Origin: a bacterium
GTDB taxonomy: Bacteria; CLD3; SB21
Assembly (NCBI GenBank): GCA_016787925.1
Contig: JAEUSK010000161.1
Location: 1 to 42,239 of the forward strand
Length of the DNA stretch: 42,239 nt
Reading direction: 5' to 3'
Part shown: positions 1 to 42,239 of the stretch, piece after piece
How the letters are laid out: each line of letters opens with the position of its first letter
Numbering within the stretch: the first letter of the stretch is position 1
The notes under the pieces: generated by a model
What the model was told of the DNA's origin: nothing
Seen by the model: only the letters and a program-made list of their open reading frames with translations
Database searches by the model: none
Position numbers and translations under genes: made by a program

Positions 1-1625
1 ATAATATCGAGGCTGTTTTCAACCAGATCCCGGTAGCGGTCCTCGCTTTCGCGAAGGGCTTGTTCGGAAATCTTACTGATTTTATCACGGTCGATATTTG
101 AAAGCGCGTAGGAAAGATCCGCAGAAAGTTCCTGCAGAAGCCTGATTTCATCCGATGTGAAAAAATTGAACTGATCAGCGTACAGGCTGACGGCGCCAAT
201 GGTCACGTTATTTTGCATTAATGGAAATGAAGCCGAAGACTTCAATTTATATTTTCTGGCTCGGTCTCCCCATGGCGCCATACGGGCCGATTTCCACAGA
301 TCGTTTTGTATGACGTATTGACCGCTGCGCAGGGTTTTGCCGTTTGGCCCGTCGCCGGACAGGAGGTCACGTTCTGAAGTGAATTTAATCTTATCGAGAT
401 ATTTCACAGCAGGGCCGGCTTTTGCCGCAGGATCGATGATTCCGGTTTCGCGGTCAATAAAACCGATCCAGCACAATCGAAAACCGCCATCGTCAATGGC
501 GATACGGCAAATTTCGTTCAGAAGTTCATCGCGGTCGCTTATGCGAACGATGGCCTGGTTAACGTTGCTCAAAACCTGATATACGCGGTTTAGCCTTTTC
601 ACTGCGATAACAAACTGAATCTCTACTTTCATTTCATGCATTCTTATCGCCCGCCTCAATATAAAAAAGGCGGAAGATAATGCCATGAGCAGCGCAGTCA
701 TCATAGCCAGGATGAAAAATGTTTTTGAAGTCCGAGGTTCAAGAACTTCCTCCATGTCTATTTTAGCTATCACGATCCAATCTGAATTTGGGATTTGTTT
801 CCCCGCCGCAAGTACTTCGTGACCTTTATAATCAATGCCGATCATTACTTTTGTTTCACCCCGTGCAGCGCGCGCAGCGGGTAGATCTTTTGTGTTTATG
901 GGATATTTTAATTTTAGCGCGGTGTTTTTTTTGAACCTCAATTCATTTTGGAATATAACGTCATCGCCTTCCTTCCTAACGACAAGGACTTCCGCCGTTC
1001 GGCTTTCAATGGGCCAGGACTGCATTAAATCGAATAATTCTATTTGCGGATCAATAGTGAAGTTTACTACCCCTATTTTTTCTCCGGAGGACTTGAGCGT
1101 GAGGGGAACAAAAATTTCTAAATGATAAGAGGTGTCGGCCTCATGTAAGACCAAATTGCCAAAGCTGATCTTGTTCTCGTTCAGGCTCTGTTTTCCAAAA
1201 TGGAACATCCTCTCCACATGCCGCTTGTCGTAGCGACCAATTGCATATAAGATAACACCGCCGGTATCTATAATTTTTATGGACTCGTAGTTGTGATTGT
1301 TGAGAATCGGAAGAAGCCAGTTGTCTAATTGCACTTCGAACTTAGGAGAACGGGGATTGGAGCGGAACGATAAGACATCCTCCATAAACGAGGCGTTTTC
1401 GTAAACAAAATTTGCTTCGGAAAATCTTTCCTTTCGGTAGTCTGTAATTTGTTTCGCTTTGAGTTCGACGATTGACAAAAGTTCTTTGCTGTCGTCGGCT
1501 AATAGACTTGCATATTCAGAGCGATACAATAGAATGCTGCCTGCGATGACGCCGCAGCTCAACAAAGCATAAATAAGAATTAGGACGGTTGTAAAACGTC
1601 TTTCTTTTTGATTATAAGTCGTCAT
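1..1625 (-). CDS. Membrane sensor protein with GAF and PAS domains, 3'-truncated by the window edge
   Basis: An open frame runs from ATG at 1625 to the window edge, about 541 codons, with no stop. The translation begins MTTYNQKERR. A transmembrane segment lies at about residues 12-34 and a second at about 297-320, bracketing a 260-residue extracytoplasmic region that resembles a double Cache-type ligand-binding domain. A GAF domain follows at about 345-520 (it contains FRLCWIGFID and SSASFPLMQN). The visible end, EDRYRDLVENSLDI, is the start of a PAS domain. The output domain lies outside the window; a histidine kinase or diguanylate cyclase is expected from this architecture, but neither is visible. 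It is divergent from the hybrid kinase at 2292, so the two may form one signalling locus. The sensor assignment is firm; the ligand and output are unknown. Confidence 0.85.
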   Translation of the reverse strand, partial: MTTYNQKERRFTTVLILIYALLSCGVIAGSILLYRSEYASLLADDSKELLSIVELKAKQITDYRKERFSEANFVYENASFMEDVLSFRSNPRSPKFEVQLDNWLLPILNNHNYESIKIIDTGGVILYAIGRYDKRHVERMFHFGKQSLNENKISFGNLVLHEADTSYHLEIFVPLTLKSSGEKIGVVNFTIDPQIELFDLMQSWPIESRTAEVLVVRKEGDDVIFQNELRFKKNTALKLKYPINTKDLPAARAARGETKVMIGIDYKGHEVLAAGKQIPNSDWIVIAKIDMEEVLEPRTSKTFFILAMMTALLMALSSAFFILRRAIRMHEMKVEIQFVIAVKRLNRVYQVLSNVNQAIVRISDRDELLNEICRIAIDDGGFRLCWIGFIDRETGIIDPAAKAGPAVKYLDKIKFTSERDLLSGDGPNGKTLRSGQYVIQNDLWKSARMAPWGDRARKYKLKSSASFPLMQNNVTIGAVSLYADQFNFFTSDEIRLLQELSADLSYALSNIDRDKISKISEQALRESEDRYRDLVENSLDI

Positions 1626-2291
1626 GGGTCAAATCCTATCAATGGCTGGTTGAGCAGTTTGAACTGAATGAATCATACGGACCTGCGAACCCACGATAGG
1701 CGTTGGATAGTCCTCTGAATAAATATTACGGATGTAGATGCCAAGTATCGATAGAGATAGCTTTTGAGAACCTCTTTCCACGCCCTTTCCGGATTTCACT
1801 AAAACCATTCCATGCTAAATGTAAGATATAAGCGTCATGTTGGCAAGACTTTCTAAAACAATTTTTGAAAACGGATTCAGAATCGTACCGGCTGTTTAGG
1901 AGGCTGGTATTGACAGCAAGTCTTGTGCGCTCCGCACATAAGAAGACGTCAAAAAAGTGCTCGAAAATGCACAACGCTCTTTACAAATTATTTAAGCCCA
2001 GGCTGCAACATCCAGTACTCGAGCGCGCGGATTGAATTTATGTGTGGATAACTACCGCACAAAGGCTTTGATAAATGTTCATACATTCTCACATCGAGCC
2101 GATTGTCCGTAGTCTAACTTTAGGCAGGGACATGATTAAGGGAAAAACACCCAAGTACGTATTTTTGCCTCATTCAAGCGTCATAGAACACTCATTAACA
2201 ACTTGTGATTATTTAATTTAATTATTACAAAAAGTTTAGCACGCTTTTTGATATGATGTAATCAGACATCGAGTAACCCAAATCGAGATTT
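1626..2291. other. Long intergenic region between two divergent sensor genes
   Basis: This 666-base stretch separates the minus-strand GAF sensor from the plus-strand hybrid kinase. I see no convincing gene. A minus-strand 82-codon frame (1726-1974) has no recognisable motif and no good ribosome site. The right end is AT-rich and carries the candidate kinase promoter. The length is unusual for this otherwise compact window, so it may hold regulatory sites or a decayed gene. Confidence 0.5.
2195..2222 (+). promoter_or_regulatory. Candidate sigma-70 promoter for the hybrid kinase
   Basis: TTAACA (2195-2200) and TTTAAT (2217-2222) each match the -35 and -10 consensus at 5 of 6 positions, with a 16-base spacer. 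They lie about 70 bases before the kinase start. The surrounding DNA is very AT-rich, so chance matches are likely. Confidence 0.3.
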
Positions 2292-5200
2292 ATGAAAATT
2301 AAGAACAAAATTCTAATCCTGCTCACTGTGGCGAGCATTTCCTTCCTTGGCAGTATCCTGCTGTTAATACACTCCCAGGACAAGAAATTGGATTTGATAA
2401 TCAATCAGCGCAGAGTAGAAAAGCAGAAACTTTGTGATGAGATTATTAAGATGAAAGGTGAAAAACTTAATGCGATTGTCAACCGCAAGTACAGTCTTTG
2501 GGACGAAATGGTTGCTTATATAGAAAACGTTTCATCGTCGAAAGCCGACAAGAAATTTGAAATCGAAAAACTGAATCCGCTGCTTACGCAGCACAACTTT
2601 GCCGGGGTGTGGGTTCTTGACAGCCGGTTCAAAAATATTTACTCGTCAACCAGCCGCTCTCTGCTCGGGCTGCACGAATTGCCGCTTACGCAGTCTCAGC
2701 TTGCGGAAATGTTTGCGGGTCCCGGCGCGCAAGGTCCGGTCACCGATGTTCACTTTTTTGCGCAGACGCTGACCGGCCTTCTGGAACTGCGCGGATCTTC
2801 CGTTCACTCATCAGACGATACTCAAAAAGAACAAACCGCAGTGGGTTACTTTTTTGCCGGGTATTTGTGGGATAATGAATTCGTCAAGGAAGCCGAACAA
2901 CTCAACTCAGCTGAATTAGCGATATTAGAAGTAACTGAAAACGCGCGGACTTCAAGAGAGAATAATCGGGGCGATGAAACCAATTCATTTATCGCAAAAA
3001 AGTCTCTGGTTGGGTGGGACGGCAGTCCGGTTGCAGACCTGATCATAAAGTTCCCTGTTTCGGAAGACACTAAAATTAAATCGGCAGGATATCAGGATAT
3101 TTTGCTGATTACCGTCTTATCGGCAGTACTGCTTTGTGTTTTTCTGTTCTTACTGGTTCTTTGGATTGTGAAGCCGCTGGCTCTGATATCAAGCAGCCTG
3201 AAGAATGAAAATCCCGATGCCATACAGGCCCTTACACGTACGAACAACGAGTTTGGCGAAATCAGCCAGCTGATCAACAATTTTTTCACTCAAAAAACAA
3301 AAATTTCCAAAGAAATTGAAGAACGTAAGTCCGCGACGAGAGAACTGGAGATCAAGTCTGCATTTTTGGATCAACTCATCGAAAATGCGCCCGAGGCGGT
3401 CGTTGTGCTTGATAACTCAGATCACGTTCTGAGAATTAACGGTGAATTTACACGATTATACGGATTTGAGGCGCACGAAGCTGTCGGCCATAATCTGAAC
3501 AGCCTGATCGTGCCGGAAGAGATGTCGTTAGAGGCGTCAACCGCGAGCCATAATGTTTCCACAGGTCACCATGCGAGTTTCGAATCGGTTCGACGGCGAA
3601 AGGACGGATCGTTGGTTCATGTGTCGATCTTAGGCGCGCCTGTTCATATCGAAGGCGGGCAGGTCGGCGTATTTGGAATATACCGCGACATCTCGGAACG
3701 AAAAGAAATGGAAGTAAAGCTGGAGAAAAGCGAAAGATACTACAGATCGCTTATTGAAAATTCCGTAGATGTGGTCTTAGTGGTGAAGCCGGACGGGGTT
3801 GTCTCCTACAGCAGTCCGTCGCTGGATACGACGCTTTCGATGTCGCCGAATGAAATGATCGGGAAGAACGCGCTGACGATCATTCACCCGGACGATCACT
3901 TCAAAGCGAAGACGGTATTGAAAGCCATGGTCACGAGCCCTGGAACCGGACAAGCGATAGAATTGCGGCTGATGCATAAAGACCGCACATGGCGTCATTT
4001 TCAAATAAAAGGAGTCTGCGTAGAGGGTGATGAACCGTACTTGGTTGTCAATGCCGTGGACATAACGGAACGCAAAAGATCGGAAGACCGTATACGCCAG
4101 TTGTCCGCCGCCATCGAACAGAGCCCGATTTCTATTGTCATTACAGACACTCAGGGGCGCATGGAATATGTGAATCCGTGGTTTACGCAAATTACGGGAT
4201 ATTCGCCGTTAGAAGCCATTGGATGTAAGCCCGCGATCCTCGACTTGGAAAAAGACTTGAATTCCGAATCCGAAAAACTCTGGGAGATCATATCGGCCGG
4301 AGGAACCTGGCGAGGGGAATATCAGAATAAAAAGAAAAACGGAGAATTGTATTGGGAGTCTGCCACCATTTCTCCGATAAAAGCAGCCGATGGCGTCATT
4401 CGCAACTTTGTAGTTGTGCGAGACGATATTACCGATCGGAAAAATTCTGAAAAAGCGCTGATCGCGGCCAGAGAAGATGCGGAAGCCGCCATGCGTGCCA
4501 AGTCGGATTTTCTAGCCACGATGAGCCATGAGATTCGAACGCCGATGAATGGCGTCATCGGAATGACCGAACTGCTTCTCGATACAAATCTCACAGCCGA
4601 GCAGCGCGATTTTGTCAATACAATACAGGTAAGCGGAGATTCGCTTTTGTCCGTTATCAACGACATCCTCGATTATTCGAAGATTGAATCCGGGAAAATG
4701 GAGCTGGAAAAGAACCCCCTCAGCCTCATCGGTTGTATCGAGTCTACTCTTGATATTTTCTCCAAGAAAGCGGCTGAAAAAAATATTGAACTGATCTATT
4801 CCATCGACGATAATGTGCCGGACGCGTTAATTGGAGATGAGACCCGCGTGAAACAAGTGCTTATGAACCTGACCAATAATGCCTTGAAGTTTACTGACGA
4901 GGGCGAAGTCCTCATAACGGTTGAAAATAACAGTGCGCAGAATGATAAGACCGTCAGAGATGACATTGAACTGCTTATTCGCGTCAAGGACACGGGCATT
5001 GGCATTGCGTCCGACAAGATCGACCGCCTGTTCAAGTCGTTTTCTCAGGTAGACTCATCCACGACGCGGAAATACGGGGGAACTGGCCTGGGGCTGGCTA
5101 TTGTGGACCGGCTGGTTCGACTCATGGGCGGATCCGTTTGGGTGGACAGCAATGAAGGAATTGGCTCCACATTCTGTTTCACCATTCAGGTCGGTGTTAA

Positions 5201-6437
5201 TAACGATGATCAGGCGGCGGCAAATATCAATCTGAGCGATTTGAAAAATAAACGCGTTTTAATTGTGGACGATAATGAAACGAACCTCCAAATACTATCC
5301 GTCCAATGCGCCCGCATGGGCATGATTCCCACTGTCGCGACCGGACCATTCGAAGCGCTTGAATGGCTCGGCCACGGTCAAGTGTTTGACATCGGCATCA
5401 TTGATATGCATATGCCGAAAATGGATGGATTGGAATTAGGCGTGGCGATCCGTGAAATCCGGAGTATGGAATTTCTGCCACTAGTGATGCTCAGTTCACT
5501 CGGTAATAAGGCGAAGCCGGCCAACTACCCAAGTAACGTTTATTCGTCTTTTCTGTCAAAGCCTATCAAACAGGCCCAACTGAGAGACGTTATGCTGCAT
5601 ATCTTTGCCGGATCGAAAAATGGGAAAGAGGCATTTCAAAGTAAGATTGATGCACAACTCTCGGACCGTATACCATTGCAGATCCTGTTGGCTGAAGACA
5701 ACGCCATCAACCAAAAACTGGCGGTTCTGGCATTTGAGAAAATGGGGTACAAGGTTGATATTGCCAATAACGGACTCAAAGTTCTGGAAGCGCTTAGAAA
5801 TAAGAAATTCGATATAATTTTTATGGATGTGCAAATGCCGGAAATGGACGGGCTTGAAGCCACTCGGAGAATTGTAAGTCAATTTAGCGGCAAGCAGCGG
5901 CCGCGCATCATCGCGATGACGGCCAATGCCATGAAGGAAGACCGGGACCAATGTATGGCCGCCGGAATGGACGACTTTATAACAAAACCAATAAACATTA
6001 AACAAATTCAATCCAAACTAATTGAATGGGGAGGTACTATGACACCCGAAATACCCAATCCGATGCCGACAAGTAAAATCATTGACATCGAACAGCTTAA
6101 AGACATAGGAGTAACACCCGACTTCTTTAAAGAATTAGCAGACATGTATGTTGATCAGGCGCAAACGCTGATTGGCGAAATCAAAGACTATGCGCACGTG
6201 GGCGAGCTGACAGGGTTTCGAAAGATCGCGCATTCGCTGAAAGGGATCAGCGCAAATATGGGCGCTGTAGCCATGGTCGAGGCTTGCCTGTCACTGGAAA
6301 AGATAGAGGCGCACCACCGCCCGAAAGAAATCAATGTACTCATACACCGGCTGGGCATCGTATATGAAGAAACGCGTTTTCAGCTGCGTCAGTTGATTTT
6401 AGAAAATCATTTTTTGGAACCGGTCGAAGCCGCCTAG
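2292..6437 (+). CDS. Hybrid sensor histidine kinase with three PAS, two receiver and one HPt domain
   Basis: This is a 1381-aa membrane phosphorelay protein. Transmembrane segments at about 7-27 and 270-293 enclose a roughly 240-residue extracytoplasmic region (CHASE4-like by layout), followed by a HAMP-like linker. Three PAS domains lie at about 355-475, 480-600 and 601-722. The HisKA site is SHEIRTPMNG with phospho-acceptor His746. The ATPase domain (about 850-975) shows the N box (NLTNNALKF), G1 (DTGIGI) and G2 (GTGLGL). Receiver 1 has Asp1038 (IIDMHMPKMDG), receiver 2 has Asp1179 (FMDVQMPEMDG), and the C-terminal HPt has His1314 (AHSLKG). All catalytic residues appear intact, so a full His-Asp-His relay is possible within one chain. 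The receiver/HD-GYP gene starts 38 bases downstream and is the obvious final phospho-acceptor. The ligand cannot be read from the sequence. Confidence 0.95.
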   Translation: MKIKNKILILLTVASISFLGSILLLIHSQDKKLDLIINQRRVEKQKLCDEIIKMKGEKLNAIVNRKYSLWDEMVAYIENVSSSKADKKFEIEKLNPLLTQHNFAGVWVLDSRFKNIYSSTSRSLLGLHELPLTQSQLAEMFAGPGAQGPVTDVHFFAQTLTGLLELRGSSVHSSDDTQKEQTAVGYFFAGYLWDNEFVKEAEQLNSAELAILEVTENARTSRENNRGDETNSFIAKKSLVGWDGSPVADLIIKFPVSEDTKIKSAGYQDILLITVLSAVLLCVFLFLLVLWIVKPLALISSSLKNENPDAIQALTRTNNEFGEISQLINNFFTQKTKISKEIEERKSATRELEIKSAFLDQLIENAPEAVVVLDNSDHVLRINGEFTRLYGFEAHEAVGHNLNSLIVPEEMSLEASTASHNVSTGHHASFESVRRRKDGSLVHVSILGAPVHIEGGQVGVFGIYRDISERKEMEVKLEKSERYYRSLIENSVDVVLVVKPDGVVSYSSPSLDTTLSMSPNEMIGKNALTIIHPDDHFKAKTVLKAMVTSPGTGQAIELRLMHKDRTWRHFQIKGVCVEGDEPYLVVNAVDITERKRSEDRIRQLSAAIEQSPISIVITDTQGRMEYVNPWFTQITGYSPLEAIGCKPAILDLEKDLNSESEKLWEIISAGGTWRGEYQNKKKNGELYWESATISPIKAADGVIRNFVVVRDDITDRKNSEKALIAAREDAEAAMRAKSDFLATMSHEIRTPMNGVIGMTELLLDTNLTAEQRDFVNTIQVSGDSLLSVINDILDYSKIESGKMELEKNPLSLIGCIESTLDIFSKKAAEKNIELIYSIDDNVPDALIGDETRVKQVLMNLTNNALKFTDEGEVLITVENNSAQNDKTVRDDIELLIRVKDTGIGIASDKIDRLFKSFSQVDSSTTRKYGGTGLGLAIVDRLVRLMGGSVWVDSNEGIGSTFCFTIQVGVNNDDQAAANINLSDLKNKRVLIVDDNETNLQILSVQCARMGMIPTVATGPFEALEWLGHGQVFDIGIIDMHMPKMDGLELGVAIREIRSMEFLPLVMLSSLGNKAKPANYPSNVYSSFLSKPIKQAQLRDVMLHIFAGSKNGKEAFQSKIDAQLSDRIPLQILLAEDNAINQKLAVLAFEKMGYKVDIANNGLKVLEALRNKKFDIIFMDVQMPEMDGLEATRRIVSQFSGKQRPRIIAMTANAMKEDRDQCMAAGMDDFITKPINIKQIQSKLIEWGGTMTPEIPNPMPTSKIIDIEQLKDIGVTPDFFKELADMYVDQAQTLIGEIKDYAHVGELTGFRKIAHSLKGISANMGAVAMVEACLSLEKIEAHHRPKEINVLIHRLGIVYEETRFQLRQLILENHFLEPVEAA

Positions 6438-6475
6438 GTAAAATGGAGATCTCCTGAACAGAGAGGATTATTGCC

Positions 6476-7528
6476 ATGAACATTCTCATAATAGACGATA
6501 ACGCAATTAATGTGAAGGTACTTGAAAACATCCTCGGAAAGTCCTTCCAGTGCCAACCCGTCAGTTATCTGAACCCGCTTAAAGCTATGGAGTGGTGCGC
6601 AACGGCAGATCCCGATATGGTCTTTGTGGACTATATGATGCCGGACATGGATGGCCTTCAGTTTATTGAAGCATTCAGACAACTGCCGGACAAAAGTGAG
6701 ACTCCCATTGTCATGATCACCGCCGCTGAAGACAAGTCCGTCCGTTATAAGGCGCTGGAATTGGGCGCCAATGATTTTCTCAATAAACCGATTGACAAAT
6801 CCGAATTAATTGCGCGAACCAGGAATATGTGGTCGATTCGTCAAAGTCAAAAACAACTTCAGGATCGGGCAAACTGGCTCGATTCTGAAATTCGCCGTGT
6901 GACGAAGGATATTATTGAAAAAGAACGAGACGCCATTTTCAGGCTTTCGCGTGCGGCTGAATACCGAAGCCCTGAAACCGGCTTACACGTTATGCGCGTC
7001 GCGCTCTACAGCCGGGCGCTTGCAAAAAAGATCAATCTCCCGAGCGAGGACCAGGAACTTATTTTTGTTGCCGCTTCAATGCACGATATCGGCAAAGTCG
7101 GAACGCCCGATAATATTCTCTATAAATCAGATAAACTGGATCAATATGAATTTGCCTTGATGAAACTTCATACGCTGACCGGTTATGAAATTATGCAAAA
7201 CAGCACCTCGAAAATCATGCAGATGGCTGCAGACATTGCGATTGGCCATCATGAGAAATTTGACGGAACGGGATATCCCAAGGGCCTTACCGGCGAAAGG
7301 ATTCCATTAGCCGCCCGCATTTGTGCGATTGCGGATGTATTTGACGCGTTGACATCCGATCGCGCTTATAAGCAGGCATGGAGCATTGAACAAGCTATTG
7401 AGGAATTGGATAAACAAAGCGGAAAACATTTCGACCCGTTTTTGGTGCAAAATTTTAAAACGCTCATACCGGAAATTTCACAGATCCGCTCACAGTACTC
7501 AGCAGGCCGCATGGGCGAGATGGATTGA
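6476..7528 (+). CDS. Response regulator with receiver and HD-GYP domains (cyclic-di-GMP phosphodiesterase)
   Basis: The 350-aa protein has an N-terminal receiver domain (residues 1-125) with acidic residues IDD near residue 6, phospho-acceptor Asp52 (FVDYMMPDMDG) and the conserved Lys in NKPID. A helical linker follows, then an HD-GYP domain (about 155-335) with the HD motif MHDIGKVGTPD and the signature HHEKFDGTGYP. HD-GYP proteins of this type hydrolyse cyclic-di-GMP to pGpG or GMP, and all signature residues are present, so activity is expected. A GAGAGG ribosome site precedes the ATG. It follows the hybrid kinase by 38 bases on the same strand, which supports a dedicated kinase to phosphodiesterase pathway. 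Confidence 0.95.
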   Translation: MNILIIDDNAINVKVLENILGKSFQCQPVSYLNPLKAMEWCATADPDMVFVDYMMPDMDGLQFIEAFRQLPDKSETPIVMITAAEDKSVRYKALELGANDFLNKPIDKSELIARTRNMWSIRQSQKQLQDRANWLDSEIRRVTKDIIEKERDAIFRLSRAAEYRSPETGLHVMRVALYSRALAKKINLPSEDQELIFVAASMHDIGKVGTPDNILYKSDKLDQYEFALMKLHTLTGYEIMQNSTSKIMQMAADIAIGHHEKFDGTGYPKGLTGERIPLAARICAIADVFDALTSDRAYKQAWSIEQAIEELDKQSGKHFDPFLVQNFKTLIPEISQIRSQYSAGRMGEMD

Positions 7529-7578
7529 TCCAAATATTATATATTGATTAGTTTATTTCGGCCGGACGGTAAAAATCT

Positions 7579-8115
7579 CTAACCGGACTTGACCCGTTCA
7601 GGATGGGCTTTGATGTACGCGCTCCAGCTTTTGACGGAGGCGCGCGGCGACTTGACACGATGCGCATGGCAAATGGCTATACCTAACGCATCGGACTCAT
7701 CGAACGTCATTTCTTTTTGTATATCAAGAATTTTTTTCACCATAAAACGCACCTGTTCTTTTGACGCATTGCCGTTGCCTACCACCGCCATCTTTATTTC
7801 CTTGGCAGAATACTCACTGATATGTATGTCATGATGCAAAGCGCCCAGCATGGCTGCGCCGCGGGCGTGGCCGAGTTTCAGGGATGATTTTACGTTCTTA
7901 CTGAAAAAAACATCTTCGATTGCGCATTCTTTGGGATGATATAATTCGATGATATCCACCATATTGTCGTAAATGCGTTCGAGTTTTCGCGGAAGGGAAT
8001 AGCTGTCCGGCAGCTTAATAATGCCGCTGGTGAGACATTCTAACCTGTTTTTTTCATATCGCACTATGCCAAAGCCGGTCGTATTAGTCCCCGGATCAAT
8101 GCCCATAATGATCAT
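7579..8115 (-). CDS. ruvC: Holliday junction endonuclease RuvC
   Basis: RuvC resolves Holliday junctions during recombination and repair, working with RuvAB. The 178-aa length is normal for the family. The RNase-H-fold catalytic acids are visible: Asp7 in MGIDPG, Glu67 in AIEDVFF, and Asp139 and Asp142 in FDESDALGIA. The gene is last in a three-gene minus-strand run (DUF2520 protein, lipoprotein, ruvC), starting one base after the lipoprotein stop. It converges with the HD-GYP gene across a 50-base gap in which I see no hairpin terminator. ruvA and ruvB are not in the window. Confidence 0.96.
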   Translation of the reverse strand: MIIMGIDPGTNTTGFGIVRYEKNRLECLTSGIIKLPDSYSLPRKLERIYDNMVDIIELYHPKECAIEDVFFSKNVKSSLKLGHARGAAMLGALHHDIHISEYSAKEIKMAVVGNGNASKEQVRFMVKKILDIQKEMTFDESDALGIAICHAHRVKSPRASVKSWSAYIKAHPERVKSG

Positions 8116-8116
8116 A

Positions 8117-8521
8117 TTACGGCCTGACGTAGGTTTGTGAGGTTGGTTGTCCGCTATTGTCGGTAAATGCCAGAGTTAGAACGAATGGGGTCAGCACCGT
8201 TATGTCATAAACGAATTCGCTAAGCACCTCATTACCTTCTTTAAACAAAATATAAAGATCGCCGTCCTCGATTCGGTAATTGGCATCATATTCGTGTGTA
8301 CCCTCCACGTCAATGACTACGATATGTATCGTAAAATTCACATTAAAAGTAAAAAAAATCTGTCCGGGTCTGGGCGGATCGGTACTCTGCAGTATCCAGG
8401 ATCCCTGAATCAGGGCTTCTTTGGCTTCATCTGCGGATGAGATCAACTGCTCCCTGCATGAGAAGAAGAGCGGGAGGATTATAATAATGCTGTATAGGTA
8501 TTTTATGGTCAAATGTTTCAT
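8117..8521 (-). CDS. Small predicted lipoprotein, lipocalin-like by layout
   Basis: I chose ATG at 8521, because it overlaps the upstream gene's stop as ATGA and puts a normal signal peptide at the N-terminus (MKHLTIKYLYSIIIILPL). A longer frame reaches 8557 but would bury the signal. The lipobox FFSC gives a lipidated Cys near residue 21, so the mature protein is anchored in the outer or cytoplasmic membrane. The remaining 110 residues are rich in alternating hydrophobic strands, with GSWILQSTD near the start, as in small lipocalin-like beta-barrel domains. No catalytic motif is visible. Function unknown; the operon partners (a Rossmann protein and RuvC) do not suggest one. Confidence 0.8.
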   Translation of the reverse strand: MKHLTIKYLYSIIIILPLFFSCREQLISSADEAKEALIQGSWILQSTDPPRPGQIFFTFNVNFTIHIVVIDVEGTHEYDANYRIEDGDLYILFKEGNEVLSEFVYDITVLTPFVLTLAFTDNSGQPTSQTYVRP

Positions 8522-9402
8522 CTCGGTCTTTTGTTGGCTCTCACAATTTCGTAACAAATTCCGGTAAGTTCTCTATATGCCTTCGCATACTTTGGATAAA
8601 ATTTCTTCAGAGTTCGGAGATGATTTTCTATAACCCGCACGTCGTTGCGCTCTGCGGGCCCGGTCAGTGAAGCGGCAACGCCCTTTACCTTGGCGTTATT
8701 CAGCGTTTGAATTATGATGGGCAGCAGAACATCAATGGGCTCATTTTTCTTTAATCCCATTTTCGCATAAATTTTTTCTGAGATGTATAACAAAACGATC
8801 AGGAAATTAGAACAAAAAACCCCGCCCATATGATACAGTGTTTTTTGTGCCGCTGTAATTTTGAGGCAACGTCCTCCAAGTGTAAGAATTATCTCGGTCA
8901 TAACAGGATAGGCAGCGGAGTCGCCTTCGATTCCAAAGTATATATTCTCGAAATGATTTTCCAATGTATTCTTTGTCCAATTCATTTTTCTCGGGAAAGT
9001 CTGCATCGGATGCATGGATGCCATATAGACTCTGGTACTGTCACTTTCCTTGAGTTTTGCAAGCGACAATGATGTGTGTGTTCCCGAGGTATGAATGACG
9101 ATGACTTTTCGATTTTGAAAATGAACTTTTTGTAATTTTGCTGCAACTGCGGAAATCTGAGAATCGGGAACGGTGATAAAAATCAAATGACAGTCAGTGA
9201 GCAAAGTAAAATCGGAGCCTGCCGCAGCGCATTGGACTTTGGCGGCCAACGCTGCAGCCGCTCGGGATGTTCTGCTGACGACAGCATGAATATTGAATCC
9301 TTTGTGGCGCAACAGCAGAGCCAACGGTACTCCAACAGCGCCGGCGCCGACAAGGCCAATCTTAAGCGAATGCCGGTATTTTGTTGTCTTCTGTTTCACC
9401 AA
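8518..9402 (-). CDS. Rossmann-fold protein with DUF2520 domain
   Basis: The 294-aa protein begins with a basic stretch and a dinucleotide-binding glycine motif (GLVGAGAVG, about residues 16-24). A Rossmann domain follows to about residue 165, with FITVPDSQI and HTSGTHTSLSL in the positions typical of the Rossmann-like/DUF2520 family. The helical C-terminal half (TLYHMGGVFCSNFL, LTGPAERND) matches DUF2520. The family is related in fold to ketopantoate and pyrroline-5-carboxylate reductases. NADP-dependent oxidoreductase activity is likely but the substrate is unknown. It is first in the ruvC operon and is divergent from the 9531 gene. Its stop overlaps the next start by four bases. Confidence 0.88.
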   Translation of the reverse strand: MVKQKTTKYRHSLKIGLVGAGAVGVPLALLLRHKGFNIHAVVSRTSRAAAALAAKVQCAAAGSDFTLLTDCHLIFITVPDSQISAVAAKLQKVHFQNRKVIVIHTSGTHTSLSLAKLKESDSTRVYMASMHPMQTFPRKMNWTKNTLENHFENIYFGIEGDSAAYPVMTEIILTLGGRCLKITAAQKTLYHMGGVFCSNFLIVLLYISEKIYAKMGLKKNEPIDVLLPIIIQTLNNAKVKGVAASLTGPAERNDVRVIENHLRTLKKFYPKYAKAYRELTGICYEIVRANKRPR

Positions 9403-9467
9403 ACAAGTTACAGGTTGAGCCGAATAAAGGCAAGCAGAGAATCATTTGGAATTCGGGGAAATTAATC

Positions 9468-9497
9468 TTGCATTTGAGAACCTAAATTTTTTACATT
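9468..9497 (+). promoter_or_regulatory. Candidate promoter for the 9531-10161 gene pair
   Basis: TTGCAT (9468-9473) and TACATT (9492-9497) are separated by 18 bases in the 128-base divergent gap. The -10 box matches consensus at 4 of 6 positions and the -35 box at 3 of 6. Position and spacing are right, but the boxes are only moderate. Confidence 0.3.
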
Positions 9498-9530
9498 GTC
9501 ATGTGATTGAACCCCTGAAGGAGCCCCTGA

Positions 9531-9764
9531 ATGAATTTTGATTCCTACATTCCAAGCAATGAAACTGAAAACAATGAATTTCGAAAAGTTGCGGAAACGT
9601 ATTTCAATAATTATATTATCAACTGGTGCAACCGTAATCACATTGATGCCGCTTCTCGTGAGCACATGATTCGCGTGTTGTCGGATTATTCCGTATTCTT
9701 TTTTGACAGCCTGATGCATGATATAGCCGATGCGGAACCGATCGATAATGATCTAAAAAATTAA
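9531..9764 (+). CDS. Small conserved-looking protein of unknown function
   Basis: This is a 77-aa, acidic, mainly helical protein with no recognisable domain. It has a strong ribosome site (AAGGAG about 10 bases before ATG) and ends one base before the DUF2203 start, which argues for real, coupled translation. It has no signal peptide or membrane segment. Aromatic residues are common (FFFDSLMHD, YFNNYIINW). It may be a partner of the DUF2203 protein, but no function can be assigned. Confidence 0.7.
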   Translation: MNFDSYIPSNETENNEFRKVAETYFNNYIINWCNRNHIDAASREHMIRVLSDYSVFFFDSLMHDIADAEPIDNDLKN

Positions 9765-9765
9765 G

Positions 9766-10161
9766 ATGTCCGCTTATTTTCATAATCGTCATTTTACACC
9801 CGAAGAAGCGAAAGAGTTATTACACACGGTCCGGCCGTTGTGTGAACGTTTGTTGAAATTGAAATCAACTCTTGATGAGTTGAATTACAATTTGTATAAA
9901 CACGAATATTTCGGAGGTCTGGGCCCTAATGGGTCAAAGTTTCATCCTCCGGAATTGGAAGAGGTGGTAAAGATCATGCGTTTCTTTGAGAAGGAGGGAG
10001 TTGTGGTGAAGAGTTTGGAGGAGGGCTTGATCGATTTCCCCAGTTTGCGTCCAAACGGCGAAGAGGTATACTTGTGCTGGAAAACCGGTGAAGGAGATAT
10101 TGCGTTTTGGCACACGATAGACGGCGGTTTTAGCGCGAGAAGATCCATGATTGAATGGTAA
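9766..10161 (+). CDS. DUF2203 family protein
   Basis: This 131-aa protein matches DUF2203 along its whole length. It opens with HFTPEEAKELL, has a central helical pair, and ends with the family core: LIDFPSLRPNGEEVYLCW, then GEGDIAFWHTIDGGF. The family is small, cytoplasmic and uncharacterised. Translation is probably coupled to the 77-aa gene, since one base separates the stop from this ATG. No catalytic residues are established for the family. Confidence 0.85.
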   Translation: MSAYFHNRHFTPEEAKELLHTVRPLCERLLKLKSTLDELNYNLYKHEYFGGLGPNGSKFHPPELEEVVKIMRFFEKEGVVVKSLEEGLIDFPSLRPNGEEVYLCWKTGEGDIAFWHTIDGGFSARRSMIEW

Positions 10162-10313
10162 ACTTATGATTTATTTCCCATCCTTTTGTTCTTTCAAAAA
10201 CTCTGCTCTTACTGATTTGTTCAATATTACTGAATGACGGATTGGAAATTCATGCTTATCGTGATATGGCGGTCACATGAAGCGCAATGGAGTTGTTTTT
10301 TAGGAACGAACGT

Positions 10314-10940
10314 ATGGCCGGTCTTGTTCTTGAAGGCATAGTTGGAAGCGGAAAAACATCGGTCATGCATTACGTAAGAAAATATTTTGTTGAACAAAAT
10401 TGTTCGACGCTCATTCTTACCGAAGATGATACAGAAGGCCCAATGGAGCCTTTCCGTTCATCTAGCCCGTTGGAAAGCATCTCTCATTTAAATCGCCTTC
10501 TGAGCATAATCGAGACTATTCATGCGATTCAAAAACCGACACACGCGAAACCGCTGCACGAATTGTTTTTCGTTTTCGAAAGATTTCACCTCAGCCACTG
10601 TGTTGACATTGCGGGATTAGAAAATTTTCATCTTTACAGCGATATAGACCGTCGACTTAATACGTTTTGCGCTAAACTCGTCGTTCTTTCCGTTCCGGAA
10701 AGTGATATTAAGGAAAGAAGCGTTGTTACAACAAAACAGCATCGTCATGAAAAATGGGGCCGGTATCTGAACCAGATCGCGCCTACCGATGAAGGCGTGG
10801 CTCGCCATTATTTGGCGCAGCAGGAAAACTTATTGACATTATGTCAAAAATCCGGAATTCCATCGATGGTCGTGGATACTGCCGATCGGGACTGGCTTGA
10901 TATTTCAAATCATATTATTGATTTTGTGAACAAGAAATAG
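10314..10940 (+). CDS. P-loop NTPase resembling thymidylate/deoxynucleoside kinases
   Basis: The N-terminus MAGLVLEGIVGSGKTSVMHYV carries a Walker A motif (GIVGSGKT) in the position typical of dTMP kinase and deoxynucleoside kinase folds. A second recognisable feature is FERFHLSH near residue 92, in the place of the substrate-binding (D/E)R(F/S) motif of deoxynucleoside kinases. I chose ATG at 10314 because AGGA lies eight bases upstream. The in-frame ATG at 10287 has no ribosome site and would add nine residues. The length (208 aa) fits a small kinase. The substrate is not evident and the lid region lacks a clear Arg-rich signature, so it could also be a degenerate ATPase. The next gene, a predicted alarmone hydrolase, starts 20 bases downstream. 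Confidence 0.75.
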   Translation: MAGLVLEGIVGSGKTSVMHYVRKYFVEQNCSTLILTEDDTEGPMEPFRSSSPLESISHLNRLLSIIETIHAIQKPTHAKPLHELFFVFERFHLSHCVDIAGLENFHLYSDIDRRLNTFCAKLVVLSVPESDIKERSVVTTKQHRHEKWGRYLNQIAPTDEGVARHYLAQQENLLTLCQKSGIPSMVVDTADRDWLDISNHIIDFVNKK

Positions 10941-10960
10941 TTTGCTAACGGAGACGATAC

Positions 10961-11623
10961 GTGGAATCAAAAGTTCGAAAGGGATTGAAAAAGCCGGCAG
11001 GAAGTCAAACGAGAAAGGACGCGGAGTTCTTTGACAAATTCAACAATTTTGATTTTGTTGAAAGCAGGTTTCATGCGTTCATAGCCCGGTACAAATTTCA
11101 GAAATCAGAAAAACTTATGATACGCAAGGCCCTTGATTTTGCAAAACTGGCGCATAACGGGCAGAAACGGGACGAGGGGACTCCCTATATTATGCACCCG
11201 CTGCGCGTAGCCAATATTCTGATGGATGAGGTGGCGGCGATGAAATCCGATATCATCTGTACGGCACTGCTGCACGACGTCATCGAAGACTGCGGCATTA
11301 CGATGAAAGAATTGAAAAATAATTTTAACGAATCAATAGCGCAGATGGTTAAGATTCTTACCAAAGACCCATCGATAGAGAATCACAAACGCGTCTATGT
11401 TGAAATCATTATGAATTCCAGCGATCCGGTCAAACTGGTAAAAGTGTGCGACCGGCTGGATAACCTCCGCTCGCTACGATTCAGTACGAATAAAACGAAA
11501 ATGCGGCGGTACATCAGCGAGACAGAAAAGAAATATGTGCCGATGGCTGAGGTAACCAACAATTATATTTTCCGAGAATTAAAACATGAGCTTAGCGTGA
11601 TAAGAAACCGCATGAGGAGATAA
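10961..11623 (+). CDS. Stand-alone RelA/SpoT-type HD hydrolase (small alarmone hydrolase-like)
   Basis: The 220-aa protein has a GTG start preceded by a GGAG-like site. After a basic, probably disordered N-terminus comes an HD domain: AKLAHNGQKR, then TPYIMHPLRVA (His79), then LLHDVIED (His105, Asp106, Glu109, Asp110) and KVCDRLDNLR (Asp164). These are the metal-binding and catalytic motifs of the (p)ppGpp hydrolase domain of RelA/SpoT and of the MESH1-type small alarmone hydrolases. No synthetase domain follows. Hydrolysis of (p)ppGpp or a related nucleotide is the best inference. Other HD hydrolases share parts of this pattern, so the exact substrate is unproven. The upstream kinase-like gene may be co-transcribed. 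Confidence 0.82.
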   Translation: MESKVRKGLKKPAGSQTRKDAEFFDKFNNFDFVESRFHAFIARYKFQKSEKLMIRKALDFAKLAHNGQKRDEGTPYIMHPLRVANILMDEVAAMKSDIICTALLHDVIEDCGITMKELKNNFNESIAQMVKILTKDPSIENHKRVYVEIIMNSSDPVKLVKVCDRLDNLRSLRFSTNKTKMRRYISETEKKYVPMAEVTNNYIFRELKHELSVIRNRMRR

Positions 11624-11626
11624 AAC

Positions 11627-11839
11627 ATGGTGTCTGTCACGGAGGGCAGACCGGATTCACTTTTTGCAGAAGAACGGCCGGCGGAACCCGCAGAACTATT
11701 TTGCAAGGATTTTGACCTTGGTTGTTTCGACGTCCCGAGCGCGTTGACCTGCAGGAAGGGCACATCCATCATCATATCTGATGTGCGGTATTATACGTTA
11801 CAAATCAATAGTATCTGCCCATTATGTGAACGCCTGTAA
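11627..11839 (+). CDS. Possible small cysteine-rich protein coupled to the molybdoenzyme gene
   Basis: This 70-codon frame has an AGGAG-type site just before ATG. Its TAA stop overlaps the molybdoenzyme ATG as TAATG, a typical coupling arrangement. The product has five Cys (26, 33, 42, 64, 67), the last two as CPLC, but matches no family I know. It has no signal peptide. It might be a metal-binding accessory protein, or a chance frame over the leader of the next gene. Evidence is positional only. Confidence 0.35.
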   Translation: MVSVTEGRPDSLFAEERPAEPAELFCKDFDLGCFDVPSALTCRKGTSIIISDVRYYTLQINSICPLCERL

Positions 11840-12819
11840 TGAAATTTCTAAATCGCCGACATTTTTTGAGAATATCTATTGCCGGTATCGCTCCCTTCAT
11901 CCTGCCTTTCAGAAACTTCAAATTAATTTCATCGGCTGATGTTCAGAAACGAAAGATTATATCATTTGGCAAGATGAAGGTCTCATCGGCAAAGGAATTT
12001 TATGTTCAGAGCATTGATGAAAAACCGCCTAAAATTGATCCTAAAAAATGGCGGCTGAGATTGGACGGGCTATTCAAGAATTCTTTAACGCTGGATTATG
12101 AGCAAATAAGGGCGAGGGAATCTGTGACACAAATGACTTCACTGGCCTGTATAGGAAATGAAGTTGGAGGCCAGCAGATCGGCAATGCCCGATGGACGGG
12201 TTTTCGCCTGCGCGATCTATTGGAAGAAGCCGGGCTGGACAAAAGTGCGAAGAAAATCATATTTTACTGTGAAGACATATATTCGACCGCCGTCGACATT
12301 CAATCTCTTTTGAACGAAAACGTCATGCTGGCCTATGGGATGAATGAAAAACCGTTAACCCGCGAACACGGTTTCCCGCTTCGCCTCATAATCCCGGGAC
12401 GTTACGGTATGAAAAACCCGAAGTGGCTCAAACAATTAGTTGCAACAGAAGAAGACTACAAAGGTTACTGGGAAAATTTTGGCTGGTCGGATAGGGCAGA
12501 ACTGCAAATCATCACACGCATAGACCGTGACGTTGGAAACCATGTCATTCGGGGTGTCGCGCTCAACGGTAAGAACAAAATTGACAAGATTGATATTAGT
12601 CTGGACGGAGGAGAAACTTGGAATGAGGCGGATATTGAGCAGACCGAAAGTTCTTATGTTTGGTCATTATGGCATTTTGATATCGGCGGAAGAAAAGGTA
12701 AGATTGAAGTTGTTTGCCGGGCAACGAATGAACATGGCGAGACACAGGATGAAACAAAACGCCTCCCGTTTCCATCCGGCGCCGCTGCTCCTGATCGCCA
12801 GAATTTTCGTATTTTGTGA
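11839..12819 (+). CDS. Sulfite oxidase-family molybdopterin oxidoreductase, probable Tat substrate
   Basis: The 326-aa protein begins with a twin-arginine type signal (RRHFLRI, then a hydrophobic stretch to about residue 24), so the folded cofactor-loaded enzyme is probably exported. The oxidoreductase molybdopterin-binding domain spans about residues 50-215. It contains Cys104 in SLACIGNEVGG, the expected Mo ligand, and NARWTGFRLRDLLEEAG. The region HGFPLRLIIPGRYGMKNPKWL is diagnostic of the family. The C-terminal 90 residues form the immunoglobulin-like dimerisation domain (ISLDGGETW). Natural substrates in this family include sulfite and related compounds; this one is not determinable. No cytochrome partner is adjacent. 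Thiol peroxidase follows after 77 bases. Confidence 0.92.
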   Translation: MKFLNRRHFLRISIAGIAPFILPFRNFKLISSADVQKRKIISFGKMKVSSAKEFYVQSIDEKPPKIDPKKWRLRLDGLFKNSLTLDYEQIRARESVTQMTSLACIGNEVGGQQIGNARWTGFRLRDLLEEAGLDKSAKKIIFYCEDIYSTAVDIQSLLNENVMLAYGMNEKPLTREHGFPLRLIIPGRYGMKNPKWLKQLVATEEDYKGYWENFGWSDRAELQIITRIDRDVGNHVIRGVALNGKNKIDKIDISLDGGETWNEADIEQTESSYVWSLWHFDIGGRKGKIEVVCRATNEHGETQDETKRLPFPSGAAAPDRQNFRIL

Positions 12820-12896
12820 TTGAGCATTACAATGTTTTTGATTATCTTAACAATATCCAATTAACGAACATTTATTTATTTACATAGGAGAATATT

Positions 12897-13421
12897 ATGA
12901 AGGAAAGAACCGGTAAATTAACCATCAAAGGCAGCCCATTGACTCTATTAGGCGAAGAAATAAAAGTCGGTCAAAAGGCGCCTGACTTCACTGCACGTAC
13001 AGCCTTTAGCCCTGACACAAAAGTCACTTTGGACAGCTCAAAAGGGAAAATTCGTATTTTTAGCGTCTCTCCGTCACTTGATACCAGCGTTTGTGAAACT
13101 CAGGCCATACGATTTAACCAGGAAGCCGCGAAACTAAATGATGTTGAGATCTATCATATTACCGTAGACTTGCCTCCGGCGCAGGCGAGATTCTGCACTA
13201 ATCAACTTGAAGGGTCGGCTAAAGTGAAAATGGTTTCCGATTATGCTGAGAAATCATTTGGCATGAATTACGGGATTATTATCAAAGAATGGCAGGTTCT
13301 CTCTCGCGGTATTTTTGTCATAGGCAAAGATGATGTCGTGAAATATGTGGAATACCTTCCGGAGGTGGCACAATTACCGAACTTCGACAAAGCGTTGGAA
13401 GCGGTAAAGAGTCTGATGTAG
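12897..13421 (+). CDS. tpx: Thiol peroxidase (Tpx-type peroxiredoxin)
   Basis: Tpx reduces hydrogen peroxide and alkyl hydroperoxides using thioredoxin. The 174-aa length is normal for the family. Peroxidatic Cys66 lies in SPSLDTSVCETQ and resolving Cys100 in QARFC, the spacing typical of atypical two-Cys Tpx proteins. The N-terminal beta-hairpin (GKLTIKGSPLTLLGEE) is also characteristic. A GGAG ribosome site precedes ATG. The gene is followed at once by a strong hairpin terminator shared with the convergent minus-strand cassette. It is likely cytoplasmic, since there is no signal peptide. Confidence 0.96.
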   Translation: MKERTGKLTIKGSPLTLLGEEIKVGQKAPDFTARTAFSPDTKVTLDSSKGKIRIFSVSPSLDTSVCETQAIRFNQEAAKLNDVEIYHITVDLPPAQARFCTNQLEGSAKVKMVSDYAEKSFGMNYGIIIKEWQVLSRGIFVIGKDDVVKYVEYLPEVAQLPNFDKALEAVKSLM

Positions 13422-13443
13422 TTCACCAAATAAATGTTGCAGT

Positions 13444-13472
13444 AAAAAAGGACGCCATGGGCGTCCTTTTTT
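13444..13472. terminator. Bidirectional intrinsic terminator between tpx and the ParA cassette
   Basis: A perfect 7-bp stem, GGACGCC (13450-13456) with GGCGTCC (13460-13466), has an ATG loop. It is flanked by six A on the left and six T on the right. Both convergent transcription units, tpx and the 13484-16003 operon, can use it. Confidence 0.92.
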
Positions 13473-13483
13473 GTTATGAACAA

Positions 13484-13819
13484 TTACGAACCAAGGCGGG
13501 CTAAAAAATCGGCGAAGGTATCTTCCTTTCTGATAAAAAACCGATCAGCATGTACTGATTGTTTTTTTGCGCGATGTACATTGGAGGTTATAAAATTTTG
13601 AACTGAAGTATCCCTGCCCCGCACGGCCGGTACGATAAGGACTTCGCCTATCGGCGCAAGAAAGTCGGCGACGGTCAAAAAATCTTTGCTGAAAAAAGTG
13701 GCTGCGGCCGCATTCGTGGAACGGGTGAATCGTTTTCCCGGTCTTCTGGAAAGCGAATTAAACTCCTGAAGCAAGGAGGCCGCCGAGGCCGTTTCGATAA
13801 ATTTAGTCCGGGATTCCAT
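13484..13819 (-). CDS. Orphan 111-aa protein, last gene of the ParA/V4R cassette
   Basis: The frame starts one base after the stop of the V4R-like gene, so translation is probably coupled. The product is 111 aa, basic in its middle third (SLSRRPGKRFTRS, HRAKKQ), with no signal peptide or membrane segment. I recognise no domain. The region EVLIVPAVRGRDTSVQNFI could be a beta-strand and loop of a small alpha/beta fold, but that is only a guess. Its tight position after ParA and the V4R-like proteins suggests a partner or effector of that system. The shared terminator lies 12 bases beyond its stop. Confidence 0.7.
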   Translation of the reverse strand: MESRTKFIETASAASLLQEFNSLSRRPGKRFTRSTNAAAATFFSKDFLTVADFLAPIGEVLIVPAVRGRDTSVQNFITSNVHRAKKQSVHADRFFIRKEDTFADFLARLGS

Positions 13820-13820
13820 A

Positions 13821-14495
13821 CTAATCTTCTTCTATATCTTTTTTAATTTTTTGAAAAGCTTCCAGCGGAGAAAAATTCTGTTTCATATAGTTCTTGACCA
13901 ATCCTATCGTATCTTCGTTGTCCAACAGAAATGAACACCATTCGTATCCTTCGGATTTACATGTGATTTCGACGCAGGACAGGTTCATATTCGATATGCG
14001 GCTGAAGATTCCGGCAAAAAAACCGGCGTACAATTCGCAGGCCGTTTTTGAATCGTCGCCTGTCGCATTGGCCGTAACGTCACTAATCAGGATCGAGTTG
14101 TGTAAATCAACGAACAAAAAATCGTCGCGTCTTTTTAGCTCAAAATTTCCCCATCCCAGTGCGGCCAGATAGTTCGTGAAAAGCTGATGAAACTGGTCCA
14201 TGCTGAGGTCTTTGATTGAACGAACTTCGGGGAATGTCAACAAGGCAAGACGCTCGATTTTTGAATAAACCTCGTCGCCCCATTGAAACCCGATCCGGTA
14301 CATAAGTTTTTTGTCATGCTCAGGAAATCTGGCCTTAATGAAGTTTAGGCAGCCGTTGAAAAAGCTTTTGTCTAATGCAAGGCCTCGCAGGGATTCATGG
14401 ATGATGATTTCCGAACTTAATGGCAGGAACTGAACAAAATTATCCGGTAAAATAAATTCAGCAAATTTTTCTGTTGGAACAGTTGAATTGGGCAT
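13821..14495 (-). CDS. V4R-like domain protein (copy A), downstream of ParA
   Basis: The 224-aa protein resembles the 4-vinyl-reductase-like (V4R) small-molecule-binding fold. Its C-terminal half shows LYAGFFAGIFSRIS, NLSCVEITCKSEGYEWCSFLL, the strand and Cys pattern of V4R domains. The last 30 residues (LVKNYMKQNFSPLEAFQKI) form the usual closing helices. Together with copy B at 15344 it shares GxxWGxExY near residue 70 and the same overall length, so the two are paralogues flanking ParA. V4R domains act as ligand sensors or as dimerising adaptors. It has no membrane segment and no known catalytic residues. It starts 26 bases after the ParA stop. Confidence 0.75.
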   Translation of the reverse strand: MPNSTVPTEKFAEFILPDNFVQFLPLSSEIIIHESLRGLALDKSFFNGCLNFIKARFPEHDKKLMYRIGFQWGDEVYSKIERLALLTFPEVRSIKDLSMDQFHQLFTNYLAALGWGNFELKRRDDFLFVDLHNSILISDVTANATGDDSKTACELYAGFFAGIFSRISNMNLSCVEITCKSEGYEWCSFLLDNEDTIGLVKNYMKQNFSPLEAFQKIKKDIEED

Positions 14496-14521
14496 AATAA
14501 ATTCCGTAGGTAATAACTAGG

Positions 14522-15337
14522 TTAAAAACTTTTTGCAATTAATTCGTTGGGAGATCGTGAAAAAAATTTGAAATTTATTTCTTCAGCCAGATGGTAATAG
14601 GCCTGTAATCCTTCCGACGTGGATTCCAATTCAGCAAGGGCGTCAGGTAATTTTTTATTACCTGTATACAAAAGGTTAAGCGATGTGTCGCGCGGAATGG
14701 AAGTTTCAAAAACAAGGTCTTCGGTAAAATAATTGCGAACTTCGTCGTGAACGATTTGTGAAGCCATACTATGGTCATCGAACATCGTGAGTAATACACC
14801 CGCAATTTCAATACTGTGATTCGTATTTTTCTTGATGTCGATTAATTGCTGCAAAAGCTGCGGAAATGTTCTGAGACTGAGCGGTTCGCTCTGGAGGGGA
14901 ATAATCGCATAATCTGAAGCGATGAGAGCTCCCGTAGAAATGAGGCCAATACCCGGCGGACAGTCGATCAGAATGAGATCGTAATACGGCGCGGCATTCA
15001 GAACGGACTCTCGAAATAATCCGGTAGCGCGTGTGGCGTCTTCAAAAGCCTGAATTTCAGAATTGGAGTTTGGGATTCCGGAGTCCATGACAAAGAGATT
15101 TTCTAGTTCCGTCGGCAGCGCGCCGTCGAGAATTTCAGCTTCCCCGCAAAAAACCTGGTACAGGCCGAACGGAGAATTCGGATGTTTATTGAGGCTGTAG
15201 ACAATGCCGCCCTGCGGGTCTGCGTCGATAATCAGAACTTTCCGGTTACTTCTCGCAAAAGCAACGCCGAGATTGAGCGCGGTAGTCGTTTTACCAACAC
15301 CCCCTTTCTGACTTGCTATGCTAAAAACCTGACCCAT
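14522..15337 (-). CDS. Orphan ParA/Soj-type ATPase
   Basis: This 271-aa ATPase has the deviant Walker A motif KGGVGKTT (residues 11-18, with signature Lys11), the A' motif IIDADPQGG (Asp38, Asp40) and Walker B LILIDCPPG (Asp125). ParA proteins form ATP-dependent dimers that bind the nucleoid and position plasmids, chromosomes or protein complexes. No ParB and no parS-like repeats are adjacent, and it lies between two V4R-like genes. A role in positioning a protein complex, or in a regulatory switch driven by the V4R partners, is therefore more likely than chromosome segregation. The gap to the upstream gene is six bases, so co-transcription is near certain. Confidence 0.9.
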   Translation of the reverse strand: MGQVFSIASQKGGVGKTTTALNLGVAFARSNRKVLIIDADPQGGIVYSLNKHPNSPFGLYQVFCGEAEILDGALPTELENLFVMDSGIPNSNSEIQAFEDATRATGLFRESVLNAAPYYDLILIDCPPGIGLISTGALIASDYAIIPLQSEPLSLRTFPQLLQQLIDIKKNTNHSIEIAGVLLTMFDDHSMASQIVHDEVRNYFTEDLVFETSIPRDTSLNLLYTGNKKLPDALAELESTSEGLQAYYHLAEEINFKFFSRSPNELIAKSF

Positions 15338-15343
15338 GTAATC

Positions 15344-16003
15344 TTATTCCAAATGTAGGTTACCGTAAGCGGCCAGAATATCCTTTTCCGTCTTACCGCT
15401 TTGAAGATGTTGTTCTATTTCCTGAATGACATCTTCTGTACTTAATGCAAAGCGATTTCGTTCGGGCGAGTGAGTATCCCCAAAACCGGTACAAGAAAGT
15501 TTCTTCCCTGAAATGGAACTGAATAAAGCGCTTAAGAAACCGGCAAGAATACGATTCATTTGCTCGCCATCGGACTTCTCAAGAGCCCATTCAACTGAGT
15601 GCTTGAGTTCAATAACGTAAAACTTGTTTCCTTCGGTGATACGGAATTGGCCTATACCGGAGTAACTTAGGTAGTTATTCAGATATTCAATAAATTCGTC
15701 CTTAAGGAAATCCTGAGGCTTGCTGATAGACTCGCTCTTTATTTGCTGGATGCGTTCGTTTAAGTTTTCATAGAATTCAAAGCCCCAACTTTTACCGAAT
15801 TCATAAAAAAACAAATTAGGGTCTACTGCTTTGTCTTTGTTTTGTGACCATAGCAGGCTTTGTAATCTTGAAATAAACGGCATGTCGACAATTCCAACGC
15901 GACGGGGCAGCTGGGTAAACGGATCGGTAAGGGACAGACTTCCCTTGGCGTAATCGACTTTGACATTACTTAGAACGGCAGATTCGATTGGGTTTTTGCT
16001 CAT
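15344..16003 (-). CDS. V4R-like domain protein (copy B), first gene of the ParA cassette
   Basis: The 219-aa protein is homologous to copy A. It has FGKSWGFEFYENLNERI near residue 70, YLNNYLSYSGIGQFRI in the middle and AGFLSALFSSISGKKLSC near residue 155, each aligning with the equivalent part of copy A. The C-terminus IEQHLQSGKTEKDILAAY is the usual closing helical hairpin. Like copy A it is soluble, has no catalytic motif, and is best seen as a ligand-sensing or adaptor module. It leads the four-gene operon, whose promoter should lie in the AT-rich 193-base divergent gap at 16004-16196, where I see no convincing minus-strand boxes. Confidence 0.72.
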   Translation of the reverse strand: MSKNPIESAVLSNVKVDYAKGSLSLTDPFTQLPRRVGIVDMPFISRLQSLLWSQNKDKAVDPNLFFYEFGKSWGFEFYENLNERIQQIKSESISKPQDFLKDEFIEYLNNYLSYSGIGQFRITEGNKFYVIELKHSVEWALEKSDGEQMNRILAGFLSALFSSISGKKLSCTGFGDTHSPERNRFALSTEDVIQEIEQHLQSGKTEKDILAAYGNLHLE

Positions 16004-16196
16004 GATACTTAGACCGGTGTGTGATTAATAAAATGCAAAGCAAACTACAATTTTTTTGTTTATAAATCAATGCAAAAATACGTGATAGGCGCGAAAGAAT
16101 ACTAATGGATTGTAATTTTTAATTGGAATATTTGGTTAAATTTTTTAGCTTTGGGTTAATTTTTTAATTACACAGACCAGGGGAAAATATCGACAA

Positions 16197-16721
16197 ATGT
16201 CTAAGTTCATAATACATATAGCCAAGGAATATCTAAAATTTAGTTCGGCGCATTTCACGATTTTTGACGATAATGACGTTGAACGCCTGCACGGCCATAA
16301 TTATTACGTTTCAGTAGACGTCGAGTGCCGCGATAGTGACAACGGGATTACATTTGATTTCAAACACCTGAAACGCATGATGCAGGTTTTATGCGATCAG
16401 CTTGACGAAAAAATCCTGCTTCCGACGGAGTCGAAATATTTAAAGCTATCGAAAAACCGCGACCAATTTGAGGTGGTGTTTTCGGGCTCCGGATTTTCAA
16501 AAAATTACAGTTTTCCATGTGAAGACGTGGAGATTCTGCCGATAGCTAACGTCACTTCGGAATTGCTGGCAAAATACATATGCGATGCTTTCTGCAGGAA
16601 ATTGGAAACTTCATGGAACGAAAACCATCCGGATAAAGAGATTTTGAGTTTTGTGATCGCCGTGGCAGTGAAGGTCGAAGAAACTAAAGGACAGTCGGCA
16701 AGTTATGTCTGGGAATATTAG
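16197..16721 (+). CDS. 6-pyruvoyl-tetrahydropterin synthase family protein with ExxHGH motif (PTPS-III-like)
   Basis: The 174-aa protein has the zinc-binding and fold signatures of the PTPS/QueD family: FSSAHF (first zinc His), RLHGHNY (second and third) and ITFDFKHLK, then LDEKILLP. The catalytic Cys of QueD and biopterin-type enzymes, expected upstream of HGH, is absent. The sequence reads DVERLHGH, giving the ExxHGH pattern. In the published PTPS subfamilies this glutamate pattern marks PTPS-III, which converts dihydroneopterin triphosphate to 6-hydroxymethyl-dihydropterin and can replace FolB in folate synthesis. The protein is longer than typical QueD (about 120 aa) because of an insertion near residues 75-110. 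The alternative is a divergent QueD. An AGGGGA site lies rather far (13 bases) upstream of ATG. Confidence 0.85.
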   Translation: MSKFIIHIAKEYLKFSSAHFTIFDDNDVERLHGHNYYVSVDVECRDSDNGITFDFKHLKRMMQVLCDQLDEKILLPTESKYLKLSKNRDQFEVVFSGSGFSKNYSFPCEDVEILPIANVTSELLAKYICDAFCRKLETSWNENHPDKEILSFVIAVAVKVEETKGQSASYVWEY

Positions 16722-17811
16722 GAAATTTAGGATTGATGATTTTCGATTGTTGATTGACGATGGTCGATTGCAACTTTTTTTTCTTTTTTTCTGGGGTTCA
16801 TTTATCTCGTGTGCGAAACCAAATCCGGAACCTCAAGTAAATATAAAAATTGCCTATTCGAAAATAGTTATAAACGACCGGCCTGTTTATGATCTTGATT
16901 CTGTTACTGCGCAATCGAGTTTTCTAAGTGAGAAATTATATCATATTCTCGTTGCGGAAAAGAATAGTATTCAAAAATATCGTGACAGCGTCGTGAATGA
17001 AGTGGATGTGCAGGTTCCCATAGAAGAAAACACCGAGCAAAGTTTAAAATTTAGGGTGCGCAAAGCAATTATTGATTCTATACATGATCAGCCTTATTCT
17101 GCTACTCTATATTCTCAAGTTCAGGTGACGTACCAAACGTTTACAAAGCTGGCATACACCGTCTTTCAGGCCGGTTTTGAGCGGTTATATTTTTCCGACT
17201 CTTCCAGTCAGCCGACAGCACGTGCTTTCATTAGCCAGCAAGCAGCTCAGTGCAGTCCTTTTGTCTCAAGTTTATTCGGAAGAAAACAAGAATTTAAGAA
17301 AATTAAATTATCTGAGTTGAACCAAGTTGAATTGCTCAATGAAAGAGAACCGGATGAGCAAATCGGTAACGGCGTTAAAGATTCTCAGCGACGCTTTGAC
17401 CATGTCTTATTACCGGGAGGAGTACGACTGAACGGATCGATGAAGGTTTTGGTTGAAGTAATCCCGTCGGGCATGAACGTAAAGATTGAAACATTTAAGG
17501 CGAAGGATGATCAAATTGAGTCTGATCATTTTGTTCTTATAAATGAACACAAAACAGAAACTATTCCCAATATATCAGATGAACGTGACTGGGACGGCCT
17601 TACAAATATAATAAAGGAAATTGTACAGCGGCTTAAGAAGAATAAAAATGAACTGTATTGTGAACGCGTGATCACGATCTCATTGCCGCCGGATGCATCC
17701 TATGATGTTTTTTGCAAGACGGCGATTGTAATTCAAAGTATCGCCTTTGATGATTCTAAACAGGCTGATCCGTGGTATAGTGAGATAGTTCCGGCGTTAT
17801 ATTATAATTAA
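16705..17811 (+). CDS. Predicted lipoprotein of unknown function
   Basis: The frame yields up to 368 aa. A hydrophobic stretch, LQLFFLFFWGSFISC, ends in a lipobox-like FISC, so export and lipidation are likely. The mature part is soluble with mixed alpha/beta character (VLVEVIPSGMNVKIET, LYCERVITISLPPDAS) and no domain I recognise. The start is uncertain. ATG at 16705 overlaps the PTPS gene by 17 bases and gives an unusually long pre-signal region encoded by a 21-base tandem duplication (IDDFRLL/IDDGRLQ). A TTG further in could be the true start. It lies eight bases upstream of the first E1-alpha frame. Confidence 0.65.
   Translation: MSGNIRKFRIDDFRLLIDDGRLQLFFLFFWGSFISCAKPNPEPQVNIKIAYSKIVINDRPVYDLDSVTAQSSFLSEKLYHILVAEKNSIQKYRDSVVNEVDVQVPIEENTEQSLKFRVRKAIIDSIHDQPYSATLYSQVQVTYQTFTKLAYTVFQAGFERLYFSDSSSQPTARAFISQQAAQCSPFVSSLFGRKQEFKKIKLSELNQVELLNEREPDEQIGNGVKDSQRRFDHVLLPGGVRLNGSMKVLVEVIPSGMNVKIETFKAKDDQIESDHFVLINEHKTETIPNISDERDWDGLTNIIKEIVQRLKKNKNELYCERVITISLPPDASYDVFCKTAIVIQSIAFDDSKQADPWYSEIVPALYYN
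16732..16773. repeat. Two-copy 21-base tandem repeat at the start of the lipoprotein gene
   Basis: 16732-16752 and 16753-16773 share the pattern ATTGAyGAT-NNN-CGATTG. The repeat lies just before the signal peptide of the lipoprotein gene and could be leader rather than coding sequence. Confidence 0.6.
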
Positions 17812-17831
17812 AATTACTTGTGAAAGTAGAA

Positions 17832-18857
17832 ATGGCTGAACCAAAACAGAAATCGAAATCAAAAAAAACACCTAAAAAACAGGTTGAAAAAGTACGTAAT
17901 CTTACTTCAGAAGATTATGTTCGACTGTATCGCCTGATGCGCTTGACAAGGGAATTTGATCAAGGTATCATTCGGTTGTATCGTCAGAGCAAGATGATCG
18001 GCGGCGCATATTCCGGTTGGGGTAACGAGGCAACGGCAGTCGGGAGCGCGTATGCGCTGGAACCGCAGGATTATTTGTATCCGATGCACCGTGATATCGG
18101 CGCACACTTTACCCGCGGACAGTCCGCGAAAGTTCTGATGCTCAATCACCTTGCCCGCGCCGATAGCCCCACGCGCGGTGTGGATGGTACGGGACATTAT
18201 TACGACAAGAAATTACGCATCGTGGGAAATATCAGCCACCTTGCCGCGATGATCCCGCAAGCTGCAGGCACTGCGCTTGCCGCTGTAAAGAAAAAAGAAA
18301 ATGCGGTCGTGCTTAATTATATCGGCGACGGAGGTATGAACGTCGGTGAATATTACGAAGGCATGAATCTGGCCGCTGTTTGGAAATTGCCGTTTGTGCT
18401 CATCATCGAGAATAATCAATACGCGTATTCGACACCGACGCATTTGCAATATGCCTGCGAGAGCCCAGTGGATCGCGCTGTGGGCTATGGAATCCCGGGG
18501 GTTAAGATTGACGGGACGAAAATTCTGGAAGTATACGATGCCTGTAAAGAGGCAGTAGATAGGGCGCGGGCGGGAAAAGGTCCGACGCTGATCGAGTCGG
18601 TTACCATGCGTATGCGTGGTCATGCGGAGCATGACGGGCATGAATATTATCCCAAAGGGCTTTTAGAAAAATGGCAGGCGAAGGATCCGATTGATCAATT
18701 CGAAAAATATCTGGTTGAAAAGAAAATTCTGACGCACAAATTGATCGAGAAAATTTCAACCGATGTGAAATACGAGATAGAAGAAGCGGTGGAGTTTGCC
18801 GATAAGTCGCCATGGCCGAACGGCGCTGATGCGGAATTGGGCGTATATGCGGAATAA
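17832..18857 (+). CDS. Thiamine diphosphate-dependent 2-oxoacid dehydrogenase, E1 alpha subunit (copy 1)
   Basis: The product is about 341 aa from ATG 17832; a GTG at 17820 is also in frame. After a Lys-rich tail comes the E1-alpha fold: GWGNEATAVGSAYAL, HRDIGAHFTRG, then the thiamine diphosphate motif from GDGG (165-168) to NN (194-195), spaced as in the family. YSTPT follows, and MRMRGHAEHD is the phosphorylation-loop region. E1 alpha/beta heterotetramers decarboxylate pyruvate, branched-chain 2-oxoacids or acetoin and pass the acyl group to E2; the substrate cannot be decided here. A paralogue follows at once, and E1-beta is at 26418. The 14 bases ending in the ATG (17821-17834) match those of copy 2 at 13 positions, which supports this start for both. 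Confidence 0.9.
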   Translation: MAEPKQKSKSKKTPKKQVEKVRNLTSEDYVRLYRLMRLTREFDQGIIRLYRQSKMIGGAYSGWGNEATAVGSAYALEPQDYLYPMHRDIGAHFTRGQSAKVLMLNHLARADSPTRGVDGTGHYYDKKLRIVGNISHLAAMIPQAAGTALAAVKKKENAVVLNYIGDGGMNVGEYYEGMNLAAVWKLPFVLIIENNQYAYSTPTHLQYACESPVDRAVGYGIPGVKIDGTKILEVYDACKEAVDRARAGKGPTLIESVTMRMRGHAEHDGHEYYPKGLLEKWQAKDPIDQFEKYLVEKKILTHKLIEKISTDVKYEIEEAVEFADKSPWPNGADAELGVYAE

Positions 18858-18862
18858 AAATG

Positions 18863-18886
18863 CCTACAGAAGAGACGCAGAGGCGC
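18863..18886. repeat. Degenerate CACAGAG-type repeat fragment
   Basis: The 65-base gap between the two E1-alpha genes contains an AG-rich run with the units ACAGA, GACGCAGAG and GCGC. It resembles the CACAGAG/CGCAGAG intergenic repeats of many environmental genomes and the fragment at 22952-22971. It is short and could be chance. Confidence 0.3.
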
Positions 18887-18922
18887 TAATAGTTTGAATA
18901 TTGAAAATATTTGAAAGTAGTA

Positions 18923-19990
18923 ATGAATAAAAAGAAAAATACAAAAAAATCAAAAGTAGCGGCATCCGTAACAAATTCCGGTGAGAAAAAACCGTTTTTC
19001 ACCGCTTCCGAACTCGATTTAAAAAAATTCGAGCCGACCGATGCGCAGAAGAAAGAATTATATTATTTCATCATGCTAAATCGGGCATTCGATGATCGTG
19101 TGGCGAAACTGTATCGTCAAGGGAAGATTATCGGAGCCGCTTACGGCAGCCGCGGACAGGAAGCAACCAGCGTCGGTTCGGCCTACGCGCTCGGGAAAAA
19201 CGACATCGTTGGGCCGATCATACGTAATGCCGGCGCGATCATCGTTCGCGGATTACCGGTAAAGAATTTTTTGTCCAATTTTATCGGCCGTTCAACGACT
19301 CCGACGGGCGGCCGCGACGGGAATTCGCATCTTGGCGATCTAAATATCGGCGTCTTCGCGCCTATCTCACATCTCGGCAGTTTGATCATTAATTTAACCG
19401 GCTGTGCATTGGCCTTTAAACTCAAGAAGGAGCCGAGAGTCGCGCTGACCTATATCGGCGACGGGGGCACGTCCACGGCGGAGTTCCATGAAGGAATGAA
19501 TATGGCCGCGGTGTGGAAAGTGCCTTTTGTCTGCATCATCGAAAACAATAACTGGGCTTATTCCACGCCGACGATGAATCAATCAAATCTTAAAGATTTA
19601 GCCGTGAAGGGCAAAGCGTACGGCATGGAAGCCGTTGTGATGGACGGTAATGACGTTTTTGAAGTGTACCGCGTTTCTAAATACGCCATTGAAAAATGCC
19701 GTGCAGGTAATGGCCCAATTTTGATTGAGTCCAAAACCATGCGTATGAAAGGCCATGCCGAACATGACGATGCGTTTTATGTTCCAAAGGAAATGTTCGC
19801 CGAGTGGCAGAAAAAAGATCCGATCATTCGTGCGGAGAAATATCTGCTCGATCATAAGATCATGACGCCGGCGGAGAATGAAGAACTAAAAAACCGAGTT
19901 GCGAAGGACATGGAAGAGGCTGAAGAGTTTGCATTGAATGCGCCTTTTCCGTTAGGAGAAGAAGCGGCTGAAGGCGTTTACGCGGAATAA
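18923..19990 (+). CDS. Thiamine diphosphate-dependent 2-oxoacid dehydrogenase, E1 alpha subunit (copy 2)
   Basis: The product is about 355 aa from ATG 18923; an upstream in-frame TTG at 18911 is less likely. It aligns with copy 1 throughout: RLAKLYRQGK-type helix, GSRGQEATSVGSAYAL, the motif from GDGGTS to ENNN, YSTPT and MRMKGHAEHD. Active-site surroundings differ. Copy 1 has RGVDGTGHYY where copy 2 has GGRDGNSHLGD, and HRDIGAHFTRG is replaced by IRNAGAIIVRG. The duplicates may therefore serve different 2-oxoacids, or one may be a variant subunit sharing the single E1-beta. It has a Lys-rich N-terminal tail like copy 1. The DUF4442 gene follows after 33 bases. Confidence 0.9.
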   Translation: MNKKKNTKKSKVAASVTNSGEKKPFFTASELDLKKFEPTDAQKKELYYFIMLNRAFDDRVAKLYRQGKIIGAAYGSRGQEATSVGSAYALGKNDIVGPIIRNAGAIIVRGLPVKNFLSNFIGRSTTPTGGRDGNSHLGDLNIGVFAPISHLGSLIINLTGCALAFKLKKEPRVALTYIGDGGTSTAEFHEGMNMAAVWKVPFVCIIENNNWAYSTPTMNQSNLKDLAVKGKAYGMEAVVMDGNDVFEVYRVSKYAIEKCRAGNGPILIESKTMRMKGHAEHDDAFYVPKEMFAEWQKKDPIIRAEKYLLDHKIMTPAENEELKNRVAKDMEEAEEFALNAPFPLGEEAAEGVYAE

Positions 19991-20023
19991 CTCCGGCAAT
20001 CGACTCATGCCCGTAGAACCCCA

Positions 20024-20479
20024 ATGGCATTGATTATTCAAAAAATAAATGTGTTCCGCTGGATCAATTTATATCCGCCCTTTCTCGGTGCGGGCATACG
20101 GGTAAGGGAAGTTGATCGAAAAGAAAAGATCATTGAAGTGGAAATGAAATTGCGGTTCTGGAATCGAAATTATGTTGGAACGCATTACGGAGGGTCACTT
20201 TATTCTATGTGTGACCCTTTTTTTATGCTCATCCTGATGCGTAAACTGGGCAAAGATTATATTGTCTGGGACAAAGCCGCGCAGATTAAATTTATCAAGC
20301 CCGGTATTGGCAAGGTCAAAGCGCGTTTTCACGTTTCCGATGAAAAAATTCAGGCGATAAAAACGGAACTGGAAATGAAGAATAAGGATGATTTTGAATT
20401 TGAAACGTCAGTGGCGGACGAAGAAAACAATATCATAGCCGAAGTGAAGAAATTGATCTATGTGAGGAAGAAACCATGA
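20024..20479 (+). CDS. DUF4442 hotdog-fold protein (thioesterase superfamily)
   Basis: The 151-aa protein has the DUF4442 core NRNYVGTHYGGSLYSMCDPFFMLIL followed by WDKAAQIKFIKPG (quoted in two parts of a hotdog fold). The family belongs to the 4-hydroxybenzoyl-CoA/PaaI-type thioesterase superfamily and may bind or hydrolyse acyl-CoA. The position after the E1-alpha genes fits an acyl-CoA-linked role, but this is inference. It has no signal peptide and is cytoplasmic. No strong ribosome site is visible; ATG follows a short gap after the E1-alpha stop. Confidence 0.85.
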   Translation: MALIIQKINVFRWINLYPPFLGAGIRVREVDRKEKIIEVEMKLRFWNRNYVGTHYGGSLYSMCDPFFMLILMRKLGKDYIVWDKAAQIKFIKPGIGKVKARFHVSDEKIQAIKTELEMKNKDDFEFETSVADEENNIIAEVKKLIYVRKKP

Positions 20480-20539
20480 ATGGATTCAGGCTCAGTAAAA
20501 GTGTATTCGCAATGGTGATGCTCCGAATGCAATTTTGGT

Positions 20540-20617
20540 CCACGAAACACTCGAAGGGACACGAAAAAAGAGAAATTGCTTCTTGAATTTTATTAGCGTT
20601 TTTCGTGTATTCCGTGG
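20540..20617. repeat. Imperfect palindromic repeat of the CACGAA type
   Basis: The left arm (20540-20568) holds CCACGAAACAC and GACACGAAAAA. The right arm (20599-20617) reads TTTTTCGTGTATTCCGTGG, the approximate reverse complement. Intergenic CACGAA palindromes of this type recur as dispersed repeats in many environmental bacterial genomes. It fills the 197-base gap before the M64 peptidase gene and holds no gene. Confidence 0.6.
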
Positions 20618-20676
20618 GGATGAGGCTGAATTCGCTGATTTATACAGCAAATTAATAACCATAAGGAGAAACAGTT

Positions 20677-22083
20677 ATGACTATCTTATTCATTTTTCTA
20701 TCACTATTTGGTTTAGGAGGCCAAAACATGTTCGATGAATATTTTACCGGACAGACTTTCCGTTTTGACTATTATCACAGCGGAACGGCAAAGGAAGAAC
20801 ATATCAGTTTGGATGAAATCCGCCTTGAAGGTTCGTGGCCGGGAAGTAAAGTGAATTTGATCGACGAATCCAATCTTGGGAAATATATGTTCGAGGTCGT
20901 GGATTTGAAATCGAACAAGGTCATTTATTCACGAGGATTTGCCAGTATTTACGGAGAATGGGAAACAACCGGCGAAGCTTCGAAAATGTGGCGCACACTG
21001 CACGAATCACAACGATTTCCCGAACCGAAGGATAAAGTACAGTTGGTCTTGAAAAAACGTCAGGATGACGGTTCCTTCATACAAATATACAGTACCACAA
21101 TCGATCCGTCGAGCCGGTTTATTAACCGTTCTCCGCTCGTTTCGGCCGGTGAAGTATGGACTGTTTTTGAAAACGGATCGCCCACGACGAAAGTGGATAT
21201 TCTGATTCTATCCGATGGGTATACAGCCAAGGAAAAAGATAAATTTCATAAAGACGTAACGCGGCTGGTCGGCGTGATGTTTGAAACGGAGCCTTTCAAA
21301 TCGCAAAAGAAAAATTTTAACGTACGCGCGATCGATGTTTTTTCAGCGCAGTCCGGCATCAGTAATCCTCGCAAGTCTGTGTGGCGTAAATCCGCTCTGG
21401 GGCTGAGTTTCAATTCATTTGATTCGGACAGGTATGTTTTGACCTATGAAAATAAAAACCTGCGTGAGATGGCGGCCAATGCGCCCTACGACGCGATTAT
21501 CATGGTTGCCAATGACCGTAAATACGGCGGCGGAGGTATATTTAATTTATGGGCAACGGTGACTTCTGATACGGAACCGTCCGCGTATGTTTTCGTTCAT
21601 GAATTCGGCCATTCGTTCGCAGGGCTGGGGGATGAATATTACACATCGCCGGTGTCCTATGAGAATTACGCGATGCCGTCGGTTGAGCCATGGGAACCGA
21701 ATGTGACGGGGCTTTTTGATCCCGCAAATATCAAATGGAAGCATCTGGTGGAAGCCGGTACGCCTGTGCCGACGCCGTGGAATAAAGAAGAATATGACAA
21801 GTATGAGGTCGAGCGTCAGAAAAAACGGGCGAAAATGGTAGAAGAAAAAGCTACGGAAGAACAGATGGAAGTATTGTTTAAAGAAGTCAAGCAGGTAACA
21901 ACACCTATGCTCAACAAGAATAAATTCTTTGGAAAGGTCGGAGCTTTTGAAGGCGCGGCGTATGAATCGAAAGGCCTGTATCGGCCGGAACTTGACTGTA
22001 TCATGTTCACGCGTAACGACGTACCTTTCTGTAAAGTGTGCACGGAGTCGATTGTGAAAGTCATCAAGATGTACTCTGAATAA
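20677..22083 (+). CDS. Secreted M64-family zinc metallopeptidase (IgA-peptidase family)
   Basis: The 468-aa protein starts with a short hydrophobic signal sequence (TILFIFLSLFGLGG) after a good AAGGAG site. An N-terminal beta-rich domain (about 20-150) matches the M64 N-terminal module. The catalytic domain (about 160-465) begins VDILILSDGYTAKEKDKF and carries the zinc site HEFGHSFAGLGDEY, with His308 and His312 as ligands and Glu309 as base. A Cys pair, CKVCTESI, lies near the C-terminus. M64 peptidases cleave extracellular proteins; the name comes from a bacterial IgA-degrading enzyme. There is no T9SS tail, so it is probably periplasmic or surface-retained. A helical Lys/Glu-rich insert lies at about residues 370-410. 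Confidence 0.9.
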   Translation: MTILFIFLSLFGLGGQNMFDEYFTGQTFRFDYYHSGTAKEEHISLDEIRLEGSWPGSKVNLIDESNLGKYMFEVVDLKSNKVIYSRGFASIYGEWETTGEASKMWRTLHESQRFPEPKDKVQLVLKKRQDDGSFIQIYSTTIDPSSRFINRSPLVSAGEVWTVFENGSPTTKVDILILSDGYTAKEKDKFHKDVTRLVGVMFETEPFKSQKKNFNVRAIDVFSAQSGISNPRKSVWRKSALGLSFNSFDSDRYVLTYENKNLREMAANAPYDAIIMVANDRKYGGGGIFNLWATVTSDTEPSAYVFVHEFGHSFAGLGDEYYTSPVSYENYAMPSVEPWEPNVTGLFDPANIKWKHLVEAGTPVPTPWNKEEYDKYEVERQKKRAKMVEEKATEEQMEVLFKEVKQVTTPMLNKNKFFGKVGAFEGAAYESKGLYRPELDCIMFTRNDVPFCKVCTESIVKVIKMYSE

Positions 22084-22103
22084 AAAATTAATAAATGGAT
22101 ACT

Positions 22104-22178
22104 TGTCAGTTCGAGTTTAAACGAGAACTGACTCGTCCAAAACACTTCGCGTTCCTCTTCGCTGCACTCGAAGTGACA
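22104..22178. repeat. Palindromic intergenic repeat with 12-bp inverted ends
   Basis: TGTCAGTTCGAG (22104-22115) and CTCGAAGTGACA (22167-22178) are inverted repeats matching at 11 of 12 positions. Inside the left half, GTCAGTTC and GAACTGAC (22105-22132) form a separate hairpin around GTTTAAAC. The TGTCA-TTCGAG ends resemble a dispersed palindrome family seen in FCB and other genomes. It has no coding content and sits between the M64 and hydrolase genes. Confidence 0.65.
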
Positions 22179-22200
22179 TTTAAAGATAAGAAAGTTTCCG

Positions 22201-22944
22201 ATGGTCGTTACGCATCAGTATGTTGACATCAGCGTGGATAAAAGTACCATGCGGATGTTTGTTGCTGAACCGAAAGCGGATGGGAAATATCCGGCAATTA
22301 TTTTTTATTCCGATATATTCCAGCTTACGCCGACTATGATTCGTGCGTGTATACGTTTGGCGGGCTACGGTTTTGTTGTTGCCGCGCCGGAAATTTATCA
22401 TCGGGTAGAGCCGCCCGGCGCTTGGATCCCGTTTGACGATACCGGACGTGACAGAGGAATGAATGATGCCGCGAGAACAAGCGTCGCGGAGTTTGATTCC
22501 GATTGCCGCGCCGCGCTCGATTATTTGAAACAACATCCAAAATTTGCTCCCGGAAAACTAGGCGCAGGAGGATTTTGTATCGGCGGCCATTTGGCTTTTC
22601 GCGCCGCGCTGCAGGCGGACGTCAAAGCAACAGTATGTTTTTACGGCACGGGCATTCACAATGGGAAACTTGGCAAAGACGAAAATGCAGGTTCGCTTGA
22701 GAGGGCGAAAGAAATTCAAGGCAAGTTACTCATGATATTCGGATCGCTTGATCCGCACGTTCCCGCTGAGGGTCGAAATAGAATTGAAAGTGAATTGAAA
22801 AAAGCACGTACTGATTTTTCGATCAAGCTATTTCCCGCCGAGCACGCATTCATGCGTGATGAGGGCCCTCGATACGATCCGGAGTCAACGGATTCGGCAT
22901 GGCAGGAGGCGGTTGGTTTTTTTAGGAAAGAATTTGGAATTTAG
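22201..22944 (+). CDS. Dienelactone hydrolase family protein
   Basis: The 247-aa alpha/beta hydrolase has the nucleophile elbow GGFCIGGH (Cys126), the acid in GSLDPHVP (Asp184) and the base in AEHAFMRD (His215), the Cys-Asp-His triad of dienelactone hydrolase. The N-terminus gives an intact fold (PAIIFYSDIFQLTP). The family cleaves dienelactones in chlorocatechol pathways, but many members act on other esters, and no aromatic-degradation genes are nearby. Without a signal peptide it is cytoplasmic. The start at 22201 lies next to the palindromic repeat and has only a weak ribosome site. Confidence 0.88.
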   Translation: MVVTHQYVDISVDKSTMRMFVAEPKADGKYPAIIFYSDIFQLTPTMIRACIRLAGYGFVVAAPEIYHRVEPPGAWIPFDDTGRDRGMNDAARTSVAEFDSDCRAALDYLKQHPKFAPGKLGAGGFCIGGHLAFRAALQADVKATVCFYGTGIHNGKLGKDENAGSLERAKEIQGKLLMIFGSLDPHVPAEGRNRIESELKKARTDFSIKLFPAEHAFMRDEGPRYDPESTDSAWQEAVGFFRKEFGI

Positions 22945-22951
22945 GAATTTA

Positions 22952-22971
22952 GCCACAGAGGACACCGAGAG
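22952..22971. repeat. CACAGAG-type repeat fragment
   Basis: The 41-base convergent gap contains GCCACAGAGGACACCGAGAG, similar to the fragment at 18863-18886 and to the CCACAGAGGACACAGAG intergenic repeats common in environmental genomes. It may be a degenerate end of such an element. No terminator hairpin is visible in this gap. Confidence 0.35.
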
Positions 22972-22985
22972 TATTTTATTGAAAA

Positions 22986-24155
22986 TTACTGATTGTCGAC
23001 AGCGCTTTCAATTACGGCCTGAATCGATACTGAAACGTTTGACAGGAAATCGTAACCCGTTGCCGCCTCAATCTGATCAACGGAAACGCGATAATTTTTC
23101 CAATCGTCATTACGGATGCCGTTCACATTAGGCATATCAATCCCAATTAACCTGGTAGCTGTTGAAATGTTTGAAATTCCAGGATGATTCATTACAACAA
23201 TAACCTTCCACGTACGCGCCGGCACTGATACATGCCCCGCGGCTACAATTCCATTGGCGCCATAGCCGCCCGATATTACAAAAAGTTCTTTTCCTTCGAT
23301 TACGAGGTCACGGCAATAATTTTCAAGATCAGCCCACGGCCCTTGGTTGTTATCAGGCGCTTGCGCGATCATGTTGCTCATGAGAAACGTTTCAGAATTA
23401 TCCGTCCTGGTGACTGTTCGGTCTCCAGAAGGACATGAGTGGCCGCGATCGTAACCGCTTCCTGAAAAATCGTTTTCATTTACCCTGTACCATGCGTCAG
23501 GGAGCGAAACGTCAACTCGGAAATCGTCCTGCCTCGGAATCTCTCCAAGCCATGAACTATTTAAATGCCACGATACCCAGTTAGGCCTTCCGGCCGCGCT
23601 ATTGTAGGAAAGCGCATATTGTGATTTTTCCATCAGATAATTCCTTGTGGAATCGATTACGGAAGCGGCATTACTCGGATTGCCAAGCGCAAGATGCGGG
23701 CTTGAAAAACCCGGCGCGCCGGATGTGTCGGTTATATGAATGGTTAAACGGTAGGGTTCGGTTGAAGTAAACGAAGCACTTCCGCTGCTGACCCTGATAT
23801 AATAGATTCCTGGTTGATAAGCTGAATAACGAATTGATTCAATGCCGCCGATGTCGCTATTTATGGAACTATCTAAAACCACTTCGTCTGCGCCGAGAAG
23901 GTACAGGTCATAGTTCTTTCCACCCGGTATGGATAGATCGATGGTGATGCGTTTATTGGCCAAAGTTTCGAACTTATAAAAATCCTCATCGTCCGGATTA
24001 TCAATATGTTCAGCCAAGGTTGCTGGAAATGCAGATACGTCTGCTGCGCCTGAAGGGTCGTTGTTATTATCGGTATTGCGCTCTTTTACCTGCGCGCAGG
24101 AATACAGAAATGCCATAAGGCCATACAGGGCAAGCGTTGATAGCGATCTTAACAT
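22986..24155 (-). CDS. Lipoprotein DNA/RNA non-specific endonuclease (NUC1 family) with PPC-like domain
   Basis: The 389-aa protein has a lipoprotein signal ending LYSC (Cys20). A beta-sandwich domain resembling bacterial pre-peptidase C-terminal (PPC) domains lies at about 45-140 (DEDFYKFETLANKRITIDL, YYIRVSS). The nuclease domain (about 155-385) has the betabeta-alpha-metal motif DRGHSCPSGDR with catalytic His239. The metal-binding region is MSNMIAQAPDNNQGPW, followed by Glu278. Such enzymes degrade extracellular DNA and RNA. It is divergent from the PafA-like phosphatase lipoprotein, suggesting joint use of extracellular nucleic acids for phosphate or nucleosides. A near-consensus promoter places its transcript start at the ATG itself, so the mRNA may be leaderless. 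Confidence 0.93.
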   Translation of the reverse strand: MLRSLSTLALYGLMAFLYSCAQVKERNTDNNNDPSGAADVSAFPATLAEHIDNPDDEDFYKFETLANKRITIDLSIPGGKNYDLYLLGADEVVLDSSINSDIGGIESIRYSAYQPGIYYIRVSSGSASFTSTEPYRLTIHITDTSGAPGFSSPHLALGNPSNAASVIDSTRNYLMEKSQYALSYNSAAGRPNWVSWHLNSSWLGEIPRQDDFRVDVSLPDAWYRVNENDFSGSGYDRGHSCPSGDRTVTRTDNSETFLMSNMIAQAPDNNQGPWADLENYCRDLVIEGKELFVISGGYGANGIVAAGHVSVPARTWKVIVVMNHPGISNISTATRLIGIDMPNVNGIRNDDWKNYRVSVDQIEAATGYDFLSNVSVSIQAVIESAVDNQ

Positions 24156-24160
24156 ACAGA

Positions 24161-24189
24161 ATTTTAGTCATTTACAATAGCTTTGTCAA
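24161..24189 (-). promoter_or_regulatory. Near-consensus sigma-70 promoter giving a leaderless transcript
   Basis: On the minus strand, TTGACA (24189-24184) is followed after 17 bases by TAAAAT (24166-24161). The nuclease ATG begins only five bases past the -10 box, so transcription should start at or within the start codon. No alternative start codon downstream would keep the lipoprotein signal. Confidence 0.7.
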
Positions 24190-24276
24190 TTGGTTTTCTT
24201 CTACGTGGAAGCAATTTTGCCTTTTAATTTGCTGAAATAATTATTACTATGCACCGCGAAAAAAGGAGTGGCAATC

Positions 24277-25956
24277 ATGTATAAAATTCTATTTCTCATT
24301 CTTGCGGTCATTTTGAGCGGATGTTCTAAATCTCGTTCGGATGGTAAACGGCCTGTGCCTCCAAAATTGATCGTGTTCATCAGTATTGACCAATTTCGTT
24401 ATGACTATTTGACGCGGTTCGCTTCTTTTTTCAGCGCAGATGGATTTAATCATTTGATAAAGAAGGGAGCGAATTTTTCCAATTGCCAATACGGGCATGC
24501 AGTAACAAAAACGTCGGTGGGGCATGCCGTAATGATGAGCGGAGCAAATCCCCGTACGACCGGAATCGTCGCAAATAGCTGGTATGACCGCGATCTCCGA
24601 AGATTGACGTACGCTGTAGAAGATACTCTGGCGCCGGTTCTGGGCCTTACCCAAAAATCAAATCGGGACGGGCGTTCACCTCGAAAATTTATCGGAACCA
24701 ATCTCGGCGATGTTTTGAAGCAGCATAACGGAAATAAATCCAAAGTTTTTGCTGTCTCCTGCAAAGATGATGCGTCGATTCTTATGGCAGGGCGATCGGC
24801 TAATGCAGCTTATTGGATGAACGATGCCGAGGGAGGTTTTTTTACGAGTTCGTATTATATGAAAACCTATCCTGAATGGGTTACGGCCTTTAATATGGAG
24901 CGCAGTTTTGATAAATGGCTCGGAGCAAAGTGGGATTTGCTGCTTGACGAAAAATACTATCCCGTGATCGACACTGCAATCATGCGGTTTTATGATTATC
25001 CAAAAGGCTGGAGCGGAACGCTGCCTTATCCAATAGGAATTAGCGGGGAAAAACCCGATTCCGATTATTATAACCTGCTTCTTGAATCTCCATTTTCGTC
25101 TGAAGCGTTATTGGATTTCACTGAGAGACTGGTAATTGAAGAAGAGTTAGGTGCCGATGAATTTCCGGACATTCTATGCATCAGTTTTTCCGCAAACGAT
25201 GAAATAGGGCACTGTTTCGGCCCAAATAGCCGGGAAGTGATGGATGTTACGGTTCGGACGGACCGTTATTTGGCGCGGCTATTCAAATTCATGGACAAGA
25301 CGGTCGGCGACGGGAATATATTGTACGTTCTCACCTCCGATCACGGGGTCGCTGAGATGCCGGAAGTGCTAAAAAAGCAGGGAATGGCATCCTGGCGTGT
25401 CCATCCATCTGTTATTGAATCGTTGGTTCAAGATGCTATGACGAAGAAGTTTGGCACGTTAGGCGTTGCGGGATCGTACATAGGCCGTATGGCTAACCTG
25501 GAATTTTATTTTAACAGGGACGCTTTAGCAGAAAAAAAGATTGATAAAAAGGCCGCCTCAGCATATATTAGCGAGGTTCTGACAAAATCGGTGCCTGAGA
25601 TATATCGAGTGTATACCGCAGAGAATTTGGATCAGGGCATAACGGATCGGGACACGGTTTTGACGCTTGTTCGAAATAATTACTATAAGATGAACAGCGG
25701 AGATTTAGTCATCGTCCTGAAACCGAATTTCGTATGGGACAGAAATGAAGTTGGCGCTGAACACGGTTCACCTTACTCTTATGACCGGCACGTTCCTCTT
25801 ATTTTATATGGAACTCATTGGATAAAAGCTGGACATTTTGAGACCCCTAGTTCTCCCGCCGACATTGCGCCCACATTGTCGATCATATTAGGAATCGATG
25901 CGCCGGCCGGTTTCGAAGGAAGAATATTAAAAGAAGTTATGCAGTTTTCAGAATAG
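24277..25956 (+). CDS. PafA-like alkaline phosphatase family lipoprotein
   Basis: The 559-aa protein belongs to the alkaline phosphatase superfamily. I chose ATG 24277 because GGAG (24265-24268) precedes it by eight bases; the GTG at 24268 overlaps that site. The signal MYKILFLILAVILSGC lipidates Cys16. Metal-site motifs include ISIDQFRYDYL, the nucleophile region VTKTSVGHA (Thr79 predicted), SANDEIGH, SDHGVAEMP and EHGSPYSYDRHVP. The Thr nucleophile and layout match PafA-type phosphomonoesterases, which are not inhibited by phosphate and release phosphate from organic esters. It pairs with the divergent NUC1 nuclease. Related superfamily members cleave phosphodiesters or phosphonates, so the substrate class is inferred. 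Confidence 0.9.
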   Translation: MYKILFLILAVILSGCSKSRSDGKRPVPPKLIVFISIDQFRYDYLTRFASFFSADGFNHLIKKGANFSNCQYGHAVTKTSVGHAVMMSGANPRTTGIVANSWYDRDLRRLTYAVEDTLAPVLGLTQKSNRDGRSPRKFIGTNLGDVLKQHNGNKSKVFAVSCKDDASILMAGRSANAAYWMNDAEGGFFTSSYYMKTYPEWVTAFNMERSFDKWLGAKWDLLLDEKYYPVIDTAIMRFYDYPKGWSGTLPYPIGISGEKPDSDYYNLLLESPFSSEALLDFTERLVIEEELGADEFPDILCISFSANDEIGHCFGPNSREVMDVTVRTDRYLARLFKFMDKTVGDGNILYVLTSDHGVAEMPEVLKKQGMASWRVHPSVIESLVQDAMTKKFGTLGVAGSYIGRMANLEFYFNRDALAEKKIDKKAASAYISEVLTKSVPEIYRVYTAENLDQGITDRDTVLTLVRNNYYKMNSGDLVIVLKPNFVWDRNEVGAEHGSPYSYDRHVPLILYGTHWIKAGHFETPSSPADIAPTLSIILGIDAPAGFEGRILKEVMQFSE

Positions 25957-25990
25957 AAACATTACCACAACCTAAGAAGGAGTTCACACA

Positions 25991-26356
25991 ATGCCCGGAA
26001 TGATTACCAACATTAAATATGTCTGCATCTATGCATCGGATTTCGACCGCTCACTTGCTTTCTACAAGGACGGCTTAGGTTTGGATATAACATATCATGA
26101 AGACGGTTTTGCGCAATTTAATACAGAGGGTACGATTCTAACGCTGGAAAAAGGCGGCGAAAAATCTGCGGAACCGAAAGACTACAAAAAGAACGGCGTA
26201 CTGATTCAGTTTGAAGTTGACGATATGGAGAGAACGGTTGGAACTCTAAAATCCAAGAATGTCAAATTTACGCAAGGCATTACGGAATTGGAATTCGGCA
26301 AGATTGCTGTGGTTGTTGATCCGGACGGAAATCAGCTGCAGTTGCTTGAACAGTAG
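25991..26356 (+). CDS. VOC (glyoxalase/bleomycin-resistance fold) family protein
   Basis: The 121-aa single-domain protein has paired beta-alpha-beta-beta-beta units: YVCIYASDFDRSLAFYKDGLGL and ITELEFGKIAVVVDPDGNQLQL (each quoted in part). These are the classic VOC motifs with a C-terminal Glu metal ligand in the QLLEQ region. A GAAGGAG site precedes ATG. VOC proteins include glyoxalase I, dioxygenases and resistance proteins, and the sequence does not separate these. It lies between the phosphatase and E1-beta genes, in line with both but with no obvious shared pathway. Confidence 0.85.
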   Translation: MPGMITNIKYVCIYASDFDRSLAFYKDGLGLDITYHEDGFAQFNTEGTILTLEKGGEKSAEPKDYKKNGVLIQFEVDDMERTVGTLKSKNVKFTQGITELEFGKIAVVVDPDGNQLQLLEQ

Positions 26357-26417
26357 TTGGTAGTTGCTTGTCGACGGGTTGTGTGATGAACGAAAAATAA
26401 TTTTTGCAAAGGATATA

Positions 26418-27395
26418 ATGGCGACGATTACATATTTGGAAGCGATTTCGATGGGGATGCGCGAGGAAATGCGTCGCGATCCCAATGTCTTTCTGATCGG
26501 GGAGGATATCGGCGTATACGGCGGAGCTTTCAAAGTGACTAAAGGATTCATCGAGGAGTTCGGCGCAGATCGTGTAATGGACACGCCTATATCAGAAGCA
26601 GGTATTATCGGAGTTTGTGTCGGATCGGCTTTGATGGGTCTACGTCCTGTTGCAGAAATGCAGTTTGCCGATTTTATTTCCTGCGGTTTTAATCAGTTGG
26701 TTAATCAGGCCGCTAAAATTCATTATCGCTGGCGGGAAGCAGTTCCGATGGTCGTCCGTTGTCCTTCGGGCGGCGGAGTTCATGGCGGGCCCTTTCACTC
26801 ACAAAATCCGGAGGCATGGTTTTTTCATGTTCCGGGCTTAAAGATTGTATCTCCTTCCACTCCGTACGACGCCAAAGGTTTGATCAAATCCGCTATCCGA
26901 GATAATAACCCCGTATTATTTTTTGAGCACAAGTTTCTTTACCGCCGCATCAAAGGAGAAGTTCCGGAAGACGATTACATAGTACCGATCGGTAAAGGCG
27001 ATATTAAACGCGAAGGTAAAGACATGACCGTCGTTGCATACAGTTCGGCTGTGCATTGGGCGCTGGAAGCGGCTGAGCAAATTGAAAAAGAGGACGGCGT
27101 GAGCGTGGAAGTTCTGGATATGCGCAGTATTTTGCCCTATGACAAAGAGCTCATATTACAGTCCGTGAAAAAAACTAACCGTGTGATCGTTGCGCACGAA
27201 GCGACCTTGACCGGCGGCGTTGGGGGCGACGTGTCCGCATTCATCACGGAAAACGCTTTTGAACATCTGGATGCGCCGGTGCGAAGATTGGCGGCCATAG
27301 ATACACCGGTTCCTTACAGCCCGCCGCTGGAAGCGCATTTTTTGCCTAACAAAGACAAAATGCTCAAGGTCATGAGGGAATTGGCTGCGTATTAG
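26418..27395 (+). CDS. 2-oxoacid dehydrogenase E1 beta subunit
   Basis: The 325-aa protein starts at ATG 26418 with AAGGAT upstream; an earlier frame start at 26364 has no ribosome site. The N-terminal pyrimidine-binding domain shows FLIGEDIGVYGGAF, with Glu29 as the conserved cofactor Glu, then DTPISEAGIIGVCVG. It continues with RCPSGGGVHGGPFHSQ and the transketolase C-terminal domain (VEVLDMRSILPYD, HEATLTGGVGGD). It pairs with an E1-alpha; two alpha genes lie 6.4-8.6 kb upstream but none is adjacent. E2 and E3 are not in the window. Substrate (pyruvate, branched-chain or other 2-oxoacid) unresolved. Confidence 0.93.
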   Translation: MATITYLEAISMGMREEMRRDPNVFLIGEDIGVYGGAFKVTKGFIEEFGADRVMDTPISEAGIIGVCVGSALMGLRPVAEMQFADFISCGFNQLVNQAAKIHYRWREAVPMVVRCPSGGGVHGGPFHSQNPEAWFFHVPGLKIVSPSTPYDAKGLIKSAIRDNNPVLFFEHKFLYRRIKGEVPEDDYIVPIGKGDIKREGKDMTVVAYSSAVHWALEAAEQIEKEDGVSVEVLDMRSILPYDKELILQSVKKTNRVIVAHEATLTGGVGGDVSAFITENAFEHLDAPVRRLAAIDTPVPYSPPLEAHFLPNKDKMLKVMRELAAY

Positions 27396-27411
27396 GTGGA
27401 AAGTTAGATTT

Positions 27412-28119
27412 TTGGAAAACAGGAAAGACAGATTGATCACGCGATTGTTGAAATCACTAATTTTGATGATGTATAGTTTGTATGGAACGGTGGTCGCAAG
27501 TAACGAACTGCCGATAGAAATTATATCATCCGGCGTAAATGAGCGTAATTATGTTGCGGACGCGCATATGGATGCGTCGATTAATTATCCGGGGATTATC
27601 GACAAAACGCCGGCGCAATGCGAGTTCATTCTTTATAAAGGATTTTCTTCAGATCTGGACCGTGACGGTAATGAAGAAATTATTGTTTCGGGCAGCCTCA
27701 ATGAAAAACTGACGTATGTGATGGTCTATTACATGGATGAGGGTAAATGGACCTGCAATATAGTCAACAGCTGCAACGGCGGAAGCGTTTTTGATATTAA
27801 GATTATTGACGTCGACAACGACGGTTTTGCTGAGATCTATTCCGTGCTTCTTGATGAAAATCTTCGCCGTTTCTGCCGCATTGAAAAATTAGTTGATCAT
27901 AAATTTACTTCGCTTTTTAGCTTGGACACCAGAGGCGGCCTGTTGTTTTCATGTAATATTTCATTGATGCGTGCGGACGAAAAACAAAAATATCGAGTGC
28001 GAATCGATGAAGTTGAATACCCTGAAAAAGAAGACGGAGACGTTCGACAAAGAACGTACTTTTACAAACTGGAAAAAAATATTTTTGTATTGGAAAATGT
28101 TTATTCCGGCAGACAATAG
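27412..28119 (+). CDS. Exported protein with VCBS/FG-GAP-like calcium motifs
   Basis: The 235-aa protein starts at TTG 27412, 17 bases after E1-beta. It has a basic N-terminus and hydrophobic segment (LLKSLILMMYSLYGTVVAS), a likely signal peptide. Two acidic loops, SDLDRDGNEEI (about residue 80) and DVDNDGFAEIY (about 140), have the DxDxDG pattern of calcium-binding FG-GAP/VCBS repeats. The rest is beta-rich. It has no enzymatic motif and is probably a periplasmic or surface protein. The start codon is the least certain part; two adjacent Met codons lie at residues 19-20. Confidence 0.7.
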   Translation: MENRKDRLITRLLKSLILMMYSLYGTVVASNELPIEIISSGVNERNYVADAHMDASINYPGIIDKTPAQCEFILYKGFSSDLDRDGNEEIIVSGSLNEKLTYVMVYYMDEGKWTCNIVNSCNGGSVFDIKIIDVDNDGFAEIYSVLLDENLRRFCRIEKLVDHKFTSLFSLDTRGGLLFSCNISLMRADEKQKYRVRIDEVEYPEKEDGDVRQRTYFYKLEKNIFVLENVYSGRQ

Positions 28120-28142
28120 GATCGTTTCAAAAGGAGACCACT

Positions 28143-28343
28143 ATGTTGACATTATGGCTTTTAAAACTTTATTGGGTCTGGATCATTCTTGGTCTGATCA
28201 TACTGATTCCGAACATTCCGCCATTCGGATTTGGTATCTTAGGCATGATCGTTGGCGGTATTTTTACACTTTGGGGACTGGTGGCTCGAAAAGCGATGTC
28301 GAGCGAAAGTTTCCGCAGCCGGATCGATCGTAATTTAAAATGA
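28143..28343 (+). CDS. Small membrane protein with two transmembrane segments
   Basis: The 66-aa protein is mostly hydrophobic (WIILGLIILIPNIPPFG, GMIVGGIFTLWGLVA) with a short basic C-terminus, so it is an inner-membrane hairpin. A strong AAGGAG site precedes ATG. I do not recognise a family. It lies 23 bases after the calcium-motif protein and 53 before the aldehyde dehydrogenase. Confidence 0.72.
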   Translation: MLTLWLLKLYWVWIILGLIILIPNIPPFGFGILGMIVGGIFTLWGLVARKAMSSESFRSRIDRNLK

Positions 28344-28396
28344 AATTCCGGTTGGCTAATTATTCAAAACAAAAGTAAAGATTGAGGTAACGAAAC

Positions 28397-29884
28397 ATGG
28401 CACAGAAATTTCAAAATTTTATCAACGGCGAATGGAAAGACGCGAAGTCCGGGCAAACATTTGAGAACCGTAATCCGGCGAACTGGGATGAAGTGATAGG
28501 CACATTTCCAAAATCGGCTGAAGAAGATGTAAATGAGGCCGTTGCGGCGGCCAAAGCGGCATGGGAAGAATGGCGGTTAACGCCGGCTCCTAAACGCGGC
28601 GATATTCTGAAAAAAGTCGGCGATCTGATGGTAGAACGCAAAGAAGAACTCGCGCGCGAAATGACGCGTGAAATGGGAAAAGTTCTTGCGGAAACGCGCG
28701 GTGATGTCCAGGAAGGCATTGACACAGCTTATTATGCGGCGAGTGAAGGACGCAGATTATTCTCCTATACGGCTCCATCGGAATTGCCCAATAAATTTGC
28801 CATGGCCATTCGGACGCCGATCGGAGTTGCCGGTATCGTCACGCCGTGGAATTTCCCAATGGCGATTCCGACTTGGAAAATTTTCCCGGCGTTGGTGTGC
28901 GGGAATTGCGTCGTATTTAAACCGGCTTCCGACACGCCCAAAACGGCAACGAGTTTAGTTCAGATACTGCACGATGCCGGAGTTCCCAAAGGCGTGGTCA
29001 ATATCGTTCACGGCGGCGGCGGCGCGGTAGGCATGAAGATCGTTGAACATCCTGACGTGGCGCTTATCAGTTTCACCGGTTCGTCCGGTGTGGGGAAGAC
29101 GATTGCGCAATCCTGCGGAAAAACGCTGAAGCGCGTATCACTTGAGTTAGGAGGCAAAAATGCACAAGTTGTCATGGACGACGCGAATCTTGACTTGGCG
29201 CTTGACGGCGTTTTATGGGGCGCATTTGGAACGACGGGCCAGCGCTGCACGGCAACGAGCCGGTTGATCCTGCATGAAAAAATCCACGACAAATTTGTTG
29301 ACATGTTGGTCAAGCGCACCGAAAAACTTCGGCTCGGCGACGGTCTCGAAAAAGGCGTAGAAGTCGGACCGTGCGTGAACGAAGGACAATTAAATACCGA
29401 TCACGAATACGTTGAGATAGGGAAAGCGGAAGGCGCCAAACTCATGTGTGGCGGGGAGCGCGCAACGGAAGGCGATCTGAAAAAAGGATGGTTCTATAAA
29501 CCGACCATTTTCACCAATGTCAAACCGGGCATGCGTATTGAACAAGAAGAGATTTTCGGACCCGTTCTTTCCGTAATTAAAGTTAAAAACTTCGATGAAG
29601 CAATTGAAGTATTGAACGACACGGTGTACGGGCTGTCATCTTCCGTTTATACGCGTAATGTCAACGATTCGTTCAGAGCGATTCGGGATATCAAAGCAGG
29701 CATTACGTATATCAACGCTCCGACCATCGGCGCCGAAGCGCATTTGCCTTTCGGCGGAGTAAAGGAAACCGGCAACGGGCATCGCGAAGGCGGCTGGGCT
29801 GTTTATGATTTTTTCAGTGAATTAAAAACCGTATACGTCGATTACAGCGATAAATTGCAGCGCGCGCAAATTGATAACTATTAG
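28397..29884 (+). CDS. Aldehyde dehydrogenase, likely alpha-aminoadipate-semialdehyde-type
   Basis: The 495-aa NAD(P)-dependent enzyme has Glu250 in LELGGKNAQ and nucleophile Cys284 in GQRCTATSR. It also carries GVAGIVTPWNFP, FTGSSGVGKTI and the signature GAEAHLPFGGVKETGNGHREGG (quoted in shorter parts). The family oxidises aldehydes to acids. Its neighbour 234 bases downstream is a lysine 6-aminotransferase, whose product, 2-aminoadipate 6-semialdehyde, is a natural substrate for an aldehyde dehydrogenase. Oxidation to alpha-aminoadipate is therefore the best guess. The enzyme itself could use other aldehydes. Confidence 0.9.
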   Translation: MAQKFQNFINGEWKDAKSGQTFENRNPANWDEVIGTFPKSAEEDVNEAVAAAKAAWEEWRLTPAPKRGDILKKVGDLMVERKEELAREMTREMGKVLAETRGDVQEGIDTAYYAASEGRRLFSYTAPSELPNKFAMAIRTPIGVAGIVTPWNFPMAIPTWKIFPALVCGNCVVFKPASDTPKTATSLVQILHDAGVPKGVVNIVHGGGGAVGMKIVEHPDVALISFTGSSGVGKTIAQSCGKTLKRVSLELGGKNAQVVMDDANLDLALDGVLWGAFGTTGQRCTATSRLILHEKIHDKFVDMLVKRTEKLRLGDGLEKGVEVGPCVNEGQLNTDHEYVEIGKAEGAKLMCGGERATEGDLKKGWFYKPTIFTNVKPGMRIEQEEIFGPVLSVIKVKNFDEAIEVLNDTVYGLSSSVYTRNVNDSFRAIRDIKAGITYINAPTIGAEAHLPFGGVKETGNGHREGGWAVYDFFSELKTVYVDYSDKLQRAQIDNY

Positions 29885-30014
29885 TATTAGATGATTCAGT
29901 TTATTAGGAACATTTTTGAGATTCTTGTTGACCATTCAGCCATCGACGATCTGGATTGTTTTTGGTGGATTGGTCAGCAGGAAGTTCTTATCGGACGCAG
30001 ACAATGTCTACTCA

Positions 30015-30052
30015 AACCGGAATGGAGGGTGTGAGACCGGTTCTCCTTTTTT
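30015..30052 (+). terminator. Weak possible terminator after the aldehyde dehydrogenase gene
   Basis: AACCGG (30015-30020) and CCGGTT (30037-30042) could pair, followed by CTCC and six T. The U-tract is separated from the stem by four bases and the loop is large, so this is only suggestive. The 234-base gap otherwise holds no gene I can support. Confidence 0.25.
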
Positions 30053-30118
30053 CATAGATTTCCTCTTTCTTGTGATCGGGGGAATATTCACCCATTTCTT
30101 TTTCAAAGGAGAATCAAC

Positions 30119-31471
30119 ATGTTAAATATACATCTTACAGCAGATCAGGTTCACGAAACTTTGCGTAAACACATGCAGGTAGACGGATTTGATCTTGTGC
30201 TCGATACAAAGAAAAGCTTAGGTTCCCGCCTTGTCGATGTCAAAACAGGAAGATCTTTCTTAGATTTTTACTCATTTTTCGGTTCCGCGCCCATCGGAAT
30301 GAATCACCCCCGTATGCAGACCCAGGAATTTAAGGACGGGCTGGTTGAAGCCGCGACCAATAATCCCGCCAATGCGGATATTTATACGGTCAAAATGGCG
30401 GAATTCGTTGCCGCATTCGACAAAGTTGGAATACCGGATTATTTACCGCATTTGTTCATGATTTCCGGAGGAGCGCTTGCAGTTGAAAATGCGCTTAAGA
30501 CGGCCTTTGACTGGAAGGTACGTAAACAGTTTCCGAGCGGATTCAAGTCCGTCGATGAAGAAAATGCATATGTTAATTCACTAAAAGTGATCTATTTCAA
30601 TGAAGCATTTCACGGCCGTTCGGGATATACGCTGACTATGACCAATACTTTTTATCGTCATAAAGTTCAGTACTTCCCGAAATTTGACTGGATCAAGGCG
30701 CCGAATCCGAAAATTATTTTTCCTCTTGATGAAAAGAATCTTGCGGATGTAAAGAAACGGGAAGACGAATCATTACAATACATACGGGAGCAGGTTTCAA
30801 AATACAAATCGCAGATTGCGTGTTTGATCATTGAGCCGATACAGGCTGAGGGTGGTGATAACCATTTCAGAAAAGAGTTTCATGAAGAGCTTCGTAAGAT
30901 TTGTGATCAGAACGAGATACTGTTAATTTATGATGAGGTTCAGACCGGCGTGGGTTTGACGGGCGCTTTCTGGGCACATCAAAAGATCGGCGTGAAACCG
31001 GATATACTTGCATTCGGAAAAAAGATGCAGATCTGCGGGATACTAGCAGGCAAACGCATTGATGAAGCAAAAGAAAACGTTTTCGCCTGCAGCGGCCGTA
31101 TCAATTCCACCTGGGGCGGCAATCTGACCGACATGTACCGTTCCACCTGGTATCTGAAGATCATTGAAGATGAAAAATTAGTTGATAACGCGAAAGTGCA
31201 GGGCGATTATCTGCTGGCAGCATTGCAGAAACTTCAAAAAGACTTCTCAGATATATCAAGTGTGCGCGGAGCCGGTCTTATGTGCGCTTTCGATCTTCCG
31301 CTGACGGAAACACGGGATGCGTTGGTTAAGAAAGCTTATGGGCAGGGGTTGCTTATTCTGAAATGCGGCGGGCGCACGATCAGGCTTAGGCCGGCGCTCA
31401 ATATTACAAAATCAGAAATCGATGAAGCTATGGGCCTTTTGAGGAATGCATTGAAGCAAATTACAAAATAG
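30119..31471 (+). CDS. lat: L-lysine 6-aminotransferase
   Basis: The 450-aa PLP enzyme transfers the epsilon-amino group of lysine to 2-oxoglutarate, yielding 2-aminoadipate 6-semialdehyde. Family-specific features are the length (about 450 aa), FFGSAPIGMNHP near the N-terminus, MISGGALAVENALK, EPIQAEGGDNHFR, LIYDEVQTGVGLTG and the cofactor Lys region AFGKKMQICG (residues 298-307, Lys301 or Lys302). INSTWGGNLTDM completes the active site. AAGGAG precedes ATG. Together with the aldehyde dehydrogenase upstream it gives a two-step lysine to alpha-aminoadipate route. The tRNA-Pro promoter starts 13 bases past its stop. Confidence 0.92.
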   Translation: MLNIHLTADQVHETLRKHMQVDGFDLVLDTKKSLGSRLVDVKTGRSFLDFYSFFGSAPIGMNHPRMQTQEFKDGLVEAATNNPANADIYTVKMAEFVAAFDKVGIPDYLPHLFMISGGALAVENALKTAFDWKVRKQFPSGFKSVDEENAYVNSLKVIYFNEAFHGRSGYTLTMTNTFYRHKVQYFPKFDWIKAPNPKIIFPLDEKNLADVKKREDESLQYIREQVSKYKSQIACLIIEPIQAEGGDNHFRKEFHEELRKICDQNEILLIYDEVQTGVGLTGAFWAHQKIGVKPDILAFGKKMQICGILAGKRIDEAKENVFACSGRINSTWGGNLTDMYRSTWYLKIIEDEKLVDNAKVQGDYLLAALQKLQKDFSDISSVRGAGLMCAFDLPLTETRDALVKKAYGQGLLILKCGGRTIRLRPALNITKSEIDEAMGLLRNALKQITK

Positions 31472-31483
31472 GTGATATACACC

Positions 31484-31512
31484 TTGACAATCGAAGGTTG
31501 ATTCTCTATATT
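31484..31512 (+). promoter_or_regulatory. Sigma-70-type promoter of tRNA-Pro
   Basis: TTGACA (31484-31489), a 17-base spacer and TATATT (31507-31512) lie 22 bases before the tRNA 5' end. The -35 box is perfect and the -10 box matches at 5 of 6 positions. Confidence 0.88.
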
Positions 31513-31534
31513 CGAGCCCGCTGAAATTTATGTT

Positions 31535-31608
31535 CGGGGCGTAGCGCAGCCCGGTAGCGCGCCTGTTTTGGGAGCAGGATGTCGGAGGTTCAAATCCTCT
31601 CGCCCCGA
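31535..31608 (+). tRNA. tRNA-Pro (anticodon TGG)
   Basis: A 74-base cloverleaf can be drawn. The acceptor stem is CGGGGCG (31535-31541) with CGCCCCG (31601-31607) and discriminator A. The D arm is GCGC/GCGC, the anticodon arm CCTGT/GCAGG with loop TTTGGGA (anticodon 31569-31571), and the T arm GGAGG/CCTCT with TTCAAAT. The following bases are CCC, so the CCA tail is probably added after transcription. A strong promoter precedes it and a strong terminator follows. Its 3' end is copied downstream, beyond a GIY-YIG element. Confidence 0.96.
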
Positions 31609-31625
31609 CCCAATAAGACCCTCTG
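31600..31625 (+). repeat. Left direct repeat: tRNA 3' end plus start of terminator
   Basis: The 26 bases at 31600-31625 are identical to 31934-31959. They include the 3' acceptor strand of tRNA-Pro, the discriminator base and the first half of the terminator stem. This is the usual form of an attachment-site duplication at a tRNA gene. Confidence 0.9.
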
Positions 31626-31643
31626 GTTAACCAGAGGGTTTTT
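31619..31643 (+). terminator. tRNA-Pro terminator
   Basis: A perfect palindrome, CCCTCTGGTT with AACCAGAGGG (31619-31638), is followed by five T. It closes the tRNA transcript. Confidence 0.92.
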
Positions 31644-31658
31644 GATTTAGGGCAAAGG

Positions 31659-31908
31659 ATGATCTACTACGTATACATTCAGTTCTCTGTTGGGTAAGTA
31701 TTATGTGGGCTATACACATGAACTGGATAAACGTATAAAAGGTAACAACATGGGATTAAGTCGATATATTAAGAGCGGATTGCCATGGGAGTTAGTCAAG
31801 TATTTCGAGAGTGTATCGAAATCTAAAGCAATTGAATTGGAAACAAAGATTAAGAAACGAGGGATCAGAAGATTTTTGAATGATCTTGAAACCATGAAAC
31901 ACGGCTAG
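31659..31908 (+). pseudogene. GIY-YIG endonuclease, frame-disrupted near its N-terminus
   Basis: The GIY-YIG domain is split over two frames. ATG at 31659 gives MIYYVYIQFSVG and then stops at TAA. The rest of the domain is in the +1 frame from TTG at 31690: GKYYVGYTHELDKRIKG, then GLSRYIKSGLPWELVKYF and AIELETKIKKRGI (Glu is the metal ligand). Joined, they give a typical 80-aa single-domain GIY-YIG protein of the UPF0213 kind. The break lies at about 31683-31692 and needs a one-base change to restore. It could be a true inactivating mutation, an assembly error or programmed frameshifting. AAAGG upstream of ATG 31659 supports that start. Confidence 0.82.
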
Positions 31909-31933
31909 CGCGTGGTCCCGCCACAAAGCGGGA

Positions 31934-31959
31934 TCGCCCCGACCCAATAAGACCCTCTG
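31934..31959 (+). repeat. Right direct repeat: second copy of the tRNA 3' end
   Basis: This is identical to 31600-31625 over 26 bases. Beyond it the similarity continues through the terminator with a few changes. There is no second tRNA body upstream, so this is not a tandem tRNA gene. Confidence 0.9.
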
Positions 31960-31977
31960 AGTAATCAGAGGGTCTTT
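31951..31977 (+). terminator. Duplicated terminator after the GIY-YIG element
   Basis: A perfect 10-bp stem, GACCCTCTGA (31951-31960) with TCAGAGGGTC (31965-31974), has loop GTAA and a short T run. Relative to the tRNA terminator, a G-C pair has become A-T by changes on both arms, so pairing is kept. Confidence 0.85.
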
Positions 31978-32049
31978 GATTTTACCTCAAGTTTCGTATA
32001 TTATTGCATCACTTAGTGCCTATCATAAAATTCAGCCAATCTCATAGAG

Positions 32050-32994
32050 ATGAATAAAGCGGAACTAACATATTGGATCAAATCCAAGTCGCTGGAAATT
32101 GGCTTTGACAAAGTGGGCATCGCCAAGGCGGATAAAGTTGCATCGGAATCGCTACTGGAACGATGGCTGTCAACCGGTTTTCACGGAACGATGAAGTGGA
32201 TGGGGAGTTATTTTGACAAGCGAACAGATCCGCGCAAGTTATTTCCGGGTGCAAGGTCAGTCGTTTCAGTTGCGCTTAATTACTATACCCCGAATTCAAT
32301 TCCTGACGATCCCTCGATTGGTAAAATCTCGCGATATGCGTGGGGTGACGATTACCATGATATTATGAAAGAAAAGTTGCGCCAACTGCTTTACGAAATA
32401 CAGTCAATATGCCCTGAAGCAGAAGGAAAGTGCTGTGTTGACACCTCTCCGATGATGGATAAATACTGGGCAACTCAGGCCGGGATCGGCTGGCAGGGGA
32501 AACATACCAATGTGATCACAAAGGAAATCGGATCATGGGTGTTTTTAGGCGAGATTATCTTAAATATGGATCTCGATTATGACGAGCCGATAAGCGATTT
32601 CTGCGGAACATGTAACCGGTGTATTGAGGCTTGTCCGACACAAGCAATTACTCAGCCGTATGTCGTGGATTCAAAGAAGTGTATTTCTTATTTGACCATT
32701 GAGTACCGAGGCGAAACTTTCCCGAAACAAGTTGAAGCCAAATTCCATAACTGGATTTATGGCTGCGATATATGCCAGGATGTTTGTCCGTGGAATATCA
32801 AATTCGCCAAAACGGCCTCAATCGCACAATTTTTTCCACGCGAAGAAAACGTAAATCGGAATTTGAGAGAATGGGAATCACTTAACGAAGAGGAATTCAG
32901 GAGACGGTTTAAAAAAAGCTCCGTTAAGAGAACAAAGTACACCGGATTTATGCGAAATGTGAGGCATCTTTTATCAAGATTGATAAAAATCTGA
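32050..32994 (+). CDS. queG: Epoxyqueuosine reductase QueG
   Basis: QueG carries out the last step of queuosine synthesis, reducing epoxyqueuosine in tRNA with a cobalamin cofactor and two 4Fe-4S clusters. The 314-aa protein has the catalytic Asp131 in VDTSPMMDKYWA and the substrate region QAGIGWQGKHTN. The ferredoxin-like clusters are CGTCNRCIEACP (Cys185, 188, 191, 195) and Cys211 with CDICQDVCP (Cys239, 242, 246). It is the short form without C-terminal HEAT repeats. It is cytoplasmic. No other queuosine gene is certain in the window; the PTPS homologue at 16197 lacks the QueD Cys. Confidence 0.95.
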   Translation: MNKAELTYWIKSKSLEIGFDKVGIAKADKVASESLLERWLSTGFHGTMKWMGSYFDKRTDPRKLFPGARSVVSVALNYYTPNSIPDDPSIGKISRYAWGDDYHDIMKEKLRQLLYEIQSICPEAEGKCCVDTSPMMDKYWATQAGIGWQGKHTNVITKEIGSWVFLGEIILNMDLDYDEPISDFCGTCNRCIEACPTQAITQPYVVDSKKCISYLTIEYRGETFPKQVEAKFHNWIYGCDICQDVCPWNIKFAKTASIAQFFPREENVNRNLREWESLNEEEFRRRFKKSSVKRTKYTGFMRNVRHLLSRLIKI

Positions 32995-33116
32995 ACAGAC
33001 ACCGGCACGATCCGTCTTGACTTTTACACATAATTTTCGGAATTTTGGACGTTCACAACAAGTTTGTTTATTCGGAAAATATTTAGAATTTTACTCACAG
33101 CAACAGAGGAGAATTT

Positions 33117-33731
33117 ATGGCAAAGAGGTCAACAAAAAAACCGGCTTCAAAGAAACCGGCGAAAAAGAAAGTTGTAAAGAAAAAATTAAGCAAAGCAGTG
33201 AAAAAGACTGCGCCAAAAAAAATCATTAAGAAAAGTGCAAAAAAACCATCTAAGATTAAAACTTCAAAAAAGGCACCTAAACTGACTTCAGAGCAATTGG
33301 CATTGAAAGTTCAGAACAAAGTGGAAGGTTTCATTAAAAAATTATATAAAAAGAACTACGAAAGACATGATGATGGAAGATTTTTAATTTTTGAAGGATC
33401 TACAGTTGTTCAAACGGTTATTCGCCCCTGGCACAGCGACGACGTGGTCGTTGAATCTTTTTCGTATGTCGTCCAGGATGCCCGCTTGGATGACAACCTG
33501 ATGAAATTTCTACTCAGAGAGAACGCCGTGTTGCATTTTGGTTCCTTTGGCATCACGTATGACGGAACGGTCATCTTCAGTCATTCCCTCGCCGGCGCTC
33601 ATTTGGATGAGAATGAGTTCAGTGCTTCACTTAAGTCTGTTGCCCGCATTGCAGACCACTACGATAACCAGATTGTTGCAATGGCCGGTGGAATGACGGC
33701 GCGCGAGGCAATGAAAAAAGGTATTATGTAA
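33117..33731 (+). CDS. YbjN-like domain protein with a lysine-rich histone-H1-like N-terminal tail
   Basis: The 204-aa protein has a 58-residue Lys/Ala/Pro-rich N-terminus with repeated KK and KKP units (for example SAKKPSKIKTSKKAPK), like the tails of bacterial histone-H1-like proteins. The folded C-terminal part (about 60-204) resembles the YbjN/type III secretion chaperone-like fold: TVVQTVIRPWHSDDVVVES, LLRENAVLHFGSFGITYDG and HSLAGAHLDENEF. A GGAG site precedes ATG. The tail suggests binding to nucleic acid or another polyanion; the fold suggests binding to a protein partner. Function unknown. A strong terminator follows. Confidence 0.75.
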   Translation: MAKRSTKKPASKKPAKKKVVKKKLSKAVKKTAPKKIIKKSAKKPSKIKTSKKAPKLTSEQLALKVQNKVEGFIKKLYKKNYERHDDGRFLIFEGSTVVQTVIRPWHSDDVVVESFSYVVQDARLDDNLMKFLLRENAVLHFGSFGITYDGTVIFSHSLAGAHLDENEFSASLKSVARIADHYDNQIVAMAGGMTAREAMKKGIM

Positions 33732-33754
33732 CGGTTGTTGAGAACTTGGTTTCG

Positions 33755-33789
33755 AAAACCAGCGTTGTTTAACCGGCGCTGGTTTTTTT
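33755..33789 (+). terminator. Intrinsic terminator after the YbjN-like gene
   Basis: AAACCAGCG (33756-33764) pairs with CGCTGGTTT (33777-33785), a 9-bp stem with a 12-base loop, followed by a T run to 33789. Confidence 0.88.
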
Positions 33790-33885
33790 ATGTTTGGTAT
33801 TTTCTTCTTGCTCTTTTGATCAACCCGGTCACCGTTCTAAAGCCCGAGTAAATCGAAAAAATGGCCTTTTTTAATGCAAGATTTC

Positions 33886-33914
33886 TTGACAAATAGGGTC
33901 AGATTGATTACTTT
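33886..33914 (+). promoter_or_regulatory. Promoter of the SRP RNA
   Basis: A perfect TTGACA (33886-33891), a 17-base spacer and TACTTT (33909-33914, 3 of 6 to consensus) lie about 43 bases before the SRP RNA 5' end. A short leader would then have to be trimmed. Confidence 0.5.
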
Positions 33915-33956
33915 GGGCAACATTAAAAAGCATGCCGTGAACTATTGTAATATTAT

Positions 33957-34055
33957 AGCCCGAGCCTTACGCAATTTGAGACAGCTGAACCCCGCCAGGT
34001 CCGGAAGGAAGCAACGGTAGGCTATTCTTGGATGTGCTGTAACAAGCTTGGGCTT
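33957..34055 (+). ncRNA. ffs: Bacterial small signal recognition particle RNA (4.5S type)
   Basis: The region contains the diagnostic SRP helix 8 sequence CCAGGTCCGGAAGGAAGCA (about 33995-34013), with the GGAA tetraloop and the asymmetric internal loop bound by Ffh. The ends pair: AGCCCGAGC at 33957 with GCTTGGGCT ending at 34054. The closing stem is followed by an eight-T run that acts as terminator. The length of about 98 bases fits the small bacterial form without an Alu domain. It lies directly before dnaX, as in many bacteria. Confidence 0.95.
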
Positions 34056-34085
34056 TTTTTTCTTCCACTCTAAATAAAAATTTTC

Positions 34086-35876
34086 ATGTCCTATCTCGTG
34101 ATTGCCCGAAAATATCGCCCGATGCGGTTTGACGATGTGATCGGCCAGGAACATATTACAACCACTCTCAAAAACGCGATCGAATCCGGCCGCATCGCTC
34201 ATGCGTATATTTTTTCAGGGCCCCGCGGTGTCGGCAAAACGACCACCGCCCGCATTTTCGCCAAAGCAATCAATTGCGAGAAAGGCGGCCCAACCGTTAC
34301 TCCCTGTAACGAATGCCTCAGTTGTACTGAAATTACCGGGGGACGCAGTCTTGACGTTTTAGAAATAGACGGCGCATCGAACCGAGGCATCGACGAGATC
34401 CGAAGCCTGCGCGACAATGTTCGTTATATGCCGATTCGCGGCGGTTATAAGATCTATATCATCGATGAATTTCACATGATCACCAAGGACGCTTTCAATG
34501 CGCTTCTTAAGACGCTCGAAGAACCCCCGCCGCAGGTCATTTTCATTTTTGCAACAACTGAACCCAACAAAATATTACCCACCATACTATCCCGTTGTCA
34601 GCGATTCGATTTTAAGCGGGTTCCTATTGACAAGATAATCGGGCGACTTCGGTACATTTGTAATGAGGAAAAAATTACGATCGATGAAGAGTCCCTTTTT
34701 GCCATGGCACAGATGTCCGACGGCGGCATGCGTGATTCGCTTACGTTGTTGGATCAGGTGATCAGTTTCTGCGGGACGGACATTAAAATTGATCAATTGC
34801 GGGATGCGCTGGGCATAATCAATGTGGACGTGTATTTTGAACTGACGAATATTATTCATCAAAAACAGACCGCAGAAGGTTTCAAATTTGCCGCAAAGAT
34901 TTTGGATGCCGGCTGGGACATCACGGAGTTTTTACACGGTTTTTTAGAGCACATTCGTAATATGCTGATGGCGAAAGCCTGCGGGGCACAATCGCTGACG
35001 GAAGTGTTTGAAGGATATCAAAAACAGTACGGACAGTCCGTTGCTTACTTTTCGGAACCGGATCTCTTACGGATGATGAACCTGGTTTCGGAAACCGTTC
35101 AACGTGTCAAATGGAGCATTAAGCAAAAATTCATTTTTGAACTGATGCTGATGAAACTGATCCACATGGAAAGTACGGTTCAGGTCAGCGACTTGATAAG
35201 AAAGATCGAATCGATAGAAAATAATGAAAGCAACTCGGATGAGCTTGTTGTAAAAAAAAAAATTAATTCCGTAGCGCCTGCAGCCTCTGAGGACGTCCCT
35301 GAGCCGACAGTTCTAAACAGTACCGCTTCAATCCCGGTTGTTAAGCCGGCTAAGTTTTCATCCGGATCACAACATGTTACAGTAAGCTTACGGCAAGTCG
35401 AAAGTAAATGGGGCGCAATTCTCAGTAGAGTCAAACTGGAAAAAATTCGTGTCGGCGCCATACTGGAGAATGCATTTCCGGCCGAAATCGTCCAGGATGT
35501 ACTCCATGTGGGTTTCACGCACAGCGACTTTACCGGATTTCACATTGAGATCATTCATAAAGAAAGAGAATATCTGTCCAATGTGATGAACGAGTTTCTG
35601 GGACAGCGTGTACGTATTCAGTGCGATCTTAAAAGAACGATTGAGATTGACAGAGACCATCGGGGACTTCACGTGAACGACATGCCGGAGGATCATTATC
35701 CGGCGGTAGAAAGCATGGATAAAGAGGAAACTAAATCTGAAAATGGAGCTTCTCAAAAGGATAGGGTAGAATTATTCAAACATATCCGGGAGCTCGAACA
35801 GAAAGATCCATTAAAACGTTTGATAGAAATGTTTGACTGTGAACTTATTGAAGCATCGTACAAATCAAACACATAA
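34086..35876 (+). CDS. dnaX: DNA polymerase III subunit gamma/tau
   Basis: DnaX is the motor of the clamp loader and ties the replisome together. The 596-aa protein has Walker A GPRGVGKTT (residues 45-53), a zinc module with Cys64, 74, 77 and 80, Walker B IIDEFHM (Asp127, Glu128) and the SRC motif at 169-171, all in the AAA+ domain. Domain III reaches about residue 365. A less conserved linker (380-430) leads to a C-terminal domain (430-596) that probably binds polymerase alpha or DnaB. I see no obvious slippery run that would make a short gamma form, although an A9 run (about 35249-35257, coding VKKKIN) could slip. It is followed by ybaB and recR. Confidence 0.97.
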   Translation: MSYLVIARKYRPMRFDDVIGQEHITTTLKNAIESGRIAHAYIFSGPRGVGKTTTARIFAKAINCEKGGPTVTPCNECLSCTEITGGRSLDVLEIDGASNRGIDEIRSLRDNVRYMPIRGGYKIYIIDEFHMITKDAFNALLKTLEEPPPQVIFIFATTEPNKILPTILSRCQRFDFKRVPIDKIIGRLRYICNEEKITIDEESLFAMAQMSDGGMRDSLTLLDQVISFCGTDIKIDQLRDALGIINVDVYFELTNIIHQKQTAEGFKFAAKILDAGWDITEFLHGFLEHIRNMLMAKACGAQSLTEVFEGYQKQYGQSVAYFSEPDLLRMMNLVSETVQRVKWSIKQKFIFELMLMKLIHMESTVQVSDLIRKIESIENNESNSDELVVKKKINSVAPAASEDVPEPTVLNSTASIPVVKPAKFSSGSQHVTVSLRQVESKWGAILSRVKLEKIRVGAILENAFPAEIVQDVLHVGFTHSDFTGFHIEIIHKEREYLSNVMNEFLGQRVRIQCDLKRTIEIDRDHRGLHVNDMPEDHYPAVESMDKEETKSENGASQKDRVELFKHIRELEQKDPLKRLIEMFDCELIEASYKSNT

Positions 35877-35904
35877 ACCATACAGGAAAGGTGATGACGC
35901 TGGC

Positions 35905-36234
35905 ATGATGAAGGGATTTGATATGAAAAGCCTTATGCGTGAGGCAGAAAAAATGCAAAAAGAGATAGAAAAGCAGCGGACGGAATTAGAACAGGTTATT
36001 GTCGAAGGCGCAGCCGGCGGCGGCATGGTCAAAGTCAGCGTCAACGGCAACGCGAAAATTCTATCGATAAAAATTGACAAAGAAGCTGTTAATCCGGACG
36101 ATGTCGGAATGTTGGAAGATGTGATCTTGTCTGCTATTCACAACGCGGTTCAAAAGGCGGAAGAGATATCGAATGCAGAAATTAACAGAGTAACGGGCGG
36201 TCTGCTGCCTAAGATGAAGTTACCGAACGCTTAA
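35905..36234 (+). CDS. YbaB/EbfC family nucleoid-associated protein
   Basis: The product is about 109 aa from ATG 35905; a second ATG follows at once. The longer frame from 35833 would overlap dnaX and lacks a family counterpart. The helical N-terminus SLMREAEKMQKEIEKQR and the central GAAGGGMVKVSVNGNAKI are the family core. YbaB/EbfC dimers bind DNA and are usually encoded between dnaX and recR, as here, where a role in recombination or nucleoid organisation is suspected. An AGGAAAGG run lies about 14 bases upstream. The recR start is 16 bases downstream. Confidence 0.93.
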   Translation: MMKGFDMKSLMREAEKMQKEIEKQRTELEQVIVEGAAGGGMVKVSVNGNAKILSIKIDKEAVNPDDVGMLEDVILSAIHNAVQKAEEISNAEINRVTGGLLPKMKLPNA

Positions 36235-36250
36235 TACTAAAACATCGCAC

Positions 36251-36847
36251 ATGCAGTATACATCAGAGTCATTAGAGCGGCTCATCAATGAATTTTCAAA
36301 ACTTCCAAGCATTGGGCGCAAGACAGCCCAGCGCTTAGCGTTTCATTTGCTGAAGCAGCCCAAAGAAGATGTGTTGGTTCTTTCGAAAGCGCTGGCCGAC
36401 ATAAAGGAAAAGATCGGCCGCTGTTCTGTTTGCTTCAATGTTACTGAACAAGACCCCTGCGTTCTGTGCACCAATCCAAAACGTGACCGGAACACGATCT
36501 GCGTAGTAGAAGAAGCCAATGACGTATTGGCTATCGAACGCATTGATCAGTATCGCGGCCAGTATCACGTTTTGGGCGGCCTGTTGAATCCGCTGGATGG
36601 CATCGGACCGGATGATCTCAAAATAAAGGAATTACTTCTTAGATTGAACGGTAACGTAAAGGAAGTTATACTTGCGATCAATCCCAACGTTTCCGGCGAC
36701 GCCACCGTGATGTATATTGCCGAAAAAATGAATGGGATACCGGTCAAAATTTCGCGCATCGCTCGTGGTATTCCAATCGGCAGCGATCTGGAATTTGCCG
36801 ACATGACCACCTTGACACGCGCAATGGAAGGCAGAGTTGTTCTGTGA
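36251..36847 (+). CDS. recR: Recombination mediator protein RecR
   Basis: RecR works with RecO and RecF to load RecA on gapped DNA. The 198-aa length is normal. It has the helix-hairpin-helix region LPSIGRKTAQRLAFHLL, a zinc finger with Cys58, 61, 70 and 73, and a Toprim domain starting ICVVEEANDVLAIE. The C-terminal Walker-B-like patch VSRIARGIPIG-type sequence (here ISRIARGIPIGSDLEFAD) is intact. It closes the conserved dnaX-ybaB-recR cluster and is followed 21 bases later by a flavoprotein. Confidence 0.97.
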   Translation: MQYTSESLERLINEFSKLPSIGRKTAQRLAFHLLKQPKEDVLVLSKALADIKEKIGRCSVCFNVTEQDPCVLCTNPKRDRNTICVVEEANDVLAIERIDQYRGQYHVLGGLLNPLDGIGPDDLKIKELLLRLNGNVKEVILAINPNVSGDATVMYIAEKMNGIPVKISRIARGIPIGSDLEFADMTTLTRAMEGRVVL

Positions 36848-36868
36848 TCCAAAGATTGAAAATCATTT

Positions 36869-38050
36869 ATGATTAGAAAAGATTATTACGATGTTATCAT
36901 AGTTGGCGCGGGTCCCGCCGGCAGCACGACGGCTAAATTTGCCGCGCAAAACGGCGCCAAGGTACTCCTTCTTGAAAAGGATAGGGAGATCGGCGTTCCT
37001 GTTCGCTGCGCGGAAGGAGTTGGCGCAAAGGGTTTGCTGCGTATTGTCGGCAAAGTGGAGCCTAATTGGATCGCTTCGACCATAACCGGTTTCCGCCTGG
37101 TATCGCCCGATGGAACGGCCGTAGATGCACGCTGGGGTGACTGCGGGTATTGCCTGGATCGGAAAGTATTTGATTACGAACTCGCGAATATTGCAGCACG
37201 CGAAGGGGCGGAAGTGGTAACAAAAGCTTATGTCAACGGGTTGATTAAAGATGATAACGGGCGCGTGCTGGGCGTAAAACTAAAACAGATGGGTAATGAC
37301 GTCGAAGTAAGAGCCGGAATAACGGTTGGCGCTGATGGCGTTGAGACACGCGTTGGGCGATGGGCCGGATTGAATACTTTTACCAAAATGCGGGATATGG
37401 AATCCTGCGCACAATTTACCATCGCAGATCTGGAAGTTGATCAGGACATGTGTGAGTTCGTATTTTCAAATCAAAAAGTACCGGGCGGTTATTTGTGGGT
37501 CTTTCCCAAGGGAAATCGAACGGCGAATGTGGGCATAGGTATTTCGGGCGAATACGCGGGGAAAAGATCTGCATTGAGTTATTTGAAAGACTTTGTAGAA
37601 GAGCGTTTTTCCGGCAAGCCCATTCTTTCAACACTTTGCGGCGGCGTCCCTTGTTCACTTACGCGAAAACAAATATCCGGCGATGGATTCATGTTAGTCG
37701 GCGACGCGGCGCATCAGGTCAATCCGATTTCCGGAGGCGGTATTGTTTCAGGCATGTACGCCGGCATGGTTGCCGGAAAAGTAGCGGCAGGAGCAGTTCG
37801 GGACAATAATTTTTCAGCTAAACGCCTGGAGGAATACGACAAAGAATGGGGAAGATCAATTGGTAAAGATCATGAGCGCTTCTACAGAATTAAGGAAGCC
37901 GTGTTTGACTTTTCAGATGACCAGCTGAATAAGTTGGCGCAGGAAGTTCTAAAAATTCCGATTCCCGAACGCAGTCTCATGCGGATTTTCAAGGCCGCAC
38001 TAAAAACGAGGCCAAAACTAATTTTTGATGTAATAAAATTATTTACCTAA
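36869..38050 (+). CDS. Geranylgeranyl reductase family FAD-dependent oxidoreductase
   Basis: The 393-aa flavoprotein has the FAD motif VIIVGAGPAGST near residue 10, the family signature VRCAEGVG near residue 48, and the second FAD-binding segment GFMLVGDAAHQVNPISGGGI near residue 272. These define the geranylgeranyl reductase family, whose members saturate double bonds of isoprenoid chains in archaeal lipids, chlorophyll or menaquinone. In a bacterium without photosynthesis genes in view, a quinone side chain or another isoprenoid lipid is a plausible substrate. No specific reaction can be claimed. It is co-directional with recR (21-base gap). Confidence 0.87.
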   Translation: MIRKDYYDVIIVGAGPAGSTTAKFAAQNGAKVLLLEKDREIGVPVRCAEGVGAKGLLRIVGKVEPNWIASTITGFRLVSPDGTAVDARWGDCGYCLDRKVFDYELANIAAREGAEVVTKAYVNGLIKDDNGRVLGVKLKQMGNDVEVRAGITVGADGVETRVGRWAGLNTFTKMRDMESCAQFTIADLEVDQDMCEFVFSNQKVPGGYLWVFPKGNRTANVGIGISGEYAGKRSALSYLKDFVEERFSGKPILSTLCGGVPCSLTRKQISGDGFMLVGDAAHQVNPISGGGIVSGMYAGMVAGKVAAGAVRDNNFSAKRLEEYDKEWGRSIGKDHERFYRIKEAVFDFSDDQLNKLAQEVLKIPIPERSLMRIFKAALKTRPKLIFDVIKLFT

Positions 38051-38064
38051 ACAGCAACTGTCTT

Positions 38065-38676
38065 ATGACCTCACCACATCATCACAACTTCCTGGCAAGA
38101 ATTCTGTACATAGAATCAAAAAGCGTTATAGCTGAATTCAATCGCTATTTGCACCTGCCGCTTCCGCCATTTGGCTCGCTGGTTAAAATCGATTGCCGGA
38201 AGTATTTGACATACGGTTTGATCAGCGATGCACGCTTAAAGGGCGAAAGCCAGGCACAGAATGCCGAATTTTTTGAAAACCCGGTGCCGCTTGATACCGA
38301 AATTCATATTTTGCCCGTCGGTTTTCAATCCAAAGAAATTCCGTCTTCAATTCCCATTCAGGATGTGCCTCCCGAAATGCCCGCCGCAGGCGATTACGTG
38401 TTTATGCCCAATGACGATGAACTCCAATTGTTTACTATCGATCTCGGTTTCTTGAAAATTTTGCTGACCGATCCTATAGCAACTGCAGAAGGCCTGATCA
38501 TAACGGCCATTCGCAAATTTTCTACCATATATCCTGATCCGCAATCCTATTTGATACGCGTTACACAAGAATTGTCAAGACTGACTTATAACGACCGCGA
38601 AATTGTCGGGCGAATTCTGAACCGAACAATAAATCAAAATCCGAAATATGGCATTGATGAGCGCATTAAGTCATAA
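38065..38676 (+). CDS. Conserved-looking protein of unknown function
   Basis: The 203-aa protein has an N-terminal beta-rich segment (residues 10-60: LYIESKSVIAEFNRYLHLPL, FGSLVKIDC, YGLISDARLKG) that vaguely recalls the HAS-barrel at the N-terminus of HerA-type ATPases, but no ATPase domain follows. The C-terminal half is helical (ITAIRKFSTIYPDPQS, LTYNDREIVGRILN). It has no signal or membrane segment. It lies 14 bases after the reductase and overlaps the purine nucleoside phosphorylase start by 29 bases, so it is probably translated as part of this operon. Function unknown. Confidence 0.7.
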   Translation: MTSPHHHNFLARILYIESKSVIAEFNRYLHLPLPPFGSLVKIDCRKYLTYGLISDARLKGESQAQNAEFFENPVPLDTEIHILPVGFQSKEIPSSIPIQDVPPEMPAAGDYVFMPNDDELQLFTIDLGFLKILLTDPIATAEGLIITAIRKFSTIYPDPQSYLIRVTQELSRLTYNDREIVGRILNRTINQNPKYGIDERIKS

Positions 38677-39481
38677 ACTGGAGGAATCTGTACAATTGAT
38701 TCGGACCAAGGTTCAGGACAGCCCGACCCTTGGTGTCATTCTGGGTTCGGGATTGGGCGATTTTGCGGACACGTTAGACGCCAGAACAGAAATACCAACT
38801 TCATCTATTCCTCATTTTGCCAAATCCACCGTGGAAGGGCATGCGGGGAAACTGATTTTTGGAAAATTAAATGGGAAAGATATTCTGGCACTTAAAGGCC
38901 GTGTCCATTACTATGAAGGCTATTCGCTCGATCAGGTGACTTATATTGTGCGGATAATGCACGCGCTGGGCGTACGATCACTTATCGTGACCAATGCCGC
39001 AGGCGGAGTTAACCCTGTATTCGCTCCCGGTGATCTGATGATCATCACAAGCCATATTAATTTCTTTTTTGTTAATCCTCTTCGCGGCAGTAATGAAGAT
39101 CAGTTGGGGCCGAGATTCCCGGATATGGAAAGCGATTACGATAAGAACTATATTGCAATCGCAGAAAAGGCCGCATTACGTTTAGGCGTCAAGATTCAAC
39201 GCGGCGTTTATTGCGCAGGACCTGGGCCAACTTACGAAACCCGCTCTGAAGTAAAAATGTTTCAAAAAATGGGAGCCGATGCGGTCGGCATGTCAACCGT
39301 CCCGGAGGTCATTGTGGCGAAGCATCAAGGGATGAGAGTGCTGGGCATTAGTTGCATTACAAACTTAGGAACGGGCATCAGCCAAACGCCGCTCAGCCAT
39401 GACGAAGTTACCATAACAGCTAACCGCGTAAAAACTTCATTTCAATCGCTTCTCACAGAGATCATTCGGCAGATAGCTTAA
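38648..39481 (+). CDS. punA: Purine nucleoside phosphorylase (trimeric, inosine/guanosine type)
   Basis: The enzyme splits inosine and guanosine with phosphate into base and ribose-1-phosphate. The 277-aa length fits the trimeric family. Motifs are ILGSGLGDFAD (phosphate site), KGRVHYYEGYS, VTNAAGGVN, GPGPTYETRSEV, GADAVGMSTVPEV and ISCITNLGTGIS. ATG 38648 overlaps the preceding gene; a second ATG at 38657 is equally possible, and no clear ribosome site separates them. It could recycle nucleosides released by the secreted nuclease/phosphatase pair at 23-26 kb, which is inference. Confidence 0.93.
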   Translation: MALMSALSHKLEESVQLIRTKVQDSPTLGVILGSGLGDFADTLDARTEIPTSSIPHFAKSTVEGHAGKLIFGKLNGKDILALKGRVHYYEGYSLDQVTYIVRIMHALGVRSLIVTNAAGGVNPVFAPGDLMIITSHINFFFVNPLRGSNEDQLGPRFPDMESDYDKNYIAIAEKAALRLGVKIQRGVYCAGPGPTYETRSEVKMFQKMGADAVGMSTVPEVIVAKHQGMRVLGISCITNLGTGISQTPLSHDEVTITANRVKTSFQSLLTEIIRQIA

Positions 39482-39516
39482 TTCAAATTTATATATCCAT
39501 GAACTAACCGGCGCTT

Positions 39517-40653
39517 GTGGACACACTTTATTTTAACATACTTCGTGAAATTCGCCCGACGCATGTTGTGATTGATTTGACAGCCGTTGATCATAATATT
39601 CAGCAGATTCGAAAAAAAATAAACGGCAAGAAGATCATGGCCATCGTCAAGGCAAATGCATACGGCCACGGAATACTGGAGGTCACGGAACGTATTATAC
39701 AAAATGGGGTTGAATATATAGGCGTAGGATTTCTGGAAGAAGCCATCTTTTTGAGACAGAATAATATTGAAGCGCCGATTCTGGTCATGGGGGGAATTCT
39801 GGGATACCAACTTAAGAAATTCATCCAAAATGACATAGATATAACAGTTAGTTCGCTTGAATTGGCGCGTCACGTCAATGAGGAGTTGCATCATCAGAAG
39901 GCGCGCGTTCACTTAAAAATAGATACGGGCATGGAACGGATCGGCGTAACGCACACCTTTGCAGCAGAATTTGTCAAACGTGTAGCCCAGATGAAAAATA
40001 TAGATATCGTTGGAATATATTCACATTTCGCGACCGCCGATGAAGGCGATAAATCGTTTACCCTTACGCAGCTTGAACGATTCGAATCCATTCTTTATGA
40101 GCTGAAAAAATCCGGTATTGAAATTCCGCTCAAACATGTTGCCAATAGCGGTGCAATCGCAGATATACCGCAGTCTACATTTGATATGGTTCGCCCGGGG
40201 ATATCCATTTACGGAATTTATCCTTCCGCTCAGGTGTCAACCGATCTAAAATTAAAACCTGTATTGTCTTTGAAATCCAAAATTGTTTTTATTAAGCGCG
40301 TCCCTGCGCACACCGGTATCAGTTACGGCCTGAAGTATTATACTCCGAACGACAGCAATATCGTCACGATTCCAATCGGGTATGGAGACGGATATTCGAG
40401 GCTACTTAGTAACACAGGCTCGGTGCTGATCAGGGATAAAAGATATCCTGTTGTCGGAGCGGTGTGTATGGATCAACTTATGATTAATGTTGGGGATGAC
40501 AAAGTTGAGATCGGGGATGAGGTTGTTTTGATTGGCAGTATGGATAATGAAAGGATCAGTGTCAACGAACTCGCAGATAAGATCGGTACGATTCCATATG
40601 AAATCACTTGCATGATCAATGCCCGCGTGCCGCGATTTTACAAACTAAAATGA
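39517..40653 (+). CDS. alr: Alanine racemase
   Basis: Alr interconverts L- and D-alanine for peptidoglycan. The 378-aa PLP protein has the cofactor lysine Lys45 in AIVKANAYGHG, catalytic Tyr270 in GISYGLKYY, and the signatures HFATADE, VANSGAI, MVRPGISIYG and GAVCMDQLMINVGD. It starts at GTG 39517 with weak upstream signals. The stop overlaps the cysteine desulfurase ATG by four bases (ATGA), so translation is coupled. Confidence 0.96.
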   Translation: MDTLYFNILREIRPTHVVIDLTAVDHNIQQIRKKINGKKIMAIVKANAYGHGILEVTERIIQNGVEYIGVGFLEEAIFLRQNNIEAPILVMGGILGYQLKKFIQNDIDITVSSLELARHVNEELHHQKARVHLKIDTGMERIGVTHTFAAEFVKRVAQMKNIDIVGIYSHFATADEGDKSFTLTQLERFESILYELKKSGIEIPLKHVANSGAIADIPQSTFDMVRPGISIYGIYPSAQVSTDLKLKPVLSLKSKIVFIKRVPAHTGISYGLKYYTPNDSNIVTIPIGYGDGYSRLLSNTGSVLIRDKRYPVVGAVCMDQLMINVGDDKVEIGDEVVLIGSMDNERISVNELADKIGTIPYEITCMINARVPRFYKLK

Positions 40654-41795
40654 TGAAGAAAATCTATCTCGACCATAGCGCCACGACGCCTTTGGACAAA
40701 CGCGTCTTTGAGGCAATGCTTCCTTACCTGACTGAAGAATTCGGTAATCCGTCGAGTTTACACGGTTACGGACGTTCAGCCAAAGTTGCTCTTGAAAACG
40801 CGCGCGATAAAATTGCACAGATGCTGAATTCGAAGTCGAATGAGATCGTATTCACGGCCGGCGGCTCCGAAGCTGATAATTTAGCGATTTTAGGAGCTGC
40901 CTATTCTCCACAGGCCCGCGGAAAGCACTTCATAACTAATCGGGCAGAACACCACGCGGTCATCCATTCATTTGCCAGTTTAGAAAAAAATGGATTTGAG
41001 GTGACCTACGTTTCGTGTGATCAATACGGGATGGTACATCCGGATGATATTGCTAAAGCCATACGTCGGGATACGGCGCTGGTTTCCATCATGCATGCGA
41101 ATAACGAAGTTGGAACGATTAACCCGATTCAGGAAATCGGCGAAATCGTCAGGAAAAACGGCGCCCTTTTTCACGTTGACGCCGTTCAGGCTTTTGGAAA
41201 AATTCCAATCGACGTTAATCAAATGAATATAGATCTCTTGTCAATGTCTGCACACAAGCTTTACGGCCCAAAAGGAGTCGGGGGGCTATTTGTTCGCAGC
41301 GGCGTCAAATTGCAACCGCAGATACTCGGAGGTTCCCAGGAAAGAGGCCAGCGTGCGGGAACAGAGAATATAGCAGGCGTCACCGGATTTGGCAAAGCGG
41401 CCGATTTGTGCAGGATGGAAATGACGGATGAGTCGGCACGGCTTCATTCCATGCAGGCAAACTTAGGTAAGGCTATTTGTGAGTCCATTTCCGGTACGCA
41501 ATTGAATGGACATCCCGATCTTAGGCTTCCCGGCCATTTGAATGTTTCTTTTGACGGACTGATGGGGGACGAGATACTTATGATGCTCGATCTAAAGGGA
41601 ATTGCGGTTTCGACCGGGTCGGCATGCACTTCGGGAGCCGTGACAATTTCACACGTTTTGAAAGCAATGGGGTTTGACGATAGTCGTTCGCGCGGCGCTG
41701 TCCGTATGACACTCGGAAGAAGTTCTGAAGAAAATGATTTACCGTATATAGTTGATTCGATAGAAAATTGTATTGAGAAAATGCGCTCGGCGTGA
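40650..41795 (+). CDS. Cysteine desulfurase (NifS/IscS family)
   Basis: The product is 381 aa from ATG 40650, which overlaps the alr stop; an ATG follows at 40653. A longer frame from 40608 would lie inside alr and is rejected. The enzyme takes sulfur from cysteine for Fe-S clusters and tRNA thiolation. The PLP lysine is Lys203 in SAHKLYGPKG and the sulfur-carrying Cys is Cys326 in STGSACTSG. YLDHSATTP, GGSEADNLAI and NNEVGTINP are also present. The short loop around the Cys suits the NifS/IscS group rather than SufS. No scaffold protein gene (iscU/nifU) is next to it; the right neighbour is convergent. Confidence 0.95.
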   Translation: MMKKIYLDHSATTPLDKRVFEAMLPYLTEEFGNPSSLHGYGRSAKVALENARDKIAQMLNSKSNEIVFTAGGSEADNLAILGAAYSPQARGKHFITNRAEHHAVIHSFASLEKNGFEVTYVSCDQYGMVHPDDIAKAIRRDTALVSIMHANNEVGTINPIQEIGEIVRKNGALFHVDAVQAFGKIPIDVNQMNIDLLSMSAHKLYGPKGVGGLFVRSGVKLQPQILGGSQERGQRAGTENIAGVTGFGKAADLCRMEMTDESARLHSMQANLGKAICESISGTQLNGHPDLRLPGHLNVSFDGLMGDEILMMLDLKGIAVSTGSACTSGAVTISHVLKAMGFDDSRSRGAVRMTLGRSSEENDLPYIVDSIENCIEKMRSA

Positions 41796-42239
41796 TTACT
41801 TAAGTATGAGGATTTTTTCTGTAGTTGATTTGCCTCCCAAACTGATTCTATAAAAATATACACCAGAACTTACCTCGTTGCCGTTAAAATTTTTTCCATT
41901 CCATTTTTTTGTGACGATCTGATTTGCCGAAACCGGTTCATTCTCAGAAACTGCAATTACAAATTGGCCTATCGAATTGTATATTTTAATAGAAAATGTT
42001 GATGTCACCTGCGATTGAAAAGACATGAACACAGTACCGCTTGCCGGATTCGGATAAGATAAGATGTTCTTTACGAAGGGGTTTGAACTCCCGGAAGGAT
42101 CATATGTCATGGCCTTGAGCGCGTTTGGTATGCCAAATCCGATTTCATTATTTGGTTTTGATGAAGCGCTTGCAGTTTTCCTTACGGCGTCGTAGAGTTG
42201 TTTTGACGACCAACTTGGGTTTGCTTCAAGTGCGAGGGC
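41796..42239 (-). CDS. Subtilisin-like (S8) protease with T9SS C-terminal sorting domain, 5'-truncated by the window
   Basis: The frame is open to the window edge, so only the last 147 residues are seen. The upstream part reads ALEANPSWSSKQLYDAVRKT and then NEIGFGIPNALKAM, the typical C-terminal end of a subtilase catalytic domain. It is followed by a linker and a type A T9SS sorting domain of about 85 residues: LSYPNPASGTVFMSF, KIYNSIGQFV, NGNEVSSGVYFYRI and a final KILILK. The protein is therefore likely secreted across the outer membrane and attached or released there. The catalytic Asp, His and Ser lie outside the window. Its stop directly adjoins the stop of the convergent cysteine desulfurase gene. 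Confidence 0.9.
   Translation of the reverse strand, partial: ALALEANPSWSSKQLYDAVRKTASASSKPNNEIGFGIPNALKAMTYDPSGSSNPFVKNILSYPNPASGTVFMSFQSQVTSTFSIKIYNSIGQFVIAVSENEPVSANQIVTKKWNGKNFNGNEVSSGVYFYRISLGGKSTTEKILILK

Follow-up and report, generated by a model that had tools for sequence, protein, structure and literature searches.

A putative minimal GIY-YIG nuclease element of about 330 bp inserted at a bacterial tRNA-Pro gene, and its relatives at other tRNA genes

In the stretch of bacterial DNA analysed here (42,239 nucleotides at its full length; hereafter, the window), a tRNA-Pro gene is followed by about 330 bp that are best described as a minimal mobile element, composed of one GIY-YIG nuclease of about 80 residues plus a piece of the target tRNA, and apparently a member of a widespread family. 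The reading that we consider probable is that of an integrase-free GIY-YIG mobile element which inserts by means of tRNA homology, probably through nuclease-induced recombination, and leaves an intact tRNA behind. Its recurrence at many kinds of tRNA in distant bacteria suggests that such extremely small mobile elements form a family that has drawn little notice.

The tRNA-Pro locus

The following features can be differentiated at the locus, all of them on the forward strand:

31534 to 31612: intact tRNA-Pro (anticodon TGG) on the left side of the element (ARAGORN; Rfam tRNA, 65 bits)
31600 to 31648: proximal repeat copy (acceptor 3' strand and terminator)
31615 to 31642: proximal inverted repeat resembling an intrinsic terminator, in its CTCTGG-TTAA-CCAGAG version, different from the terminator of genomes G001 and G002
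31659 to 31908: GIY-YIG nuclease coding region of about 83 codons, frameshifted, with a nearly invariant His changed to Asn
31902 to 31912: D-arm remnant of a pseudo-tRNA-Pro, CGGCTAGCGCG (compare CGGTAGCGCG in the tRNA), in a layout also found at other loci
31916 to 31933: GC hairpin TCCCGC-CACAAA-GCGGGA, which takes the place of the anticodon arm and the T arm in the pseudo-tRNA; comparable hairpins occur at homologous elements
31934 to 31982: distal repeat copy (acceptor 3' strand and native terminator, the latter matching G001 and G002)
31949 to 31976: inverted repeat of the native terminator, AAGACCCTCTGA/TCAGAGGGTCTT

The two repeat copies (31600-31648 versus 31934-31982) are 49 nt long and 92% identical, with a spacing of 334, and their first 26 nt are identical. 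The 26-base repeat that the original prediction had noticed at the 3' end of tRNA-Pro is, hence, real, its true extent being longer. The local alignment score of the repeat was 37, against a maximum of 18 in a control of 300 mismatched upstream and downstream pairs from unrelated loci, and a pure chance repeat was therefore ruled out. Neither a tyrosine nor a serine recombinase is present in the insert of about 334 bp, whose sole coding content is the GIY-YIG region; the claim that no integrase is involved thus holds for the insert itself, the extra DNA beyond the tRNA amounting to about 334 bp in total with respect to the sister genomes. A group I intron was also discarded, as an Rfam scan of the window returned tRNA and SRP RNA only. 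The latter is a bacterial small SRP RNA at positions 33958-34056 of the forward strand.

The coding region can be recognised as GIY-YIG (PF01541, 6.5e-11, two frames joined) and is split over two frames: (i) the ATG at 31659 reads MIYYVYIQFSVG and then a stop (it starts MIYYVYI); and (ii) the remainder of the nuclease (LLGKYYVGYT...) occupies the other open frame, at 31690-31908. Its TAG stop is supplied by the D-arm remnant of the pseudo-tRNA-Pro. The conserved catalytic residues expected of a homing nuclease are retained by the family and impaired in the window copy (frameshift, His to Asn). Because of these two changes, the nuclease of the window is probably inactive and this copy of the element probably decayed; the frameshift may also be an assembly error.

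Ahead of the distal copy, the order is CGGCTAGCGCG-TGG-[TCCCGC CACAAA GCGGGA]-TCGCCCCGACCCA, that is to say, D-arm piece, GC hairpin and acceptor 3' strand. The far end of the element thus reads as a truncated pseudo-tRNA-Pro with a GC hairpin instead of its internal arms. The short hairpin initially described between the repeats does exist, but it forms part of this truncated pseudo-tRNA, whose internal arms it replaces.

Comparison with sister genomes

In two genomes of the same genus (G001 and G002), with synteny on both flanks, tRNA-Pro runs directly into a single terminator and then into the same downstream gene. The comparison with empty tRNA-Pro sites that had been proposed at the outset therefore yields two genomes without the 3' insert, each with one tail-plus-terminator, and their uninterrupted 3' side bears out the prediction of an integrase-free insert of about 334 bp made up of a GIY-YIG region and pieces of tRNA and terminator. 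The tRNA-Pro of the window is identical to that of G001 and differs from that of G002 by one base at the 3' end. As for the terminators, that of G001 and G002, CTCTGAGTAATCAGAGGGTCTTTGATTTT, is the one found in the distal copy of the window, while the proximal one, CTCTGGTTAACCAGAGGGTTTTTGATTT, differs from it, including both sides of a stem pair. Since the distal terminator matches the relatives and the proximal one differs, the native tail was pushed to the far side of the insert; the terminator at the proximal copy is probably element-borne (or altered later); this assignment is based on the terminators, the 3' end of the tRNA being too conserved to discriminate. The original idea of a plain target-site duplication was abandoned: the two terminators differ, the distal one, which matches the relatives, belongs to the native copy, and the proximal one probably came with the element.

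The same tRNA gene bears a different insert in the sister genomes. On its 5' side, G001 reads TTATGTTCGGGGCGTAG-[TCCCGACTTTCGTCGGGA]-about 100 bp-TATATGTTCGGGGCGTAGC, and G002 likewise, with small differences. This 5' insert (L040 and L041; G001:C88 and G002:C37) is ORF-less, about 100-120 bp long and missing from the window genome, and it consists of a truncated 5' copy of tRNA-Pro, a hairpin TCCCG...CGGGA and a second tRNA start. With the 3' insert of the window and the 5' insert of G001 and G002, sister species thus carry insertions on opposite sides of the same tRNA-Pro.

Other occupied and empty sites

Close relatives that differ in having an occupied or an empty allele at a given site were found for the 3' side of tRNA-Pro, for tRNA-Ala and, in the Cloacimonadota, for tRNA-Asp. 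At tRNA-Ala, in an independent case within the genus of the window, G001 has two tandem units of about 313 bp each, with an ORF followed by GGAGAGCG-hairpin-AGGTCGTCAGTTCGATCCTGATCAGCTCCAC, and the site is empty in G000 and G002, where the tRNA sequence is identical to that of the occupied G001; no terminator copy is present in these units for a comparison of foreign and native ends. At tRNA-Asp, one genome of the Cloacimonadota is occupied (L050) and a syntenic one (G429) is uninterrupted. The occupied locus also has a hairpin-bearing 5' copy upstream of tRNA-Asp and, with disrupted copies both upstream and downstream, a whole working tRNA-Asp stands between two disrupted halves. At occupied sites, the intact tRNA has the sequence of the empty site and it is the truncated copy that is disrupted by the hairpin.

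Units without an ORF are also present. In the window genome, tRNA-Val, one tRNA-Arg, tRNA-Tyr and tRNA-Leu are accompanied by truncated copies of themselves with hairpins and no recognised ORF. On the 5' side of tRNA-Val (L233; G000:C135), a 99-bp ORF-less unit has 26 nt copied from the 5' end of tRNA-Val, followed by TCCCGCCGGGGCGGGA; this insert is found in G000, apparently in G001, and is absent in G002. Downstream of tRNA-Tyr (L231) and tRNA-Leu (L266) of the window genome, a common double hairpin, TTCTGCGCCANAGGCGCATCAGCCTNTGGCTG, lies inside the copied tRNA 3' end and recalls mitochondrial double-hairpin elements; comparable stretches (TTCTGCG...) come after the ORF at tRNA-Ser in family genomes (L079, L158). 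Most of the genomes are draft or metagenome assemblies, in which identical repeats close to one another are easily misassembled.

The homologue family and its association with tRNA genes

Homologues were gathered by protein similarity alone, and the examination covered 138 distinct ones. The search profile drew largely on tRNA-adjacent members, and the score bands, distance cut-offs and hairpin rule were set while viewing the data; in consequence, the percentages describe the subfamily and not GIY-YIG proteins at large. Within this subfamily, 53 of the 67 homologues that score 70 or more have a tRNA gene within 200 bp, nearly always on the same strand (52 of 53), and the density of tRNA genes is 1.63 per kb within 200 bp versus 0.043 beyond 400 bp (about 38 times). 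The remaining 14 of the 67, with no tRNA detected within 200 bp, count against our preferred reading. Lower-scoring homologues are mostly not beside tRNA genes.

About 18 tRNA isotypes are found next to homologues, with the tRNA either upstream or downstream of the ORF. Besides, three further GIY-YIG loci (L109, L164, L098) are located on the 3' side of tmRNA, on the same strand. A strong flanking repeat is present in 48 of the 75 tRNA-adjacent loci and overlaps the tRNA in 33 of the 75, with a spacing of such overlapping repeats of 313-457 bp (median 346) on the 3' side and of 295-477 bp (median 332) on the 5' side. On the far side, 41 loci show a recognisable tRNA fragment 15 nt or more in length. 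The family can thus be described as units of about 300-480 bp that carry repeats of a tRNA end and, in many cases, a piece of tRNA bearing a hairpin; ORF-less versions occur as well. Regarding the claim that tRNA 3' ends are the target, the nearest relatives of the nuclease do lie at tRNA genes with copied ends, but 5' ends are used as well.

A GC hairpin abuts the tRNA fragment in 28 of the 41 loci, any such hairpin being found in 25 of 135 control stretches. Judged by eye, the anticodon arm is the one replaced most often, and the T or D arm less often. In the tRNA-Asp elements of Cloacimonadota and Melioribacter-type genomes, the hairpin sits at the identical point of the T arm, AGGTCG[hairpin]AGTCYCGT. 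Hairpin stems and loops vary from locus to locus. In 15 of 75 tRNA-adjacent ORFs, versus 3 of 49 other ORFs, the TAG stop comes from a GGNTAG-like D-loop belonging to the tRNA or pseudo-tRNA; examples are L062, L075, L092, L094, L120 and the window.

The nuclease alignment has ten invariant columns, with Tyr, Gly, Arg and Glu invariant and His nearly so. By comparison of profiles with solved structures, the closest GIY-YIG domains are of UPF0213/YhbQ type (1zg2, 9.7e-17; 1ywl) and SLX1 (3.9e-9), I-TevI being at E=0.07. No named family was returned for the nuclease in NCBIfam. A phage or plasmid origin was rejected, since almost no homologues exist in phage and plasmid records (only 4 phage records and one plasmid-collection record match).

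Across families, related nucleases tend to be found at the same tRNA isotype. When each nuclease is compared with its nearest counterpart from another family, the two share the isotype in 30 of 77 cases, whereas 2000 label shuffles gave 6 on average and 16 at most; similarly, 43 isotype changes are counted on the nuclease tree versus a minimum of 51 in 300 shuffles. The tree is weakly resolved, its support being low because the alignment has only 81 columns, so that the isotype result relies on the shuffle tests and not on single branches. This fidelity fits a sequence-specific nuclease and, equally, homology through the carried tRNA piece alone.

Proposed mechanism and alternative explanations

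The sequence comparisons described above show an insertion, a restored tRNA, a native copy at the distal side and an element-like recurrence; as to the driver of movement, we infer that it is the nuclease. The nuclease would cut the uninserted target tRNA gene, or else the hairpin copy. Homologous repair of the break from a copy that bears the element, or from a circle formed by recombination between the repeats, would then copy the element in at the tRNA sequence common to element and target. With the tRNA end that it brings along, the element would complete the tRNA on one side, so that the host would retain a working tRNA, and the displaced native end would stay joined to the hairpin on the other side. 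Truncation and hairpin would probably protect the spare copy from being cut, prevent it from working as a tRNA, or do both. The predicted order is native tRNA, core, foreign terminator, ORF, D-arm, hairpin, core and native terminator; donor-templated repair, or a single crossover with a circle, would exactly reproduce the order of the window.

Some observations count against a homing nuclease: the intact tRNA at occupied sites is the same as the empty target and yet it is spared, and the protein is closer to UPF0213/SLX1 structures than to the homing nuclease I-TevI. The frameshift in the window ORF also counts against the preferred reading. So does the finding that ORF-less inserts with the same hairpin layout likewise vary between sister species, for which the nuclease would not have to be present in cis.

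The likeness to UPF0213 (1zg2, 1ywl) and SLX1 structures, together with the distant match to I-TevI, is what gives weight to a structure-driven alternative that we judge unlikely: the nuclease would cut not the target but the pseudo-tRNA, at its GC hairpin or at branched DNA there, and the freed tRNA-like ends would recombine into the same kind of tRNA, isotype fidelity arising from the carried tRNA homology only, with no nuclease specificity. Such an activity would suit the hairpin found at the truncated copy in most loci with a recognisable copy, and the variation of ORF-less hairpin units between sister species suggests that the hairpin unit may be the mobile part. Nevertheless, hairpin stems and loops differ among loci, with no conserved cleavage sequence established; likeness to a structural family does not establish the substrate; and the GIY-YIG nuclease SegB cuts tRNA genes by sequence (PMC13096335, excerpts).

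Two further explanations treat the GIY-YIG gene as a bystander. In one of them, very improbable in our judgement, the unit is what is left of a tRNA-site integrative element or prophage that lost its tyrosine integrase, the GIY-YIG gene being a passenger. Restoration of a tRNA 3' end with a core repeat is indeed typical of integrases, and a proximal element-derived copy plus a distal native one resembles an attL/attR layout; decay would, however, have to account for a unit size that stays tightly within 295-477 bp across many bacterial families and isotypes, always with the same type of nuclease, as well as for the use of 5' ends, the tandem units and phage and plasmid records nearly devoid of homologues. 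The other, to which we give little credence, is a local tandem duplication of a partial tRNA gene, later joined by an unrelated GIY-YIG gene and hairpin repeats. A proximal terminator unlike the native one would require a later change after a fresh duplication, and the nuclease is strongly tied to same-strand tRNA genes, with a phylogeny that follows isotype; the ORF-less truncated copies with hairpins at Val, Arg, Tyr and Leu of the same genome speak in its favour.

Relation to known systems

Fungal mitochondrial mORFs (Allomyces atp6; Glomus atp6, atp9, cox2 and nad3) are free-standing LAGLIDADG or GIY-YIG homing-type nucleases that arrive with a foreign gene 3' end which completes the host gene; the displaced native 3' end remains beyond the ORF, the proximal copy being foreign and the distal one matching close relatives (PMC3630166, excerpts). 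The element of the window shares this arrangement of proximal foreign and distal native ends, as judged from its terminators against those of G001 and G002. In contrast, mORFs are found at protein genes of mitochondria and have nuclease ORFs that range from several hundred to about 1000 bp, and for none of them do the excerpts used here describe tRNA targets, a hairpin-bearing truncated copy or gene 5' ends (PMC3630166), while the family presented here targets bacterial tRNA (and some tmRNA) genes with a unit of about 330 bp.

SegB of phages T4/T6, a GIY-YIG homing endonuclease enriched beside tRNAs of many isotypes, cuts within tRNA genes at the motif RAWTSGAAC, which is the T-loop complement, and promotes tandem amplification of tRNA DNA by recombination (PMC13096335, excerpts). 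It has in common with this family a GIY-YIG nuclease and an association with tRNA genes, a likeness that, in sequence, is established for the GIY-YIG domain only. But SegB is phage-borne and tied to tRNA arrays within 1 kb, and the excerpts of that source do not describe it as a unit of about 330 bp with a truncated hairpin-bearing tRNA copy (PMC13096335).

Elements that integrate at tRNA sites by means of a tyrosine integrase also rebuild the end of the tRNA by way of a short, identical core repeat; the family described here differs in having no integrase, a unit of about 330 bp and the use of either tRNA end. Classic landing sites for integrase-driven islands are tRNA 3' ends. A literature search of limited journal coverage, and hence weak as evidence, found no description of hairpin-bearing, tRNA-inserted GIY-YIG units of about 330 bp among the titles and abstracts that it listed.

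If the preferred reading is true, a nuclease-only element of about 330 bp using both tRNA ends would be a different, far smaller solution than integrase islands, as well as a bacterial chromosomal counterpart of fungal mORFs and phage SegB. It would explain the frequent placement of small GIY-YIG genes of this type beside bacterial tRNA genes, and would provide a source of very compact nucleases with predictable tRNA-gene targets. More tentatively, these units may constitute a distinct class of elements in which a hairpin-substituted tRNA mimic acts as element end, homology arm and self-protection. They would then be among the smallest self-mobilising elements (about 300-350 bp, with an 80-residue nuclease), able to use either end of nearly any tRNA gene, and also tmRNA, and accompanied by ORF-less dependents moved in trans.

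Finally, at one locus (L119; G388:C82) the GIY-YIG ORF adjoins a 135-nt repeat that includes the start of an apparent epimerase-type gene, which suggests that protein genes may be possible targets too. At another (L148), a group I intron (Rfam, 83.8 bits) is located near a GIY-YIG ORF and tRNA-like sequence.
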